DNA of 64,000 nt from Rhodoferax sp. Lineage in GTDB: Bacteria; Pseudomonadota; Gammaproteobacteria; Burkholderiales; Burkholderiaceae_C. The translations under genes were made by a program, and so were the position numbers. The stretch spans positions 62,001 through 126,000 of the forward strand of contig JARWZT010000011.1 of assembly GCA_029866205.1 (NCBI GenBank), given 5' to 3'. Position 1 is the first letter of the stretch; the number at the start of each line of letters is the position of its first letter. The notes under the pieces are model-generated. The model had not been told where the DNA came from. It did no database searches and saw only the letters and a list, made by a program, of their open reading frames with translations. Below, in pieces: positions 1-64,000 of this stretch.

Positions 1-440
1 GACATCACCTTGCGTGAACCGGCCAGGTTGACCAGAAACTCGCGCTCGAGCTGGCTGTAGGTGTATTCAAAGCGCGGGCTGTCCGGCGATTTTTTGTTCA
101 GCTTGGGCGGGCCACCCTCTTTACCCCCTTCGGCTTTTTTCTCACCATGGCCGCCTTCGGCTTTCTTCTCGCCGTGTCCTCCAGCCGCTGGAGCACCGTG
201 GCCGTCACCCTTGGGCGCGCCGTGGCCGTCTGCCGCGGGAGCGCCGTGGCCGCCGTCAGCGCCCTCGGCGACCATTTGGTCTGCGGTCGGGACAGGCTTG
301 TTGAAAAAACCCGTGATGAACAAGGTTCCCACCATGGTTCCGGCAACCAGGACCACCAACGCGACAACGCCTCCAATAATGAGGACGATCGGTTTTTTGG
401 GCTTTGCTTCCGCTTCCGGGGCTGCTGCTGCATCAGACAT
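1..440 (-). CDS. fliL: Flagellar basal body-associated protein FliL (3' end outside window)
   Basis: FliL is an inner-membrane protein that surrounds the stator and supports motor torque. I translated this frame by hand because the ORF track lists only a shadow frame (98..433). It starts with MSDAAAAPE, has one membrane segment at about residues 18-40, then an unusual Gly/His/Ala-rich periplasmic linker with repeated HGAP and GGHGEKKAE units, and then the typical FliL stretch LEREFLVNLAGSRKVM. The C-terminal part runs off the left edge. AGGTG lies just before the ATG. It is followed upstream by fliK on the same strand, which fits a flagellar operon. Confidence 0.85.
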   Translation of the reverse strand, partial: MSDAAAAPEAEAKPKKPIVLIIGGVVALVVLVAGTMVGTLFITGFFNKPVPTADQMVAEGADGGHGAPAADGHGAPKGDGHGAPAAGGHGEKKAEGGHGEKKAEGGKEGGPPKLNKKSPDSPRFEYTYSQLEREFLVNLAGSRKVM

Positions 441-489
441 GGGGCACCTTTTTTTCGTGGTTCATTTCAAATATCCGCATCCGTACGGC

Positions 490-2031
490 CTAGGCCAGCA
501 CATTCAATCCGTCCGTCGCTGCGACCGATACCCCTTGGGGTGCGGCTGCCGCTGTGCTTGTCACATCGTTCACCGGGCGCGTCCCGGAGGGAGTGTTGCG
601 CCCTTTGCCGGGTGTCGAGTTTCCGCCGGATTGGCGAGTTTGCTCTCCGTTAACACTGACTGAAGCAACTGTCATGCCAGCCTGGGTCAGCGTGTCGCGA
701 AGCTTGTTGCTGCCTTGCGACATCAGCTCACGGGTGACCGCATTGTCGGCGCTAAACAGCGCATCCAAGCCGCCAGCGTGCATATCGAGCTCCACGTTGA
801 TACTGCCCAGCGCGGCCGGTTGCATGCGCATTTGCATTTTCCATTGGCCGCGTTCGATCTGGGCGATGAGCCGTTGTGCAGCCGCTTGGCCCATTTTGTC
901 GGCGATTTGCTGAAATTGCAGCGCGCGCTGATCCGCCTGGGCTTGGGCGGTATCAGCACTGTTGCCGCCGGCGTTAGCGCTGGGCTGGGTCGAGGAGGAC
1001 GCGGGGCCCGCCGCCCCTGCCTGGGTCGACACGTCATTGGGTTGGTCCGGTTGGGCCTCGGTCAGGCTGGCCAGAAGGTCTGCGTCAATGCCCGCTGGCA
1101 AGTCCAGAGTCACGGTCTCGATGGCGCTGGGCTGGTCTTTGGCGGCGGGGCCTGCCGCCAGCAGCGCGGCCCAGCTGGTTTCTTTGCCGGTGCCGGACAT
1201 TTGGGCCAGTCGCTTGGTAATTTCTTCCGCCGGCATGGCCAGGGTCAGCCGCACTGCGTCTTGCGGCGCCAACGGGGGCTCGAGCGGCACCGTCTCCACC
1301 GCGGTGATGGTCGCCTTGCCTGCCCAGGCGTTTGCTGTCAGGGGCATCAGGCTCGCCTGCAGGCTGCCTGCATTCAGGAGGGCTGTCGCGGACGGGGCAG
1401 CGTGTGCACCTGCCAGACTGGATCCGGCGACCCCCGCTGGCATTTGGGGCGCAGCCAGCATCGCCGCGCTGACCTGCGCAGACAAAGCGTCCCATCCGGT
1501 TTGCGCTGCCTGCGTGGCGTCCTGCAGCAGGTCGGTGGCAGACCGCATTTCGCTTAAGTTTTCGCTTTCCAGTGCTGCTGCAATAGCGGCGGACGCGGCA
1601 GCACTTGGGTCCGTGGTCGTGGCCAAACCGAGACTTTCGGCGACCGATGGCTGCGCTAGGGCATCAGCGACCAAGGTCCCCGCCGTGAGTGCCGCGGTTT
1701 TTGCGGCTTCTGTCACGCCAAAAAGCGCCTGTACCGCACTTTCGTCCAAGCCTTGCATGCGGGCGAATTGCGCCAGGCTTTCCAGGTCGGGCAAGGGCGC
1801 ATCGCTGGTGATGACGGTCAGGTTGCTCCCCAAGGGGCGGACCTGCAGGCCCTGAACGGGAGCGTCCAGGGCGGCAAGATGTTGCCGGTGGGCCTTGAGT
1901 GCCTGTCCGTTCAAGACCTCCGCAAAGTCGCCCGGCACAGATGATGGATGGGGACCGCTCGGCGCAGGGATGGCGTCTGCTGCCGGCGAAGAAGTGACCC
2001 GGTTTGCCAAAAAACTGAAATTCGATTCCAT
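490..2031 (-). CDS. fliK: Flagellar hook-length control protein FliK
   Basis: FliK is a secreted ruler that sets hook length and switches the flagellar export gate from hook to filament substrates. The first three quarters are low-complexity and Ala/Gln/Ser-rich, as is usual for FliK. The conserved C-terminal hook-length domain is at about residues 370-480, with the family stretch RGQWKMQMRMQPAALGSINV. The longest ORF begins at a TTG at 2124, but the added N-terminus does not resemble FliK, so I chose the ATG at 2031 (MESNFSFLAN). No good Shine-Dalgarno is visible there, so the start is uncertain. It is divergent from flhA and upstream of fliL. Confidence 0.85.
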   Translation of the reverse strand: MESNFSFLANRVTSSPAADAIPAPSGPHPSSVPGDFAEVLNGQALKAHRQHLAALDAPVQGLQVRPLGSNLTVITSDAPLPDLESLAQFARMQGLDESAVQALFGVTEAAKTAALTAGTLVADALAQPSVAESLGLATTTDPSAAASAAIAAALESENLSEMRSATDLLQDATQAAQTGWDALSAQVSAAMLAAPQMPAGVAGSSLAGAHAAPSATALLNAGSLQASLMPLTANAWAGKATITAVETVPLEPPLAPQDAVRLTLAMPAEEITKRLAQMSGTGKETSWAALLAAGPAAKDQPSAIETVTLDLPAGIDADLLASLTEAQPDQPNDVSTQAGAAGPASSSTQPSANAGGNSADTAQAQADQRALQFQQIADKMGQAAAQRLIAQIERGQWKMQMRMQPAALGSINVELDMHAGGLDALFSADNAVTRELMSQGSNKLRDTLTQAGMTVASVSVNGEQTRQSGGNSTPGKGRNTPSGTRPVNDVTSTAAAAPQGVSVAATDGLNVLA

Positions 2032-2155
2032 GGGGAGTACCGCTTTGTTGAAGGCCACAGCGTGTGGCGAATGCCCAAGGTGATGCAAGAACCGTGACAG
2101 GAAAAAAATTGCCGCTTCAGCCAAAACCCCGTTGGATCTTTATGTCGGAAAAGAG

Positions 2156-2171
2156 TGGCATGGAGATTGCA
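2156..2171 (+). promoter_or_regulatory. Candidate sigma-54 (-24/-12) promoter for flhA
   Basis: TGGCATGGAGATTGCA matches the sigma-54 pattern TGGCAyr-N4-TTGCw with the GG and GC dinucleotides correctly spaced. It reads toward flhA and would leave a leader of about 60 nt. The match is seen directly; its use is inferred. A sigma-54 flagellar hierarchy would imply a FleQ/FlrC-type activator elsewhere. Confidence 0.5.
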
Positions 2172-2183
2172 TTCGAGGGGGTA

Positions 2184-2199
2184 TGCAAGCGCATTTCCA
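2184..2199 (-). promoter_or_regulatory. Candidate sigma-54 promoter for fliK (divergent)
   Basis: On the minus strand TGGAAATGCGCTTGCA keeps TGG and TTGCA at sigma-54 spacing, but the -24 box lacks the usual CAC. It lies 12 bp from the plus-strand candidate and points at fliK. It is weaker than its partner. Confidence 0.35.
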
Positions 2200-2242
2200 C
2201 CACATCCCGACTTAAGGTCCTGATTTTCATGAATATCCGTCC

Positions 2243-4363
2243 ATGAGCACGCTGACCCTGTCAAACATTCGACAAAACCTGTCGAAGTTCAATTTCAACG
2301 ACCTGAGTATCCCGGCTCTGGTGTTGTTGATCATGGGCATGCTGGTGATTCCGTTGCACCCGATGGTGCTGGACGTCTTGTTCACCTTCAACATTGCGTC
2401 GAGCGTGTTGATCATCATGATCGCCATCAAGATCCGCAAGCCGCTCGAATTTTCTGCCTTCCCTTCGGTGCTGCTGTTTGCCACCATGCTGCGCCTGGCG
2501 CTCAATGTGGCGTCCACCCGCGTGATTTTGGTTAGCGGCCACGAAGGCCACGACGCTGCGGGCAAGGTGGTGGCGGCCTTTGGCGAGTTCGTCATTGGCG
2601 GCAATTACGTGGTGGGTTTCATTATTTTCACGATCCTGATGATCGTGAACTTCTTTGTGGTGACCAAGGGCGCAGGCCGCGTCTCCGAGGTCAATGCCCG
2701 CTTTACCCTGGACGCCATGCCCGGCAAGCAAATGGCCATCGACGCCGACCTTAATGCCGGTGTGATCGACCAGGAAACTGCCAAAACCCGCCGCGCCGAG
2801 TTGGCACAAGAGTCGGATTTCTTCGGCTCCATGGACGGCGCCTCCAAATTCGTCAGCGGCGACGCCATTGCCGCGCTGCTGATTCTGTTTATCAACCTGA
2901 TCGGCGGCCTGGCCATCGGCATTGGCCAGCACGGCCTGTCTTTGAGCGAAGCCGGACGTATTTATTCCTTGCTGACCATTGGCGACGGCCTGGTTGCGCA
3001 GATTCCAGCTTTGTTGCTGTCGCTGGCCACCGCGATTGTGGTGACCCGGGTTACCACCACCGAGTCCATGGCCGAGCAGGCCGGCACGCAGCTGGGCAAC
3101 CCCACGGCGCTGTTTGTCACCTCGTCCATCATGGCCATTCTGGGCTTGGTACCTGGCATGCCGCACCTGGTGTTCATCATCTTGTCGGCGGCCTCTGCCG
3201 GCCTGGGATTTATGGTGCTGCGCCGCTCGGCCGCCGATGGAAACTCCCCTGAAAACCTGGCTGCCGCCGCTGCGGCCCTGCCCGAGCAACCCAAAGAACT
3301 GGACTGGGAAGACCTGGACCAGGTCGATCTGGTGGGCCTGGAAATTGGCTATGGACTGATTCCTCTGGTCAACGCCGAGACCGGTGGCCAACTGATGACC
3401 CGCGTCAAGGGCGTGCGCAAGAAGCTCTCCGCCGAACTGGGCTTTTTGATCCAGCCGGTGCGTATCCGCGATGCCCTGAGCATCGACCCGGACAGCTACC
3501 ACATCGTGCTCAAAGGCGTGATCCGTGGCCGTGGCAAAGTCAAAGTGGGTCGCGAAATGGCGATCAATCCGGGCCAGGTCTACGGTCCGCTAGAGGGTAC
3601 GCCCACCCAGGAACCCGCATTTGGCCTTGAAGCGGTGTGGATTGAGCCTTCACAGCGCGACCACGCCCGTGCCTTGGGATACACCGTGGTCGATGCTGCC
3701 ACGGCCGTGGCCACCCACCTGAATAAAGTGCTGCGTGACAACGCGTCTGACCTGCTGAGCCACGATGAGGTGCAGCAGCTGCTCGACAAATTGACCGCCA
3801 AGTCCCCCAAACTGGTGGAAGACCTGGTGCCCGCCAAGTTGTCCTTGGGTGTTTTGACCCGTACGTTGCAGAGTTTGCTCAATGACGGTGTGTCGATTCG
3901 GGACATGCGCACCATTGTCGAAACCCTGTCAGAGGTGAGCGCCCGTACCCAAGATCCAGAGCAGCTGACCTCACTGGTGCGCCCGCGCCTGGGCCGGATG
4001 ATCGTTCAGGGTCTGGTGGATGACAAAGAGACGCTTTCGGTCATGACGCTGGACCCCGGCCTCGAGCAACTGCTGCACAACGTGCTGCAGCAGCAAGGTC
4101 AGGGCCAAAGCATGGTGATTGAACCTGGTCTGGCGGAACGCCTGTTCAGTGCGCTGCGCGATGGCACCAAGGCCGTGGAAGACCTGGGCCACAGTGCGGT
4201 GCTGGTGGTTTCCCCCGCGATCCGCCCCTGGTTGTCCAAGTCGGTACGCCACCGGGTCAGTGAACTCGTGATCTTGTCCTACGGCGAAATCCCGGACGAC
4301 CAGTCCGTCAAGGTGATTCACACCGTGCATGCCGAATCCAAAAACAATGAGGTTCGCCGCTAA
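2243..4363 (+). CDS. flhA: Flagellar type III export gate protein FlhA
   Basis: FlhA is the nonameric export-gate channel that docks flagellar substrates and chaperones. The N-terminal half holds about eight membrane segments (residues ~22-330) and the FHIPEP signature around residues 146-170 (RVSEVNARFTLDAMPGKQM). The C-terminal half is the cytosolic substrate-docking ring. At 706 aa it is of normal length. The ATG at 2243 starts a FlhA-like N-terminus, with little Shine-Dalgarno in front. It is the first gene of flhA-flhF-flhG-fliA. flhB is not in the window. Confidence 0.95.
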   Translation: MSTLTLSNIRQNLSKFNFNDLSIPALVLLIMGMLVIPLHPMVLDVLFTFNIASSVLIIMIAIKIRKPLEFSAFPSVLLFATMLRLALNVASTRVILVSGHEGHDAAGKVVAAFGEFVIGGNYVVGFIIFTILMIVNFFVVTKGAGRVSEVNARFTLDAMPGKQMAIDADLNAGVIDQETAKTRRAELAQESDFFGSMDGASKFVSGDAIAALLILFINLIGGLAIGIGQHGLSLSEAGRIYSLLTIGDGLVAQIPALLLSLATAIVVTRVTTTESMAEQAGTQLGNPTALFVTSSIMAILGLVPGMPHLVFIILSAASAGLGFMVLRRSAADGNSPENLAAAAAALPEQPKELDWEDLDQVDLVGLEIGYGLIPLVNAETGGQLMTRVKGVRKKLSAELGFLIQPVRIRDALSIDPDSYHIVLKGVIRGRGKVKVGREMAINPGQVYGPLEGTPTQEPAFGLEAVWIEPSQRDHARALGYTVVDAATAVATHLNKVLRDNASDLLSHDEVQQLLDKLTAKSPKLVEDLVPAKLSLGVLTRTLQSLLNDGVSIRDMRTIVETLSEVSARTQDPEQLTSLVRPRLGRMIVQGLVDDKETLSVMTLDPGLEQLLHNVLQQQGQGQSMVIEPGLAERLFSALRDGTKAVEDLGHSAVLVVSPAIRPWLSKSVRHRVSELVILSYGEIPDDQSVKVIHTVHAESKNNEVRR

Positions 4364-4421
4364 GGGATAGCCCCTGCTGCAGCCCTGAGCCAACCCGCCC
4401 CCCATTCAACCGAAGACTGCC

Positions 4422-5720
4422 ATGGAACTTAAACGCATCCTCGCCAACGACACCAAAAGCGCGACCGAGCGCGCCATGGCGCTGTACGGTCGCAACGTCC
4501 TGGTGATATCCAATCACACGGTGGGCGGCCAGACCGAGTTGGTCGTCGCCCTGGACATTGACGAACAATCCTTGGATTCGACCGTTTCGCCCGCGCACCA
4601 AAGCGCCCAGGTTTCGGCAGCGCCTGCCGGGAACATGGCGTTTTCCAAGCACTTGGCACAGGCGCAAGCCCAGACGCCTTCCAAAGAACTGCAGGCCCCA
4701 CGCCAGGAGCCCACGTTTGCGAAACTCGACGACGAACGTGACTACCTTCGCAGCCGCGAGATCATGGATCTGATCCGCGACGAACTCGCCAGCCTGCGCC
4801 GCGAAATCAGCCTGAGCCAAAAAACCACGGGTTGGCAAGCCAGCCTGAACCTGTCGGTCGAAGTGGAAGACCTGATGACTTCGTTTACCCAGGCGGGCAT
4901 GCCCACTGGCCTGCGTACCTTGCTGTTGGACACGGTCAAAGACATGCGCAGCGAACACGAAGCACTGTCGGCCGTGCGCAACCAACTCGAAGACATTGCC
5001 CGGCGCCCCAGCGTGGCGCTGCCGCAAACTGGCGTTCATCTGATTGCGGGCCCCTCGGGTTCGGGCAAAACCATGATGGTGATGCGCCTGGCCAGCCAGG
5101 CCGCCGCCCAGTTGGGCGCTGCCAAAGTCGCCATCGTCAGCTACCAGGACGACCGTGTCGGTGCCTGGGCCCATACCCAGACATTGGCGGCCCAGGCGGG
5201 CGTCGAGTGTTTTCGTGCCGACACCCCGGCTGCGCTGATCGCCGTGCTGAACCGGTTGAGCGAGCACGGACTGGTGCTGATTGACACCTCCGGCAGCCAA
5301 ATGGCCGCCCGCATTACCGAAGTGCAAACGGCGTGTCCGGCCTGCGAAACGCATGCGGTGGTGTCTGCGGATGCGTCTTCGGCGACCTTGCGCCGTGTGT
5401 TGCGGAGCTCGGGTATTCGCTGGAACAGCCTGATGGTGAGTAAATTGGACGAGTCGGTCCAGCCTTGGCCTTTGGTCGAATTTCTCTGCGATAATTTTTT
5501 ATCGCTTTCTGCAGCGAGCGACGGGGCACATGTCAATGCGCTCAAGCGTGATCTGAGCACCAGTGCTCTGGTAGAAATGGCGGTGGCCCAGCTTTCCCGT
5601 GCACCGGAGTCGATTGCCCCCATTCAGGTGGCAAAACCCATGCCGATCAAGCTGCAACCACCGACACCGCGACTTTCTGCACCCGCAAGCCCTCGGGGTT
5701 TGCGTGGGCCGTTTAATTGA
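4422..5720 (+). CDS. flhF: Flagellar biosynthesis GTPase FlhF
   Basis: FlhF is an SRP-type GTPase that places polar flagella. Residues 1-60 form the basic/B region (MELKRILANDTKSATERAMA), a variable linker follows, and the NG GTPase domain begins near residue 190. The P-loop reads GPSGSGKT, where GPTGVGKT is usual. The later GTPase motifs are also drifted: YQDDRVGAWAHTQTLA, DTSG in place of DTAG, and SKLDE in place of TKLDE. The essential Lys and Asp are kept, so it is probably functional. It is followed after 17 bp by flhG, its usual partner. Confidence 0.9.
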   Translation: MELKRILANDTKSATERAMALYGRNVLVISNHTVGGQTELVVALDIDEQSLDSTVSPAHQSAQVSAAPAGNMAFSKHLAQAQAQTPSKELQAPRQEPTFAKLDDERDYLRSREIMDLIRDELASLRREISLSQKTTGWQASLNLSVEVEDLMTSFTQAGMPTGLRTLLLDTVKDMRSEHEALSAVRNQLEDIARRPSVALPQTGVHLIAGPSGSGKTMMVMRLASQAAAQLGAAKVAIVSYQDDRVGAWAHTQTLAAQAGVECFRADTPAALIAVLNRLSEHGLVLIDTSGSQMAARITEVQTACPACETHAVVSADASSATLRRVLRSSGIRWNSLMVSKLDESVQPWPLVEFLCDNFLSLSAASDGAHVNALKRDLSTSALVEMAVAQLSRAPESIAPIQVAKPMPIKLQPPTPRLSAPASPRGLRGPFN

Positions 5721-5737
5721 GCAACTAGAAAAACACA

Positions 5738-6556
5738 ATGCAAAAGTCAGTTCGTACAGAGGTCATTGGCATTGCCAGCGGCAAAGGCGGTGTGGGAAAA
5801 ACCACCGTGGCCGTGAACCTGGCCATTTCGCTGAGCATGATGGGCCACCGTGTCATGCTGTTTGACGCCGACCTGGGCCTTGCCAACTCGCAAATTGCAC
5901 TGGGCTGCGCCTGTCCGTACAACCTGAGCCACTTTATGAGCGGCCAAAAAACCCTGCAAGAGATCACGGTCACCTCGCGCCATGGCGTCATGCTGGTGCC
6001 GGGCGCGTCCGGGGTGAAAGAGCTTGCCGCCCTCACCCGGGTACAAGCCTCGCGCATCGTGCAGGCTTTCAGTGCGTTAGAAGACGATATTGATTACCTG
6101 ATTGTCGACATGGCGGCCGGTATTTCCCCCTCCGTGCTGGCCTTTATGGGCGCCTGCCAGCGCCGCTTTATCGTCGTGCGCGATGATCCCTCGTCCATTG
6201 CCGATGCCTATGGAACCATCAAGGTTCTGATTCAGGACTACGACCTCAACGAGATTTATGTCATTCCGAACGCTGTCAACAGCCAGGCGGATGGACAAAA
6301 CCTGTTTCGCCGCATCAATCAGGTGTGCGCCCAGTTTCTGAACTTCACCACCCACTATCTGGGGTCGATCGAAAACGACGACATGATTTTGGCGGCGCAC
6401 AAGAAATACGAGCCCGTCATGGAGTTTGCGCCCCGAAGCAACAGCGCACGCGACTTCAAACGTCTTGCCAAATCGGTGACCCAGATGGCGCCTATCGCCA
6501 ACTTCTCTGGTGGCATGCAGTTTTTTGTCGAACGCCTGGTGCGCTACCAAGCCTGA
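5738..6556 (+). CDS. flhG: Flagellar number regulator FlhG/FleN (MinD-like ATPase)
   Basis: FlhG is a ParA/MinD-type ATPase that limits flagellar number with FlhF. The deviant Walker A GKGGVGKTT is at residues 15-23, the Walker B-like FDADLGLAN near 42-50, and a second aspartate-containing strand is YLIVDMAAG. At 272 aa it is of usual length. It sits between flhF and fliA in one tight operon with a 6 bp gap to fliA. FleN and YlxH are other names for the same family. Confidence 0.9.
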   Translation: MQKSVRTEVIGIASGKGGVGKTTVAVNLAISLSMMGHRVMLFDADLGLANSQIALGCACPYNLSHFMSGQKTLQEITVTSRHGVMLVPGASGVKELAALTRVQASRIVQAFSALEDDIDYLIVDMAAGISPSVLAFMGACQRRFIVVRDDPSSIADAYGTIKVLIQDYDLNEIYVIPNAVNSQADGQNLFRRINQVCAQFLNFTTHYLGSIENDDMILAAHKKYEPVMEFAPRSNSARDFKRLAKSVTQMAPIANFSGGMQFFVERLVRYQA

Positions 6557-6562
6557 TTCCCC

Positions 6563-7306
6563 ATGGCCGTTTCCACCCGCCTGTACGAGGATGCCCAAGA
6601 CAACAGCGAAGCGCTGGTGTTGGCGCATCTGGGCCTGGTCAAACGGGTGGCGCTGCACCTGAAGGTGCGGATCCCGCCGTTCATGGAGCTCGATGAGCTG
6701 ATTCAGGTGGGGATGATTGGGCTTTTGGAGGCCGCGCGGGCCTTTAACCCCACCAAAGGCATTGAATTTGAGAGTTTCGCCTTGAGCCGGGTACGCGGTG
6801 CGATTTTGGACGAGGTACGCCAACTGTCCTATCTTCCACGATCGGCGGTGGCATTCAACAAGTCTGAAAACGAGGCGACCAACGCCTTGGCCAGCGAGCT
6901 CGGCCGTGCGCCCACCCAGGCAGAGTTGGCCGACCACATGGGCGATGACCTCGACCAGTTCCAAAAGCGGCGTGGCAATGCCAAGCGCTTTGAGACCCTG
7001 TCGATGGAGGTCATGACCGACGAGGTTTTGGGTATCGCGGACGAGCGGTCGCGCCAACCCGATGCGATCGTGGAGCACCAGCAGTTCATGGGCGCGGTCA
7101 CCGACGCCATCGCCGACCTCCCCGAACGCGACCAGTTGCTGATGTCTTTGTATTACGTGGAAGAGCTCAATCTCAAGGAAATTGGCGAGATTTTGGGCGT
7201 AACCGAGTCGCGCATCAGCCAATTGCTCACCGCAATTGTCAAGAAATTGCGGGTCAGTCTTAAGATTGAAGTGGCTGGCAAGCCGGCCGCCCAGCGGGAG
7301 CGCTGA
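6563..7306 (+). CDS. fliA: Flagellar sigma factor FliA (sigma-28)
   Basis: FliA directs RNA polymerase to late flagellar genes. Region 2 is visible at about residues 20-90 (HLGLVKRVALHL, ELIQVGMIGLLEAARAF, IEFESFALSRVRGAILDE), region 3 near 110-140, and region 4 with the helix-turn-helix LKEIGEILGVTESRISQL near 205-225. At 247 aa it is of usual length. It is the last gene of the flhA operon. A sigma-28-type promoter follows 29 bp downstream, so its product probably drives the next gene. Confidence 0.95.
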   Translation: MAVSTRLYEDAQDNSEALVLAHLGLVKRVALHLKVRIPPFMELDELIQVGMIGLLEAARAFNPTKGIEFESFALSRVRGAILDEVRQLSYLPRSAVAFNKSENEATNALASELGRAPTQAELADHMGDDLDQFQKRRGNAKRFETLSMEVMTDEVLGIADERSRQPDAIVEHQQFMGAVTDAIADLPERDQLLMSLYYVEELNLKEIGEILGVTESRISQLLTAIVKKLRVSLKIEVAGKPAAQRER

Positions 7307-7335
7307 AATGTTGGGTCTGCACGAACCGAAAGTGC

Positions 7336-7362
7336 TCAAGTTTTTTCCGGCGTGGCCGATAC
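7336..7362 (+). promoter_or_regulatory. Sigma-28 (FliA) promoter
   Basis: TCAAGTTT and GCCGATAC are separated by exactly 11 nt, against the sigma-28 consensus TAAAGTTT-N11-GCCGATAA. It lies right after fliA and 35 bp before the start of the fliS-like gene. Confidence 0.8.
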
Positions 7363-7397
7363 CTAGTGGGTACGCAAACCCAGTAGGAGAAACCGAT

Positions 7398-7814
7398 ATG
7401 CGACTTCAGTTCAAAGCCATGGAATCTTATGGCTCAGACAATCTGGCATCCCAAGCCTCAGTGGCCAATAACGTGGCCCTGATTCAGATGCTGTTTGATG
7501 GCTTGGTGGATGCTTTGGTGTCGGCGCAAGGACACTTGGCGCACGGTGCGGTTCAGGAAAAGTGCAAGTGCATTGCCCGCGCCAGTCGAATCGTGGTCGG
7601 TTTGCAAGGTTCGCTTGACTTCGCCAAGGGTGGCGAGTTGGCACAGAATTTGAATGACCTGTACAGCTACGTCACCCGCCGTCTGATTTTCGCCAACGCC
7701 AACAACGACATGGCGGTGCTGCAGGAAATCCACAGTTTGATGACAGAAATTCGCAGTGCCTGGCAAGAGGTGCCTTCGCTCTTGCCCGGCCAGGCAAGCG
7801 CGCAGTACCACTAG
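7398..7814 (+). CDS. fliS: FliS-like flagellar export chaperone
   Basis: The 138-residue product shows the FliS pattern: an early Tyr-containing segment, NVALIQMLFDGLVDALVSA, GGELAQNLNDLYSYVTRRL, FANANNDMAVLQEI and a final LMTEIRSAW. FliS binds flagellin and prevents early polymerisation in the cytosol. I chose the ATG at 7398 because AGGAG precedes it by 9 nt. The longer track ORF from 7236 overlaps fliA. It follows a sigma-28 promoter and precedes motA. Flagellin and fliD are not in the window, so it could be a second FliS paralog. Confidence 0.75.
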   Translation: MRLQFKAMESYGSDNLASQASVANNVALIQMLFDGLVDALVSAQGHLAHGAVQEKCKCIARASRIVVGLQGSLDFAKGGELAQNLNDLYSYVTRRLIFANANNDMAVLQEIHSLMTEIRSAWQEVPSLLPGQASAQYH

Positions 7815-7828
7815 CGTGCGGTGTGGTG

Positions 7829-7860
7829 GTGCGGCCCCAGGGCTGCACCCGGGTGTTTTT
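7829..7860 (+). terminator. Possible rho-independent terminator after fliS
   Basis: GTGCGGCCC and GGGCTGCAC form a GC-rich stem with one G-U pair, followed by CCGGGTG and a run of five T. The T run is a few bases away from the stem, so the call is moderate. Confidence 0.4.
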
Positions 7861-7942
7861 ATGCGCTTTCCCTTAGGGGAAGTGTTTACCAGGTGGGCGG
7901 ACCTTGCAAGAGGTCGTCCACTGTCCTTTTTTGGGAACGACT

Positions 7943-8806
7943 ATGTTTGGCATCATCGGTATCGTGTTCTTGAATGTCTGCGTGTTCGGCAGCTTCATCG
8001 TGGGCGGCGGCAGCCTTGCGCCGTTCATTCATGCCGCGCCCATTGAGGGCTGGTGTATCTTGGGCTCAGCTATCGGCGGCATGTTGATCGGTAACAGTCC
8101 TGACGTGGTCAAAGCCGTGTTCGCGGGCATCGGCCGGACGTTCAAAGGCTCCAAGTACCATAAAGACGACTACCTCAACACCATTTTTTGCGTCTCCAAG
8201 GTCATGAAGACGCTCAAAGCGGAAGGCGCTGTCGCGCTGGAAGCGCATATCGAAACGCCCGAGTCCAGCGCAATCTTCAGCGAGTACCCCAAAATTCTGG
8301 CCGACCACGCGCTGCTGCATCTGATCACCGACACCGTGCGTCTCATGGTGGTTTCGCAGGGCACCCTGAGCCCGATGGCGGTGGAAGAGGTGATGGACAG
8401 CTCCATCAAATCCCACCATCATGACGAGCTCAAGGCCTCGGATGCGATTGCAACACTGGCAGGTGCTTTGCCGGCCCTGGGAATTGTGTCCTGCGTGATG
8501 GGTGTGGTGAAAACCATGGAACAGATTGACCAGCCGCCTGCTGTTTTGGGTGGCCTGGTGGGTGCGGCCCTGGTGGGAACGTTCATTGGTGTGTTCTTGG
8601 CCTACGGCTTCTTCGAGCCCTTTGCCAAGCGCCTGGCGCAAATCATTGAGGACGAGGCTTGCATGTACGGTGTCGTGAAACAAATCATCATCGGCACCAT
8701 GCACGGCCATCCCATGCCCCTGATATTGGAGGCTGCTCGCGTCTGCATCAGCCACCATAACCAACCCAGTTTCGCGGAAGTGTTCGACGGTTTGCGAGGT
8801 AAATAA
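7943..8806 (+). CDS. motA: Flagellar motor stator protein MotA
   Basis: MotA is the five-fold subunit of the proton-driven stator. The 287-residue product begins MFGIIGIVFLNVCVFGSFIVGGG, and has further membrane segments near residues 30-50, 165-190 and 200-220 (ALPALGIVSCVMGVVKTM, GGLVGAALVGTFIGVFLAYGF). A cytosolic loop lies between the second and third. The ATG at 7943 fits the MotA N-terminus; the track start at 7904 adds unrelated residues. motB starts 3 nt after its stop codon, so the two are surely co-translated. Confidence 0.93.
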   Translation: MFGIIGIVFLNVCVFGSFIVGGGSLAPFIHAAPIEGWCILGSAIGGMLIGNSPDVVKAVFAGIGRTFKGSKYHKDDYLNTIFCVSKVMKTLKAEGAVALEAHIETPESSAIFSEYPKILADHALLHLITDTVRLMVVSQGTLSPMAVEEVMDSSIKSHHHDELKASDAIATLAGALPALGIVSCVMGVVKTMEQIDQPPAVLGGLVGAALVGTFIGVFLAYGFFEPFAKRLAQIIEDEACMYGVVKQIIIGTMHGHPMPLILEAARVCISHHNQPSFAEVFDGLRGK

Positions 8807-8808
8807 GC

Positions 8809-9825
8809 ATGGCCACTGAGGCTGCACCCGCCAGCGAAGAAGAAAAACTGGCAGCGGAGGCCGCCGCGGCAGGGGCAGCAGCGCCCGCCGCTGACGTCGA
8901 GGCGCCGCCAGAAGAAGCGGCGCTTGCGCCCATCATCGTCAAAAAGATCGCGGCAGGGCATGGAGGCGCACACGGCGGTGCCTGGAAAATTGCGCTGGCC
9001 GACATGATGACGGCCATGATGGCGTTCTTCTTGCTGATGTGGATTTTGGGTGCCACCAACGATTCACAACGGAAAAGTGTGGCGGACTATTTCAAGCCCT
9101 CGTCACAAAGCCAGATCACCATGGGTGCATTGGCCGGCTCCAACGGAATTTTGGGGGGGCGCTCGATCATCGACCCCGATGGTTTCCCCTACACGGCAAA
9201 GCAAACCGCCCCGATGGAACGCTTGACCCCGCGTTCTGAAGGCGGTCCTACCGAAAACGATCCGTCACCCAACAGCGAAAACGCCCGCGAAAACGACGCG
9301 AAAACGCAAAACCAGTCAGAAGGTCAGGGCGGCAGTCAAGCGCAAGACAGCGCCAATTTTGACCAGCTTGAGAAAGAAGTCAAAGAGCAGCTCGCCGCCA
9401 ATCCGGCACTGGAGCAGGTCAAGAACCAGGTGCAGTTCGTGCGTGACAAGGAAGGCTTGCGCATTGAAGTGATCGACAAAGCCGATTTTTCGATGTTCCC
9501 GCTGGGCACGACCAAGTTGCAACCCAAGGCGCAAGCGCTGTTGGGAGAAATCGCCAAGTCTCTGGAGGCCATGCCCAACAAAGTGAGCGTGCGCGGCCAC
9601 ACCGACAGTGTGGGTTTTGCCAACAAGGAGGGGCGCAACAACTGGTCTTTGTCCGCCGAGCGGGCCGAAACTACGCGCGCGACCTTGGAAAAAAATGGTA
9701 TCAAAGCGGATCGCTTTGTCCAAATCGAAGGGGTGGCGGATACGGCTCCCTTCAACCCCAACGACCCGAAAGATCCGCGCAACCGGCGCATCAGCATCAC
9801 GGTCAAATTCAAAGAGGGCCAGTAA
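8809..9825 (+). CDS. motB: Flagellar motor stator protein MotB
   Basis: MotB anchors the stator to peptidoglycan and carries the proton-binding aspartate. An N-terminal cytosolic tail rich in Ala and Glu (residues 1-55) is longer than is typical. The single membrane helix includes the conserved Asp near residue 65 (IALADMMTAMMAFFLLMWIL). The plug/linker region is followed by an OmpA-like peptidoglycan-binding domain at about residues 215-335, with VRGHTDSVG and NRRISI. It is directly downstream of motA. Confidence 0.95.
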   Translation: MATEAAPASEEEKLAAEAAAAGAAAPAADVEAPPEEAALAPIIVKKIAAGHGGAHGGAWKIALADMMTAMMAFFLLMWILGATNDSQRKSVADYFKPSSQSQITMGALAGSNGILGGRSIIDPDGFPYTAKQTAPMERLTPRSEGGPTENDPSPNSENARENDAKTQNQSEGQGGSQAQDSANFDQLEKEVKEQLAANPALEQVKNQVQFVRDKEGLRIEVIDKADFSMFPLGTTKLQPKAQALLGEIAKSLEAMPNKVSVRGHTDSVGFANKEGRNNWSLSAERAETTRATLEKNGIKADRFVQIEGVADTAPFNPNDPKDPRNRRISITVKFKEGQ

Positions 9826-9888
9826 GCAGGCCCACTCGCACCTGTCGACTAACGGCAGGTCAAGGTCATTTCGAAGCGGCAGCTACGG

Positions 9889-10374
9889 CTATTCGCAGCC
9901 CTGAAACTCGCGCTTGATGCAGGTTTGGGCGAGCCGCTTTGCGGTCGCGAGTTGGGTTTCAGTGAGCTCGCTGGCAGACTTGGCCAGCTCTTTGGGTGCC
10001 CTGGCATCGCCGCCCTCTGCCGCCATCATGAACCACATGGCCGCCCGCTGGTGGTCTCGGGGAAAGCCCTGTCCATTGGCGTGCATGCTGCCGAGTTTGA
10101 ATTGGGCTTTGGGTTCGCCTTGGGCCGCCGCCAGTCGCAGCCATTTGATGGCTTGGGGGTAGTCCTGCGGTACACCTTGGCCAAACGCATACATGATGCC
10201 CAGCAAAGACTGGGCGTCCCGATTGCCGGACTGCGCTACGCCTCGCCACTTGGCCACTGCCGCAGCGTAGTCCTTGCGTTGGTAATCCGCGTAGCCGTCT
10301 TCCCAGGGGCCGGCATGTACGACGCAGGCCAGAGCAGTCAGAGCAACTCCGGCGGCATTTATCCAACTTGGCAT
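9889..10374 (-). CDS. Exported Sel1-repeat (SLR/TPR-like) protein
   Basis: The product has a signal peptide (MPSWINAAGVALTALACVVHA) and then at least three Sel1-like repeats: DAQSLLGIMYAFGQGVPQDYPQAIKWLR, AQFKLGSMHANGQGFPRDHQRAAMWF and an incomplete third. Such repeats usually mediate protein-protein contacts in the envelope. The track start at 10389 is a TTG; the ATG at 10374 gives a cleaner signal peptide. The two final cysteines (TCIKREFQGCE) could form a disulfide. Its specific role is unknown. The next gene upstream is on the same strand and 12 bp away. Confidence 0.75.
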   Translation of the reverse strand: MPSWINAAGVALTALACVVHAGPWEDGYADYQRKDYAAAVAKWRGVAQSGNRDAQSLLGIMYAFGQGVPQDYPQAIKWLRLAAAQGEPKAQFKLGSMHANGQGFPRDHQRAAMWFMMAAEGGDARAPKELAKSASELTETQLATAKRLAQTCIKREFQGCE

Positions 10375-10385
10375 GCTGAGTTCTT

Positions 10386-10904
10386 TCAAATGGGTTTGGA
10401 GGCGGTGGCTGGGGCGCCCATCGCCGCCGGTCCGGTCGGTGCCGGCAGCGGGTTGGCCACACCGGGGTCGGAGCTTTGATTCGCCAGCAGCGCGCCATTA
10501 TCCAGCGATGCAAGATAGAGTGCATTCAGACGTGGCAAGCGTTGCAGTATGTCGACCCACTCCAGGTCAAAAGGCAGGCCCAGCCAGTCACCGGCCTTCT
10601 TGAGCGCGTCCACGCATTCTTTGATGGAGGCGCGGTGGTTGTCGACCAGCGTCAATTCCTGCGCTGTGAGGGCGTTGCGCCCGTTGGCACCCAAATCGGT
10701 CTCCAGGGCCTGCAGTTCGTGCTGGCAGCGGGAGCGCTCGGCGCGCAGCATGCTGCTGGCCCGCTCCGCACGCGCCTGAATTTGCAAGCGGTCCACTTCA
10801 CGCCGGATGTGGGCCAAGTTCTGCAGCGTGAGGTAGTAAAAGATTCCGGCCACCAGAAGGGCAGCAAAGAAAAAAATGGTGAGCAGGACCAGTGTGGTGT
10901 TCAT
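10386..10904 (-). CDS. Hypothetical membrane-anchored coiled-coil protein
   Basis: I do not recognise this family. The 172-residue product has one N-terminal membrane helix (LVLLTIFFFAALLVAGIFYYL), then a likely coiled coil rich in Arg, Glu and Ala at residues 30-90, and a Pro/Ala-rich tail. It probably forms an operon with the downstream Sel1-repeat gene. A nested inverted repeat lies just upstream of its start codon. Confidence 0.6.
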   Translation of the reverse strand: MNTTLVLLTIFFFAALLVAGIFYYLTLQNLAHIRREVDRLQIQARAERASSMLRAERSRCQHELQALETDLGANGRNALTAQELTLVDNHRASIKECVDALKKAGDWLGLPFDLEWVDILQRLPRLNALYLASLDNGALLANQSSDPGVANPLPAPTGPAAMGAPATASKPI

Positions 10905-10922
10905 GGCGGTATCCCTTGGCGG

Positions 10923-10985
10923 ATCCAGACCGCTTGCAGCGTCATCGCCCCGTTGGCGATGACGCGAAGGGTCACTGGTCTGGAT
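10923..10985. repeat. Nested inverted repeat (two-tier hairpin)
   Basis: An outer 9-bp inverted repeat (ATCCAGACC at 10923-10931, GGTCTGGAT at 10977-10985) encloses a perfect inner 11-bp stem (GCGTCATCGCC at 10939-10949, GGCGATGACGC at 10955-10965) with a 5-nt loop. It lies in the gap between the unknown membrane-protein gene and lgt. No T tract follows on either strand, so a terminator is unlikely. Confidence 0.75.
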
Positions 10986-11091
10986 ATCGGCACAGAAGCG
11001 AAAATATTAAGCCCGGATGCCGCCCGCTGCACGGCGGATTTTGATCAGACCGTAGAGCGAGCGGGGCTATCCGTGCGGGCACAATAGGCGC

Positions 11092-11904
11092 ATGCTGATC
11101 CACCCTCAAATTGACCCCGTCGCCCTGCAAATCGGACCTTTGGCCGTCCACTGGTACGGGTTGACCTACCTTGCGGCCTTTGGTCTTTTTTTGTGGCTGG
11201 GCAGTCGGCGCCTGCGCCACAGCCCTTTTGCCAGCAGCAAGGGGCAAATTCCCTGGGTTTATCGGGACGTCGAAGACATCCTTTTTCTCGGTGTGATGGG
11301 CGTCGTGTTGGGCGGACGAATCGGCTATTGCCTGTTTTACAAGCCTCAGTATTACGCCAGCCACCCGCTCGAAATTTTGGCGGTTTGGCAAGGCGGCATG
11401 AGTTTTCACGGTGGCATGTTGGGCGTGATTGCCGCCATGGCCTGGTTCGCGTACTCCCGCCATCGGTCCTTTTGGCAAGTGGCTGATTTTGTTGCGCCAT
11501 GCGTACCGACCGGTTTGGCTGCCGGGCGCATAGGCAACTTTATCAACGGCGAGCTCTGGGGCCGACTGGCAGACCCCACGCTGCCGTGGGGCATGGTGTT
11601 TCGTGGCGCTGGAGATGCACCACGCCACCCCTCCCAGATCTACCAGTTCTTGCTGGAGGGCTTGTTGCTCTTTGTTCTGCTGTGGTGGTACGCCGCCGCG
11701 ACTCCCAAGCGGGGACGTGTGGCCGCCGCATTTTTGGGCGGATATGGCGTTTTCCGCTTTGTTTCTGAATTTTTCCGGGAGCCGGACGCACACCTTGGAC
11801 TGCTCTCTTTGGGGATGAGCATGGGCCAATGGCTCTGCGTGCCGATGGTGCTTGGCGGCTTGCTTTTGTGGCTTTGGGCGGGACGTCAGACGGCGGCCGC
11901 CTAG
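11092..11904 (+). CDS. lgt: Prolipoprotein diacylglyceryl transferase
   Basis: Lgt transfers diacylglycerol from phosphatidylglycerol to the lipobox cysteine of prelipoproteins in the inner membrane. The 270-residue product starts [24 protein letters not shown], the usual Lgt N-terminus, and has the signature [14 protein letters not shown] near residues 144-157, with the conserved HGGMLG motif near 104-109. About seven membrane segments are visible. It stands alone between an unrelated minus-strand pair and a response regulator gene. Confidence 0.95.
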
Positions 11905-11985
11905 CCGCAGTGGTGTGGCACGTTATGCTCGCAACCCGGCGATTTATTTCCCATTTTTTTTTCTAAAACCTGAAAGTCAGACGCC

Positions 11986-13074
11986 GTGACCCAGCGAGTG
12001 CTCATCGTCGACGACACCGACATCAGTCTGCAGATGATGAGGGCGCTGGTCAAGCGCCTGGACCACACCGAAGCACACGCTTTTAACGACCCCTTGCTGG
12101 CGCTGGAGTTTGCACGTCACACGCCCGTCGACGTGGTGGTGGTTGACTTCATGATGCCCACGATGGACGGGTTGGAGTTCATCAGCAAATTTCGCCAAAT
12201 CAACGGTGCCCAGTCCATTCCGGTATTGATGGTGACGGCCAACGATGAGCGTGCCGTGCGTTATCGCGCGCTGGAGTCTGGTGCCGATGATTTTTTGTCC
12301 AAGCCTGTGGATCCGGTCGAGTTTTTGGCCCGGGCCAAAAATCTGCTCAAGCTCAGTGACGCCAACCGGAAGTTGACCGATCAGGCGGCCTGGCTGGCCG
12401 AAGGCGTGCGCTTGGCCACCGAGGAGGTGCGGGCGCGTGAGCGCGAAACGGTCATGTGCCTGGCCAAAGCGGCGGAGTACCGCGACGCCGACACTGGGAT
12501 GCACATTTTGCGGATGTCGCATTTTTCCTGGCTGATTGCACGCGAGTTGAATTTGTCGATCCAAGACCAGGAAATGCTGCGGGACGCGGCCGCGATGCAC
12601 GACATCGGCAAAGTGGCGATCCCGGACCGGATATTGCTCAAACCCGGGAAATTGAATCTCGAAGAACTCGCAATGATGCGCGAGCATGCCGTGCTGGGCT
12701 ACGAACTGCTCAAGGAAAGCACGTCCCCCTTGTTGCGGGCGGGGGCTGCAATCGCGCTGGGACACCACGAAAAGTACGATGGCAGTGGGTACCCGCAGGG
12801 GCTCAAGGGCCAGGACATCCCCCTGTTCAGTCGCATCGTGGCGGTGGCGGACGTCTTTGACGCACTCAGTTCATCGCGGCCCTACAAGCGCGCTTGGACG
12901 GCTGACGAAGCGGCGGAGTTTTTGCGCGCTGGCCGAGGGGCCCACTTCGACCCCGCGTGTGTGGACGCGTTTCTGGGCGCGTGGCCCGAAGTGCTTGAGA
13001 TTCGCAGTCGCTTCCAAGACGCCACCGAGCCCGTTGAAACCGAAGCGCCTAACCTGGCCGCTTTTTCGATCTGA
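11986..13074 (+). CDS. HD-GYP two-component response regulator (RpfG-type)
   Basis: Residues 1-120 form a receiver domain with DD near 9-10 (LIVDDTDIS), the phospho-acceptor Asp in VVVVDFMMPTMDG and the Lys in LSKPVDP. Residues ~150-345 form an HD-GYP domain with HDIGKVAIPD, HHEKYDGSGYPQGLKG and VADVFDALSS. HD-GYP proteins hydrolyse cyclic di-GMP, so this probably lowers c-di-GMP in response to an unlinked kinase. The start is a GTG at 11986, which gives the expected VTQRVLIVDD. No histidine kinase is adjacent. Confidence 0.9.
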   Translation: MTQRVLIVDDTDISLQMMRALVKRLDHTEAHAFNDPLLALEFARHTPVDVVVVDFMMPTMDGLEFISKFRQINGAQSIPVLMVTANDERAVRYRALESGADDFLSKPVDPVEFLARAKNLLKLSDANRKLTDQAAWLAEGVRLATEEVRARERETVMCLAKAAEYRDADTGMHILRMSHFSWLIARELNLSIQDQEMLRDAAAMHDIGKVAIPDRILLKPGKLNLEELAMMREHAVLGYELLKESTSPLLRAGAAIALGHHEKYDGSGYPQGLKGQDIPLFSRIVAVADVFDALSSSRPYKRAWTADEAAEFLRAGRGAHFDPACVDAFLGAWPEVLEIRSRFQDATEPVETEAPNLAAFSI

Positions 13075-13078
13075 TCGG

Positions 13079-13522
13079 CTAGCGCACCACCAGCACTGCT
13101 GTGGTGGCGTGGGTCAGTACCTGCTGGGTTTCACTGCCCAAGAGCAAGCGTGAAAGCCCCCGTCGGCCATGCGAAGCCATGACGATCAGGTCGCAACCGT
13201 GCTTTTGGGCCGCTGCAATCACCGCGTTGGATACGACATCGGAGCGGCTGGTTACGGCCTGGGTTTTGACGCCCTTGGCCAAGGCGGTCTGTGCGATGGC
13301 GTCCACATTGGATTTGGCGTTATCGGCCCAAAGGGCTTCAATCCGCTGGATTTCCGCGCCGTCGATGGCAATGCCCCCTTCAAAATAGCTGATGGGGTAG
13401 GGCGGAACCACTTGCAGGGCGACCAGGTCCGCCTTGCAGGCCGCAGCCAAGTCAATCGCGCTGGCGACCGCCTTTTGGGAGAGCTCTGAGCCATCGGTGG
13501 CAACCAGGATGCGTGAATACAT
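13079..13522 (-). CDS. Universal stress protein, UspA family
   Basis: The 147-residue product starts MYSRILVATDGSELS and ends with the ATP-binding motif ASHGRRGLSRLLLGSETQQVL (G-2x-G-9x-G-S/T), as in ATP-binding UspA proteins. The ATG at 13522 is the natural start; the track ORF to 13786 is an overextension. It is divergent from ccoI, and an FNR-type palindrome lies in the shared gap, so oxygen-responsive expression is likely. It converges on the HD-GYP gene with 4 bp between stop codons. Confidence 0.9.
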   Translation of the reverse strand: MYSRILVATDGSELSQKAVASAIDLAAACKADLVALQVVPPYPISYFEGGIAIDGAEIQRIEALWADNAKSNVDAIAQTALAKGVKTQAVTSRSDVVSNAVIAAAQKHGCDLIVMASHGRRGLSRLLLGSETQQVLTHATTAVLVVR

Positions 13523-13577
13523 AAACGGCCCTTTCGTATCGATTGCAACAAGGCTAGCAGGCAACAAATTTTCGCTT

Positions 13578-13591
13578 TTGACATGGATCAA
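13578..13591. promoter_or_regulatory. FNR-type box between usp and ccoI
   Basis: TTGACATGGATCAA matches the FNR consensus TTGAT-N4-ATCAA at nine of ten fixed positions. It lies 56 bp upstream of the usp start codon and 75 bp upstream of the ccoI start, so it could serve either. Confidence 0.65.
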
Positions 13592-13666
13592 CTGGTGTTC
13601 CTGCGACTCAGGCACACTTGGCGTTCTGTTTTTGCCCTGCTCCAGGCCCGATCGTGCCCCGTCTCC

Positions 13667-15961
13667 ATGCCGTCTGCTGCCCCATTTCAACTGCTCGATG
13701 ATCCCCATGAATGGAGCGCCTTCAGTCGTCTGATCGATGCGGCCTCCGGGCTCTGGGAGTCTCAGGTGGTGGTGGCCGGTATGCACTGTGCCGCCTGCTC
13801 GGTGACCGTCGAAGACGCCTTGCGGCAGGTGCCAGGCGTGCAGTCAGCCGCAGTGAGTGTCGGCGGCCAGCGCGCCACAGTCCAATGGCGCGCGGGTACC
13901 GTGATGCCCTCCCGGTGGATGCAGGCGGTCCTGGCCAGCGGTTATCAGGTTCTGCCGGCCAATGACGCGTTTGCCACGACCCAGCGCAAGGCCGAAAACC
14001 GTGCGATTCTTTGGCGGTGGTTGGTGGCGGGCCTGTGCATGATGCAGGTCATGATGTACGCCTACCCCGCCTATGTCGCCCGGGCGGGTGACCTGAGTAC
14101 CGAGATGGAGTCACTGCTGCGATGGGCCTCTTGGGTGCTGACCTTGCCCGTGGTATTTTTTTCTTGTGGTGGGTTTTTCCGCAGCGCCTGGCACGATGTC
14201 GTGCAGCGGCGCGTTGGCATGGACTTGCCGGTGGCGCTGGGTATTGCAGTGACATTTGCGGTCAGCACGGCTGGGACCTTTGACCCGACCGGCCAGTTCG
14301 GTCGCGAGGTCTATTTCGACTCTCTGACCATGTTTGTTTTTTTTCTCCTGAGTGGGCGCTGGTTGGAACTGCGCTTGCGCGCCCGAACGGCTGGCGCATT
14401 GGAGGCGGTGATGAACCGCTTGCCCGAGGGCGCCGAGCGCCAGCTGCCCAGTGGCGAATTTGAGCGCGTGGCGGTGCGTCGCATCGAGGTGGGCGACCTG
14501 CTGAGGGTGCAGAGCGGTGAGTCCTTTGCTGCCGATGGGGTGGTGGAGCGGGGCAGCAGCAGTGTGGATGAAGCCTTGCTGACCGGTGAGTCGCGGCCCC
14601 TGCTGCGTGAGGTGGGCGCCCAGGTCCTTGCCGGTAGTTTTAATCTCGCTTCCACTTTGTGGGTGCGGGTGCAGCGTGTGGCTGAAAACACCCGGTTTTC
14701 CCAAATCCTGGCCCTCATGGAAACGGCCTCGGCCACCAAGCCCAAAATTGCGCTGTTGGCCGACCGTTTGGCCAAACCTTTTTTGCTTGGCGTGATGCTC
14801 AGTGCCGCCGGTGCGGCGTGGTGGTGGTGGGACCGCGACCCGGAGCGCGCGCTCATGGTGGCAGTGTCGGTGCTGGTGGTGACCTGTCCCTGTGCGCTAT
14901 CGCTGGCCACGCCCGCCGCCATGTTGGCTGCGGCTGGGCGCTTGGCGGGCGGAGGCGTCTTGGTGCGGCGCTTGCAGGCCTTGGAGTCGCTGGCCCACGT
15001 GGACACAGTGGTGTTTGACAAAACTGGCACCTTGAGCCGCGACCGCCTTTGGGTGCAAAACGTGCAGACCCGTGCTGGCGTTTCACAAGCGCAGGCATTG
15101 GCGTGGGCTGCCGCGCTGGCGCGCCAGTCTTTGCACCCGGCGTCGCGCGCCCTGGTCGAGGCTGCGGCGTCAGGGGGCAGATCCCCGGCTTGGCAATGCG
15201 CCCGTGTGGTCGAAACGCCCGGTCAGGGTCTGAGTGGCTCGGCATATCCAGAAATCGCAGACCCGAAAGATCCGCGGGAGGCGCCCCTGGACTTGCGCCT
15301 CGGATCGGCGGCTTTTTGCGGCGTTCGGGCGGATGCCGCGGTCGATACCGAGGTCGTTTTGGCCGATGCGCAGGGTTGGATTGCCACTTTTTCACTCGCC
15401 GAGGCGCTGCGCCCTGACGCGCAGGCCTGCGTGGACGCACTCAAAGCCGCCGGTCTCGAAGTTCAGGTGCTGTCGGGTGACGCCCAGCGGGCGGTCGATC
15501 GGGTAGCCGGCTCATTGGGTATTGCCCAGGCGCGTGGCGGCTGTTCGCCCGACGAAAAATTGAAGGCGCTGCGGGTTTTGCAGTCGGGTGGGCGCAGTGT
15601 GGCCATGGTGGGCGACGGGCTGAACGATGCGCCGGTATTGGCCGGGGCGCAAGTGTCCTTCGCGCTGGGCCAAGCGGTGCCGCTGGCGCAGGCCCGCTCT
15701 GATTTTGTGGTGCTGGGCGCACAGCTGCTGCCGGTTGCCCAAACCGTGCTGCTAGCCCGACGCACCATGGCGATCGTGCGACAAAACCTGGCCTGGGCCC
15801 TGATCTATAACGCGGTCTGTGTACCCTTGGCCGTGGCGGGCATGCTGCCTGCTTGGGCGGCCGGGCTGGGCATGGCGGGCAGCTCTTTGCTGGTGGTGGG
15901 CAACGCCCTGCGCCTCTCGCGCCCGGTGCCTGACAGCACGGCGCCTCAGATGCACCTTTGA
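13667..15961 (+). CDS. ccoI: CcoI/FixI-type copper-translocating P-type ATPase
   Basis: CcoI is a P1B-type ATPase that supplies copper for cbb3 oxidase assembly. An N-terminal metal-binding domain carries GMHCAAC (residues ~38-44), followed by eight membrane helices. The translocation motif CPC is near 405, the phosphorylation motif DKTGTL near 450, and the hinge VGDGLNDAPVLAGA near 650. I chose the ATG at 13667 (MPSAAPFQLLDD), because the track start at 13583 overlaps the FNR box. ccoS follows after 21 bp, and the cbb3 structural genes come next. Confidence 0.9.
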   Translation: MPSAAPFQLLDDPHEWSAFSRLIDAASGLWESQVVVAGMHCAACSVTVEDALRQVPGVQSAAVSVGGQRATVQWRAGTVMPSRWMQAVLASGYQVLPANDAFATTQRKAENRAILWRWLVAGLCMMQVMMYAYPAYVARAGDLSTEMESLLRWASWVLTLPVVFFSCGGFFRSAWHDVVQRRVGMDLPVALGIAVTFAVSTAGTFDPTGQFGREVYFDSLTMFVFFLLSGRWLELRLRARTAGALEAVMNRLPEGAERQLPSGEFERVAVRRIEVGDLLRVQSGESFAADGVVERGSSSVDEALLTGESRPLLREVGAQVLAGSFNLASTLWVRVQRVAENTRFSQILALMETASATKPKIALLADRLAKPFLLGVMLSAAGAAWWWWDRDPERALMVAVSVLVVTCPCALSLATPAAMLAAAGRLAGGGVLVRRLQALESLAHVDTVVFDKTGTLSRDRLWVQNVQTRAGVSQAQALAWAAALARQSLHPASRALVEAAASGGRSPAWQCARVVETPGQGLSGSAYPEIADPKDPREAPLDLRLGSAAFCGVRADAAVDTEVVLADAQGWIATFSLAEALRPDAQACVDALKAAGLEVQVLSGDAQRAVDRVAGSLGIAQARGGCSPDEKLKALRVLQSGGRSVAMVGDGLNDAPVLAGAQVSFALGQAVPLAQARSDFVVLGAQLLPVAQTVLLARRTMAIVRQNLAWALIYNAVCVPLAVAGMLPAWAAGLGMAGSSLLVVGNALRLSRPVPDSTAPQMHL

Positions 15962-15982
15962 CCGGAATTTTGGAGATTTTCC

Positions 15983-16120
15983 ATGGACGTCCTGTACTTG
16001 CTGATTCCCCTTTCTGTGGTACTGGTCTTCGTCATTTTGCTGGGTCTTTGGTGGGCCATAGACCGTGGCCAATTTGAAGATATTGAGGCCGAGGGCGAGC
16101 GTATCCTGCGCGAACCTTGA
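15983..16120 (+). CDS. ccoS: Cbb3 oxidase maturation protein CcoS
   Basis: This 45-residue ORF is too short for the track. It reads MDVLYLLIPLSVVLVFVILL followed by GLWWAIDRGQFEDIEAEG, the typical CcoS single membrane helix and acidic tail. CcoS is needed for cofactor insertion into cbb3 oxidase. It sits between ccoI and ccoN, its usual place. Confidence 0.9.
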   Translation: MDVLYLLIPLSVVLVFVILLGLWWAIDRGQFEDIEAEGERILREP

Positions 16121-16156
16121 TTTTTCGCATCCCAATTCTGCTTCTTTCAGGCGCAC

Positions 16157-16170
16157 TTGACTTGCGTCAA
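16157..16170 (+). promoter_or_regulatory. FNR-type box upstream of ccoN
   Basis: TTGACTTGCGTCAA is a perfect TTGAC-N4-GTCAA dyad, a variant of the FNR consensus TTGAT-N4-ATCAA. Its centre lies about 66 bp before the ccoN start, so a class II site 41.5 bp upstream of transcription start would leave a leader of about 25 nt. Confidence 0.7.
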
Positions 16171-16229
16171 GGCTTGCGTAAGGGTTTCCCCGCAAACTTG
16201 TGCGCAAGGTCAATTCAGAGGAGCTAGGT

Positions 16230-17666
16230 ATGGCAATTGCGAATCAGCGGGCAGCGAGCTACAACGACACCGTCGTTCGGCAATTTGCCATCATGACAGT
16301 AGTATGGGGCGTGGTCGGCATGCTGGTGGGGGTGATCATCGCCGCCCAACTGGCTTGGCCAGAGCTCAATTTCGGGATTCCGTGGCTAAGTTACGGCCGC
16401 TTGCGACCGCTACACACCAACGCGGTGATCTTCGCATTTGGCGGGTGCGGCCTCTTTGCTTCGGCTTACTACGTGGTGCAACGCACTTCACAGGTGCGGC
16501 TGTTTGGCGGCAGTCTGGCCAGCTTTACTTTTTGGGGCTGGCAGCTGGTGATTCTGGCCGCGGCCATTTCTTTGCCTTTGGGCTACACCCAGGGCAAGGA
16601 ATATGCGGAGCTGGAGTGGCCCATTGATATTTTGATTACCCTGGTTTGGGTGGCCTTTGCGGTGGTGTTTTTTGGTACTTTGGGCACCCGCAAGGTCAAG
16701 CATATTTACGTAGCCAACTGGTTTTTTGGCGCCTTCATCCTGGCGGTCGCGCTGTTGCATCTGGTGAACAGTGCAGCTATTCCGGCAGGCATGATGAAGT
16801 CGTACTCCGCTTACGCAGGCGTGCAAGACGCCATGGTGCAATGGTGGTACGGCCACAACGCAGTCGGATTTTTCCTGACCGCCGGCTTTTTGGGCATGAT
16901 GTATTACTTCATTCCCAAGCAGGCTGGGCGCCCCGTGTACAGCTACCGCCTGTCCATCGTTCACTTTTGGGCCCTGATTTTTACCTACATGTGGGCGGGC
17001 CCCCACCATCTGCACTACACCGCCTTGCCTGACTGGACCCAGTCCGTTGGCATGGTCTTCTCATTGATTCTTCTGGCGCCGAGCTGGGGCGGCATGATCA
17101 ACGGCATCATGACTTTGTCTGGTGCCTGGCACAAACTGCGGGATGACCCGATCCTGCGCTTTTTGATTGTGTCCCTGTCCTTCTACGGTATGAGCACCTT
17201 TGAAGGCCCGATGATGTCCATCAAGACGGTCAACGCCCTGAGCCATTACACCGACTGGACCGTGGGCCACGTGCACTCCGGCGCCTTGGGCTGGGTGGGT
17301 CTGGTCACCATGGGTTCCATGTACTACCTGATTCCCCGCCTGTTTGGCCAGAAGCAGATGTACAGCCTCAAGGCTATTGAGATCCACTTCTGGACGGCTA
17401 CCGTGGGTATCGTGATTTATATCGCCGCAATGTGGATTGCGGGGGTCATGCAGGGCCTGATGTGGCGTGCCATTAACGCCGACGGCACCCTGACCTACAC
17501 CTTTGTGGAGTCGGTGAAGGCCACTTATCCCTTCTATGTGTTGCGTTTGCTGGGCGGTCTGCTGTATCTCAGCGGCATGCTGATCATGCTCTGGAACACC
17601 CTGAAAACCGCTACCCATGGGCGCGCTGAGACGGTGATGATTCCCGCTGTTGCGGCCCACGCCTAA
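16230..17666 (+). CDS. ccoN: Cytochrome-c oxidase cbb3-type subunit I
   Basis: CcoN is the catalytic haem-copper subunit of the high-affinity cbb3 oxidase. The 478-residue product has about twelve membrane helices and the expected histidines, for example [22 protein letters not shown] and [12 protein letters not shown]. The ATG at 16230 has GAGGAG 5 nt upstream and gives the usual start; the track start at 16200 is a GTG. An FNR box precedes it. ccoO follows after 17 bp. Confidence 0.97.
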
Positions 17667-17683
17667 ACCCGAAGGACCGAACC

Positions 17684-18310
17684 ATGGCAAAAGACACTTC
17701 CACTTCGAGCCTGTCGCACGAAAAAATTGAAACCAGCAACTTTCTGATGATTGTGCTGATCCTGCTGGTGCTGCTGGCCGGCGGCCTGGTCGAGATCGTG
17801 CCCCTGTTTTTCCAGAAGTCGACGACTGAGCCGATCAAGGGCGTTGCGCCCTACACCGCGCTGCAGTTGGCCGGACGCGACATCTACATCCGCGAGGGCT
17901 GCTACAACTGCCATTCGCAGATGATTCGCCCCTTCCGGGCAGAGACTCTGCGCTACGGTCATTATTCGGTGGCGGGTGAGTCGGTATACGACCATCCTTT
18001 CCAGTGGGGAAGCAAGCGTACCGGGCCCGATCTGGCGCGGGTGGGCGCCAAATACAGCGACGAATGGCACCGCATCCACCTGACCAACCCGCGTGATCTG
18101 GTGCCCGAATCCAATATGCCCGCTTACCCCTGGCTGGAAAAAACTCCGGTGGACGCCGCAGTGATGCCAGCCCACATGACGGCACTGCGCCGGGTAGGCG
18201 TGCCGTATACCGACGCGCAAATTGCCGGCGCGGCCGAAGAAGTCAAAGGCAAGACCGAACTCGACGCCACCATCGCCTATTTGCAGGTCTTGGGCCTCGC
18301 TCTCAAATAG
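17684..18310 (+). CDS. ccoO: Cytochrome-c oxidase cbb3-type subunit II (monohaem)
   Basis: CcoO is a membrane-anchored monohaem cytochrome c that passes electrons to CcoN. An N-terminal membrane helix ([24 protein letters not shown]) is followed by one haem site, [11 protein letters not shown], near residue 70, and a probable Met axial ligand in [10 protein letters not shown]. At 208 aa it is of usual length. It is the second gene of ccoNOQP. Confidence 0.96.
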
Positions 18311-18325
18311 GCCAGGGAGACCACT

Positions 18326-18463
18326 ATGGACGTCAATACCCTGCGCGCACTGGTAACGGTGGTGAGTTTTGCGATCTTCATCGCCATCATGGGCTGGGCG
18401 TGGTCACGCCGCCGCGAAGCCGATTTCACCGAAGCGGCCAACCTGCCTTTTGAGCAGGACTGA
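18326..18463 (+). CDS. ccoQ: Cbb3 oxidase small subunit CcoQ
   Basis: This 45-residue ORF is below the track's length limit. It reads MDVNTLRALVTVVSFAIFIA, continuing IMGWAWSRRREADF, then FEQD at the end: one membrane helix with a charged C-terminus, as in CcoQ/FixQ. It lies between ccoO and ccoP, 15 bp and 27 bp away. AGGGAGA is found just before the start. Confidence 0.88.
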   Translation: MDVNTLRALVTVVSFAIFIAIMGWAWSRRREADFTEAANLPFEQD

Positions 18464-18490
18464 TGGCGAACGCATGCACAAGGAACCGAT

Positions 18491-19390
18491 ATGAGTGATT
18501 TCACCAGTAATTTTTGGGCCATTTACGTGGCCGCCATCACCGTGGTCAGCATGCTGGCCTGCCTGCTGCTGCTGTGGTTCAGTGGCAAAGCGCGCGCCAT
18601 GACGGCCAATGACAACAGTACGGGCCACGTCTGGGACGGCGATCTGCGCGAAATGAACAACCCGCTGCCGCGCTGGTGGGTTTGGTTGTTCGTCATCACC
18701 GTGGTCTTTGGTTTTGCCTATTTGGCCCTGTACCCGGGCTTGGGCAAGTCCACCGGTCAGCTCGGCTGGACCGCGGTGGGCCAGTATGAGGCTGAGGTCA
18801 AAAAGGCAAACTTGGCCGAGGCCCCGCTCTACGCCAAATTCACAGCCATGGCGCCAGAGGCGGTGGCCAAAGACCCCCAGGCCCATGCCATTGGCGAACG
18901 CCTGTTCATGAACAATTGTTCCCAGTGCCACGGTTCGGATGCGCGCGGCTCCAAGGGCTTTCCCAACCTGACCGATGGTGACTGGCTGCATGGCGGCGCC
19001 CCCGACAAGATCAAGGAAACCCTGACCCTGGGCCGTATCGGTCAAATGCCCCCCATGGCGGCTGCCGTAGGCACGCCGGAGGACGTGAAAAACGTCGCCA
19101 ACTACGTGCTCAGTTTGTCCGCCAGTCCCCATGATTCGGTGCGCGCTGCCCTGGGTAAATCGAAGTTCACGGCCTGTGCCGCCTGCCATGGCGCGGATGG
19201 CAAAGGCAATCAGGCGCTCGGCGCTCCCAACCTGAGCGACAACATCTGGCTGCATGGCTACGGCGAGACCGCCATCATCAATATGGTGAACAACGGCAAG
19301 GTCAACCAAATGCCTGCGCAAGCAGAAAAGCTCACCGAGGCGCAAATTCATGTGCTGGCGAGCTATGTTTGGAGCCTCTCGCATCCATGA
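18491..19390 (+). CDS. ccoP: Cytochrome-c oxidase cbb3-type subunit III (dihaem)
   Basis: CcoP is the dihaem cytochrome c subunit that receives electrons from soluble cytochromes. Two N-terminal membrane helices are at about residues 8-30 and 60-80, with the conserved link VWDGDLREMNNPLPRWW between them. Two haem sites follow, CSQCH near residue 140 and CAACH near residue 233. At 299 aa it is of usual length. Two hairpins follow its stop codon. Confidence 0.96.
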   Translation: MSDFTSNFWAIYVAAITVVSMLACLLLLWFSGKARAMTANDNSTGHVWDGDLREMNNPLPRWWVWLFVITVVFGFAYLALYPGLGKSTGQLGWTAVGQYEAEVKKANLAEAPLYAKFTAMAPEAVAKDPQAHAIGERLFMNNCSQCHGSDARGSKGFPNLTDGDWLHGGAPDKIKETLTLGRIGQMPPMAAAVGTPEDVKNVANYVLSLSASPHDSVRAALGKSKFTACAACHGADGKGNQALGAPNLSDNIWLHGYGETAIINMVNNGKVNQMPAQAEKLTEAQIHVLASYVWSLSHP

Positions 19391-19398
19391 CGTTTGGC

Positions 19399-19469
19399 GG
19401 CGTCGACCGAGTGGTCGACGCCCGCCCTGTGCGCGGCCCTCTGGCTGCAACGGATGCGCGTCGCATCCG
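19399..19469 (+). repeat. Two consecutive perfect hairpins between ccoP and ccoG
   Basis: The first is GGCGTCGACC-GAGT-GGTCGACGCC at 19399-19422 (10-bp stem). The second is CGGATGCG-CGT-CGCATCCG at 19451-19469 (8-bp stem). No long T tract follows, so these may protect or attenuate the ccoNOQP message and not fully terminate it. Confidence 0.7.
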
Positions 19470-19493
19470 CCCCTTATTTAGAGTGCTTCGCTT

Positions 19494-20960
19494 TTGACCA
19501 CCGACCCATCGCCCAGCCGCAAGACCATTCCGATTGCCGTGTCTACGGACACCGGGCCGATCGCTGCACCCGAGGGCGCCAGCCCCGAGCTGATTTCTCT
19601 CTACGAGTCGCACCAAAAAATCTATCCCCGCAGCGTCTCGGGATTTTTTTCGCGTATGCGTTGGGCCACCGTGTTTCTGACGCAGTTGGTTTTTTACGGC
19701 CTGCCATGGCTGGACTGGGGGCAGCGCCAGGCGGTGCTTTTTGATTTGGGTGCCCGGCGCTTTTACATTTTTAACTTGGTGCTGTACCCGCAGGACTTCA
19801 TCTACCTGACCGGCTTGCTGGTGATTTCGGCGCTGTCGCTGTTTCTGTTTACCGCGGTGGCGGGGCGACTCTGGTGCGGTTATGCCTGCCCGCAGACGGT
19901 GTACACCGAGATTTTCTTATGGATAGAAAAGCGCACCGAGGGTGATCGGTCGGCCCGAATGCGCCGCGATGCCGCAGGCTTTTCCGTGGAAAAACTGTTG
20001 CGCAAAAGCGAAAAGCACGCCATCTGGTTGGCGGTAGGGGTGTGGACCGGCTTCACCTTTGTGGGTTATTTCACGCCCATCAGCGTGCTTAGCCATGAAT
20101 TTCTCACCTTGAACGTGGGTCCATGGGAGACGTTTTGGGTGTTTTTCTATGGTTTTGCGACCTATGGCAATGCGGGCTTCATGCGCGAGCAAGTCTGTAA
20201 GCATATGTGCCCTTATGCGCGCTTCCAAAGCGCCATGTTCGACAAGGACACGCTCATCGTTACCTATGACGCACAGCGCGGCGAGCCTCGGGGTGCGCGT
20301 TCCAAAAAGCTCGATTTGTCCCAATCCAACCTGGGCGCTTGCGTGGACTGCAGCCTGTGCGTACAGGTATGCCCCACCGGCATCGACATCCGCAAGGGCT
20401 TGCAGTACGAGTGCATCGGTTGTGGCGCTTGCGCCGATGTCTGTGACGAGGTCATGGACAAAATGAACTACCCGCGCGGCCTGGTGAAGTATTCCACCGA
20501 AAACGCGGTGAACCAGCACTGGACGCAGAGCCAAACCCTGCGCCATGTCCTGCGCCCGCGGGTGCTGGTTTACACACTCATTTTGTGGACCATTATTGGG
20601 CTGATGTTCACCAGTCTGGCCATGCGCCCGGCGTTCAAGGTGGACGTGGAGCGCGACCGGACCACGATGGCGCGCGAGGTCGAGGGCGGCCGCATTGAAA
20701 ACGTCTTCCGCCTGCAAGTCATGAATGCGTCCGAGTCGCCCCAACGGGTCGGTTTGCAGGCCTCGGGTTTGCCTGGCCTGCAGGTGGTCACTGAAAGCGA
20801 CATTCTGGTGGAGTCCGCGCAGTCGCGTTGGGTCGTGGTTCGGCTTCAGTTGCCGCCCGGACAAGCGACTGCCGGTTCGCATCCTATTCAATTCGAAGTC
20901 ACCGGCCAGGGCAGCAATACTACCGTGGTCGAAAAATCCGTATTCATTGTTCCGCGCTAA
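19494..20960 (+). CDS. ccoG: Cbb3 oxidase accessory protein CcoG (polyferredoxin/copper reductase)
   Basis: CcoG is a membrane ferredoxin-like protein that reduces copper for cbb3 assembly. It has about five membrane helices, a WCGYACPQTVYTEIFLWIE segment near residues 125-143, and two 4Fe-4S sets near residues 280-325 (CVDCSLCVQVCP, CIGCGACADVC). The C-terminal ~100 residues form the periplasmic immunoglobulin-like FixG domain. The ORF opens at a TTG at 19494; an in-frame TAG upstream blocks extension, and no ATG gives a better N-terminus. At 488 aa it is of usual length. Confidence 0.92.
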   Translation: MTTDPSPSRKTIPIAVSTDTGPIAAPEGASPELISLYESHQKIYPRSVSGFFSRMRWATVFLTQLVFYGLPWLDWGQRQAVLFDLGARRFYIFNLVLYPQDFIYLTGLLVISALSLFLFTAVAGRLWCGYACPQTVYTEIFLWIEKRTEGDRSARMRRDAAGFSVEKLLRKSEKHAIWLAVGVWTGFTFVGYFTPISVLSHEFLTLNVGPWETFWVFFYGFATYGNAGFMREQVCKHMCPYARFQSAMFDKDTLIVTYDAQRGEPRGARSKKLDLSQSNLGACVDCSLCVQVCPTGIDIRKGLQYECIGCGACADVCDEVMDKMNYPRGLVKYSTENAVNQHWTQSQTLRHVLRPRVLVYTLILWTIIGLMFTSLAMRPAFKVDVERDRTTMAREVEGGRIENVFRLQVMNASESPQRVGLQASGLPGLQVVTESDILVESAQSRWVVVRLQLPPGQATAGSHPIQFEVTGQGSNTTVVEKSVFIVPR

Positions 20961-20968
20961 GGATCTCT

Positions 20969-21238
20969 ATGCCAAGCATCGCAAAAAACAGTTCGTCCCC
21001 TTGGTGGAAGCATGGCCATGTCTGGCTGGTGCTCTCCGGTCCGGTCGTGGTGGTGATTGCCAGTTTTTTCACCTTTTATCTGGCCTACATCGGCATGGAC
21101 ACGCTGGTGGACGAAGACTATTACCGCAAGGGCGTAGAACTTAACCAGACCGCTGACTCCGTGCCCACCAACCTGGCACCTGCCATGCAAGCCCGCAACC
21201 ACGCCGCCACAGGTTTGGTGGTCAAGCCCAAACCATAG
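20969..21238 (+). CDS. ccoH: FixH/CcoH-like cbb3 assembly protein
   Basis: The 89-residue product has one membrane helix (HVWLVLSGPVVVVIASFFTFYLA) and the conserved VDEDYYRKGVELNQT segment of the FixH family. CcoH interacts with cbb3 subunits during assembly. I chose the ATG at 20969, 8 nt after the ccoG stop; the track start at 20828 lies inside ccoG. It is shorter than alphaproteobacterial FixH. It converges on fnr. Confidence 0.82.
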   Translation: MPSIAKNSSSPWWKHGHVWLVLSGPVVVVIASFFTFYLAYIGMDTLVDEDYYRKGVELNQTADSVPTNLAPAMQARNHAATGLVVKPKP

Positions 21239-21285
21239 TCAACGGATTGTTGCGCCCCACGCTGCAGGGGGTGCGGACGCTGGCC

Positions 21286-22086
21286 TCAGGTGCAGTCGGG
21301 GCGTCCGACGATATCGCGCAGCAGGTCGCTGCGAAGGATGCGGATGTTGCGCTTGTCCACCTCGACCAATCCGTCTTCGGCAAACTTGGAAAATGCCCGG
21401 CTGACGGTTTCGAGTTTGAGTCCCAGATAGCTGCCAATTTCTTCGCGCGTCATGCGCAAGACCAGCTCCGACTGCGAAAAGCCCCGCGCATGCAGTCGGT
21501 CCACCAAGTTGAGCAAGAACGCAGCCAGACGTTCCTCGGCGCGCATGCTCCCCAAGAGCAGCATGATGCCGTTCTCGCGCACAATTTCGCGGCTCATGAT
21601 CTTGTGCACATGGCGTTGCATGGACGGAATATCACGCGAAAGTTCCTCAATGCGGTCAAACGGCATCAGGCAGACCTCGGCGTCTTCCAGCGCTACGGCA
21701 TTGCAGGTATGTTGGTCGCTGGCAATGCCGTCCAAGCCCAGCACCTCGCCGGCCATCTGAAAGCCGGTGACCTGCTCGTGCCCCTCCTCTGAGGCGACAT
21801 AGGACTTGAAAAAACCGGTACGGATGGCAAACAAATGCGTGAATTTTTCGCCGTTGTGAAACAGCAAGCTGCCTTTTTTGACTTTGCGTCGGAGGTTGAC
21901 CACGGCGTCAATCTGGTCCATCTCCTCGCGGTTCAGGCCCAGGGGCATGCACAGTTCGCGCAAGTTGCAGTTGGAACACGCCACCTTGATGCTGTGGCTG
22001 TTGATGGGTACGACGGTTGCGTTGCGAACTGCCGGTATGACGGCAGTCGGTGCTGGCACTAAGGTCTTGGTTGAGGGGTCGAACAT
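21286..22086 (-). CDS. fnr: Oxygen-sensing regulator FNR/Anr
   Basis: FNR is a CRP-family regulator that dimerises when its oxygen-labile 4Fe-4S cluster is intact. The N-terminus has CSNCNLREL followed by C (CX2CX5C), and a fourth cysteine is in HTCNAV, matching the FNR ligand pattern. The cyclic-nucleotide-fold domain covers residues ~55-160, and the DNA-binding helix LKLETVSRAFSKFA carries the E-xx-SR reading code for TTGAT-type half-sites. I chose the ATG at 22086, preceded by AGGAGA; the track start at 22152 overlaps the FNR box. It is divergent from hemN. Confidence 0.93.
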   Translation of the reverse strand: MFDPSTKTLVPAPTAVIPAVRNATVVPINSHSIKVACSNCNLRELCMPLGLNREEMDQIDAVVNLRRKVKKGSLLFHNGEKFTHLFAIRTGFFKSYVASEEGHEQVTGFQMAGEVLGLDGIASDQHTCNAVALEDAEVCLMPFDRIEELSRDIPSMQRHVHKIMSREIVRENGIMLLLGSMRAEERLAAFLLNLVDRLHARGFSQSELVLRMTREEIGSYLGLKLETVSRAFSKFAEDGLVEVDKRNIRILRSDLLRDIVGRPDCT

Positions 22087-22132
22087 GGGTGACTTCTCCT
22101 GGTGAACCGCTTGTCCGGTGTCTCCGTGGATA

Positions 22133-22146
22133 TTGACACATGTCAA
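22133..22146 (+). promoter_or_regulatory. FNR-type box between fnr and hemN
   Basis: TTGACACATGTCAA is a perfect TTGAC-N4-GTCAA palindrome. A candidate -10 CATTAT at 22171-22176 sits where a class II FNR promoter for hemN would place it, giving transcription start near 22181. Confidence 0.7.
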
Positions 22147-22209
22147 GTACACAAACCGTGGGGTGGTTCACATTATGAGGCTTGTCAATATATTACCTTG
22201 AATGATTTC

Positions 22210-23595
22210 ATGTCTATTCCGGTGTCATTGGGATTGCTCCAACAATTCGATGTTGCGGGGCCCCGTTATACGTCCTACCCCACGGCAGACCGATTTGTAG
22301 AGGCCTTCGGCGACGACGAATATAAGCGCACCTTAGTCCAGCGCTTTACCGTCGAGGGTGCGCGGCCCCAGCCACTGTCCCTGTATGTCCACATTCCGTT
22401 TTGCGCGTCGCTGTGCTACTACTGCGCTTGCAACAAGGTCATCACCAAGCACCACAGCCGTTCAGCCGAATACCTGCGCTATCTGGCGCTGGAGCTTGCG
22501 CTGCATACCGATCTGATTGGCAAGGGACGCACGGTGAGCCAATTGCACTTGGGCGGGGGCAGCCCCACGTTTCTGAATGACGACGAGCTTCACGCGCTGC
22601 TGAGCTTGTTACGCCAGCATTTTCAGCTGGCACCGGGCGCTGAGTTGTCCATCGAGGTCGATCCCCGCACGGTAGACCTGGCGCGCATTGAAGCGCTGGC
22701 GGCCATGGGCTTTAACCGCCTGAGCTTTGGCGTCCAGGATTTTGACCCCGAAGTGCAAAAAGCGGTTCATCGCATTCAACCCGCCGATCAGGTTTTTGAA
22801 CTCGTCAAAGCCGCCCGTGAGCGCGGATTTGAGTCCATCAATGTGGACTTGATTTACGGTCTGCCCCTCCAAAACGCCGCTTCTTTTGACCGCACACTGG
22901 CGCAGATTACGGCCTTGCGTCCGGACCGCATTGCCCTGTATGGCTACGCACACCTGCCCGAGCGCTTCAAACCGCAGCGGCGGATTCATGGCGCAGACCT
23001 GCCGACGGCCAGTGCCAAAGTCGCGATGCTGGCCCGTTCGCTGGAGGTGTTGTTGGCTGCGGGCTATGTGTACGTGGGCATGGACCACTTTGCGCTGCCC
23101 CATGATCCCCTGGCCGTCGCCAAGCGCCAAGGGCGTTTGCATCGCAATTTTCAGGGTTACAGCACCCAGCCTGACTGCGACCTGATTGCCCTGGGTGTGT
23201 CATCCATCGGGCGGGTGGGTGCGACCTACAGCCAAAACGCCAAAACGCTGGACGATTACTACGACCTGCTCAACCAGGGCCTATTTCCGGTGGTGCGCGG
23301 GCTGGCGCTAACCCGCGACGACTTGCTGCGCCGTGCCGTCATCATGTCGGTCATGTGCCAGGGTGCGGTGGACTTCGAGTCGATTTCCTTGGCCTATCTG
23401 GTGGATTTTTCGCGCTATTTCGCTACTGAGCTGGAGGCGCTCAAGCCACTGGCCGAGCAGGGCTTGGTGGCGCTGCATGGCGACAGCATTGAAGTCACCG
23501 ACACCGGCTGGTTTTTTGTGCGCGCGGTGGCCATGGTGTTTGATCGCCACTTGCAGGCCAATTTGCACCTCAACCGGTTTTCCAAAATTTTGTAA
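22210..23595 (+). CDS. hemN: Oxygen-independent coproporphyrinogen III oxidase
   Basis: HemN is a radical-SAM enzyme that converts coproporphyrinogen III to protoporphyrinogen IX without oxygen. The cluster motif CASLCYYCACN (CX3CX2CxC) is near residue 62, and GGGSPTFL follows. The N-terminal GPRYTSYPTADRF is typical of HemN and not of HemW. I chose the ATG at 22210, giving 461 aa, the family's usual length; the track start at 22102 would run through the FNR box. It supplies haem for the neighbouring cbb3 genes under low oxygen. Confidence 0.95.
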   Translation: MSIPVSLGLLQQFDVAGPRYTSYPTADRFVEAFGDDEYKRTLVQRFTVEGARPQPLSLYVHIPFCASLCYYCACNKVITKHHSRSAEYLRYLALELALHTDLIGKGRTVSQLHLGGGSPTFLNDDELHALLSLLRQHFQLAPGAELSIEVDPRTVDLARIEALAAMGFNRLSFGVQDFDPEVQKAVHRIQPADQVFELVKAARERGFESINVDLIYGLPLQNAASFDRTLAQITALRPDRIALYGYAHLPERFKPQRRIHGADLPTASAKVAMLARSLEVLLAAGYVYVGMDHFALPHDPLAVAKRQGRLHRNFQGYSTQPDCDLIALGVSSIGRVGATYSQNAKTLDDYYDLLNQGLFPVVRGLALTRDDLLRRAVIMSVMCQGAVDFESISLAYLVDFSRYFATELEALKPLAEQGLVALHGDSIEVTDTGWFFVRAVAMVFDRHLQANLHLNRFSKIL

Positions 23596-23614
23596 GAGCC
23601 CTTACCATTCACGG

Positions 23615-24307
23615 GTGGCCAACTCTCTGATTTCCCTTGCGAGCACCGCCCTGTTGATGGGGCTGGTGGGCGGCCCCCACTGCGTGGCCATGTGCGGCGC
23701 AACCTGTGCCGGGCTGGGTCAGGCGGCAGGGCCCCATAAAAACCGGGCAATCCTTGGTTTTCAGGCGGGGCGCGTGGTGGGGTATTCGGCACTGGGTGCG
23801 CTGGCGGCGGCCTCCATGCAAGGGCTGGGCTGGCTCACGGTGCAGTCGGCGGCGCTGCGACCGGTCTGGAGCATGTTGCACGTAGCGGCGTTGGTATTGG
23901 GGGTGCTGCTGCTGGTCAGGGCAGAGCAGCCGCTCTGGCTGGAGCGCGCGGGACGCCAGGTCTGGCAGCATGCGCGCCAGTGGGGCCAGCGCAGGGGCGG
24001 CGCACCGTGGTTTTTAGGCGTTTTGTGGGCTTTGTTGCCTTGCGGTCTGTTGTATTCAGCCTTGCTGGTGGCGGCGCTGGCGGGGTCGGTGATTCAGGGC
24101 GCCATGGTGATGGCCTTGTTTGCCTTGGGCACCAGCGTGTCCATGGTGGCGGGGCCTTGGCTTTGGCTGCGTCTGCGGGGCGATGCCGCTTTTGGCGGAC
24201 ACGGCCAACTGGGCGTGCGGCTTGCCGGTGCCGCGCTGGCGCTGAGTTCGGCTTGGGCCTTGTGGATGGCCGTGGCGCACAACGCGGCACCCTGGTGCGC
24301 CACGTAG
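23615..24307 (+). CDS. Sulfite exporter TauE/SafE-like membrane protein (cco-cluster type)
   Basis: The product has about six membrane helices and the family opening GLVGGPHCVAMCG at residues ~15-27, a Cys/His motif seen in COG2836 proteins often linked to cbb3 or copper handling. A further conserved motif is LPCGLLYSAL. I took the GTG at 23615 as start (MANSLISLAS), 19 nt after hemN; the track ORF overlaps hemN. A metal- or thiol-related transport role is inferred from context. It ends 1 nt before the stop codon of the convergent second FNR gene. Confidence 0.75.
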   Translation: MANSLISLASTALLMGLVGGPHCVAMCGATCAGLGQAAGPHKNRAILGFQAGRVVGYSALGALAAASMQGLGWLTVQSAALRPVWSMLHVAALVLGVLLLVRAEQPLWLERAGRQVWQHARQWGQRRGGAPWFLGVLWALLPCGLLYSALLVAALAGSVIQGAMVMALFALGTSVSMVAGPWLWLRLRGDAAFGGHGQLGVRLAGAALALSSAWALWMAVAHNAAPWCAT

Positions 24308-24308
24308 T

Positions 24309-25100
24309 TCACTCCAAATTGATGCGTTTTGGACCCGACGCGGCGCGAGTCGCCCGGCGCGGCTTCATTTCTTGAGGGGTATTGGGCGACCTCAAATGGG
24401 CCAGTTCAGCCAGTACATCGTGGGTTAGCACCTGAACATGGCGGTTGTCCACCTTGATGAGCCCTTTGTCCACCAGCTTCGAGAACACCCGACTGACGGT
24501 TTCCACCTTCAGGCCGAGATAGCTGGAGATGTCCTCGCGCGACAAGCGCAGCACCATCTCAAAACCCGAAAATCCCCGGGCTTTCAGGCGTTCCAGCTGG
24601 GTGAGCAGAAAGCAGGCGACACGTGCCTCCGCGCCCGCGTTGCCCAAGGAAACGATGGCACGGCTCTCGCGCAAGAGCTCGCCGCTCATGAGCGTATGAA
24701 ATAGACGCTGCAGCGGCGGCAGCTCACGCGCCAACACCTCGATTTGTTCAAAAGCCATGGCGCAGACCTCGGAGTCCTCCAGCGCAAGGGCCTCGCAGGG
24801 GTGGCGCTGCTCGGCAATGCCCTGAATCCCCAGAAAATCTCCGGGCAGCTGCAGGCCAATCACCTGCGTCCGTCCATCCGCAGACCGAAGGCTGGTTTTG
24901 AAGCTACCGGAGCGAACCGCAAAAAGCTCCTTGAAGGGCTGCCCTTCACGAAACAATGCCGCCCCTTTTTTGACCTTGCGGGGCACCATCAACAAGTGCT
25001 GCACTTTGGTCAGCTCCTGGGCGCTCAGGCCAATGGAGCCGAACAGTTCTGAAGGGATGCAGCGGGGGAATACGAGAGGGGGGCTGATCGGTGGTGTCAC
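24309..25100 (-). CDS. CRP/FNR-family regulator lacking the FNR cysteine cluster
   Basis: The 263-residue product aligns by eye with the FNR encoded at 21286-22086 across the sensor fold (KVKKGAALFREGQPFKELFAVRSGSFK) and the DNA-binding helix (YLGLKVETVSRVFSKLVDKGL, with the same E-xx-SR residues). The CX2CX5C cluster is absent: the N-terminus has only one Cys (FPRCIPSEL), plus one in HPCEAL. It therefore probably does not hold the FNR 4Fe-4S cluster. It starts at GTG 25100 with AAGGAAA upstream and carries a basic C-terminal extension. A FixK- or Dnr-like role is possible. Confidence 0.85.
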   Translation of the reverse strand: MTPPISPPLVFPRCIPSELFGSIGLSAQELTKVQHLLMVPRKVKKGAALFREGQPFKELFAVRSGSFKTSLRSADGRTQVIGLQLPGDFLGIQGIAEQRHPCEALALEDSEVCAMAFEQIEVLARELPPLQRLFHTLMSGELLRESRAIVSLGNAGAEARVACFLLTQLERLKARGFSGFEMVLRLSREDISSYLGLKVETVSRVFSKLVDKGLIKVDNRHVQVLTHDVLAELAHLRSPNTPQEMKPRRATRAASGPKRINLE

Positions 25101-25412
25101 AACAGGTTTCCTTTTCTGCTCTCCATAAGGTGAGGCACAAATTCATGTGCTTTCTTCGCCGGCAACTCCAGGCGTTGGCCTGAAATAAGGTTGTCAATTT
25201 GATGACGTTATGGCCATGGTATTGTCAAATTGCGTGCAAATCCATGGAAATTAATGGTTAATTTAACAATAATAAATTTGTGTGCTTATTTGATATATAC
25301 CGCGCGAATTGGAAAGTTGTTTTTCAAGGCTGTTTTGCCGTGTTGGCACCCCGGGTTTCCATGACTGCACGGCACGGTCGCCGTGTGACGCGGGGCCGGG
25401 GATAATCGGGAA
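25101..25412. other. AT-rich divergent intergenic region with inverted repeat
   Basis: This 312-bp gap separates the second FNR-like gene from dusA and is much richer in A/T than its surroundings. It contains an inverted repeat, CAATTTGA at 25195-25202 and TCAAATTG at 25225-25232, separated by 22 bp. No gene is evident. Confidence 0.5.
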
Positions 25413-26462
25413 ATGACGACATTTTCCTTGGCCACGGCACCGATCTCGCCCTGGCGCCTTTCGGTGGCGCCCATGATGGACTGGACCGACCGCCATTGCC
25501 GTTATTTCCACCGCCTTTTGACCCGCCACACCCGCCTGTACACCGAGATGGTGACCACCGGCGCGCTGGTGCATGGCGACGTGCAACGCCACCTGCGCTT
25601 CAATGCCGAAGAGCACCCCGTAGCCTTGCAGCTGGGTGGCAGCGACCCGGCCGATCTGGCGGCCGCTGCCCGCTTGGGAGTGCAGTGGGGCTACGACGAA
25701 ATCAACCTCAATTGCGGCTGCCCCAGTGATCGGGTTCAACGGGGTGCTTTTGGCGCCTGCCTCATGAACGAGCCCGCGCTGGTGGCCGATGGGGTCAAAG
25801 CCATGCGGGACGTGGCGGATGTGCCGGTCACGGTGAAACACCGCACCGGCATTGACAAAGAAGAGAGCTACGGATTTGTGCGCGACTTTGTCGGCCAGGT
25901 TAGCGAGGCCGGGTGCGAGGTGTTCATCGTGCACGCGCGCAACGCCTGGTTGCAGGGCCTGAGCCCGAAAGAAAATCGCGAGATTCCGCCGCTGCGCTAT
26001 GACTTGGCGTATCAGCTCAAAAAGGACTTTCCCGCGTTGACCATCGCGGTCAACGGTGGCATCAAAACCCAGTCACAGATTGCGGATCACCTGCAACACA
26101 TGGACGGCGTGATGGTCGGGCGTGAGGCCTATTACAACCCCTGGCTGCTCAGTGCCTGGGACGCGACTTTTTTCAACGATGCGCACACGCTGCCCAGCCG
26201 CGAGGCCGTGGAAGAGGCCATGGTGCTCTATATGGAGCGTGCTTTTGCCGAGGACGGCTGCCCCTGGTATGCGATTGCGCGCCAGATGCTGGGCCTGTAC
26301 CACGGCGAGCGCGGCGCTCGCCTGTGGCGCCAGGTCTGGAGCGACCACCGGCTCAAGCCTTTGGCCCCCCGGGCCGTCTGGCGTTTGGCCCGCGAGGCAC
26401 TGGAGCGTGGCGCTTTGGTGCCCGCCGATACCCGCGCCGAAACCCCTGTTGAAAGCGCCTGA
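25413..26462 (+). CDS. dusA: tRNA-dihydrouridine(20/20a) synthase DusA
   Basis: DusA is an FMN enzyme that reduces uridine in the tRNA D-loop. The 349-residue product has the family opening LSVAPMMDWTDRHCRYFHRLL, LYTEMVTTGAL, the catalytic-Cys segment INLNCGCPSDRVQRGAFGACLM near residues 94-115, and the FMN-site NGGIKT and DGVMVGREAYYNPW. The MMDWTDRHCR opening identifies DusA and not DusB or DusC. Its stop codon overlaps the start of the next gene (ATGA). Confidence 0.92.
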   Translation: MTTFSLATAPISPWRLSVAPMMDWTDRHCRYFHRLLTRHTRLYTEMVTTGALVHGDVQRHLRFNAEEHPVALQLGGSDPADLAAAARLGVQWGYDEINLNCGCPSDRVQRGAFGACLMNEPALVADGVKAMRDVADVPVTVKHRTGIDKEESYGFVRDFVGQVSEAGCEVFIVHARNAWLQGLSPKENREIPPLRYDLAYQLKKDFPALTIAVNGGIKTQSQIADHLQHMDGVMVGREAYYNPWLLSAWDATFFNDAHTLPSREAVEEAMVLYMERAFAEDGCPWYAIARQMLGLYHGERGARLWRQVWSDHRLKPLAPRAVWRLAREALERGALVPADTRAETPVESA

Positions 26463-27397
26463 TGACCGAGGCACCCTTGCCCGCTCAGGTTCGTATTGCA
26501 AAAGTCTTGTTTTGGGTGATTCCACTGTTGTGGATCGTCAATTCCGTGATCGCCCGGCGGGCACCCGGGGTCATCACACCCCACGTATTGGCGCTGGGGC
26601 GCTGGGCGGTGGCGGGCGTGTTGTTGGCTTGGCTGGCGCGGCGCGAGCTATGGCGGCAGCGCCAGGAATTGCGTCTGCACGCCGGGCGCTACCTGGCGCT
26701 GGGGGCCTGCGGCATGTGGATTTGTGGCGCTGCGGTGTACTTTGCCGGTCAGAGCACCAGCATGATGAATATTTCGCTGATCTATGCCGCGTCGCCAGTG
26801 ATGATTACCCTGGGCTCGGTGTTGTGGTTGGGTGAGCCATTTTCCAAGCGTCAGGCGGTGGGCGTGGTGGCGGCGCTTGCCGGGGTCGTGCACGTGGTGG
26901 TGCAGGGCGAGTGGTTGCGTCTGGCCGCACTCGAGTTTGTGGCGGGTGACTTGTGGGTGGTAGCCGCCGCCGTGGCTTGGGCGGCCTATTCCTTGCTGCA
27001 AAAGCGCTGGCCGAGTGCGCTGGGGTCGACGGCGCAACTGGCCGCCATCTGCGCCGGGGGCGTGGTGGTGTTGCTGCCGTTCGCGGCCTGGGAGCTGACC
27101 CACGGCGAACCCGCGTTGGGCGCACAGGCGCTGTGGCTGGTGCTGGTGGCCGCGCTTATTCCGGGTATTGGCTCGTATTGGATTTATGGCTGGACCCAAA
27201 AGATACTGGGCGCCGGGCCCGTCGCCATGACCATGTACCTGGGGCCGCTGTATGCCGCAGTGGTGGCCTGGCTGGTGCTGGACGAGGCACTTGGCCTGCA
27301 CCATTTGGCCGGTGGCGCGTTGATTTTGGCGGGCGTGGCGCTGGTGATGGCCGGTAAAAAGGGGCCCGTCCGTCCTGACCCCGCCGAACGCCGCTGA
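26462..27397 (+). CDS. EamA/DMT-family transporter
   Basis: The 311-residue product has about ten membrane helices in two EamA repeats (residues ~18-145 and ~165-300), typical of drug/metabolite transporters that export amino acids or other small molecules. Repeat marks include SLIYAASPVMITLGSVLWLGEPFSKRQ and PGIGSYWIYGWTQKILGAGPVAM. The substrate cannot be read from the sequence. It overlaps dusA by one base and converges on the GntR gene. Confidence 0.85.
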   Translation: MTEAPLPAQVRIAKVLFWVIPLLWIVNSVIARRAPGVITPHVLALGRWAVAGVLLAWLARRELWRQRQELRLHAGRYLALGACGMWICGAAVYFAGQSTSMMNISLIYAASPVMITLGSVLWLGEPFSKRQAVGVVAALAGVVHVVVQGEWLRLAALEFVAGDLWVVAAAVAWAAYSLLQKRWPSALGSTAQLAAICAGGVVVLLPFAAWELTHGEPALGAQALWLVLVAALIPGIGSYWIYGWTQKILGAGPVAMTMYLGPLYAAVVAWLVLDEALGLHHLAGGALILAGVALVMAGKKGPVRPDPAERR

Positions 27398-27402
27398 GGG
27401 TT

Positions 27403-28038
27403 TCAGCCGGCCGCGTCCAGCCCGTTGGCAAAGTGCTCGCGCATGCGCTGCACGCTGAGCGCGGCGTCACGCGCCAGCAGGGCTTGCATTAGTGCCTGGT
27501 GCTCGCGCAGCGATTCAGCCACGCGTCCGCTTTTAAGCAAGGAGTTGTGCCGGTTGAGCTTCATGACCTTGCGCAGGTCGGCGACCAGCTGGTCGCGCCA
27601 GCGGTTGTCAGCGATTTCCAGCAAGCGCATGTGAAAGCGCTCATTGATTTCGAAAAAAGCGTCCGTGTCAGCCAGTGCGGCTTCAAGAGCGCGGTGGAGC
27701 TCGTGCAGGTCCTGCAGCTGGGCATCGGTGGCGCTGGATGCCACCACGCCCGCGGCATCAGACTCCAACAAGGACAGCAGGTGGTAAACGTCGCGCTGGT
27801 CTTTGGCATTGACTTCTGTGACGTAGGCGCCGCGGCGCACTTTCATGGTGACCAGGCCTTCGGTGGCCAATACCTTCAGCGCTTCGCGCAGCGGCGTACG
27901 GCTGATGCCGTATTCCTCGGCGAGTTTGAGCTCGTCAATCCAACTGCCGGGGGACAATTGGCTCGAGAAGATACGCTCGCGCAGCAGTTCGGCGACCTCT
28001 TCGTAGAGCGCGCGCGGGGTCAGGGTCAGGGCGGACAT
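27403..28038 (-). CDS. GntR-family regulator, FCD (FadR) subgroup
   Basis: Residues 10-75 form the winged helix-turn-helix (LAEEYGISRTPLREALKVLATEGLV). Residues 85-205 form an all-helical FCD ligand domain with the metal-site histidines in NERFHMRLLEIADN and EHQALM. Such proteins respond to carboxylic acids. It is divergent from scpA with 95 bp between start codons, so the likely target is the propionyl/methylmalonyl-CoA operon. The ligand is unknown. Confidence 0.87.
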   Translation of the reverse strand: MSALTLTPRALYEEVAELLRERIFSSQLSPGSWIDELKLAEEYGISRTPLREALKVLATEGLVTMKVRRGAYVTEVNAKDQRDVYHLLSLLESDAAGVVASSATDAQLQDLHELHRALEAALADTDAFFEINERFHMRLLEIADNRWRDQLVADLRKVMKLNRHNSLLKSGRVAESLREHQALMQALLARDAALSVQRMREHFANGLDAAG

Positions 28039-28066
28039 GGGCGGAATTGTAAGCCTGCTTAAGGTT

Positions 28067-28094
28067 TTGAATTAATAATTATGAATGATATGAT
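28067..28094 (+). promoter_or_regulatory. Candidate sigma-70 promoter of the scpA operon
   Basis: TTGAAT and TATGAT are 16 bp apart in an AT-rich gap between the GntR gene and scpA. The gap is short, so the GntR operator probably overlaps this promoter, but I could not identify a clear operator dyad. Confidence 0.45.
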
Positions 28095-28133
28095 GCCCGC
28101 CTTCCCCTTATTTTTGCACTCAGAGAGCACGCC

Positions 28134-30311
<2,178 letters not shown>

Positions 30312-30344
30312 CCGGCGCAACTTGCGGCAGGCACAAGGCGAAGC

Positions 30345-31403
30345 ATGGTGGCTGAGGCTCACACGGTTCAACCCATTGGCGCGGTGCCAGACTGGTTGCC
30401 CGCCATTACCGGTGGTGCAGGTTTGGCACAACGCCGTGCCATTGCCAAGGCCATCACCCTGCTCGAGTCCACCCGCACCGACCACCGCGCGCAGGCCGAC
30501 GCGCTGCTGACCGCCGTGTTGCCCCATACCGGCAAGTCTTTGCGTTTGGGCATCAGCGGCGTGCCGGGGGTGGGCAAGTCGACCTTTATTGAGGCTCTGG
30601 GTCTGTACCTGATTGCCCGTGGTCACCGCGTAGCCGTACTGGCCGTGGACCCCAGCAGCACCGTGTCGGGCGGATCAATCTTGGGTGACAAAACGCGCAT
30701 GGAAAAACTGTCCATGGAAGAGCGCGCGTACATCCGCCCGAGCCCCAGCAGCGGCAACCTGGGTGGCGTGGCCGAGAAAACGCGCGAGGCCATGCTGGTC
30801 TGTGAAGCGGCGGGCTACGACATCGTGATTGTGGAAACCGTGGGCGTGGGACAGAGTGAAATTGCCGTGGCGCACATGACGGACATGTTTGTGCTGATGC
30901 AGCTGCCCAACGCGGGGGACGATTTGCAGGCGATCAAGAAGGGCGTGATGGAACTCGCCGACCTGGTGGTGATCAACAAGGCCGATATTGATGCCGATGC
31001 GGCCCTGCGCGCGCAGGCGCAAATCACCTCCAGCCTGCGCCTGCTGGGTTTCGGTGGCAATCCGCATGATCCGCACGGCGACGTGCACTGGCATCCGCAA
31101 GTGCTGCGCCTGAGCGCCTTGCAAGGGCAGGGCTTGGACGCGTTTTGGACGGCCGTTAGCCAATTCAAAGACCTTCAGACGGGCAACGGCCAGATGGCAA
31201 AACGCCGCCAAGACCAGGCGCTGGCCTGGATGTGGGAGCGCATTGACGCCGGCCTGAAGCAAGCTTTCAAAAACAACCCGGTGGTGCGCGCGCACCTGCC
31301 ACAACTCAGCGCCGCCGTGCAAACCGGCCAATTGGCCGCCAGCACCGCCGCTCGCACCTTGCTCGCCGCACTGAATGGGGCGGCACCTGGCGCTACCGAT
31401 TAA
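30345..31403 (+). CDS. meaB: Methylmalonyl-CoA mutase-associated GTPase MeaB
   Basis: MeaB (ArgK family) is a G-protein chaperone that protects and reloads methylmalonyl-CoA mutase with adenosylcobalamin. The P-loop GVPGVGKST is near residue 70, followed by [19 protein letters not shown], the switch region [10 protein letters not shown] near 165 and the base-recognition NKAD near 217. At 352 aa it is of usual length. It lies 33 bp downstream of scpA. Confidence 0.94.
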
Positions 31404-31441
31404 CCCGCAACAACCCCGCGTCTCCACAGAAGGACCTCTCC

Positions 31442-32974
31442 ATGCACGACATTCTTGAACAACTAGAAGCCAAGCGCGAACTCGCCCGCCAGGGCGGCGG
31501 CGCCAAGCGCATTGCCGCACAGCACAGCAAAGGCAAACTCACCGCCCGCGAGCGGTTGGAGATATTGCTGGACGAAGGCACGTTTGAAGAATGGGACATG
31601 TTTGTTGAGCACCGTTGCGTGGACTTTGGCATGGCGGACCAGAAGATTCCGGGCGACGGTGTGGTCACCGGCTACGGCATGATCAACGGACGTCTGGTGT
31701 TTGTGTACAGCCAAGACTTCACCGTGTTTGGCGGCGCCCTGAGCGAGTCCCACGCCGAGAAAATTTGCAAGGTGATGGACCAGGCCATGAAGGTCGGCGC
31801 ACCAGTGATTGGGCTGAACGATTCGGGCGGCGCACGCATTCAGGAGGGTGTGGCGTCATTGGGCGGCTATGCCGAGGTGTTTCAGCGCAACGCCATGGCC
31901 AGCGGCGTGATTCCGCAGATCAGCATGATCATGGGCCCATCGGCCGGTGGCGCGGTGTACAGCCCGGCCATGACCGATTTCATCTTCATGGTTAAAGACT
32001 CGAGCTATATGTTCGTGACTGGCCCCGAAGTGGTCAAGACCGTAACGCACGAAGAAGTGACGGCCGAAGAACTCGGCGGCGCCATCACCCACACCACCAA
32101 GAGCGGTGTGGCCGATCTGGCCTTTGACAACGATGTGGAGGCGCTCCTGATGCTGCGCCGCCTGTACAACTACCTGCCGCTGAGCAACCGCGAAAAAGCC
32201 CCCGTGCGCAAAAGCGGCGACCCGGCCGACCGCCTGGACAAGAGCCTGGACACACTGGTGCCCGACAACGCCAACAAGGCCTATGACATGAAGGAGCTGA
32301 TCGTCAAAACCGTGGACGACGGCGACTTTTTTGAGATCCAACCTGAGTACGCCAAAAACATCCTGATCGGCTTTGCCCGCATGGACGGCCAGACCGTGGG
32401 AATCGTGGCCAACCAGCCGTTGGTGCTGGCCGGTTGCCTGGACATCAAGAGCTCCATCAAAGCGGCGCGCTTTGTGCGGTTTTGTGATGCCTTCAATATT
32501 CCGGTGATCACCTTCGTGGATGTGCCCGGCTTCATGCCCGGTACCAGCCAAGAGTACGGCGGCATCATCAAGCACGGTGCCAAGCTTTTGTACGCCTACG
32601 CCGAATGCACGGTGCCAAAAATCACGGTGATCACCCGCAAAGCCTATGGCGGTGCCTACGACGTGATGGCCTCCAAGCACTTGCGGGGTGACGTGAACTT
32701 TGCCTGGCCCAACGCCGAAATCGCCGTGATGGGCGCCAAGGGCGCAGTAGAAATCATCTTCCGCGAAGACAAGGGCGACCCCGAAAAGCTGGCCGCGAAA
32801 GAAGCCGAATACAAAGCCCGCTTTGCCAACCCCTTTGTGGCAGGCGCACGCGGCTTTATCGACGACGTGATATTGCCCAGCGAAACCCGCAAGCGCATTT
32901 GCCGCAGCCTGGTGATGCTCAAGGACAAGAAGATCGAGAACCCATGGCGCAAGCACGGGAACATTCCGCTGTAA
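31442..32974 (+). CDS. pccB: Propionyl-CoA carboxylase beta (carboxyltransferase) subunit
   Basis: The 510-residue product has the acyl-CoA carboxyltransferase fold in two halves. N-terminal marks are [38 protein letters not shown] and [12 protein letters not shown]-terminal marks are [25 protein letters not shown] and [18 protein letters not shown]. It transfers CO2 from carboxybiotin to propionyl-CoA. The best partner is the biotin-bearing subunit encoded two genes downstream. A small membrane-protein gene lies between them. Confidence 0.94.
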
Positions 32975-32985
32975 GTTCATTTGTC

Positions 32986-33360
32986 ATGACAAATATCTTG
33001 CAAATTTTGCTGGTGTTGGTCGCCGTGATCTGCACAGGCGTGAGTCAAATGCTGCTTAGGTCAGGTGGAAAACTATTTCAAGCGGCAACCGATTCACCGA
33101 GCATGGGACTCGATAACCTTCTGCGCTTCTTTGGTGGGTTCATTCTTGGGTTTGCCATTCTTTGTGCGTGGGCGGCAGTCCGTATTTCAGAGCAAGGTGA
33201 ACTGATTTATGTGATCGGAACAGTGCTGTTCTTAGCGGCACTTGGTCGTCTGCTATCGCGAAAAACTGTTGGAGTCCCCCCACCGCCAAGAGGTCTGTTC
33301 ATGTGGGGTGAATTCGTGTTGGGCACATCCATCATCGCGGTGCAATATTTGCGCGCTTGA
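32986..33360 (+). CDS. Small membrane protein, DUF4345-like
   Basis: The 124-residue product has about four membrane helices (ILQILLVLVAVICTGVSQML; FFGGFILGFAILCAWAAV; LIYVIGTVLFLAALGRLLS; GEFVLGTSIIAVQYL). The helix pattern and the LGRLLS segment resemble DUF4345 proteins. Start is the ATG at 32986, 11 nt after pccB. Base use looks less GC-biased than in the flanking carboxylase genes, which suggests later insertion into the operon. No function is known. Confidence 0.6.
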   Translation: MTNILQILLVLVAVICTGVSQMLLRSGGKLFQAATDSPSMGLDNLLRFFGGFILGFAILCAWAAVRISEQGELIYVIGTVLFLAALGRLLSRKTVGVPPPPRGLFMWGEFVLGTSIIAVQYLRA

Positions 33361-33377
33361 ATTAAGTAAGGAAAATT

Positions 33378-35429
33378 ATGTTTACCAAAATCCTGATCGC
33401 CAACCGTGGCGAAATCGCCTGCCGCGTCATCACCACCGCCCGCAAAATGGGCATCCAGACCGTGGCCGTTTACTCGGATGCGGACCGGGACGCGCGCCAC
33501 GTCATGCTGGCCGACGAGGCGGTGCATATCGGACCGGCACCCAGCCGCGAAAGCTACCTGCTGGCCGACAAAATTATTGCGGCCTGCAAACAAACCGGTG
33601 CCCAAGCGGTGCATCCCGGCTACGGCTTTTTGAGCGAGAACGCCGAGTTTTCGCGCCGCTGCGAAGAAGAAGGCATCGTCTTCATCGGGCCCAAGCACTA
33701 TTCCATTGCCGCCATGGGCGACAAGATCGAGTCCAAAAAACTCGCCGGTGCGGCGGGTGTGAATTGCATTCCCGGCGTGAACGACGCCATCGAGACGCCC
33801 GAGCGCGCGGTCGAGATTGCCAAGGGCATTGGCTATCCGGTGATGATCAAGGCCAGTGCGGGCGGCGGCGGCAAAGGCTTGCGCGTGGCGTTCAACGACA
33901 AAGAAGCGTTTGAAGGTTTCACCAGTTGCCGCAATGAGGCGCGCAACAGCTTTGGCGATGACCGCGTCTTCATCGAAAAATTCGTTGAAGAGCCGCGCCA
34001 CATTGAAATCCAGCTCATCGGTGACAGCCATGGCAACGTGCTGTATTTGAACGAGCGGGAGTGCTCGATCCAGCGCCGCCACCAGAAGGTGATTGAAGAG
34101 GCGCCATCGCCCTTTATCAGCGACGCCACCCGCAAAGCCATGGGCGTGCAGGCGGTGCAACTGGCCAAGGCGGTCAAATACCAAAGCGCGGGCACGGTGG
34201 AGTTTGTGGTCGGCAAGGACCAGAGCTTTTACTTCCTGGAGATGAATACCCGCCTGCAGGTGGAGCATCCGGTGACCGAGGCGATTACTGGCCTCGACTT
34301 GGTGGAACTGATGATTCGTGTGGCCGCAGGTGAAAAGCTTCCGCTCACGCAAGCCGACGTCCAACGCAATGGCTGGGCCTTGGAATGCCGCATCAACGCC
34401 GAAGACCCCTTCCGTGGTTTTCTGCCGTCCACCGGTCGTTTGGTGCGCTTTGCACCGCCTGCGCAAACCATGTGGCAGGGTGATACCCAGCACTTGTTGG
34501 GCGTACGGGTGGACACCGGCGTGCAAGACGGTGGCGAAATTCCGATGTACTACGACTCGATGATCGCCAAGCTCATCGTGCACGGCACCGACCGGCTGGA
34601 CGCGATTGCCAAGATGCGCGAAGCCCTCAATGGTTTTGTGATTCGGGGTGTGTCCAGCAACATACCCTTTCAGGCCGCGCTGTTGGCCCACCCCAAGTTT
34701 GTGTCGGGCGACTTCAATACGGGGTTTATTGCCGAGCAATACGCCCACGGGTTCCGCGCTGAAGACGTGCCCCACGAAGAGCCCAAGTTCCTCACCGCCC
34801 TGGCTGCATTTGTGCGCCGCAAGTCGCGTGAGCGGGCTGCCGGCATCAGCGGGCAGTTGCCCGGTTATGCGGTGGACGCCGGCAAAGACTATGTGGTGGT
34901 CACTCTGGCGGAAGACGGTCAGCACAGCTACACGCCGGTCCATGTGGACGACTTTGAGGGCGAATCCGGCTCTGCCCGTGTGCGGGTGGCGGGCACGGAC
35001 TTCGAGATTCGCAGTCGCTCGCGGCTGAATGACATTGCCATCACCGGAACCGTCAACGGTACGCCGTTCACGGCCCAAATCGAGCGCGGCACGCCCACCA
35101 ACCCGCTGGCGCTGCGGGTGCAGCACAACGGTCGGCGCATTGACACCCTGGTGGTTTCGCCGCGCATGGCTGAGTTGCACGCGCTGATGCCCTTCAAGGC
35201 GGCACCCGACATGAGCCGATTTGTCTTGTCGCCCATGCCTGGCCTGCTGGTGCAGGTGGCGGTGGTGCCGGGTCAAAAAGTGCAGGCCGGTGAACGCGTG
35301 GCAGTGATTGAAGCCATGAAAATGGAAAACGTCTTGTTTGCCCAGGCGGACGGTGTGGTCAGCAAAGTGATGGCGGCGCAGGGCGAAAGCCTGACCGTGG
35401 ACCAACCGATCGTGGAGTTCGCCGCATGA
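33378..35429 (+). CDS. pccA: Propionyl-CoA carboxylase alpha (biotin carboxylase/carrier) subunit
   Basis: Residues 1-450 form the ATP-grasp biotin carboxylase, opening [15 protein letters not shown], with [13 protein letters not shown] and the active-site [15 protein letters not shown] linker (BT) domain follows. The biotinyl domain holds AMKMEN, with the biotinylated Lys near residue 648. At 683 aa it is of usual size for PccA. AAGGAAAA lies before the ATG. The stop codon overlaps the start of the next gene (ATGA). Confidence 0.94.
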
Positions 35430-35920
35430 ACGCCCCTGAAAAGCGTCCTTTCAAGGTGCTGGGCGTGCAGCAAATCGCCATCGGGGGCCCCGACAAGCTG
35501 CGCTTGCAGCGGCTCTGGGTCGACATGCTGGGCCTGGAAGTGACAGGCACCTTCCGCAGCGAGCGCGAAAACGTGGACGAAGACATTTGCGCGATTGGCA
35601 GCGGCCCCTTCAAGGTCGAAGTCGACCTGATGCAGCCGATTGATCCCGACAAAAAGCCCGCCGTTCACACCACGCCGCTGAACCACATCGGCCTGTGGAT
35701 TGATGACCTGCCCACGGCGGTCACCTGGCTAGGTGCGCACGGCGTTCGGTTTGCCCCGGGGGGAATTCGCAAAGGTGCGGCAGGCTTTGATATCTGCTTT
35801 TTGCACCCCAAGGCCAGCGACGAGTTTCCGATTGCGGGTGAGGGCGTCTTGATCGAACTGGTGCAGGCGCCATCGGAAGTGGTGAGCGCGTTTGCGCGCC
35901 TGGCGCAGGCGGGCGGATGA
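35426..35920 (+). CDS. VOC (glyoxalase-fold) protein, possible methylmalonyl-CoA epimerase
   Basis: The 164-residue product is a vicinal-oxygen-chelate protein with metal-ligand-like positions in [19 protein letters not shown] and a final [10 protein letters not shown]. The operon carboxylates propionyl-CoA to the (S) isomer, while the mutase needs the (R) isomer, so an epimerase is the expected missing step and this is the only candidate here. The sequence is not a close match to classical Mce by eye, so I keep the name general. It overlaps pccA by 4 nt. Confidence 0.75.
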
Positions 35921-35939
35921 CTATTCCGGGCGCCGGCGG

Positions 35940-36638
35940 CTAGTTGGGATTGCTGCGCTGGCGCGCCCGCTCCATGGCCGCCAGAATCACCGCCTTTTTA
36001 TGGTCCAGTACCTTGGGATCGCTGATGCGCGAATGTGCGGCCAAGTCAGCCAGCTTGTCTTGGGCTTGCGCCGCTTTTGCCGCGCTGTGGGCGGCTTGGG
36101 TGCGCGCACGCCGGGCGGCGGCTGCGCTGTAGCGTTGGCGCGCCGTGTCCGCTTGGGCGGGTGACCAGGCGTCCCAGCCGGTAGGTGGGTTTTGGCCTGA
36201 CCCCACGGGTGACAGGGTGATCGTTTCCAGCTTGATGCAGTCCACCGGGCAAACGGGCAAACACAGCTCGCAACCCGTGCAATAGGCCTCGATGACCGTG
36301 TGCATGCGTTTGTTGGTGCCAAAAATGGCATCGGTGGGGCAGGCCGCAATGCACAAGGTGCAGCCGATGCACCAATCTTCGTCAATGAAGGCCACCGTGC
36401 GTGGCCCCTCTTGGCCGAATTCAGGGTTCAGCGGCTTGGGTGCAACTTTTAGCAGCGCGGCGAGCCGCTGCACGCCCTGTTCCCCACCGGGCGGGCATTG
36501 GTTGATGTCCGCCTGGCCCAGCGCCATCGCCTGCGCATAGGCCGCGCAATCCGGGTAGCCGCAGCGTGTGCACTGCGTTTGGGGAAGCACGTCGAGCAGA
36601 CGGCTGGCCCCAACGGCTTCGCCGGTTTGCTTTGACAT
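35940..36638 (-). CDS. RnfB-like ferredoxin (stand-alone electron-transport subunit B)
   Basis: The product lacks the RnfB N-terminal membrane helix. It begins with an Fe-S (CxxC...C) domain ([22 protein letters not shown]), then an 8Fe ferredoxin pair at residues ~90-150 ([24 protein letters not shown]), then a basic Ala/Arg/Lys-rich tail. No other rnf genes are near, so this is probably an electron donor unrelated to an Rnf complex. Its ATG overlaps the phaZ stop codon (TAATG), which indicates translational coupling. Confidence 0.85.
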
Positions 36639-38428
36639 TACTTGGCCTTGGGGGCCTTTTTGGCGGCTGCCTTGGGCGCTGCTTTGGCGGGTGCTGCTTT
36701 GACTGCAGTCACCGTGGCTTTGGCTGCCGTCTTGACCGACACCTTAGCAGCAGGCTGCTGGGCTGCAGCAGACTTGGCGGGTTCCAGCGCCAGTGTTGCC
36801 TGGGCAGGTGCTGGCTCTGCGGAGGTGATGACAGGAGTGGCTTGCACATCGATCACCACCGCAGGAGACGCCACCGCTGAGACGGTTTCTGCCTGTACGA
36901 CGGTCAGGCTTGCAACCTCAAGCGTTCGCTCCACGGCTACTGCTGTGACTGCTTCGAGCGCCGGACGGGCCACTGCCGCGACAACGGTCTTTTCCACCGG
37001 TTTTGCAGCGCTTTTAGGCTTCGCTGCTGGCGCGGGTACCGCTACCAGCTTCTGCACGGGAGCGCTGAACAAGGTCGGTGCGGTATCGGTGCGTTTGGTT
37101 GCGCGGGGCTTGCGGGCCCGGGGCGCGGCAACCGTCTGCGAAGGGGCTGCAGCCTTCAGCTTTGCAGGTTGGTGACCTTTGATGAAAGCCTTGACTTCGG
37201 GGTACACCATTTCGCGCCAGCGGCGGCCGGAGAAGATGCCGTAGTGGCCGGCACCGGGGACTTCGAAATGGCGCTGCTGGCTGCTGACCACACCGGTACA
37301 AATTTCGTGTACGGCACGGGTTTGGCCTGCACCGGAAATATCGTCGAGTTCACCCTCGACGGACATGAGGGCAGTGGTGGTGATCGCCGAAGGGCGTACG
37401 CGTTCAATTTTGCCGCTGGGCGACTTGACGTCCCAGCTGTCACTGACCAGGCTGAAGTCCTGGAACACGACTTTGATGGTCTCCAGGTAATAGTCAGCGT
37501 CCATGTCCAGCACGGCGTTGTACTCGTCGTAAAACTTGCGGTGCGCCTCCGTACTCACGTCGTCGCCCTTGATCAGGTCTTTGAAGTAGTCGTAATGGCT
37601 CTTGGCGTGATGGTCCGGGTTCATGGCCACAAAGCCGGTGTGCTGCAGGAAGCCGGGGTAGACGCGCCGTCCCGCACCGGGAAAGCTGTTGGGCACGCGA
37701 TAAATCACGTTGTTCTCAAACCACTCGTAGCTCTTGTTCATGGCGAGGTTGTTGACTGCCGTGGGCGACTTGCGCGCGTCAATCGGGCCACCCATCATGG
37801 TCATGGTCACGGGCGTCTTTTCGCCCCGTGCCGCCATCAAAGAGACTGCCGCGAGCACCGGGACCGTGGGTTGACAAACGCTCATGACATGGCAATTGCC
37901 GTATTTCGCCTGCACGTGGCGGATGAACTCCTGCACGTAGTTGACGTAATCGTCCAGGTGGAATTCGCCTTCGCTCAGGGGCACCAAACGGGCGTTTTTC
38001 CAGTCGGTGATGTAGACCTTGTGGTCCTGCAACATGGTTCTGGCGGTGTCGCGCAGCAGGGTGGCGTAGTGACCCGACAGGGGTGCGACGATCAGCACGA
38101 CCGGTTGGTCTTTGATTTTGTCCAGTGTGGCGGCGTCGTCCGTGAGGCGCTTGAAGCGAATCAGGTCGCAAAACGGTTTTTTGACTTCAATGCGTTCATG
38201 CACGGCCACTTCAACACCATCGACCCCGATGGTGCGAATACCAAATTCTGGCTTTTCGTAGTCTTTGCCCAGGCGGTGCATCAAGTCATAGCTGGCCGAC
38301 AGACGCTGGGAAAACGGGCTTTGGCCCACCAAGGACAGGGGGTTCGACAGAGATTTGGCGGCAAAACTGGCCAAGTCGGAGAACGGCTCCATCAGGGCGC
38401 GTTGGGTCTCGTAAAGCTGGTAAAGCAT
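36638..38428 (-). CDS. phaZ: Intracellular PHB depolymerase PhaZ with long Ala/Lys-rich tail
   Basis: The first ~418 residues match the cytosolic PHB depolymerase family: MLYQLYE opening, [19 protein letters not shown], the nucleophile Cys near residue 185 ([18 protein letters not shown]), [28 protein letters not shown] (catalytic Asp) and [12 protein letters not shown] (catalytic His). It mobilises native PHB granules. About 175 further residues are Ala/Lys/Pro/Val-rich, ending with repeated AAKA/APKA units like PhaF or histone H1 tails. Start is the ATG at 38428 with GAGGAAA upstream. A PHB-type operator lies 22 nt before it. Confidence 0.92.
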
Positions 38429-38450
38429 GCGGTTTCCTCGTTGAAAAATG

Positions 38451-38461
38451 TTGCAGTGCAA
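38451..38461 (-). promoter_or_regulatory. Candidate PhaR-type operator of phaZ
   Basis: On the minus strand TTGCACTGCAA is a perfect 11-bp palindrome followed by CATTTTT, with exactly 22 nt to the phaZ ATG. The same TGCACTGCAACATTTTT block, at the same distance, precedes the phasin gene at 55863. TTAATGCT is also shared upstream. PhaR is the known repressor of phasin promoters; its role here is inferred. Confidence 0.65.
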
Positions 38462-38507
38462 TATAACAGCATTAACTTGCTGTTGTCCAACGCCCCTGAG
38501 CCTTTGT

Positions 38508-39710
38508 CTACACCACTTTGGCGATGGCGGCGCAGACGTAAGCGATGTTTTTGCTGTTGAGCGCGGCCACACACATGCGGCCGGTGTCGGTGCCGTACAC
38601 GCCAAACTCGTTGCGCAAACGCACCATCTGGTCTTTGCTCAGGCCGGAGTAGCTGAACATGCCGATCTGGGTGGTGATGAAGCCCATGTCCTGCGTCACG
38701 CCGGCGGCCTTGAGTCCGTCGACCAGGCTTTGCCGCATCGCTTTGATCCGCACACGCATTTCGCCCAGCTCTTTTTCCCAGAGCGCGCGCAGCTCGGGGT
38801 TTCCCAACACGGCCGCCACGATCGCGCCTCCGTGGATCGGCGGGTTGGAATAGTTGGTGCGGATCGCAATCTTGAGTTGGCTGAGCACGCGGCCTGCCTC
38901 TTCCTTGCTTTCGCACAGCACCGACAGGGCGCCCACGCGTTCGCCATACAGGCTGAAGCTCTTGGAAAAGGAGGTCGAGACCAAAAAGCTCAGGCCTGCG
39001 GCGACAAACTTGGCAATGACTGCGCCGTCTTCGGCGATTCCGTGGCCAAAACCTTGGTAGGCCATGTCCAAAAAGGCGGTCAGGTTGCGGGCCTTGACCA
39101 CGGCCACCACCTGGTCCCATTGGGCGGGAGTGATGTCGTAACCGGTGGGGTTGTGGCAGCAGGCGTGCAGTACGACCACGGTGCCGGGGGCGGCGGCGGC
39201 GGCGTTCAGGCTGGCAAGCATGCCGTCGAAGTTGACACCGCGTTTGGCGGCGTCGTAATAGGTATAGGTGTCCACCACAAAACCAGCATTCGTGAAGAGG
39301 GCGCGGTGGTTTTCCCAGCTGGGGTCGGAAATCAGCACTTTTGCGTCAGGACGCAGGTGTTTGAGGAAATCAGCGCCAATTTTCAAGCCACCCGTTCCGC
39401 CAATCGCTTGGACCGTGGCCACGCGGCCAGAGGTGACGGGCTCCGAATCGGTGCCAAACACGAGGCCTTTGACGGCTGCGTCATAGGCGGCAATACCGTC
39501 AATGGGCAAATAGCCGCGTGCGGTGGGGGTGGACATCATGGTCTTTTCGGCCGCCTGTACGCATTGCAGCAGGGGCAGTTTGCCGTTGTCGTCGAAATAC
39601 ACTCCCACGCCGAGGTTGACCTTGTTGGGGTTGGTGTCGGCGTTAAATTGTTCATTCAAACCCAAAATCGGGTCGCGGGGTGCCATTTCGACGGCAGAAA
39701 AGAGAGACAT
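38508..39710 (-). CDS. tyrB: Aromatic amino acid / aspartate aminotransferase (class I, PLP)
   Basis: The 400-residue product begins MSLFSAVEMAPRDPILGLNE and has the class I hallmarks of the TyrB/AspC group: GVGVYFDDNGKLPLL, HACCHNPTGYD, the PLP-lysine segment STSFSKSFSLYGERVGALS, and a final GRMCVAALN. It transfers amino groups between aromatic amino acids or aspartate and 2-oxoglutarate. The ATG at 39710 is chosen over the track start at 39734 because it gives the usual N-terminus. TyrB versus AspC cannot be settled by eye. Confidence 0.88.
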   Translation of the reverse strand: MSLFSAVEMAPRDPILGLNEQFNADTNPNKVNLGVGVYFDDNGKLPLLQCVQAAEKTMMSTPTARGYLPIDGIAAYDAAVKGLVFGTDSEPVTSGRVATVQAIGGTGGLKIGADFLKHLRPDAKVLISDPSWENHRALFTNAGFVVDTYTYYDAAKRGVNFDGMLASLNAAAAAPGTVVVLHACCHNPTGYDITPAQWDQVVAVVKARNLTAFLDMAYQGFGHGIAEDGAVIAKFVAAGLSFLVSTSFSKSFSLYGERVGALSVLCESKEEAGRVLSQLKIAIRTNYSNPPIHGGAIVAAVLGNPELRALWEKELGEMRVRIKAMRQSLVDGLKAAGVTQDMGFITTQIGMFSYSGLSKDQMVRLRNEFGVYGTDTGRMCVAALNSKNIAYVCAAIAKVV

Positions 39711-39886
39711 GGAGAAGTCCTGAAGGAGGGCCAAGGAAAACGCGGTGAAAAGTCAGCCGCAGCAAGCCTTTAATTTTACTGCCCCGCCCGCAACTGTCTG
39801 CCTTGCGCAGCGTGCGCCAGTCCGTGGGTCCCGGGAGCCGGGCCGAACCTGGGCTAAGCTTGCCGCCCCTCTATTTGCAGGTTTCT

Positions 39887-41995
39887 ATGTCCGACCTTGT
39901 TGAAGTCAGCGCTCCGGCCTTGCCGGGTCACTTCGTCACTTTTCCCGATTCGCCGTTTGAGCTTTACCAGCCCTATCCGCCAGCGGGCGATCAGCCCGAG
40001 GCGATCGAGAAGCTGGTGGAAGGCGTGCAAGACGGCGAAGTATTTCAAACCCTGCTGGGCGTTACGGGTTCAGGAAAAACCTTCACCATGGCCAATGTGA
40101 TTGCCCGCTTGGGGCGTCCAGCCATCGTTTTTGCGCCCAACAAGACGCTGGCAGCGCAGCTTTACAGCGAATTCCGCGAGTTTTTCCCCAAGAACGCGGT
40201 GGAGTATTTCGTCAGCTACTACGACTACTACCAGCCCGAGGCCTATGTGCCGCAGCGCGATCTGTTTATCGAGAAAGACTCGGCGATCAACGAGCACATC
40301 GAGCAAATGCGTCTGTCCTGCACCAAAAGCGTGCTGGAGCGGCGCGACGTGGTGATCGTGGCCACTGTCTCGGCCATTTACGGCATTGGTCAGCCCGAGG
40401 CGTACCACAAGATGGTGATGACCTTGCGCGCGGGTGACAAACTTGGCCAGCGCGACATGATCATTCAGCTGGTGCGAATGCAATACCAGCGCAACGACCT
40501 TGATTTTTCCCGCGGTACCTTCCGTGTGCGGGGCGACACGATTGATGTTTTTCCTGCCGAACACTCGGAGATGGCCATCCGGGTGGAGCTGTTTGACGAC
40601 GAAATAGAGTCATTGCAGTTGTTTGACCCGCTCACCGGACGCATTCGCCAGAAAATTCCGCGTTTTACCGTCTATCCCAGCAGCCACTACGTGACACCGC
40701 GCGAGCAGGTGCTGATGGCGGTCGAAACCATCAAGATTGAGCTGGCCGACCGGCTCAAGGAATTTGTCAGTCAGGGCAAGCTGGTGGAGGCGCAGCGCCT
40801 GGAGCAGCGTACCCGGTTTGACCTGGAAATGCTCTCGGAAGTGGGCCATTGCAAGGGCATCGAAAACTACTCGCGCCACCTGTCAGGCAGCGCACCGGGT
40901 GAGCCCCCGGCCACGTTGACCGACTACCTGCCGAAAGACGCGGTGATGTTTCTGGATGAAAGCCATGTGCTGATCGGGCAGTTTGGCGGCATGTACAACG
41001 GTGACCGTTCACGCAAGACGACGTTGGTGGAATACGGCTTTCGGCTGCCCAGCGCGCTGGACAACCGCCCCTTGAAGTTTGAAGAATTTGAGACAAAGAT
41101 GCGCCAGGCGATCTTTGTGTCGGCCACCCCGGCCCAGTGGGAAAAAGACCATACCGGCCAGGTCGTGGAGCAGGTGGTGCGTCCGACCGGCCTGGTTGAT
41201 CCTGAGGTCGAAGTGCGCCCCGCCACCACACAAGTCGACGACGTGCTGCAGGAAATCCGTATCCGGGTCGAGAAAAATGAGCGTGTGCTGATTACCACCC
41301 TCACCAAGCGCATGGCTGAGCAACTGACCGACTACCTGAGCGACAACGGCGTCAAAGTGCGCTACCTGCACAGTGACGTGGACACCGTTGAGCGGGTGGA
41401 AATTTTGCGCGACCTGCGCCTGGGCACTTTTGACGTGCTGGTGGGCATCAACCTGTTGCGCGAAGGCCTGGATATTCCCGAGGTGTCGCTGGTGGCGATT
41501 CTGGACGCCGACAAAGAGGGCTTTTTGCGATCGGAGCGCTCCCTGATCCAAACCATCGGCCGTGCCGCCCGCAATTTGGAAGGGCGGGCGATTCTGTATG
41601 CCGACAGAGTTACCGATTCCATGGCGCGCGCCATGGGCGAGACCGAGCGGCGGCGCAAGAAACAGGTGGCGCACAACCTGGAGCGCGGCATCATCCCGCG
41701 CGCCATTGTCAAGAAGGTGCGTGATTTGATCGACGGCGTGTACAGCGAAAAAGCCGGCAAAGAGGCGGAGCGCTTGGAGCGCGACGCCATGCAACGCGCC
41801 CAGGTGGAAGACATGAGCGAGAAGGATGTCTCGCGGGAAATCAAGCGCCTGGAAAAACTCATGATGGAACACGCCCGCAACCTCGAGTTCGAAAAAGCCG
41901 CCCGCGTGCGCGACCAACTGGGCATCCTCAAGGCACAAGCCTTTGGCGCACCAGGCCTGGACAACGTGGTGGTCTTGCCCCTGAAAGCGGGCTAA
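39887..41995 (+). CDS. uvrB: Excinuclease ABC subunit B
   Basis: UvrB is the damage-verifying helicase of nucleotide excision repair. The 702-residue product has the P-loop GVTGSGKTF near residue 60, the beta-hairpin segment [12 protein letters not shown] near 114, helicase motifs including [12 protein letters not shown] and the QTIGRAARN segment, and the C-terminal UvrC-binding UVR motif ([20 protein letters not shown]). The ATG at 39887 ([10 protein letters not shown]) is preferred to the track start at 39803. Confidence 0.96.
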
Positions 41996-42063
41996 CGCCT
42001 GGCGTGAATTTATTTTGTGACTGTGCAGTCTAGTTATCCGAGTAAATCAGTAGGACGTTGGAT

Positions 42064-42087
42064 ATACTCGACCACGTTAGTCAACTA
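42064..42087. promoter_or_regulatory. IscR type 1 binding site overlapping the isc promoter
   Basis: On the minus strand the site reads TAGTTGAC, seven bases, GTCGAGTAT, which fits the type 1 IscR pattern of ATAgTTGAC...GTCaAsTAT. A candidate -10 TATACT (42063-42068) overlaps it. The start codon of iscR is 23 bp downstream. Autorepression by cluster-loaded IscR is the expected mode. Confidence 0.65.
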
Positions 42088-42109
42088 CACCCGTCTCCAG
42101 GAGCTTGCG

Positions 42110-42646
42110 ATGCGTCTTACCACCAAGGGCCGTTTTGCCGTAACCGCCATGATTGATTTGGGCCTGCGCCAAAGCGGTGGCCCCGTTACGCTGGCGGCGA
42201 TCAGCCAGCGCCAGCAGATTTCGCTCTCCTATCTGGAGCAGCTTTTCGGCAAATTGCGCCGCAATGAGCTGGTGGAATCCACCCGTGGCCCGGGCGGCGG
42301 TTACACGCTGGCCCGCAAGGCGTCAGACATTACGGTGGCCGAAATCATTGTGTCAGTGGATGAACCCATTGATGCGACCCAATGCGGTGGCAAAGAAAAC
42401 TGCCTGGGCGAGGGCAGTCGCTGCATGACGCACGACTTGTGGGCTACGCTGAACCAGCGCATGGTCGATTTTTTGACCTCCGTCACCCTGCAAAAGCTGG
42501 TGGATGACCAATTGGCCAAGGGCTTGCAGGTCGAGGAAGCACCCAGCCTCAAGCGTGCGATTTCTGCCTTGCCCGTGTCGCAACCGATCCGCATCAATGC
42601 GCCCAATTCGGTGTTCGCGCTGGGCAACGCGTTTTCCAAGGCCTGA
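42110..42646 (+). CDS. iscR: Fe-S cluster regulator IscR
   Basis: IscR is an Rrf2-family regulator that senses 2Fe-2S supply and controls the isc operon. The start [20 protein letters not shown] matches the family exactly; the ATG at 42110 has CAGGAG upstream. The winged helix is in residues 1-80. Cluster ligands are C92, C98 and C105 with H108; the last gap is one residue longer than in the E. coli C92-C98-C104 pattern. At 178 aa it is slightly longer than usual, with an extra C-terminal tail. Confidence 0.95.
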
Positions 42647-42683
42647 TCGCAGCTTTTCAATTCAACGTTTTTAGCAGACTGAT

Positions 42684-43904
42684 ATGGAATCCACTCCCCA
42701 CTTTCCGATTTATATGGACTACAGCGCCACCAACCCCTGCGACGAGCGGGTGGTGGACGCCATGGTGCCTTGGTTGCGGACTCATTTTGGCAACCCTGCC
42801 TCGCGCAGCCACGCTTGGGGCTGGGAAGCCGAAGAGGCGGTCGAAAAAGCGCGCGAGCATGTGGCTGCGCTGATTGGCGCTGACCCCCGCGAAATTGTCT
42901 GGACCTCGGGTGCGACGGAATCCAACAACCTGGCCATCAAGGGCGCTGCGCACTTTTACAAGGGCAATGGCAAGCACCTGATTACGGTCAAGACAGAACA
43001 CAAGGCGGTGTTGGACACCTGCCGTGAGCTCGAGCGCCAGGGTTTTGAGGTGACCTACCTCGACGTCCAAGAAGACGGCTTGCTGGACTTGGAAGTTTTC
43101 AAGGCCGCCATCCGCCCCGACACGATTTTGGCCAGCGTCATGTTTGTGAACAACGAGATTGGCGTGATCCAGGACATTGAGGCGATTGGCACCCTGTGTC
43201 GCGAAAAAGGCGTGATTTTTCATGTGGATGCGGCACAGGCCACAGGCCGCGTGGCGTTCGACCTGTCGCAGATGCCGGTGGATTTGATGAGCCTGACCTC
43301 GCACAAAACCTACGGCCCCAAGGGCATTGGTGCTTTGTTTGTGCGACGCAAGCCGCGCATTCGCCTGGAAGCACAAATGCACGGCGGCGGCCACGAGCGT
43401 GGCATGCGCAGCGGTACTTTGCCCACGCACCAGATTGTGGGCATGGGTGAGGCGTACCGTATTGCCAAGGAAGAAATGGCCTCTGAGAACGAGCGCATCA
43501 GGGCCTTGCACGACCGGATGCTGGCGGGCCTGGCGGACATTGAGCAGGTGTTTATCAATGGCAACCTCGAAAAGCGCGTGCCGCACAACTTGAACATGAG
43601 CTTTAACTACGTCGAAGGCGAGTCGCTGATGATGGGCATCAAGGGCCTTGCGGTAAGCAGTGGCTCGGCTTGCACCTCGGCCAGTCTGGAGCCCAGCTAC
43701 GTGCTGCGCGCCTTGGGCCGCAGCGATGAGTTGGCGCACAGCAGCCTGCGCATGACGATTGGCCGCTGGACCACCGAAGAAGAAATTGATTACGCGGTCC
43801 AGACCATCAAGCTCAACGTCGCCAAGTTGCGCGACCTGAGCCCGCTTTGGGACATGTACAAAGACGGCATCGACATCTCGACGATCCAGTGGGCAGCGCA
43901 CTGA
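42684..43904 (+). CDS. iscS: Cysteine desulfurase IscS
   Basis: IscS uses PLP to move sulfur from cysteine to IscU and to tRNA thiolation enzymes. The 406-residue product has the PLP-lysine segment [16 protein letters not shown] near residue 208 and the persulfide loop [21 protein letters not shown] with the catalytic Cys near residue 330. Other marks are MDYSATNP and TSGATESNN. It is in the operon order iscR-S-U-A-hscB-hscA-fdx. Confidence 0.97.
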
Positions 43905-43967
43905 GCCCGCTGCCTGTCGACGACCCGCTTTCACCCGATTTATCCGTATTGAAGAGGTAACAACACC

Positions 43968-44354
43968 ATGGCTTACTCCGAAAAAGTGATCGACCACTAT
44001 GAAAATCCCCGCAACGTCGGTAGCTTTGAAAAAGGCGACGACTCTGTGGGCACCGGCATGGTGGGTGCGCCCGCCTGCGGCGATGTGATGAAGCTCCAGA
44101 TCAAAGTCAACCCGCTTACGGGCGTGATTGAGGACGCCCGTTTCAAAACTTACGGTTGCGGCTCGGCGATTGCCTCAAGCTCGCTGGTGACCGAGTGGGT
44201 CAAAGGGAAAACGCTGGACGAGGCGGCTGCCTTGAAAAACAGCCAGATCGCCGAAGAATTGGCCTTGCCACCGGTCAAGATCCATTGCTCCATCCTGGCA
44301 GAAGACGCCATCAAGGCCGCCGTGGACGACTACAAGAAAAAACACCTGAATTGA
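43968..44354 (+). CDS. iscU: Fe-S cluster scaffold protein IscU
   Basis: IscU is the scaffold on which 2Fe-2S clusters are built. The 128-residue product has the three ligand cysteines in GAPACGDVM (near 37), [11 protein letters not shown] (near 63) and [10 protein letters not shown] (near 106), and the HscA-recognition LPPVK segment just before the last. AAGAGGTAA precedes the ATG. The iscA start follows 1 nt after its stop. Confidence 0.97.
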
Positions 44355-44355
44355 T

Positions 44356-44679
44356 ATGGCAGTTTCTTTGACCGAAGCCGCCGCGCGGCACGTCACCCGC
44401 TACCTTACCAAGCGTGGCAAGGGCGTGGGCGTGCGCCTGGGCGTCAAAACCACGGGTTGCTCGGGGCTGGCCTACCAGCTTGAGTACGTGGACGAACTCG
44501 CCCCTGAAGACGTTGTCTTTGAAGGCCACGGTGTCAAGGTGCTGGTCGACCCCAAAAGTCTGGCCTACATCGACGGGACCGAGCTGGATTTTGTGCGCGA
44601 GGGCCTGAACGAAGGCTTTCGCTTCAACAACCCCAATGAGCGCGACAAGTGCGGCTGCGGCGAATCTTTCCGGGTGTGA
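44356..44679 (+). CDS. iscA: Iron-sulfur assembly protein IscA
   Basis: IscA is an A-type carrier used in maturation of 4Fe-4S proteins. The 107-residue product starts [13 protein letters not shown] and has the three conserved cysteines in TTGCSGLAY and DKCGCGESF. It lies 1 nt after iscU and 10 nt before hscB. Confidence 0.95.
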
Positions 44680-44689
44680 ACGTTTTCTT

Positions 44690-45205
44690 GTGAATCTCCA
44701 GACTGACGACTTTTCGCTGTTTGGCTTGGCGCCGCTTTTTGCTTTGGACGGTACCGCGCTGGACGCGCAGTGGAAGCGACTGCAAGCGCAGGCTCACCCC
44801 GACAAATTTGCCGCCCAAGGGGCTGCCGCCCAGCGGGTGGCGATGCAGTGGTCGGTGCGTATCAACGAGGCCTACCGGCGCCTGAAAGATCCTTTGTCCC
44901 GTGCCGCCTATTTGTGCGAACTGAACGGCCAGCCCATTAACGCGCACAGCAACACCGCCATGCCGGGTAGCTTTTTGGTGCAACAAATCGAATGGCGCGA
45001 AGCATTGGATGAGGCACAAACGGTCTCGGAGCTGGAGTCGCTGATGGCGTCGGTGCAAGCCGCCAAAATAGCGCTGCAGCGTGAATGCGCTGACCTGCTG
45101 GATGTGCAGCATGACTTTGCGAGGGCGGTACTGCCGGTACGCAGCCTGATGTTTATTGACAAATTTGCCCACGACCTGAACCAGCGCCTGGATGCGCTTG
45201 AATAA
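44690..45205 (+). CDS. hscB: Fe-S cluster co-chaperone HscB (Hsc20)
   Basis: HscB is a J-domain protein that delivers IscU to HscA. The 171-residue product has a J domain at residues ~7-80 with the HPD motif in [12 protein letters not shown], and a C-terminal three-helix bundle that binds IscU. I chose the GTG at 44690 ([13 protein letters not shown]); the track start at 44636 lies inside iscA. hscA follows after 8 nt. Confidence 0.93.
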
Positions 45206-45213
45206 CCTGCACC

Positions 45214-47070
45214 ATGGCGCTTCTACAAATTTCCGAGCCGGGCCAGTCGCCCAATCCCCATGCGCGGCGCCTTGCCGTTGGCATTGACCTGGGAACCACG
45301 CATTCGCTGGTTGCTGCGGTTCGCAACGGTGTGGCCGAATGCCTGCCGGATGCCCAAGGCCGGGTGATATTGCCCAGCGTGGTGCGGTATCTGGACGCCC
45401 AGCGCCGCCAAATTGGCCACGACGCGCTGGCACAACAAACCACAGACCCTGGCAACACGATCGCCTCGGTCAAGCGCCTGATGGGGCGCGGTCTGGCCGA
45501 TATTGCCCACGCCGACCGTCTGCCGTACAGCCTGGTGGCAAGCTCTGGCATGGTCAAAGTGCGCACCATCGCCGGCGAAAAAAGCCCCGTCGAAGTCAGC
45601 GCCGAAATTCTGGCGACCCTGCGCTATCGGGCCGAAGACAGTTTTAACGATGATGTGGTGGGCGCGGTGATTACCGTTCCGGCCTACTTTGATGATGCGC
45701 AGCGCCAAGCCACCAAGGACGCGGCAAAGCTCGCCGGATTGAACGTCTTGCGGCTCATCAACGAGCCCACCGCCGCCGCTATTGCGTACGGACTGGACAA
45801 CGCGTCGGAAGGCGTTTACGCGGTCTACGACCTGGGCGGTGGTACGTTTGATATCTCCATCTTGCGCCTGAGTGTGGGCGTGTTTGAGGTGCTGGCTACA
45901 GGTGGCGACTCGGCCTTGGGCGGCGACGACTACGACCGTGCGTTGGCTGACTGGATCCTGGCGCAAACCCAGCTGAAGGTGGACAGCCAGGAAGACCAGG
46001 CGATGTTGATGGCCGCCGCCCGGGCTTGCAAAGAAGCACTGTCCGAGCACGAGATCGCGCCGGTGGAGCTGGACCTGTCGGTGGGGCGGATTGACCTGTC
46101 GGTAAATCGCGCCGAATTTGAAGCGGTCACCTCCGCCATCACCGCGCGCACCCTGCAGGCCATGCGCAAAGTGCTGCGCGACAGCCAGATGGACAAGGCC
46201 GATATTCGCGGCGTGGTGATGGTGGGCGGGTCGACCCGCATGCCGCACATCCGCGCTGTGGTGGGTGAGTTTTTTGGCCAGACGCCATTGACCAACCTCA
46301 ACCCCGATGAGGTGGTGGCGCTCGGCGCGGCGATCCAGGCCCACCAATTGGCGGGCAATGCTTCCGCCAATGATTTGCTGCTGCTCGACGTGATTCCCTT
46401 GTCGTTGGGGCTGGAGACCATGGGAGGCTTGGTGGAGCGCATCGTGCCGCGCAACCAGACCATCCCGACCGCGATGGCACAAGATTTCACCACCTACCAA
46501 GACGGCCAGACGGCGCTGGCGCTGCATGTGGTGCAAGGCGAGCGCGACCTGGTGGCCGACTGCCGCAGCCTGGCGCGCTTTGAGCTGCGTGGCATTCCGC
46601 CCATGGTGGCGGGCGCTGCGCGAATCCGCGTCACCTTTACCGTAGACGCCGATGGATTGCTTAGCGTGTCAGCGCGCGAGCAGGTCAGTGGCGTGGAGGC
46701 CCACATTGAGGTCAAACCGTCTTACGGGCTGAGCGACGCGCAGATTGCCGAGATGCTGCAGAGCAGCTTTTCTACCGCAGAGGCCGACATGCGCGCGCGC
46801 TCTGTGGTGGAGGCCCGCGTGGATGCCCAGCGCATGGTGCTGGCCACCGAAAGTGCGCTCTCCGCCGACGGCGATTTGCTGCAAGTGGCTGAGCGCCACG
46901 TGATTGACGCGGCCATGGACGCTCTGCGGTCGGTCTCGGCCGGTGACGATGCGGCTGCCATCGAGGCCCAAACCAAAGCGCTGGCCGAAGCCACCGAAGC
47001 GTTTGCTGCCCAGCGTATGAATCGCGGCATTGCCCAAGCGTTGTCGGGCAAAAATATTGCCGCCCTGTAA
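45214..47070 (+). CDS. hscA: Fe-S assembly Hsp70 chaperone HscA
   Basis: HscA is a specialised Hsp70 that releases clusters from IscU. The 618-residue product has the ATPase domain at ~20-390 ([39 protein letters not shown]) and the substrate-binding domain at ~395-530 ([14 protein letters not shown]). It is longer than DnaJ-type partners and matches HscA more than DnaK in the shorter lid and in its operon place. Confidence 0.96.
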
Positions 47071-47107
47071 TTTCGTTATCCCTGTTTTTCTACCCCGAGC
47101 CCGCGTT

Positions 47108-47446
47108 ATGCCGATCATCAAAATATTGCCGCACGCCGATTACTGCCCCCAAGGCGCAGAGATCCGCGCCAGCGCGGGTACCTCCATTTGCGAGGCACTG
47201 CTGGAAAACCACATTGCCATCGAGCACGCCTGTGACATGAGCTGCGCCTGCACCACCTGTCACGTTATCGTGCGCGCCGGTTTGGGGTCGCTCAACCCCG
47301 CAGAGGAAGAAGAGGAAGACTTGCTTGACCGGGCTTGGGGTCTGGAGCCCAATTCGCGGCTGAGCTGCCAGGCGATCCTGGCGCAGCAGGACGTGACGGT
47401 GGAAATACCCAAGTATTCGATCAACCACGCCAAGGAAAATCATTAA
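47108..47446 (+). CDS. fdx: Isc-type 2Fe-2S ferredoxin
   Basis: This adrenodoxin-type ferredoxin supplies electrons for cluster assembly. The 112-residue product has ligand cysteines in EHACDMSCACTTCHVIV near residues 42-51 and a fourth in SRLSCQAIL near 86. The acidic segment EEEEEDLLD is typical of the isc-linked type. I chose the ATG at 47108; the track start at 47030 lies in hscA. No iscX follows. Confidence 0.95.
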   Translation: MPIIKILPHADYCPQGAEIRASAGTSICEALLENHIAIEHACDMSCACTTCHVIVRAGLGSLNPAEEEEEDLLDRAWGLEPNSRLSCQAILAQQDVTVEIPKYSINHAKENH

Positions 47447-47500
47447 ATCCATCGTCCTTGCCCCCGTTAGCCGAGAGCGGTACTGCGGCAAAATCTGAGC

Positions 47501-48202
47501 ATGCGTCAAATATTTTTGGATACCGAGACCACTGGCCTGTACCCTGATCAGGGCGACCGCGTGATTGAAATTGGCTGTGTGGAGCTGTTCAACAGAAAGC
47601 TCACCGGCAAGACCCTGCATCTCTACCTGAACCCTGACCGCGACAGCCACGAGGAGGCGCTGCGCATTCATGGCATCACTACCGAGTTTCTGCGGGACAA
47701 GCCCCGCTTTGCCGCGGTGGCCGACGAGTTCCTGGAGTTTGTCCGTGACGCAGAACTGATCATCCACAACGCGCCTTTTGACTTGGGGTTTTTGAACAAA
47801 GAGCTGTCCCTGCTGGATCGTCCCCCGCTCAAAGACTATGTGAGTGGCGTACTCGATACCTTGGTCATGGCCAAGGAAATGTTTCCCGGCAAGCGCAACA
47901 GCCTGGATGCCCTGTGCTCCCGGCTTGAAGTGGACAACTCCGGGCGCAGCCTGCACGGAGCGCTGCTTGATGCCGAATTGTTGGCCGATGTCTATATCAA
48001 CATGACGCGAGGCCAGGATGCCTTGCTGATCGAGTCATCCACCGCAACTGAAGCGAACGTTGCGGTGGTGCATGTAGATTTGCAGGCGCTGGACTTGCCG
48101 GTGCTTGGGGCCAACGAACAGGAGTTGGCGGCCCACGCCACGGTTCTGAGCGAACTGGATAAATCCAGTGGCTCAAAAACCACCTGGCGGACGCACGCCT
48201 GA
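47501..48202 (+). CDS. dnaQ: DNA polymerase III epsilon subunit (3'-5' exonuclease)
   Basis: DnaQ proofreads during replication. The 233-residue product has the three exonuclease motifs of the DEDDh type: FLDTETTG at residues 5-12, HNAPFDLGFLN near 91-101, and HGALLDAELLADVY near 155-168. The C-terminal ~65 residues are the weakly conserved polymerase-binding tail. At this length it is a true epsilon subunit and not a short exonuclease. Confidence 0.92.
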   Translation: MRQIFLDTETTGLYPDQGDRVIEIGCVELFNRKLTGKTLHLYLNPDRDSHEEALRIHGITTEFLRDKPRFAAVADEFLEFVRDAELIIHNAPFDLGFLNKELSLLDRPPLKDYVSGVLDTLVMAKEMFPGKRNSLDALCSRLEVDNSGRSLHGALLDAELLADVYINMTRGQDALLIESSTATEANVAVVHVDLQALDLPVLGANEQELAAHATVLSELDKSSGSKTTWRTHA

Positions 48203-48251
48203 ATCCTGGCAAAAAAACCGTATAATCTCAGGCTTTCCTGAAACCAATTCG

Positions 48252-48326
48252 GGGCGGTTAGCTCAGGGGTAGAGCACTGCATTCACACTGCAGGGGTCAC
48301 AAGTTCGAAACTTGTACTGCCCACCA
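48252..48326 (+). tRNA. tRNA-Val (anticodon CAC)
   Basis: A full cloverleaf can be folded by hand: acceptor GGGCGGT/ACTGCCC with one G-U pair, D-stem GCTC/GAGC, anticodon stem CTGCA/TGCAG with loop TTCACAC (anticodon CAC), T-stem ACAAG/CTTGT with loop TTCGAAA, and an encoded CCA end. It marks the left edge of the accessory island. Confidence 0.95.
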
Positions 48327-48345
48327 TAATTTATGGTTATAAATC

Positions 48346-48378
48346 AAGCACTTAGAAGCGATTCTTGGTGCTTTTTTT
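48346..48378 (+). terminator. Rho-independent terminator after tRNA-Val
   Basis: AAGCAC pairs with GTGCTT, with a second stem AGAA/TTCT around a GCGA loop, followed by a run of seven T. It starts 20 nt after the tRNA. Confidence 0.85.
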
Positions 48379-48385
48379 ATGCCCG

Positions 48386-48414
48386 AAAGTAGTAAAAACC
48401 GGGTTTACTACTTT
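48386..48414. repeat. Perfect 11-bp inverted repeat downstream of tRNA-Val
   Basis: AAAGTAGTAAA and TTTACTACTTT are separated by AACCGGG. It follows the tRNA terminator by 8 nt. It could be a bidirectional terminator or part of an old integration site. Confidence 0.7.
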
Positions 48415-48753
48415 TGTTAGATTTTTCTAACTGAATTCATAGGTTTTCCCTCTCAAAATCTATCTCAGTTCTAACCTCTGACCTCTGCATGTTGGTGGGT
48501 TTTTCGGTGGTCAAAAAAACGGCGGTTCAAGTGGGTGTCCAGACACTGTCCGCATCGCTGTTTTTTAGCAAGCAGCGCTAGCAAATCTCAGCATGACGCG
48601 CTACAGGGGTGATTTGAGGCCCGCTTGGGTCATGGACTCGCGCTCCCTGATGGGGGAGAGCAATACTCTGGATTTCGCTAAGAACAAGACGCACAAGTGC
48701 GTGTGGCGCTATCCTATCTGTACTGAGTGTTCACCCAGCACTGGAGGTACTGC
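48415..48753. other. Gene-poor stretch at the island start
   Basis: I see no convincing gene in these 339 bp. It holds one copy of the dispersed repeat (48606-48635) and a short Shine-Dalgarno region ahead of the DUF4864-like gene. The track ORF 48593..48874 is not coding by appearance. Confidence 0.5.
48606..48635 (+). repeat. Dispersed island repeat, copy 1 (partial)
   Basis: GGGGTGATTTGAGG and the CGCTTGGG tail match the copy at 50678-50707 at 27 of 30 positions. The preceding CGCTACAGG matches the copy at 50773-50854. Confidence 0.7.
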
Positions 48754-49194
48754 ATGTTCTACGTACGTCGCTTCACCCTTGTTTGTCTTTGCCTTTTTGC
48801 CAGCCTTGGCGCGTTCAAAGCCCTGGCGGCAGAGCCGCTGGAGCCTGGCGATAGGGCGGCAGTGCGACTGGTAATCGAAGGGCAGTTAGCCGCGTTTGCG
48901 GATGATGACGCGGAACAGGCATTTTCATTCGCGAGCCCGACGATTCAGGAAATGTTTATCACGGGACGAAACTTCATGGACATGGTGCGCATTGCATACC
49001 CAGTGGTGTACCGCCCGGCCAGCCTGAGTTTTCAGGTTCCTTATTTTCAGGGCAATGAAGTCATACAAACCGTAGAGATGCGCGACGCAAAGGGCTCAGC
49101 CTGGACGGCGCTTTACACCCTGATACGCCGGCCTGATAACCTGTGGCGTATCAGCGGCTGTGTGCTGCGCCGGGGATCGGGCAAGGCTGTCTGA
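48754..49194 (+). CDS. Exported DUF4864-like protein
   Basis: The 146-residue product has a signal peptide (FTLVCLCLFASLGAFKALAAEP) and then a small mixed fold typical of DUF4864, with AVRLVIEGQLAAFADDDAEQAFSFASPTIQEMF and a final LWRISGCVLRR. DUF4864 has no known function and is related in shape to NTF2-like domains. I chose the ATG at 48754, preceded by GGAGG; the track start at 48727 has no such site. It is the only plus-strand gene in the island. Confidence 0.75.
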   Translation: MFYVRRFTLVCLCLFASLGAFKALAAEPLEPGDRAAVRLVIEGQLAAFADDDAEQAFSFASPTIQEMFITGRNFMDMVRIAYPVVYRPASLSFQVPYFQGNEVIQTVEMRDAKGSAWTALYTLIRRPDNLWRISGCVLRRGSGKAV

Positions 49195-49417
49195 GCGTGT
49201 CGGCTTGGTAATCCACACAGCTTCTACGCAGGCGGATTCAGGCCATCAGCGCACCATTAGTGCTTGGAAGAATTGACAGGCTAAGCATGGGCGGGTTCCC
49301 ATCCCGATTAAGGCATGCCTCAAGGCCTGTGGAATTTCAGTACGAGTTGCGAGGCGTGGCCCTTGATGCGGGCTTAGGCCAAGCAGGCCACTGAGTGACT
49401 TAGCGGCATCTTGGCTG
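49195..49417. other. Convergent intergenic region in the island
   Basis: These 223 bp lie between the stop codons of the DUF4864-like gene and the RodZ-like gene. I see no gene and no clear terminator. Confidence 0.4.
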
Positions 49418-50428
49418 CTACCGTTCCTTCAAGCCAATCTGAGTTATCTTTGAATCAAGAACCGGAACGTGGTATCCCTGAAAAAAAACCTTCATCCCCG
49501 ACATATTGCGGCTGTAAATATGCCAAGGCGCTGCCCCCCGGACACTCTTGGCATCCCCAGCTTTCAATGACAAAACTGATGTTTTCATTTGCCCATCGAG
49601 AACACAAATTTTTACATCATCGCTGGCCATGAAGTGAACGTAGTTGCCATCGGTTCTAACCTGCAACGGTTGAAGTTGGATTTCCTTATCGCTCCAGGGA
49701 CATAGAGCTCGGTCCGCCTGTGTCGTCAAAGGGGCAGCTCCGAGAATCGGTTTGGCTACGGGCGCAATTGAAGTTTGTACCGGTATGCCAACTAACGGGT
49801 CAATTCGGCTTTCATCATTAGCTCTATCAACCTTAGGCACCGTAACCGATTGTGGCGTTTCACTTTGGGCGCTAACGGCTTGGACGAGTGCGTCCTCGCT
49901 TGAGAAATACAACGTTGGGGCTAACCATTGCAGGTAGTACTGCAAATTCGCTTGTCCTATTGCCAAAAGCGCAGTGGCGGCCAGCAGACCCAAAACGTAA
50001 TAATTCTTGCCAGTGGGGGCAGCAGTTTCCGCTAGAAGTCTTTCGGCTGGAAGGACCTGCAGGTCGCGCGCACTCTCGGCGGCCAATCGGCTGAGGTTGC
50101 GCAATGCTTCGGGTTTCCATGATTGATCTGAATTGACTCTCACTTGCGGTTGGTCTGTCGGGACATAGGCTTGGACTGCGGTCGCTTGCTCCGGTGCACC
50201 CGAGCCATCCTCGCGTCCCAGCCTTTGCAGTAGTTTCCTGCCCATGGCGGTCATGATTGCCGGTGAATGGAAGAGCGAACTGCTGACTCCGTCTTCAAGC
50301 AGCTTCAACTGCGCAATGGAGATGCAATTGCTTTTGGCGAATTGCTGGATGTCAAAGCCTGCGGCGTCCCGCAGCGACCTGAGGCGTTCACCGTCGGTGG
50401 CTTGCCAGAATGTGTGCCCCTTTGTCAT
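49418..50428 (-). CDS. RodZ-like helix-turn-helix membrane protein
   Basis: The 336-residue product has an N-terminal Xre/RodZ-type helix-turn-helix (residues ~10-70, LRSLRDAAGFDIQQFAKSNCISIAQLKLLEDG), a membrane helix near 143-165 (NYYVLGLLAATALLAIGQANL), and a C-terminal periplasmic domain with VHFMASDDVKICVLDGQMK and KVFFQGYHVPV that resembles the RodZ DUF4115 domain. This layout suggests a membrane-bound cytoskeletal or signalling adaptor. It lies in the island, far from mre genes, so it is unlikely to be the housekeeping RodZ. Confidence 0.7.
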   Translation of the reverse strand: MTKGHTFWQATDGERLRSLRDAAGFDIQQFAKSNCISIAQLKLLEDGVSSSLFHSPAIMTAMGRKLLQRLGREDGSGAPEQATAVQAYVPTDQPQVRVNSDQSWKPEALRNLSRLAAESARDLQVLPAERLLAETAAPTGKNYYVLGLLAATALLAIGQANLQYYLQWLAPTLYFSSEDALVQAVSAQSETPQSVTVPKVDRANDESRIDPLVGIPVQTSIAPVAKPILGAAPLTTQADRALCPWSDKEIQLQPLQVRTDGNYVHFMASDDVKICVLDGQMKTSVLSLKAGDAKSVRGAAPWHIYSRNMSGMKVFFQGYHVPVLDSKITQIGLKER

Positions 50429-50547
50429 GGCGATTTCCTAAAGACTGGGGCGCTGTATTGCGCAAAAGTAATATGTGCACCCTTCACTGCTCTGAGCAGC
50501 GAAGCAGACTAGTTTTTACTACTTGCCAGTTAAGATTTCGTGAATTT

Positions 50548-50775
50548 TTACTTAAGTGAAATCGCTGCCTCCATAGCTTCGATGTTTATGGACTTTGAAA
50601 TCGTCTGAAGCTCCAATAGACTTCTGGAGATATCGAATTTTTCGCCGAAGTCATCATGTGCCGATGGGTTGCTCAAAGGGCTGATTTGAGGCTCGCTTGG
50701 GGCATGGGCTAAACAGGTGGAAGGGCCACATTGCCAATACACATGCAACTTTTCCAGGAGCTTTTTGTGCATCAC
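50548..50775 (-). CDS. Doubtful small ORF overlapping the dispersed repeat
   Basis: A 75-residue ORF on the minus strand ends with FDISRSLLELQTISKSINIEAMEAAISLK, which reads like a helical protein. Its first half is the complement of the repeat copy at 50678-50707. It may be a gene fragment captured next to the repeat, or chance. I see no recognisable family. Confidence 0.25.
   Translation of the reverse strand: MMHKKLLEKLHVYWQCGPSTCLAHAPSEPQISPLSNPSAHDDFGEKFDISRSLLELQTISKSINIEAMEAAISLK
50678..50707 (+). repeat. Dispersed island repeat, copy 2 (partial)
   Basis: GGGCTGATTTGAGG with CGCTTGGGG matches copy 1 at 27 of 30 positions. Only the right part of the full-length repeat is present. Confidence 0.7.
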
Positions 50776-50854
50776 GCACCCGCCCAGCTACTCAGCCCAG
50801 CCCAGCCTGAAGATCAGCCGCTACAGGGCGTTTTTGACACCCGCTTGACGCCCC
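50773..50854 (+). repeat. Dispersed island repeat, copy 3 (full length)
   Basis: The roughly 80-bp unit begins CACGCACC, carries CAGCTACTCAGCCCAGCCC in the middle and ends with CGCTACAGGG and GTTTTTGA followed by CGCTTGA. About 13 of 80 positions differ from the copy at 53100-53180. Confidence 0.8.
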
Positions 50855-51094
50855 AAATGCAGTAAACCCGTAAGCCAGCATGTAGGCAAAAAAGAAGCCC
50901 TCACTAAAGAGGGCCAAGGAGAGTGGCAACTACTCCAAAATCAAAAATTAAAGTCAAGCAACCGAAATTAAAATTGCCATAGAGCAAGTTGACCGCTGGT
51001 TGCTGAAAGTGCTGGTGCCGACAACCATTTGACTTAGGTGGCCAATAGTCGCTCACCTAGATTAAAAGGTATTTGGTGCTAACAGTGGCGTTAC
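50776..51094. other. Gene-free stretch between repeat copy 3 and the acidic-repeat gene
   Basis: This 319-bp stretch holds repeat copy 3 and a minus-strand terminator (50888-50914). The remaining part is AT-rich with no recognisable gene. Confidence 0.5.
50888..50914 (-). terminator. Rho-independent terminator, minus strand
   Basis: On the minus strand GCCCTC-TTTAGT-GAGGGC is followed by TTCTTTTTT. It lies about 180 bp after the stop codon of the acidic-repeat gene and probably ends that transcript. Confidence 0.8.
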
Positions 51095-51328
51095 TTATGA
51101 GGCGTCAGCTTGATGTTCGGCATCGTGAGCAGTTTCTGAGTCCGCTTGATGCTCGGCTTCATTAGAAGTTTCCGATTCAGCTTGATGCTCGGCTTCCTGC
51201 GAGGTTTCCGATTCAGCTTGATGTTCAGTCTCGTGCTCTGTCTCAGTGCCAGTTTCCGCGTCATCGTGCGGCTCAATGGTCTCCGTTTGCGAGTCTACTG
51301 TTAAATCTACGTTAGTTTCGGTGTTCAT
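51095..51328 (-). CDS. Small acidic protein with 12-residue repeats
   Basis: I do not recognise the family. The 77-residue product is almost wholly Glu/Asp/Thr/Ser/His/Gln and contains about three and a half copies of a 12-residue unit (AEHQAESETSQE, AEHQAESETSNE, AEHQADSETAHD), encoded by 36-bp direct repeats. It has no hydrophobic core and should be disordered. I chose the ATG at 51328 because AAGGA sits 8 nt upstream; the track start at 51406 lacks this. A terminator follows, so it is probably a real transcript. Confidence 0.6.
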   Translation of the reverse strand: MNTETNVDLTVDSQTETIEPHDDAETGTETEHETEHQAESETSQEAEHQAESETSNEAEHQADSETAHDAEHQADAS

Positions 51329-51632
51329 TTTTGTCATCCTTGGGTTGCATCTATCAGCGGTATTGACAAACGCCTGTACGTCACTGGTAGACACTCCGAT
51401 TAACATTTACGAACGCTAAATATTTATGACGCTGACGTTTGCAAACCGCCGGACCGCAGTGGTGCCAGCAGATTTGTGATCCGCAGTCCGCGGCCAAGGC
51501 CATGTTGCTTGCTTGGCCGCCACAATTGTCCGTTCCAAATGAACTGTAAAGTCTTAACCAGGGTCCTCAGGGGCGGATATCGGCTGCAATTAACAGCACT
51601 AAGTCCCGTGCTTCACGCACCAGTCCAGCTAC
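51329..51632. other. Gene-free stretch with repeat copy 4
   Basis: This 304-bp stretch between the acidic-repeat gene and the cyclase gene holds the left part of the dispersed repeat near its right end. I see no coding frame of interest. Confidence 0.5.
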
Positions 51633-51646
51633 TCAGCCCAGCCCTG
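51614..51646 (+). repeat. Dispersed island repeat, copy 4 (left part)
   Basis: CACGCACCAGTCCAGCTACT and CAGCCCAGCCCTG match the left part of the copy at 53100 almost exactly. The copy overlaps the stop codon and last codons of the cyclase gene, so the end of that protein may derive from the repeat. Confidence 0.75.
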
Positions 51647-52979
51647 TGTGGGGGCTGAACAACTCAAAGTGCTCGCTGAATCCCTTGAGTTCGTGTTCGC
51701 CGATAGAAGCAAAGGTCATTTCACTGCCACCGGTCAGGTCCTTCAATGTTCGGGTCATCAAGACTTTTCCCGAACCGGCTTTTTCCATCACCCGCGCTGC
51801 GATATTGACTGCGATGCCAGTCACATCGTCGCCACGGTTTACGACTTCGCCAACATGCAGGCCAGCGCGGATGGGTAGACCAATCGCTTCTAGGGCTTGT
51901 ACCAGCGCTAAGGCGCATTGCAGCGCGCGCACCGGGCCGTCAAAAACAGCCAGTAATCCGTCGCCCGTGTTTTTCACAATGCGTCCACGGAATTGCTTGA
52001 CCAGGGGGGTAGCGATCGCATCATGCTGATCCAAGGCCTTGCGCCAGGCTTGATCACCCATTTGGATCAATTTTTCGGTGGAGCCTACGATGTCCGTAAA
52101 AAGCGCCGTGCTCAGTTTTTTGTCCTCGATGTATTCGCTACGGCCAAGGCGTGAAGCCTTGACAAAGCGAACCATGGTCTCAATCACCTCCACGCTGTCT
52201 TCAAATTGAGGCATGTGCGATGTCGTGGGCAATTCCAAGTAGGTCGCGTTGGGTATATGGTCTGCGAGGTAGCGGCCATTGCCCCTGCGCACCAACTTGT
52301 CGTGCCTGCGTTGAATGACAAGCGTGTCTTGGAGTACGTTGCGCAAAATGGGCCGCACATCGATGAGATCGTTCGCTAGCATGAACTTGCGCACCCCGCT
52401 GGGCGAGCAGGCCATACGCTCCCATTTTGAGAGCACTTGCGAGTGGCTTGGATCGAAGCCGCCTTTGGGTCCGGCCATCGCAACAAAATTTCCCTTGCCC
52501 CAATTGGAAATGAGCGGTTCCAAGACCTTCTCAAGACGAGGACTGTGCGGGTAGTCGTCGCTGCCCCAAAACTTGGCCATCGAGCCAAACAAAATCAGGC
52601 GCTCCACTTTCTTAGGGTAGGTTGCCGCAAAAAGCAGGCAAACAGGCCCGCCTTCGGACAAGCCAAACAAAGTAGCGCTTTGGGAATCAACGGCCTCCAT
52701 CACTGCCCGTAGGTCGTCAATCCGCTCCTCCAGTGTGGTGGCGCCTTCGATACGGTCTGACATGCCTTGCCCCCGTTTGTCAAAAATGATGACGCGAAAG
52801 TGCTGGCCCAATGCCCTCAAGAAGGCACTGGAATCACTGTCTTCCCACACTAATTCCAAATGGGAAATGATGCCAGGCACATACAACAAGTCGCAAGTGC
52901 CATGGCCAAACACCTGGTAAGCAATGCTCAATTCGCCCGATAGAACGTACTGAGTTTCTGGACGATCTATAGCCAACAT
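51633..52979 (-). CDS. Alpha/beta-hydrolase-class III adenylate/guanylate cyclase fusion
   Basis: The 448-residue product joins two domains. Residues ~10-265 are an alpha/beta hydrolase with the nucleophile elbow FGLSEGGPV (Ser near 108) and a late His in TSHMPQFED. Residues ~285-440 are a class III nucleotide cyclase with the metal-binding Asp in LFTDIVGSTEK, the second Asp in NTGDGLLAVFDGP and GLHVGEV. No membrane segment is seen, so it is probably cytosolic and makes cAMP or cGMP under control of a small-molecule-binding hydrolase domain. The last residues overlap a dispersed repeat. Confidence 0.88.
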   Translation of the reverse strand: MLAIDRPETQYVLSGELSIAYQVFGHGTCDLLYVPGIISHLELVWEDSDSSAFLRALGQHFRVIIFDKRGQGMSDRIEGATTLEERIDDLRAVMEAVDSQSATLFGLSEGGPVCLLFAATYPKKVERLILFGSMAKFWGSDDYPHSPRLEKVLEPLISNWGKGNFVAMAGPKGGFDPSHSQVLSKWERMACSPSGVRKFMLANDLIDVRPILRNVLQDTLVIQRRHDKLVRRGNGRYLADHIPNATYLELPTTSHMPQFEDSVEVIETMVRFVKASRLGRSEYIEDKKLSTALFTDIVGSTEKLIQMGDQAWRKALDQHDAIATPLVKQFRGRIVKNTGDGLLAVFDGPVRALQCALALVQALEAIGLPIRAGLHVGEVVNRGDDVTGIAVNIAARVMEKAGSGKVLMTRTLKDLTGGSEMTFASIGEHELKGFSEHFELFSPHTGLG

Positions 52980-53278
52980 CGGTGCTCTCCAAAAAACGGG
53001 TCGAGGGTCGGAACGGGTAACTTACGAAACCACTATACCTGTCTGACTAACTCAAACGTCACTCTGAGAATGATGGGTATGAAAGGCGGGATTGCGCACC
53101 ACGCGCCAGTCCAGCTACTCAGCCCAGCCCTGCCTGGAGATCAGGCGCTGCAGGGTGTTTTTGATGCCTGCTTGAGACCTATGCTAACGAACAGTGTGGA
53201 GATTTAGAAGCGGCCGCCATCGGGCACTCAAAAGCGCAGGAACGCCCCATGACGCCCCTGCGCGTTCGTCCAAGTGAC
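52980..53278. other. Upstream region of the cyclase gene with repeat copy 5
   Basis: These 299 bp hold the likely cyclase promoter region on the minus strand and one full-length dispersed repeat. No gene is seen. Confidence 0.45.
53100..53180 (+). repeat. Dispersed island repeat, copy 5 (full length)
   Basis: CACGCGCCAGTCCAGCTACT opens the unit, GCCTG-GAGAT-CAGGC forms a small hairpin in the middle, and GCTGCAGGGTGTTTTTGA with GCTTGAGACC closes it. It is the best match to copies 3 and 4. Confidence 0.8.
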
Positions 53279-53611
53279 TTACTTGGCTGCAATCTGCAGC
53301 GTCAAACTGTCGGCATAGCTGCCGGCAATGGCTTGGGCGTTGGCTGCAATGGCCACCACCAGGTTGTTTACCGAGTTGAACTTCGCTTGATTGCGCGTGG
53401 CTGTCAGCGCCGAAGTGATGTCGCCGGTGGCATCGCTGTAGGCAACGGAGTACGCCGCCAGCGGTGCCGTTGCGTCATCCGGATTGGTGCGCAACTGACC
53501 GTAGTTTGCCGAAGTGATGGTGACTGCGTAGCCGGTGACTGAGTTGCAGTCCTCGGTTACGGTTCCCACCGTTGCGCCGACTTCACCGCCTTTGATGTCC
53601 AGGCGGCTGGA
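53279..53611 (-). pseudogene. N-terminally truncated beta-rich exported protein (fragment A)
   Basis: The readable frame extends upstream of the track ORF to about 53611 (RLDIKGGEVGATVG...), followed by DCNSVTGYAVTITSANYGQL, APLAAYSVAYSDATG and an end ADSLTLQIAAK. This looks like the C-terminal half of a spore-coat-U/fimbrial-type beta-sandwich protein. No signal peptide or N-terminal half is found, and the frame runs into the head of an oppositely oriented fragment. I treat it as a remnant. Confidence 0.6.
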
Positions 53612-53921
53612 TTTCGGCGAGTTGGTCCAGGGAGCGACCCGCAGCGCTGGCCTCGTGGTTCAGGCCAATTCGACCTACACGATTGCGCTGGAGAGCGCGC
53701 AAAACGGCCAATTGGTGAACGCAAAATTTCCGCTGATGGGACTGGCTTATTCGCTTCGATTGGATGGAAGACCCATGTCCCTGGGGCCGAATGCCAGCGA
53801 TATCCGACTTGCAACGCCTGGGAGAGTTCGCCACGCGATTGAAGCCCGGATCGGTCCGGTGGAACGCGTTCTCGCTGGCGAATACGTTGACAGCCTTTTG
53901 GCCACGATCACTGCGCAGTGA
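53606..53921 (+). pseudogene. N-terminally truncated beta-rich exported protein (fragment B)
   Basis: The plus-strand frame RLDFGELVQGATRSAGLVVQ, then TYTIALESAQNGQL, GLAYSLRLDGRPMSLG and the end EYVDSLLATITAQ resembles the C-terminal half of the same SCPU-like family as fragment A. The N-terminal half and signal peptide are missing. The two fragments abut head to head within a few bases of each other, which indicates a rearrangement junction. Confidence 0.6.
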
Positions 53922-53995
53922 AAAGTCCATGGGCTGCGAGCCTGAAAACCCCGCGACGCTCAAAATGGAGCCATCGTGGTTATGCTCACGTCCCT

Positions 53996-54550
53996 ATGAG
54001 CAATGCATTTGATTCACTGGAGCAGGCGCGCGCGCAATGGCGTTGGCGCGGGCAGGACCGCCCGCCATTTGCCACATTGCCTGGGCCCGGTCAGGTGTCG
54101 GTTTGGGACTTTCCGCGTCCGCCCGAACTGGTGCGGGAGACGCGAGAAATCGTCGTGAGCTGGGGCGGGCGGGAAATTGCCCGCACACGCGGTGCCTGGG
54201 CAGTTCGCGAGACCGCCCATCCGCCCACTTTTTACCTGCCACTGGCCGACGTGTGGTGCGCGGGTTTGCGGGCTGCCGGAGGGGGCTCGTTTTGTGAGTG
54301 GAAGGGTCCTGCACGCTACTGGGATCTGGTGGACGGGGTGCAATGTCTGCCCCAGGTGGGCTGGAGTTATCCCCATCCTCTAGCCGGTGCCGAGGCGCTG
54401 GCCGACGGTGTGGCCTTTTACGCCCGCGACTTGGACTGCACCGTGGGTGGGGTCAAGGTGGTTCCGCAAGCGGGTGCCTTTTATGGTGGTTGGATCACGC
54501 CCGATTTGGCGGGGCCTTTCAAGGGGGAGCCTGGCAGCGGTACCTGGTAA
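53996..54550 (+). CDS. DUF427 domain-containing protein
   Basis: The 184-residue product carries DUF427, a small beta-rich fold: IVVSWGGREIARTRGAWAVRETAHPPTFYLP, FCEWKGPARYWDLVDG, and AFYARDLDCTVGG near the end. The final segment GAFYGGWITPDLAGPFKG is usual for the long bacterial form. The function is not known. I chose the ATG at 53996, since the track start at 53918 runs into the fragment upstream. The DUF2805 gene follows after 24 bp. Confidence 0.85.
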   Translation: MSNAFDSLEQARAQWRWRGQDRPPFATLPGPGQVSVWDFPRPPELVRETREIVVSWGGREIARTRGAWAVRETAHPPTFYLPLADVWCAGLRAAGGGSFCEWKGPARYWDLVDGVQCLPQVGWSYPHPLAGAEALADGVAFYARDLDCTVGGVKVVPQAGAFYGGWITPDLAGPFKGEPGSGTW

Positions 54551-54574
54551 CAGGGCTGCCAGCCAACTGGACTT

Positions 54575-54853
54575 ATGCACATAAAAAAACGCGCAATTTT
54601 GACCGCAGGCGACGTGGCGGCCCTCATCCAAATGGCATGGGAGGACCGCACCTCATTTGAGACCATCGAGGAACGCCTGGGTGTCGGCGAGTCTGAGGTC
54701 ATTCGGGTGATGCGGTCTGCGCTCAAGCCGAGCTCGTTCAAGCTATGGCGCATGCGTGTCAAGGGCCGATCCACGAAGCACCGAGCGCTCAGGGACCCGC
54801 AGATGAAATTTGACGACCGCGCGATTGCCGACCATCGCCGTGCGAATTGCTAG
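54575..54853 (+). CDS. DUF2805 (TIGR03643) family protein
   Basis: The 92-residue product has the family core IQMAWEDRTSFETIEERLGVGESEVIRVMRSALKPSSFKLWRMRVKGRSTKH, which looks like a small helix-turn-helix protein. Its function is unknown; a nucleic-acid-binding role is plausible from the fold. It probably shares a transcript with the DUF427 gene. Confidence 0.85.
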   Translation: MHIKKRAILTAGDVAALIQMAWEDRTSFETIEERLGVGESEVIRVMRSALKPSSFKLWRMRVKGRSTKHRALRDPQMKFDDRAIADHRRANC

Positions 54854-55040
54854 GTGCGTCTTATGTTCACTTGCCTGTCGCGCAAGGTGGACTGTGGGAC
54901 GGACCAAACAAAGGCAATTCGGGTGCCACGGAGTGCGCAAAGCGTCGCTGCTCGCTTCGCGGCAACATAAGATCAGCTCGCGCAGGGTCGATTCAGACCT
55001 CTCCGTATTTTTCATTTCTTTTTTTACCAGGATCCCTCCC

Positions 55041-55661
55041 ATGACCGACGTTTTCAGTGCCATCAACGGCCGCACTTCCGCTAACAACTTTGACGCTACC
55101 CACCTGATGTCCCAAGCTGAGATCACCGAACTGGCGCAGCTCACCAACCAAACCCCCACGTCCTTTAACCAGCAAAACTGGCGCCTGGTGGCCGTGAACA
55201 CGCCCGCGGCCAAAGCGCGACTTAAAGCGGCCGCCTACAACCAGCCGAAAGTGGGCGACGCGGCAGTGACCTTTGTGGTGGTGGGAAAAATCGGTGGCCA
55301 CAAAGACCTGCCCACCTTGATCAAGCCCATGCTTGACGGTGGCTACATTGACCAAGCCGCTTTTGATGGCTGGATTGGCATGGCCAATGGCATGTACGAC
55401 GGCAAAGACCAGTTCCAGCGCGACGAAGCCATTCGTTCCGCTTCCATGGCCGCCATGACGCTGATGTATGCCGCCCATGGCAAAGGCCTAGTGTCGGGCG
55501 CCATGATTGGCTTTGATCCGGCCGCCGTCAGTGCCGAGTGCAAGCTTGCAGCCGATGAAATCCCGGTCATGCTGATTGCTGTGGGCCGCCCCGCACCGGG
55601 TAACTGGCCTCGCAAGGTTCGCCGTGCCGTGGCCGATGTGGTGAGCTTTAGCGCGGACTAA
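55041..55661 (+). CDS. Nitroreductase-family oxidoreductase
   Basis: The 206-residue product has the nitroreductase/FMN fold: FSAINGRTSANNFD (the RRS/T-like phosphate site is RTS here), TPTSFNQQNWRLVAVN, and the late IPVMLIAVGRPAPGNWPRK. Such enzymes use FMN and NAD(P)H to reduce nitro compounds or quinones. I chose the ATG at 55041 since the track start at 54810 overlaps the DUF2805 gene. A stem follows its stop codon. Confidence 0.88.
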   Translation: MTDVFSAINGRTSANNFDATHLMSQAEITELAQLTNQTPTSFNQQNWRLVAVNTPAAKARLKAAAYNQPKVGDAAVTFVVVGKIGGHKDLPTLIKPMLDGGYIDQAAFDGWIGMANGMYDGKDQFQRDEAIRSASMAAMTLMYAAHGKGLVSGAMIGFDPAAVSAECKLAADEIPVMLIAVGRPAPGNWPRKVRRAVADVVSFSAD

Positions 55662-55688
55662 TCCCAGAACCTAGAACCTAGAACCCAC

Positions 55689-55715
55689 AAGTGGCGGCCA
55701 GCCCGGCCGCCGCTT
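55689..55715 (+). terminator. Possible terminator after the nitroreductase gene
   Basis: AAGTGGCGGCC and GGCCGCCGCTT form an 11-bp stem with one T-G pair around AGCCC. A short T run is nearby but not adjacent. Three AGAACCT-like 7-bp units lie just upstream (55666-55686). Confidence 0.5.
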
Positions 55716-55829
55716 GGCCTTTCGCGGGCAGTGCTTGCGGCGTCCATCGGAGCGGCGAGTCGCAAATGCCACAGCGGACATATTTATTTGCATAAAACAG
55801 GCACGCGGCAGCTTAATGCTTGATAATTG

Positions 55830-55841
55830 CTGCACTGCAAC
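55830..55841 (+). promoter_or_regulatory. Candidate PhaR-type operator of phaP
   Basis: TGCACTGCAACATTTTT starts at 55831 and is identical to the phaZ block; its palindromic core is TGCACTGCA. It is 22 nt from the phaP start codon, as in phaZ. TTAATGCT and a -10-like TGATAAT precede it. Confidence 0.65.
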
Positions 55842-55862
55842 ATTTTTTTATCAAGGATCCTT

Positions 55863-56345
55863 ATGTTCAAGAACTCGCCCTTTGAAGCCATTGCCAAAAC
55901 CATGTCGGAATCGGCACCTCAATTCAATCCTGCAGCGATGCAAGACGCCATCAAGCCTGCCCAGGACAACCTGAAGGCTTGGGCTGATCTGGCCCAAAAG
56001 CAGGCTGCACAAGCCCAATCTGCGATTACGGAGACCATGGAGTCGATCAAAGGCATCAAAGACCCGCAGGCCGCCTTTGAAATCATGAAAGAGTCGGCCG
56101 AAGCCGGCATGGCGATGTTTGCCAAGAACCTCCAGGAGGCAACGGCCCTGAGCTTTGGTCAGTTCAACAGCACGGTGGATGCCGTGGAGAAGGCACATCC
56201 CCAACCCGAAGCCTTTGCTCCCGTAGCCAAGGGTCTGAAAGCTGCCGCATCGACGGCCGAAAACGCGATTGAGTCGGCAATGACCCAGGGCGCCTCAATG
56301 GCCGCTTCCGTGTCGCCTGCCGCCAAGGCAAAAAAAGCCCGCTAA
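55863..56345 (+). CDS. phaP: Phasin (PHB granule-associated protein)
   Basis: Phasins coat PHB granules and control their number and size. The 160-residue product is an amphipathic, mostly helical Ala/Gln/Glu-rich protein with the family pattern FEAIAKTMSE, QDNLKAWADLAQKQAAQAQSA and FEIMKESAEAGMAMFAKNLQEA, and a Lys-rich end (PAAKAKKAR). I chose the ATG at 55863; GGAT precedes it. It converges on phaC, and its promoter block matches that of phaZ. Confidence 0.9.
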   Translation: MFKNSPFEAIAKTMSESAPQFNPAAMQDAIKPAQDNLKAWADLAQKQAAQAQSAITETMESIKGIKDPQAAFEIMKESAEAGMAMFAKNLQEATALSFGQFNSTVDAVEKAHPQPEAFAPVAKGLKAAASTAENAIESAMTQGASMAASVSPAAKAKKAR

Positions 56346-56370
56346 TCACGGCCTGTGGCGCGCCACCGTC

Positions 56371-58041
56371 TTACGGCTGTAAGACGTAAGTGCCCGGCGC
56401 GTCGCAGATCGGCACCAATCCTTGTGTCGGTGCGCCGATCTCTGGTGCCGCCACGGGTTTGCCCGAGCGGGCCTGTAGCCAGGCCGTCCAGTCCGGCCAC
56501 CACGAGCCTTCGTACCGGGGTGCCGCCTGCAACCAGGCGTCGGGATCCAGGTATTTGCCGTCATGTTTTCGGGTCAGTACCTGGTAACTGCGTCCGGTGA
56601 CCCCGGGTGGATTCACGATGCCTACGTTGTGCCCTCCCGAAGTCAGCAAGAACGTGAGTTCCACGTCAGCCAACAGGTGCAGTTTGTGCACCGAACGCCA
56701 AGGCGCCACATGGTCAAGCTGCGTACCGAGGCAGTAGATCGGGCACTTGATGTCCAGCAGGGCGATGGATTTGCCGTTCACGGTGTAACGCCCGCCTGCC
56801 AAATCGTTGTGCAAAAACATCCGCCGCAGATACTCTGAATGCATTTGATAGGGCAGGCGCGTGCCGTCCGCGTTCCAAGCCATCAGATCGCTCACCGCGG
56901 AACGTTCACCCAGCAAATAGTCTTTGAGCATCTTGGACCACACCAGGTCGCTCGAGCCCATGAGCTGAAACGCCCCGGCCATCTGCTTGATGTCCAGATA
57001 GCCCTGGTCCCACATGATGTCTTCAAGATAGGCGACTTGGCTCTCGTCAATGAACAGTTGCAGCTCGCCCGGCTCGGTGAAGTCAGTTTGTGCGGCCAGC
57101 AATGAAATGGTGGCCAAGCGTTTGTCGCCATCCCGGCCCATGGCGGCTCCCGCCATGGTGAGCAAGGTGCCGCCCAGGCAGTAGCCCATGGCGTGATCTT
57201 CTTTTTGGGCACCACTTTGGCAATGGCGTCTATGGATTCCATGACGCCCAGGCGCAAGTAATCCGCCATACCCAACTCGCGGTCGTCTGAACTGGGGTTC
57301 TTCCAGGAAATAGAAAAAACCGTGTGACCCTGATCCACCAGGTACTTGATCAGGGAGTTGTTGGGTGACAGGTCCAGGATGTAGTACTTCATGATCCACG
57401 ATGGCACGATGAGGATGGGCTCAGGAAATACCTCTGCACCCGCCGGTGCGTACTGGATCAGTTCGATCAACGCATTGCGGTAAATGACCTGGCCAGAGGT
57501 GATGGCCACGTCCCGTCCGACCTGGTGGGTGTCTGTTCTTTGCGTCGGAGTACCGCCACCCAGTCGCTGCACATCTTGCACAAAATTTTGAAAACCCCGC
57601 ATCAGACTCATGCCACCAGAGGCGAGCGCGCGTTCTATGACCTCGGGGTTGCTCGCGACAAAATTGGCTGGCGACACCACATCCAGCATTTGACGCACGG
57701 TGAAGCTCACCACCTCTTCGTGGTGGCCCGAAACGCCCCGCACGTGCGTGGTCGCGTCTTGCCACCACTGTTGCGTCATGAGGAATGACTGGCTGATCAA
57801 ATTAAACGGCCATGCCTTCCAGCTGTCGCTGGCAAAGCGCCGGTCCTGAACCACAGGCGTCACGCAGGGAGGGCAGGGCGCTTGCGCCGAGCGTGGCACA
57901 TAGGCCGCCAAGGTCTGAAACCCTTGCCATGCGCAAGGCGGCCGTGGACACGCCACGCCCCAAGGGCGACAGCTGGGCATGGGCCCATCGGTCCAAAGGG
58001 TGGCCAGGCTTGAAGTGCCGACTCTCAGGGACATTCACCAT
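56371..58041 (-). pseudogene. phaC: PHB synthase PhaC, frameshifted
   Basis: A class I PhaC-type synthase is spread over two or three minus-strand frames. From 58041 the frame reads LDRWAHAQLSPLGRGVSTAAL, a usual PhaC N-terminus. Near 57920-57945 the reading moves by +1 to the frame with CPPCVTPVVQDRRFASDSW and MTQQWWQDATTHVRGVS. Near 57193-57200 it moves back, because ATCAC stands where ATC-CAC is expected. The catalytic Cys (GYCLGGTLL), Asp (GTQLDHVAPW) and His (SGGHNVG) lie only in the last frame. This is either a recent pseudogene or a sequence with indel errors. It converges on phaP. Confidence 0.8.
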
Positions 58042-58236
58042 GTAGCACAAGCTCCGTAAAGGGTGCGTTTATTGTCTCGGGCACTGCGTGTTGAAGGGTG
58101 ATCCACATCACCTGTCGCCCGCCATCGTGACTTCAAGTACATCATGGGATATCTCGCTGATGAATGTCGTGATGCGGGTGCTTCATGGCTGTCAGCAGGG
58201 TCTGTGATACTATAAATAGGACGTTCGACCTTTACT

Positions 58237-58974
58237 ATGCTTCCCTCCATCCGCTCGATCTTCGCCGACAGCCCGGTGCCCCTGTATTCGCAGTTGGCCG
58301 ATTTGTTGCGCCAGCGGATCTTGCGGGGGGCTTGGGCGCCGGGTAGCAAGGTGCCTTCCCTGGAGGCCTTGGTCACCGAATTCAAGGTAGCCCGGGTCAC
58401 CGTGCGCCAGGCGATTGAAATTTTGTCTCGCGAGGGTTTGCTGCTGCCCCAGCGCGGTCGTGGAACTTTTGTGAGCGCGCAAGTTCAGTCGCAACGCTCA
58501 ATGGCACTGGAAACTTCCCTGCAGGGTTTGGCCGATGCCTACCGCAACGACAAGCCGGAGCTTACCCTCATTGAAGAGTCGGGCGTGCAGCCGGTGCTTG
58601 CCAGCGCCGATGGACATGCCGCACCCGCCTACCACTTTATGCGCCGCGTCCATTCGCGTGACGGCGCAGGCTATTGTGTGGCCGCCATCTATATCGATCA
58701 GCGCGCATTTCGTCTGGCGCCCAAGCGATTTCGCCAAGAAACCGTGGTGCCTGTGCTGATGGATTTGCCCAAGGTGCAGATTGCATCGGCCCGCCAAACG
58801 CTTCGCATCTCTACGGCCGATGTGGAGACGGCGCGTTTGCTCCAGGTGCCAGTCCATTCGCCCGTGGCTGAAGTACGGCGCATCTGTCTCTCGCCAGACG
58901 GCAGCGTGCTTTACCTGGGCGAAATTACCTACCGGGGCGATTTCATCGAGTTTTCGATGCAGTTGACCCTTTGA
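58237..58974 (+). CDS. GntR-family regulator, HutC/UTRA subgroup
   Basis: Residues 15-80 form the winged helix (LYSQLADLLRQRILRGAWAPGSKVPS, VARVTVRQAIEILSREGLLL). Residues ~95-240 form a UTRA ligand domain. The 245-residue length is usual. It is divergent from phaC and 30 bp upstream of a binding-protein gene, so it probably controls the choline-sulfate-type operon. The ligand is unknown. Confidence 0.87.
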   Translation: MLPSIRSIFADSPVPLYSQLADLLRQRILRGAWAPGSKVPSLEALVTEFKVARVTVRQAIEILSREGLLLPQRGRGTFVSAQVQSQRSMALETSLQGLADAYRNDKPELTLIEESGVQPVLASADGHAAPAYHFMRRVHSRDGAGYCVAAIYIDQRAFRLAPKRFRQETVVPVLMDLPKVQIASARQTLRISTADVETARLLQVPVHSPVAEVRRICLSPDGSVLYLGEITYRGDFIEFSMQLTL

Positions 58975-59004
58975 ACTCCTTATTGCTACTTGGAAAAGTG
59001 ACCT

Positions 59005-59982
59005 ATGAATCTGTTGTCTTCCCTGCTTTGTAAGAGTTTTGTCCTGCTGGGTTTGGCCCTGGCCTCGGGGGTGCAAGCCCAAACCTATCCATCCAAGCCG
59101 ATTCGGCTGGTGGTTCCCTGGCCGGCCGGGGGCGTGGTGGATCTGGCGGCACGCCAATGGAGCATTCGTGCCCAGGCGGCTCTGGGGCAGCCCATCGTGG
59201 TGGAGAACAAGCTGGGTGCCGGGGGCAATATCGGCGCAGACCTTGTGGCCAAAGCTCCCGCCGATGGTCATACGCTGTTACTCACCTCGAGCGCGCTCAC
59301 GGTCAGCACGGCCATGGGCGCGAAGATGCAATTTGACGCAGTAAAAGACCTCGAGCGCGTGGCGCTGGTGGGGTACGCACCTTCAGTTTTGGTGGTCAGC
59401 ACGGCCAGCAAGATCCAGACCGTTCAAGAGCTGATCAAGGCCGCCCGCGCCCAACCGGGTTCGCTCAGCTATGCCTCGGCCGGTGTGGGTTCGCCGGCCC
59501 ACATGACGGGCGAGCTTTTCAAGGCCCGCAAAGATCTGTTCATCTTGCACATTCCCTACACGGGTGCGCCTGCGGCCATGACCGATCAGATTGCCGGACG
59601 CATCGATTTCCATTTTTCCAATGCCGCCGTGGCCTTGCCGCAAATCAAGGCTGGCAAGGTGCGCGCGTTGGCAGTGACCAGCGCTCAGCGCATGGCGAGT
59701 CTGCCCCAGGTGCCCACCATGATGGAGGCGGGCGTGGAAAAATTTGAAGCCGACCAATGGCTGGGTCTGCTCGCGCCCAAGGGAACACCGCCTGACGTGG
59801 TGCAAAAGCTGGTGACCGAGGTCAACAGGGTGATCGGCCAGGAAGATTTTTCTGCTGCGCTGGCCAACGCCGGCATGGCTGCCGCCAAGCCTGGCAAGGC
59901 TGATGGTTTTGATGCCTACTTCAAACACGATCTGGCGCAATGGACCGCCGTGGTCAAGTCTGCGGGTATCAAGCCCGAATAA
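59005..59982 (+). CDS. Bug-type (TctC) periplasmic binding protein
   Basis: The 325-residue product has a signal peptide (SFVLLGLALASGVQAQ) and the Bug family pattern: YPSKPIRLVVPWPAGGVVDLAAR, VVENKLGAGGNIGADLVAKAPADGHTLL and GAPAAMTDQIAGRIDFHF. Bug proteins bind carboxylates and other small ligands for tripartite tricarboxylate transporters. No TctA or TctB gene is adjacent, so it is an orphan binding protein. The gene lies 13 nt before the sulfatase, so its ligand may be choline-O-sulfate or a related compound; this is inference. Confidence 0.88.
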   Translation: MNLLSSLLCKSFVLLGLALASGVQAQTYPSKPIRLVVPWPAGGVVDLAARQWSIRAQAALGQPIVVENKLGAGGNIGADLVAKAPADGHTLLLTSSALTVSTAMGAKMQFDAVKDLERVALVGYAPSVLVVSTASKIQTVQELIKAARAQPGSLSYASAGVGSPAHMTGELFKARKDLFILHIPYTGAPAAMTDQIAGRIDFHFSNAAVALPQIKAGKVRALAVTSAQRMASLPQVPTMMEAGVEKFEADQWLGLLAPKGTPPDVVQKLVTEVNRVIGQEDFSAALANAGMAAAKPGKADGFDAYFKHDLAQWTAVVKSAGIKPE

Positions 59983-59995
59983 CCGTGGTCCACCC

Positions 59996-61564
59996 ATGAA
60001 ATCTGCCAAACCAAATATCCTCTTGGTCATGGCCGACCAGTTGGCCGTTCCGACCCTGCCTTTTCATGGTCACCCCTTGGTCAAGGCACCAAACTTGAGT
60101 CGCCTGGCGCAAAGTGGCGTGGTGTTTGACAGCGCGTACTGCAATTTTCCGATCTGTGCGCCCTCGCGCTTTTCCATGCTGTCGGGGCGCTTGCCGCATT
60201 CGATTGCCGCCTACGACAACGCCTCCGAGTTCCCGGCCGCCATGCCCACCATGGCGCACTACCTGCGCCACGCGGGCTACCGCACCATTTTGTGCGGCAA
60301 GATGCACTTCATTGGGCCCGACCAGTTGCACGGTTTTGAAGAACGCTTGACGACCGATATCTATCCCGCCGACTTTGCCTGGACGCCCGACTGGCTCAAG
60401 GGGCCCGCCTATCGGCCTACGGGGGTGAGCATGCGACCAGTGCTGGAGGCGGGCCCCTGTGTGCGCAGCATGCAGATCGATTACGACGATGAGGTCGAAT
60501 ACAAGGGCGCCCAATGTCTGTACGACCTCGCACGGGCACCCCAAGACAAGCCATTTTTTCTCACGGTGTCTTACACCCACCCACATCCGCCGTTTGTGGC
60601 ACCGCAGCGCCACTGGGATTTGTACCGCGAGGACGAGATTGACGATCCACGCGTGGCTCCCATTGCCTTTGAAAGCCAGGACGAGCACAGCCAATGGCTG
60701 CACGTGGCCCATGCGCAAGACCTTTACAGCGTCTCACCCGCGCAGGTGCGACGTGCGCGTCACGCCTACTACGGCATGGTCAGCTACGTCGACGAAAAAA
60801 TCGGCCGGATTCTCGATGTGCTGCAGGAAACGGGTCTGGACGACAACACCACCGTGGTGTTCTGCGGTGACCACGGCGAGATGCTGGGTGAGCGTGGCAT
60901 GTGGTTCAAGCAAAGCTTTTACGAGTCATCGGTGCGTGTTCCGCTGATCGTTTCCATGCCCAAGCGGTTTGCCCCGGCACGCGTGGCAGCGCACGTCTCG
61001 CTGGTGGACTTGTTGCCCACGTTCATGGACTTGGCGTGCGATGGCAAGCCGCCCGCGCCAGTCGGGCCCATGCACGGCAGCAGCTTGCTGCCTTTGCTCA
61101 CCGGCGTAGATTCGGGTGCCGAACGCTGCGTGGTGTCGGAATACAGCTCCGAAGGCGTTTGTGCCGCATCGCGGATGGTGCGCCAAGGTCCCTGGAAATA
61201 CATTTTCACGCATGGACTGTCCCCCCTGCTTTTCAACCTTGCCACCGATCCGAACGAGCTCAACAATTTGGCAGGCCAGGCGGACCATGCGCACACTGAG
61301 CAGCGTCTGCACGCCCGCCTGGTCCAAGACTGGGATCCGGCCGAGGTGCATGCTCGCATTTTGGCCAGTCAACGGGAGCGATTGTTTCTGGCGGAGGTGG
61401 CCAGTGGCTCCAGCCAAACTCCGAATTGGGCTTACCAGCCCTTTGTTGACGAAAGCCAGCGATTTATCCGTGGTTCCGGCGCGGCAGGCCCCACCAGTGT
61501 CAAGGCGCGGGCCCGCTTTCCCTTTGTGGAGCCAGCCCAGCCAGACCAAGCGCCCGGAGGCTAG
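59996..61564 (+). CDS. betC: Choline sulfatase-type arylsulfatase
   Basis: The 522-residue product is a type I sulfatase with the formylglycine motif CAPSR (Cys near residue 54), the metal-site [10 protein letters not shown] and [20 protein letters not shown], and a C-terminal [19 protein letters not shown] segment characteristic of choline sulfatases (BetC). It hydrolyses choline-O-sulfate to choline and sulfate. I chose the ATG at 59996 ([10 protein letters not shown]). Its 3' end overlaps the convergent aldehyde dehydrogenase gene by 4 nt. Confidence 0.88.
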
Positions 61565-63003
61565 AGCAGACCGGCTTGCGACACAAACTTCGGGTTCATG
61601 TACGCCTCCAGCGCCTCGGTGCCCCCTTCGGAGCCGTAGCCTGAATCCTTGACGCCACCAAACGGTGTTTCTGGCGTGCCCAGTCCCAGGTGGTTAATGG
61701 TGATCATGCCGGTTTCAATACAGGCGGCGATCTGCTGGGCGGTACGTGCTGATCGGGTCCAGGCATAAGCCGCCAAGCCAAAGGGTAGCCGGTTGGCTTC
61801 CCGCACTGCATCGTCAAAGCTGGCAAAGGGGTTGATGATGGCCATCGGACCAAAGGGCTCTTCGGTCATGGCACGTCCCGTGGTCGGCAGTTCAGTGATA
61901 ACCGTGGGTGCCCAATAATTGCCTGCAGTGCCCACGGGCGCTCCGCCGGTTTGGATGTGCGCGTGCTGCTGGCGCGCATCGGCCACCAGGTTTTCCATGG
62001 CAGCCTTGCGGCGCGGGTTGGCCAGCGGTCCCATGGTGGTGCCGCTCTCCAGGCCATCGCCCATCTTCAGGTTTTCGGTGTGCATGACAAACTGCGCCAC
62101 AAAGTCCTTGTAAACCCCCTCCTGCACCAGAAAGCGGGTGGGGGAGACGCAGACCTGGCCGGCGTTGCGAAACTTGCTTGCCACCATGGTCTTGGCGGCC
62201 AGTGCCACGTCGGCGTCGTCGAAGATCACCACGGGCGCGTGTCCACCGAGCTCCATGGTCATGCGCTTCATGTGCAGTCCCGCCATGGCAGCCAGCTGCT
62301 TGCCCACCGGAGTGGAACCGGTGAAAGAAATCTTGCGGATAGCGGGGTGCGCGATCAGGAAAGAAGAGATGTGCGCCGGGTCGCCATAAACCAGATTGAC
62401 CACGCCCGCAGGCACGCCGGCGTCAATAAAGGCGCGGATCAGCGCGGCCGGCGACGCCGGTGTTTCTTCGGGGGCCTTCACGATGATGGAGCATCCTGCT
62501 GCCAGTGCCGCGGACAGCTTGCGCACGATTTGGTTGATCGGGAAGTTCCAGGGCGTGAACGCCGCCACCGGGCCTACGGGCTCTTTGATCACCAGTTGAT
62601 AGACGTCGTGCTGGCGCGGCGGAATCACTCTACCGTAGGCGCGGCGGCCTTCTTCGGCAAACCAGTCAATGGTGTCGGCACCGGCCATTATTTCCATCCG
62701 GGCTTCGGCCAGGGGCTTGCCTTGCTCCAGGGTCATCAGGCGGGCGATTGGCTCCACCCGATCGCGCAGCAACTGTGCCGCTTTGCGCATGGTCTTATAG
62801 CGGTCGAACGCACTGATACGCCGCCACACCGCAAAGCCACGCTCGGCGGCTGCAGCGACTTCTTCGAGGTCTGAAGTCTCTGCACAAGCCACCTGGCCGA
62901 TCACGGTACCGGTGGCAGGGTTACGCACCGGCAGGCTGCGGGCGGCTGCGCCCTCGCGCCAGTGGCCGTCGATATAGAGCTGAATGGGGGGGTAGTCGTT
63001 CAT
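61561..63003 (-). CDS. NAD(P)-dependent aldehyde dehydrogenase (betaine aldehyde / semialdehyde type)
   Basis: The 480-residue product is a standard aldehyde dehydrogenase: [26 protein letters not shown], the catalytic Glu in [13 protein letters not shown] and the catalytic Cys in [13 protein letters not shown], then GMITINHLG near the end. It is closest by eye to succinate-semialdehyde dehydrogenases, but next to betC and a choline-dehydrogenase-like gene betaine aldehyde oxidation is a sensible alternative. The downstream gene on the same strand is betC's convergent partner. Confidence 0.85.
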
Positions 63004-63102
63004 GGAGGGCTTGGAGAAAAAGGAAGTGAGTGAAAGTTGAAAACGAAAAAAGGACGCAAAGAGAACGCAAAGATGGGTATCAAATTGACCGGAATGCCCG
63101 GC

Positions 63103-64000
63103 TCAGGCAGCGTCTTCCAGCACCATGGCAGCGCCTTTTTCGCCAATCATGATGGCCGCCGCATTGGTGTTGGTCGATACCATGCGGGGCATGACTGAGG
63201 CGTCAATGACCCGCAGGCTATCAACGCCGCGCACGCGCAAGCGTGGGTCCACCACCGATGCCGAGTCTGCACCCATGCGGCAGGTGCCCACGGGGTGATA
63301 AACGGTACCACCTTTGTGTCGGGCAAAGTTTTCCAGGGCCTCAGGGCTGACCACACCGTTGCCCGGGAAATGCTCTTCGCCAGTCACCAAATTTCGAAAT
63401 GCGGGTTGGGCATAAATCTCGCGCAGCTGGCGCAGCCCGGCCACCAGCACCCGTGCATCTTGTGGGTGCTGCAGGTAGTTGGACACGATGCGCGGCGCGG
63501 CCAGGGGATCCGCCGAGCGCAGGTGCACACTGCCACGCGACAGCGGGCGGCATTGCGTGGCCGATGCGGAAAACCCCGAGAAACGGTGCAGTGCATCGCC
63601 CGGCTTGTCCACGGACAAAGGCATCACGTTAAACAGCACATCGGCACGCCCGCCTTGGGCATATTCAGTGCAGGCCAGGCCGCCGACTTGACCGGCGCCC
63701 ACGGTCAGCGGCCCGCGTTGCTGGAGCAGCCACTGCACGCCCATTTGCACCAGACGCAAAGGGTTGCGGATGTCATCGTTGAGCGAATGTTTCTTGCGCA
63801 GCTTGACGATCACCCGCGCCTGGTAATGGTCCTGCAGGTTTTCACCCACTTCGGGTGCGTCCACGTTCACGGCAATCTTGTGCTGGCGCAGCAGGGCCGC
63901 CGGGCCAATGCCAGAGAGCTGCAGCAGTTGGGGCGACTGCAATGCGCCAGCGGCCAGAATGACCTCGGCGTCTGCCTGTGCGGCAGTCAGCACGCCGTCG
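63103..64000 (-). CDS. GMC oxidoreductase, choline dehydrogenase-like (5' end outside window)
   Basis: The visible C-terminal ~298 residues carry GMC oxidoreductase marks: VILAAGALQSPQLLQLSGIGPA, VGENLQDHYQ, the GTVYHPVGTCRMG active-site segment with the catalytic His, VVDPRLRVRGVDSLRVIDASVMP and NTNAAAIMIGEKGA. These are the BetA/choline dehydrogenase pattern, an FAD enzyme that oxidises choline to betaine aldehyde, but alcohol dehydrogenases of the same family look alike. The FAD-binding N-terminus is beyond the right edge. Confidence 0.85.
   Translation of the reverse strand, partial: DGVLTAAQADAEVILAAGALQSPQLLQLSGIGPAALLRQHKIAVNVDAPEVGENLQDHYQARVIVKLRKKHSLNDDIRNPLRLVQMGVQWLLQQRGPLTVGAGQVGGLACTEYAQGGRADVLFNVMPLSVDKPGDALHRFSGFSASATQCRPLSRGSVHLRSADPLAAPRIVSNYLQHPQDARVLVAGLRQLREIYAQPAFRNLVTGEEHFPGNGVVSPEALENFARHKGGTVYHPVGTCRMGADSASVVDPRLRVRGVDSLRVIDASVMPRMVSTNTNAAAIMIGEKGAAMVLEDAA

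Follow-up and report, generated by a model that had tools for sequence, protein, structure and literature searches.

The genes of a small island beside a tRNA-Val gene are set apart by copies of a short repeat, and we asked what this repeat is and what part it has played in joining the gene modules around it. The window, by which we mean the whole stretch of DNA analysed, is 64,000 nucleotides long (64 kb). An earlier note had read the repeat as a cassette boundary or a small mobile repeat.

Repeat copies divide a tRNA-Val island into modules

The island is about 5.5 kb long (about 48429-53976) and lies between a DUF427 gene and tRNA-Val (anticodon CAC; 48252-48326, + strand; ARAGORN and Rfam), which stands at its left edge. 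A relative, genome G045 (locus L063), presents the empty site: dnaQ, tRNA-Val and DUF427 are close neighbours, the match to the window runs to 48428 and starts again from 53977, and the island is missing. In G137, a remnant of about 0.5 kb is flanked on one side by tRNA-Val, still intact, and on the other by an additional 3' half of the tRNA, beginning in the anticodon loop. Thus tRNA-Val(CAC) is an insertion hotspot in the genus; extra 3' tRNA-Val halves are found in other genus members as well. The window genome has no second tRNA fragment at the far end of the island, where relatives such as G137 and G021 have one. Near the island ends at tRNA-Val we also observed GTAGTA...TACTAC motifs, in the window (48384-48416) and at loci L062, L077 and L084, and these could be candidate integrase arm sites.

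Copies of the repeat, which we call A to E from left to right, separate three gene-bearing intervals. The A-B module (48636-50676) contains a DUF4864 gene (48727-49194, + strand) and an HTH gene (49418-50428, - strand), the C-D module a small acidic repetitive ORF (51095-51406, - strand; ORF list and Pfam scan), and the D-E module an alpha/beta hydrolase and guanylate-cyclase-domain gene (51633-52979, - strand; Pfam and NCBIfam). The HTH protein and the hydrolase-cyclase are rare in the genus, being present in 2 and 3 of 103 genomes, respectively. The acidic ORF is made of 36-nt (12-residue) repeats (TETEHETEHQAESETSQEAEHQ...) and was assigned to no accepted family by the Pfam scan.

Sequence comparison confirmed that all five positions previously listed (48606, 50678, 50773, 51614 and 53100) carry repeat sequence, and all five copies are oriented on the + strand. 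Their extent is uneven: 50773 and 53100 fall in the two full copies, C (50765-50848) and E (53092-53175), which are 84 nt long and 85% identical to each other; 51614 marks D (51614-51651), which consists of the left half and the core; and 48606 and 50678 belong to right halves (A, 48598-48638, and B, 50675-50710) that share 88% identity over 34 nt. Allowing up to three mismatches, the 64-kb window contains three matches to the core, CAGCTACTCAGCCCAGCC, against 0.02 expected from dinucleotide shuffles, none of which contained three matches, and the right block is matched twice against an expectation of 0. The claim that every copy lies between genes holds for the three gene-bearing intervals and fails for B and C, which are about 90 bp apart without a gene in between, whereas the reported overlap with the cyclase stop codon is real and belongs to the left half D. 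Genes on the right-hand side of C, D and E have their 3' ends facing the repeat. The breaks in the half copies almost coincide, lying within about 10 nt, with D retaining the left part as far as TGTGTGG and A and B the right part from about GCGCTRYAGG; this shared breakpoint, in three copies only, suggests a crossover point.

A sister genome differs by one module at the repeats

The sister genome G141 (locus L076, which shares its contig with L089) aligns with the window from the tRNA as far as 48635 in copy A, jumps to B (50677) and continues through C to 50852. What G141 lacks is precisely the stretch between half copies A and B, the 2-kb module of the DUF4864 and HTH genes; it has one full and one half copy of the repeat. 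Homology stops at the right edge of C, beyond which the sequence differs between the two genomes. These edges are direct evidence that the modules are joined at the repeats; they uphold the earlier proposal that the repeats mark module boundaries.

The difference is compatible with site-specific recombination or short-homology recombination, as well as with insertion or deletion, and does not by itself tell which took place. Direct repeats often delete the DNA that intervenes, and the full copies (84 nt at 85% identity) and the A/B pair (34 nt at 88%) could have served in this way. The copies might then be ordinary shared sequence, at which RecA-type or illegitimate recombination made the module differences without a site-specific enzyme. 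We find this rather doubtful: for homologous recombination, a 34-nt stretch at 88% is short, the breaks in the half copies cluster near a single position, and the link of the sequence to recombinases elsewhere, described below, is left unexplained; such recombination could nevertheless act on top of the explanation that we prefer.

The repeat is confined to the island

A search of the whole 3.07-Mb genome found only three core-bearing copies with E < 0.03 (4.5e-38, 1.1e-20 and 2.9e-9), the next match having E = 0.03. Within its own genome the repeat is confined to the island, with no convincing copy elsewhere. An even spread through the genome, which would have refuted the earlier reading, was not seen.

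No Rfam family was matched by the repeat (the tRNA was the sole match of the scan), no terminator was predicted on its copies by the terminator scan, and the scan of the island genes showed no TnpA-REP transposase. When the window copies were folded as single-stranded DNA, another check proposed earlier, no unusual or stable fold emerged; related sites in other genomes fold better than shuffles in some cases only. A blastn search detected no copy in plasmids, and a pattern search none in viral contigs.

These results bear on the reading of the copies as an intergenic repeat of a general kind (a REP, a BRE-like repeat or a shared terminator), concentrated here by chance. The right halves of some related copies do resemble a hairpin followed by a T run, and Betaproteobacteria possess BRE, a repeat of about 90 bp that is scattered over chromosomes, often in tandem, and that resembles ours in length, host group, the coexistence of full and partial copies and the overlap of some copies with gene ends (PMC3110155). 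Judged by distribution alone, BRE does not fit the window repeat, which occurs in one island only. Given the lack of dispersal in the genome, of a predicted terminator, of unusual folding and of an Rfam match, together with the ties to tRNA-Val and integrases in other species, this reading is already disfavoured and we regard it as very improbable.

In other genomes the repeat lies beside tRNA-Val and an integrase gene

We scanned 84,980 species genomes with a two-block pattern and obtained nine contigs, each with a single full match. The distance from the core to tRNA-Val(CAC) is 113-117 nt in seven of the nine and about 400 nt in G141, and the ninth contig (L088) begins at the repeat and carries a remnant of a gene for int450, a 450-aa integrase. 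This integrase is encoded beside the repeat in six of the nine contigs, L088 included. In the better preserved elements the repeat, here called R, is positioned between the end of the int450 gene and the tRNA. The common form of R is 71-75 nt long and has inverted outer arms, AGCCCTACAAGC and GCTTGTAGGGCT, around a conserved centre like CAGCTACYCA. The window copies have the core and right half in common with R, while their left side differs and is without the AGCCCTACAAGC arm. A core match in G102 looks like chance and was set aside, as the surrounding sequence is long, coding-like and remote from any island.

When 16 chosen genomes were searched, each positive genome had one clear copy, with weak extra matches at E > 0.002. 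An array of copies occurs only in the window genome, and the exceptions to a single copy elsewhere are G141, with its full and half copy, and G539, with two copies. With a lone copy in nearly all of the other genomes examined, neither a small dispersed mobile repeat nor a general cassette array is supported.

Pfam matches of int450 to integrase N-terminal and central domains are borderline only, and the family alignment shows that candidate catalytic R, RH, R and Y residues are kept. Searching the window's own genome with PF00589 yielded two proteins, which from their sequences we take to be XerC and XerD, and missed the int450 family. One int450-family integrase, 41% identical, is encoded on another contig of this genome, between porin genes (G000:C13:81814-83088, L117), and no R was found near it. 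In phage records and viral contigs, int450 was not found.

The R-bearing int450 islands (L081-L087) contain a complete tRNA-Val(CAC) that is identical at 75 of 75 positions in six contigs from different hosts; the tRNA of the L083 island has three mismatches relative to the other six contigs. In five of them, the cut in the host tRNA-Val falls immediately after TTCACACTGC in the anticodon region, and in G021 a 3' half of the host tRNA-Val starting with TTCACACTGC is located at the other island end (the far end in L077). The arrangement matches the tRNA-dependent lysogeny described for phages (PMC10865867); no phage genes were detected in these islands.

A small tyrosine recombinase adjoins diverged copies of R

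In many, not all, other Burkholderiales elements, a diverged R lies directly upstream of the gene for a recombinase of 190 aa, which PF00589 identifies as a tyrosine recombinase (G539 island). Many plasmids of Acinetobacter, Piscirickettsia and Legionella encode homologs with about 40% identity, a pattern that would suit a small recombinase working at a site close by. R occurs in either orientation relative to the 190-aa recombinase gene, and is therefore not simply an mRNA leader of the recombinase. A pattern with exact arms had three matches in 399 order-level genomes, all directly upstream of the 190-aa recombinase, and its reversed control matched six genomes by chance. The two arms are complementary at 7-11 of 12 positions in nine copies; two further copies, whose arms are altered, have 8 and 6. 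Crossing arms between these two groups gives 2-7, and the random mean is 3.4. To judge from this small test, the arms of R tend to change together.

The G539 island, of which a large part was read, has two direct copies of R that bracket a 19.7-kb segment with the 190-aa recombinase, cargo genes and int450. Its large cargo genes look like a putative type III restriction-modification system. The linked recombinase that the earlier note had proposed to look for is thus present in other genomes, as int450 and as the 190-aa protein at the diverged site, and is missing from the window island, where traces of neither were matched; the 190-aa recombinase is absent from the window genome altogether.

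The proximity of R to a small recombinase in related elements raises the possibility that R is the crossover site of an undescribed non-integron cassette system. A tyrosine recombinase, probably the 190-aa, domain-only protein, would act in trans to swap modules of a gene plus R, and the window would hold an array at tRNA-Val from which the recombinase was lost. Several features of the window agree with such a system: copies in the same orientation bound the modules, the 3' ends of the genes on the right of C, D and E face the repeat, G141 cleanly lacks one module between half copies and differs in the next, the breaks in the half copies fall within about 10 nt of one another, and no recombinase or att relics lie between the copies, as expected for movement in trans. 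However, genomes that carry the recombinase have a single R and no arrays (arrays of R around the 190-aa recombinase were looked for and none was found), and the array that does exist sits in a genome without it. We therefore consider this system possible, though improbable.

Relation to known systems

The window modules resemble integron cassettes in having one or few genes per module and sites downstream of genes, and the inverted outer arms of R recall those of attC (GCCCTAC/GTAGGGC versus RYYYAAC/GTTRRRY). R nevertheless lacks the invariant AAC/GTT triplets of the R''/R' boxes, the window copies have no left arm, the window genome has no IntI and R is single-copy elsewhere. The earlier judgement that the repeat is not attC is borne out by the missing triplets and integrase. 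Plasmid modules bounded by pdif (dif-modules) likewise have no recombinase of their own and are bracketed by sequences like recombination sites, but R is 71-84 nt long versus 28 bp, and no match to the proteobacterial dif core (a single consensus) was present in the window at up to three mismatches. Strand-biased circularizing integrative elements (SE) have 19-bp C/C' motifs at their ends (PMC9345347); by description they too possess a pair of tyrosine recombinases, and inverted motifs at the ends, and they differ in the 19-bp C/C' form of these motifs and in their accessory genes. Composite islands and tandem accretion at tRNA genes share with our island the variable accessory DNA at a tRNA hotspot, end repeats in the same orientation and tRNA 3' halves in relatives. 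Unlike them, the window island has no att half or integrase, and its repeat lies inside the element end and not in the tRNA core.

Taken together, we think it probable that R comes from the end or the recombination region of integrative elements that form a family at tRNA-Val, and that the window holds a decayed composite island. Elements with tyrosine recombinases would sit at tRNA-Val(CAC) in Burkholderiales, with R conserved at their end or recombination region. Through repeated insertion or exchange, several R-bearing element ends may have piled up beside tRNA-Val in the window, and subsequent loss of the recombinases would leave the copies of R as joints between accessory gene modules. 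Confinement to the island, the empty site in G045, the linkage of R to tRNA-Val and recombinases elsewhere, the 19.7-kb segment bracketed by R in G539, the edges of the G141 match and the rarity of the island genes in the genus all count in favour of this explanation. On the other side, the window island has no int450, 190-aa recombinase or second tRNA half, its copies lack the left arm AGCCCTACAAGC that the recombinase-linked form has, and similar junctions would also result from homologous recombination over short stretches shared by the copies. We infer both that R itself is cut and rejoined and which recombinase may do so, and the window modules would have come in with integrative elements of this kind.

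The R-bearing tRNA-Val islands of freshwater Burkholderiales apparently constitute an undescribed family; the literature on DUF6641/DUF6876, Polynucleobacter islands and GmtY, in a survey that covered few subscription papers, had no match to an R element family. A repeat that was unexplained now becomes the end marker of a family of tRNA-Val islands, with a concrete pair of site and recombinase. If R is indeed a crossover site, it would provide bacteria with another route to shuffle small gene modules outside integrons.

Two further observations concern the G539 island and G331. In the G539 island, a 432-aa protein (L161, 3413-4711, - strand) is encoded adjoining DUF6876 and DUF6641 genes, and a related gene occurs in G331; the protein had no Pfam or NCBIfam match, and contains an ANVHDA stretch with faint likeness to DNA polymerase motif C. 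G331 also has three elements about 7 kb apart (L118-L119, G331:C7:104000-143999), all of which encode an int450-type integrase and carry a DUF6641 gene; the stretches between the elements contain small recombinases and porin genes, and a fourth int450-type gene follows further on.
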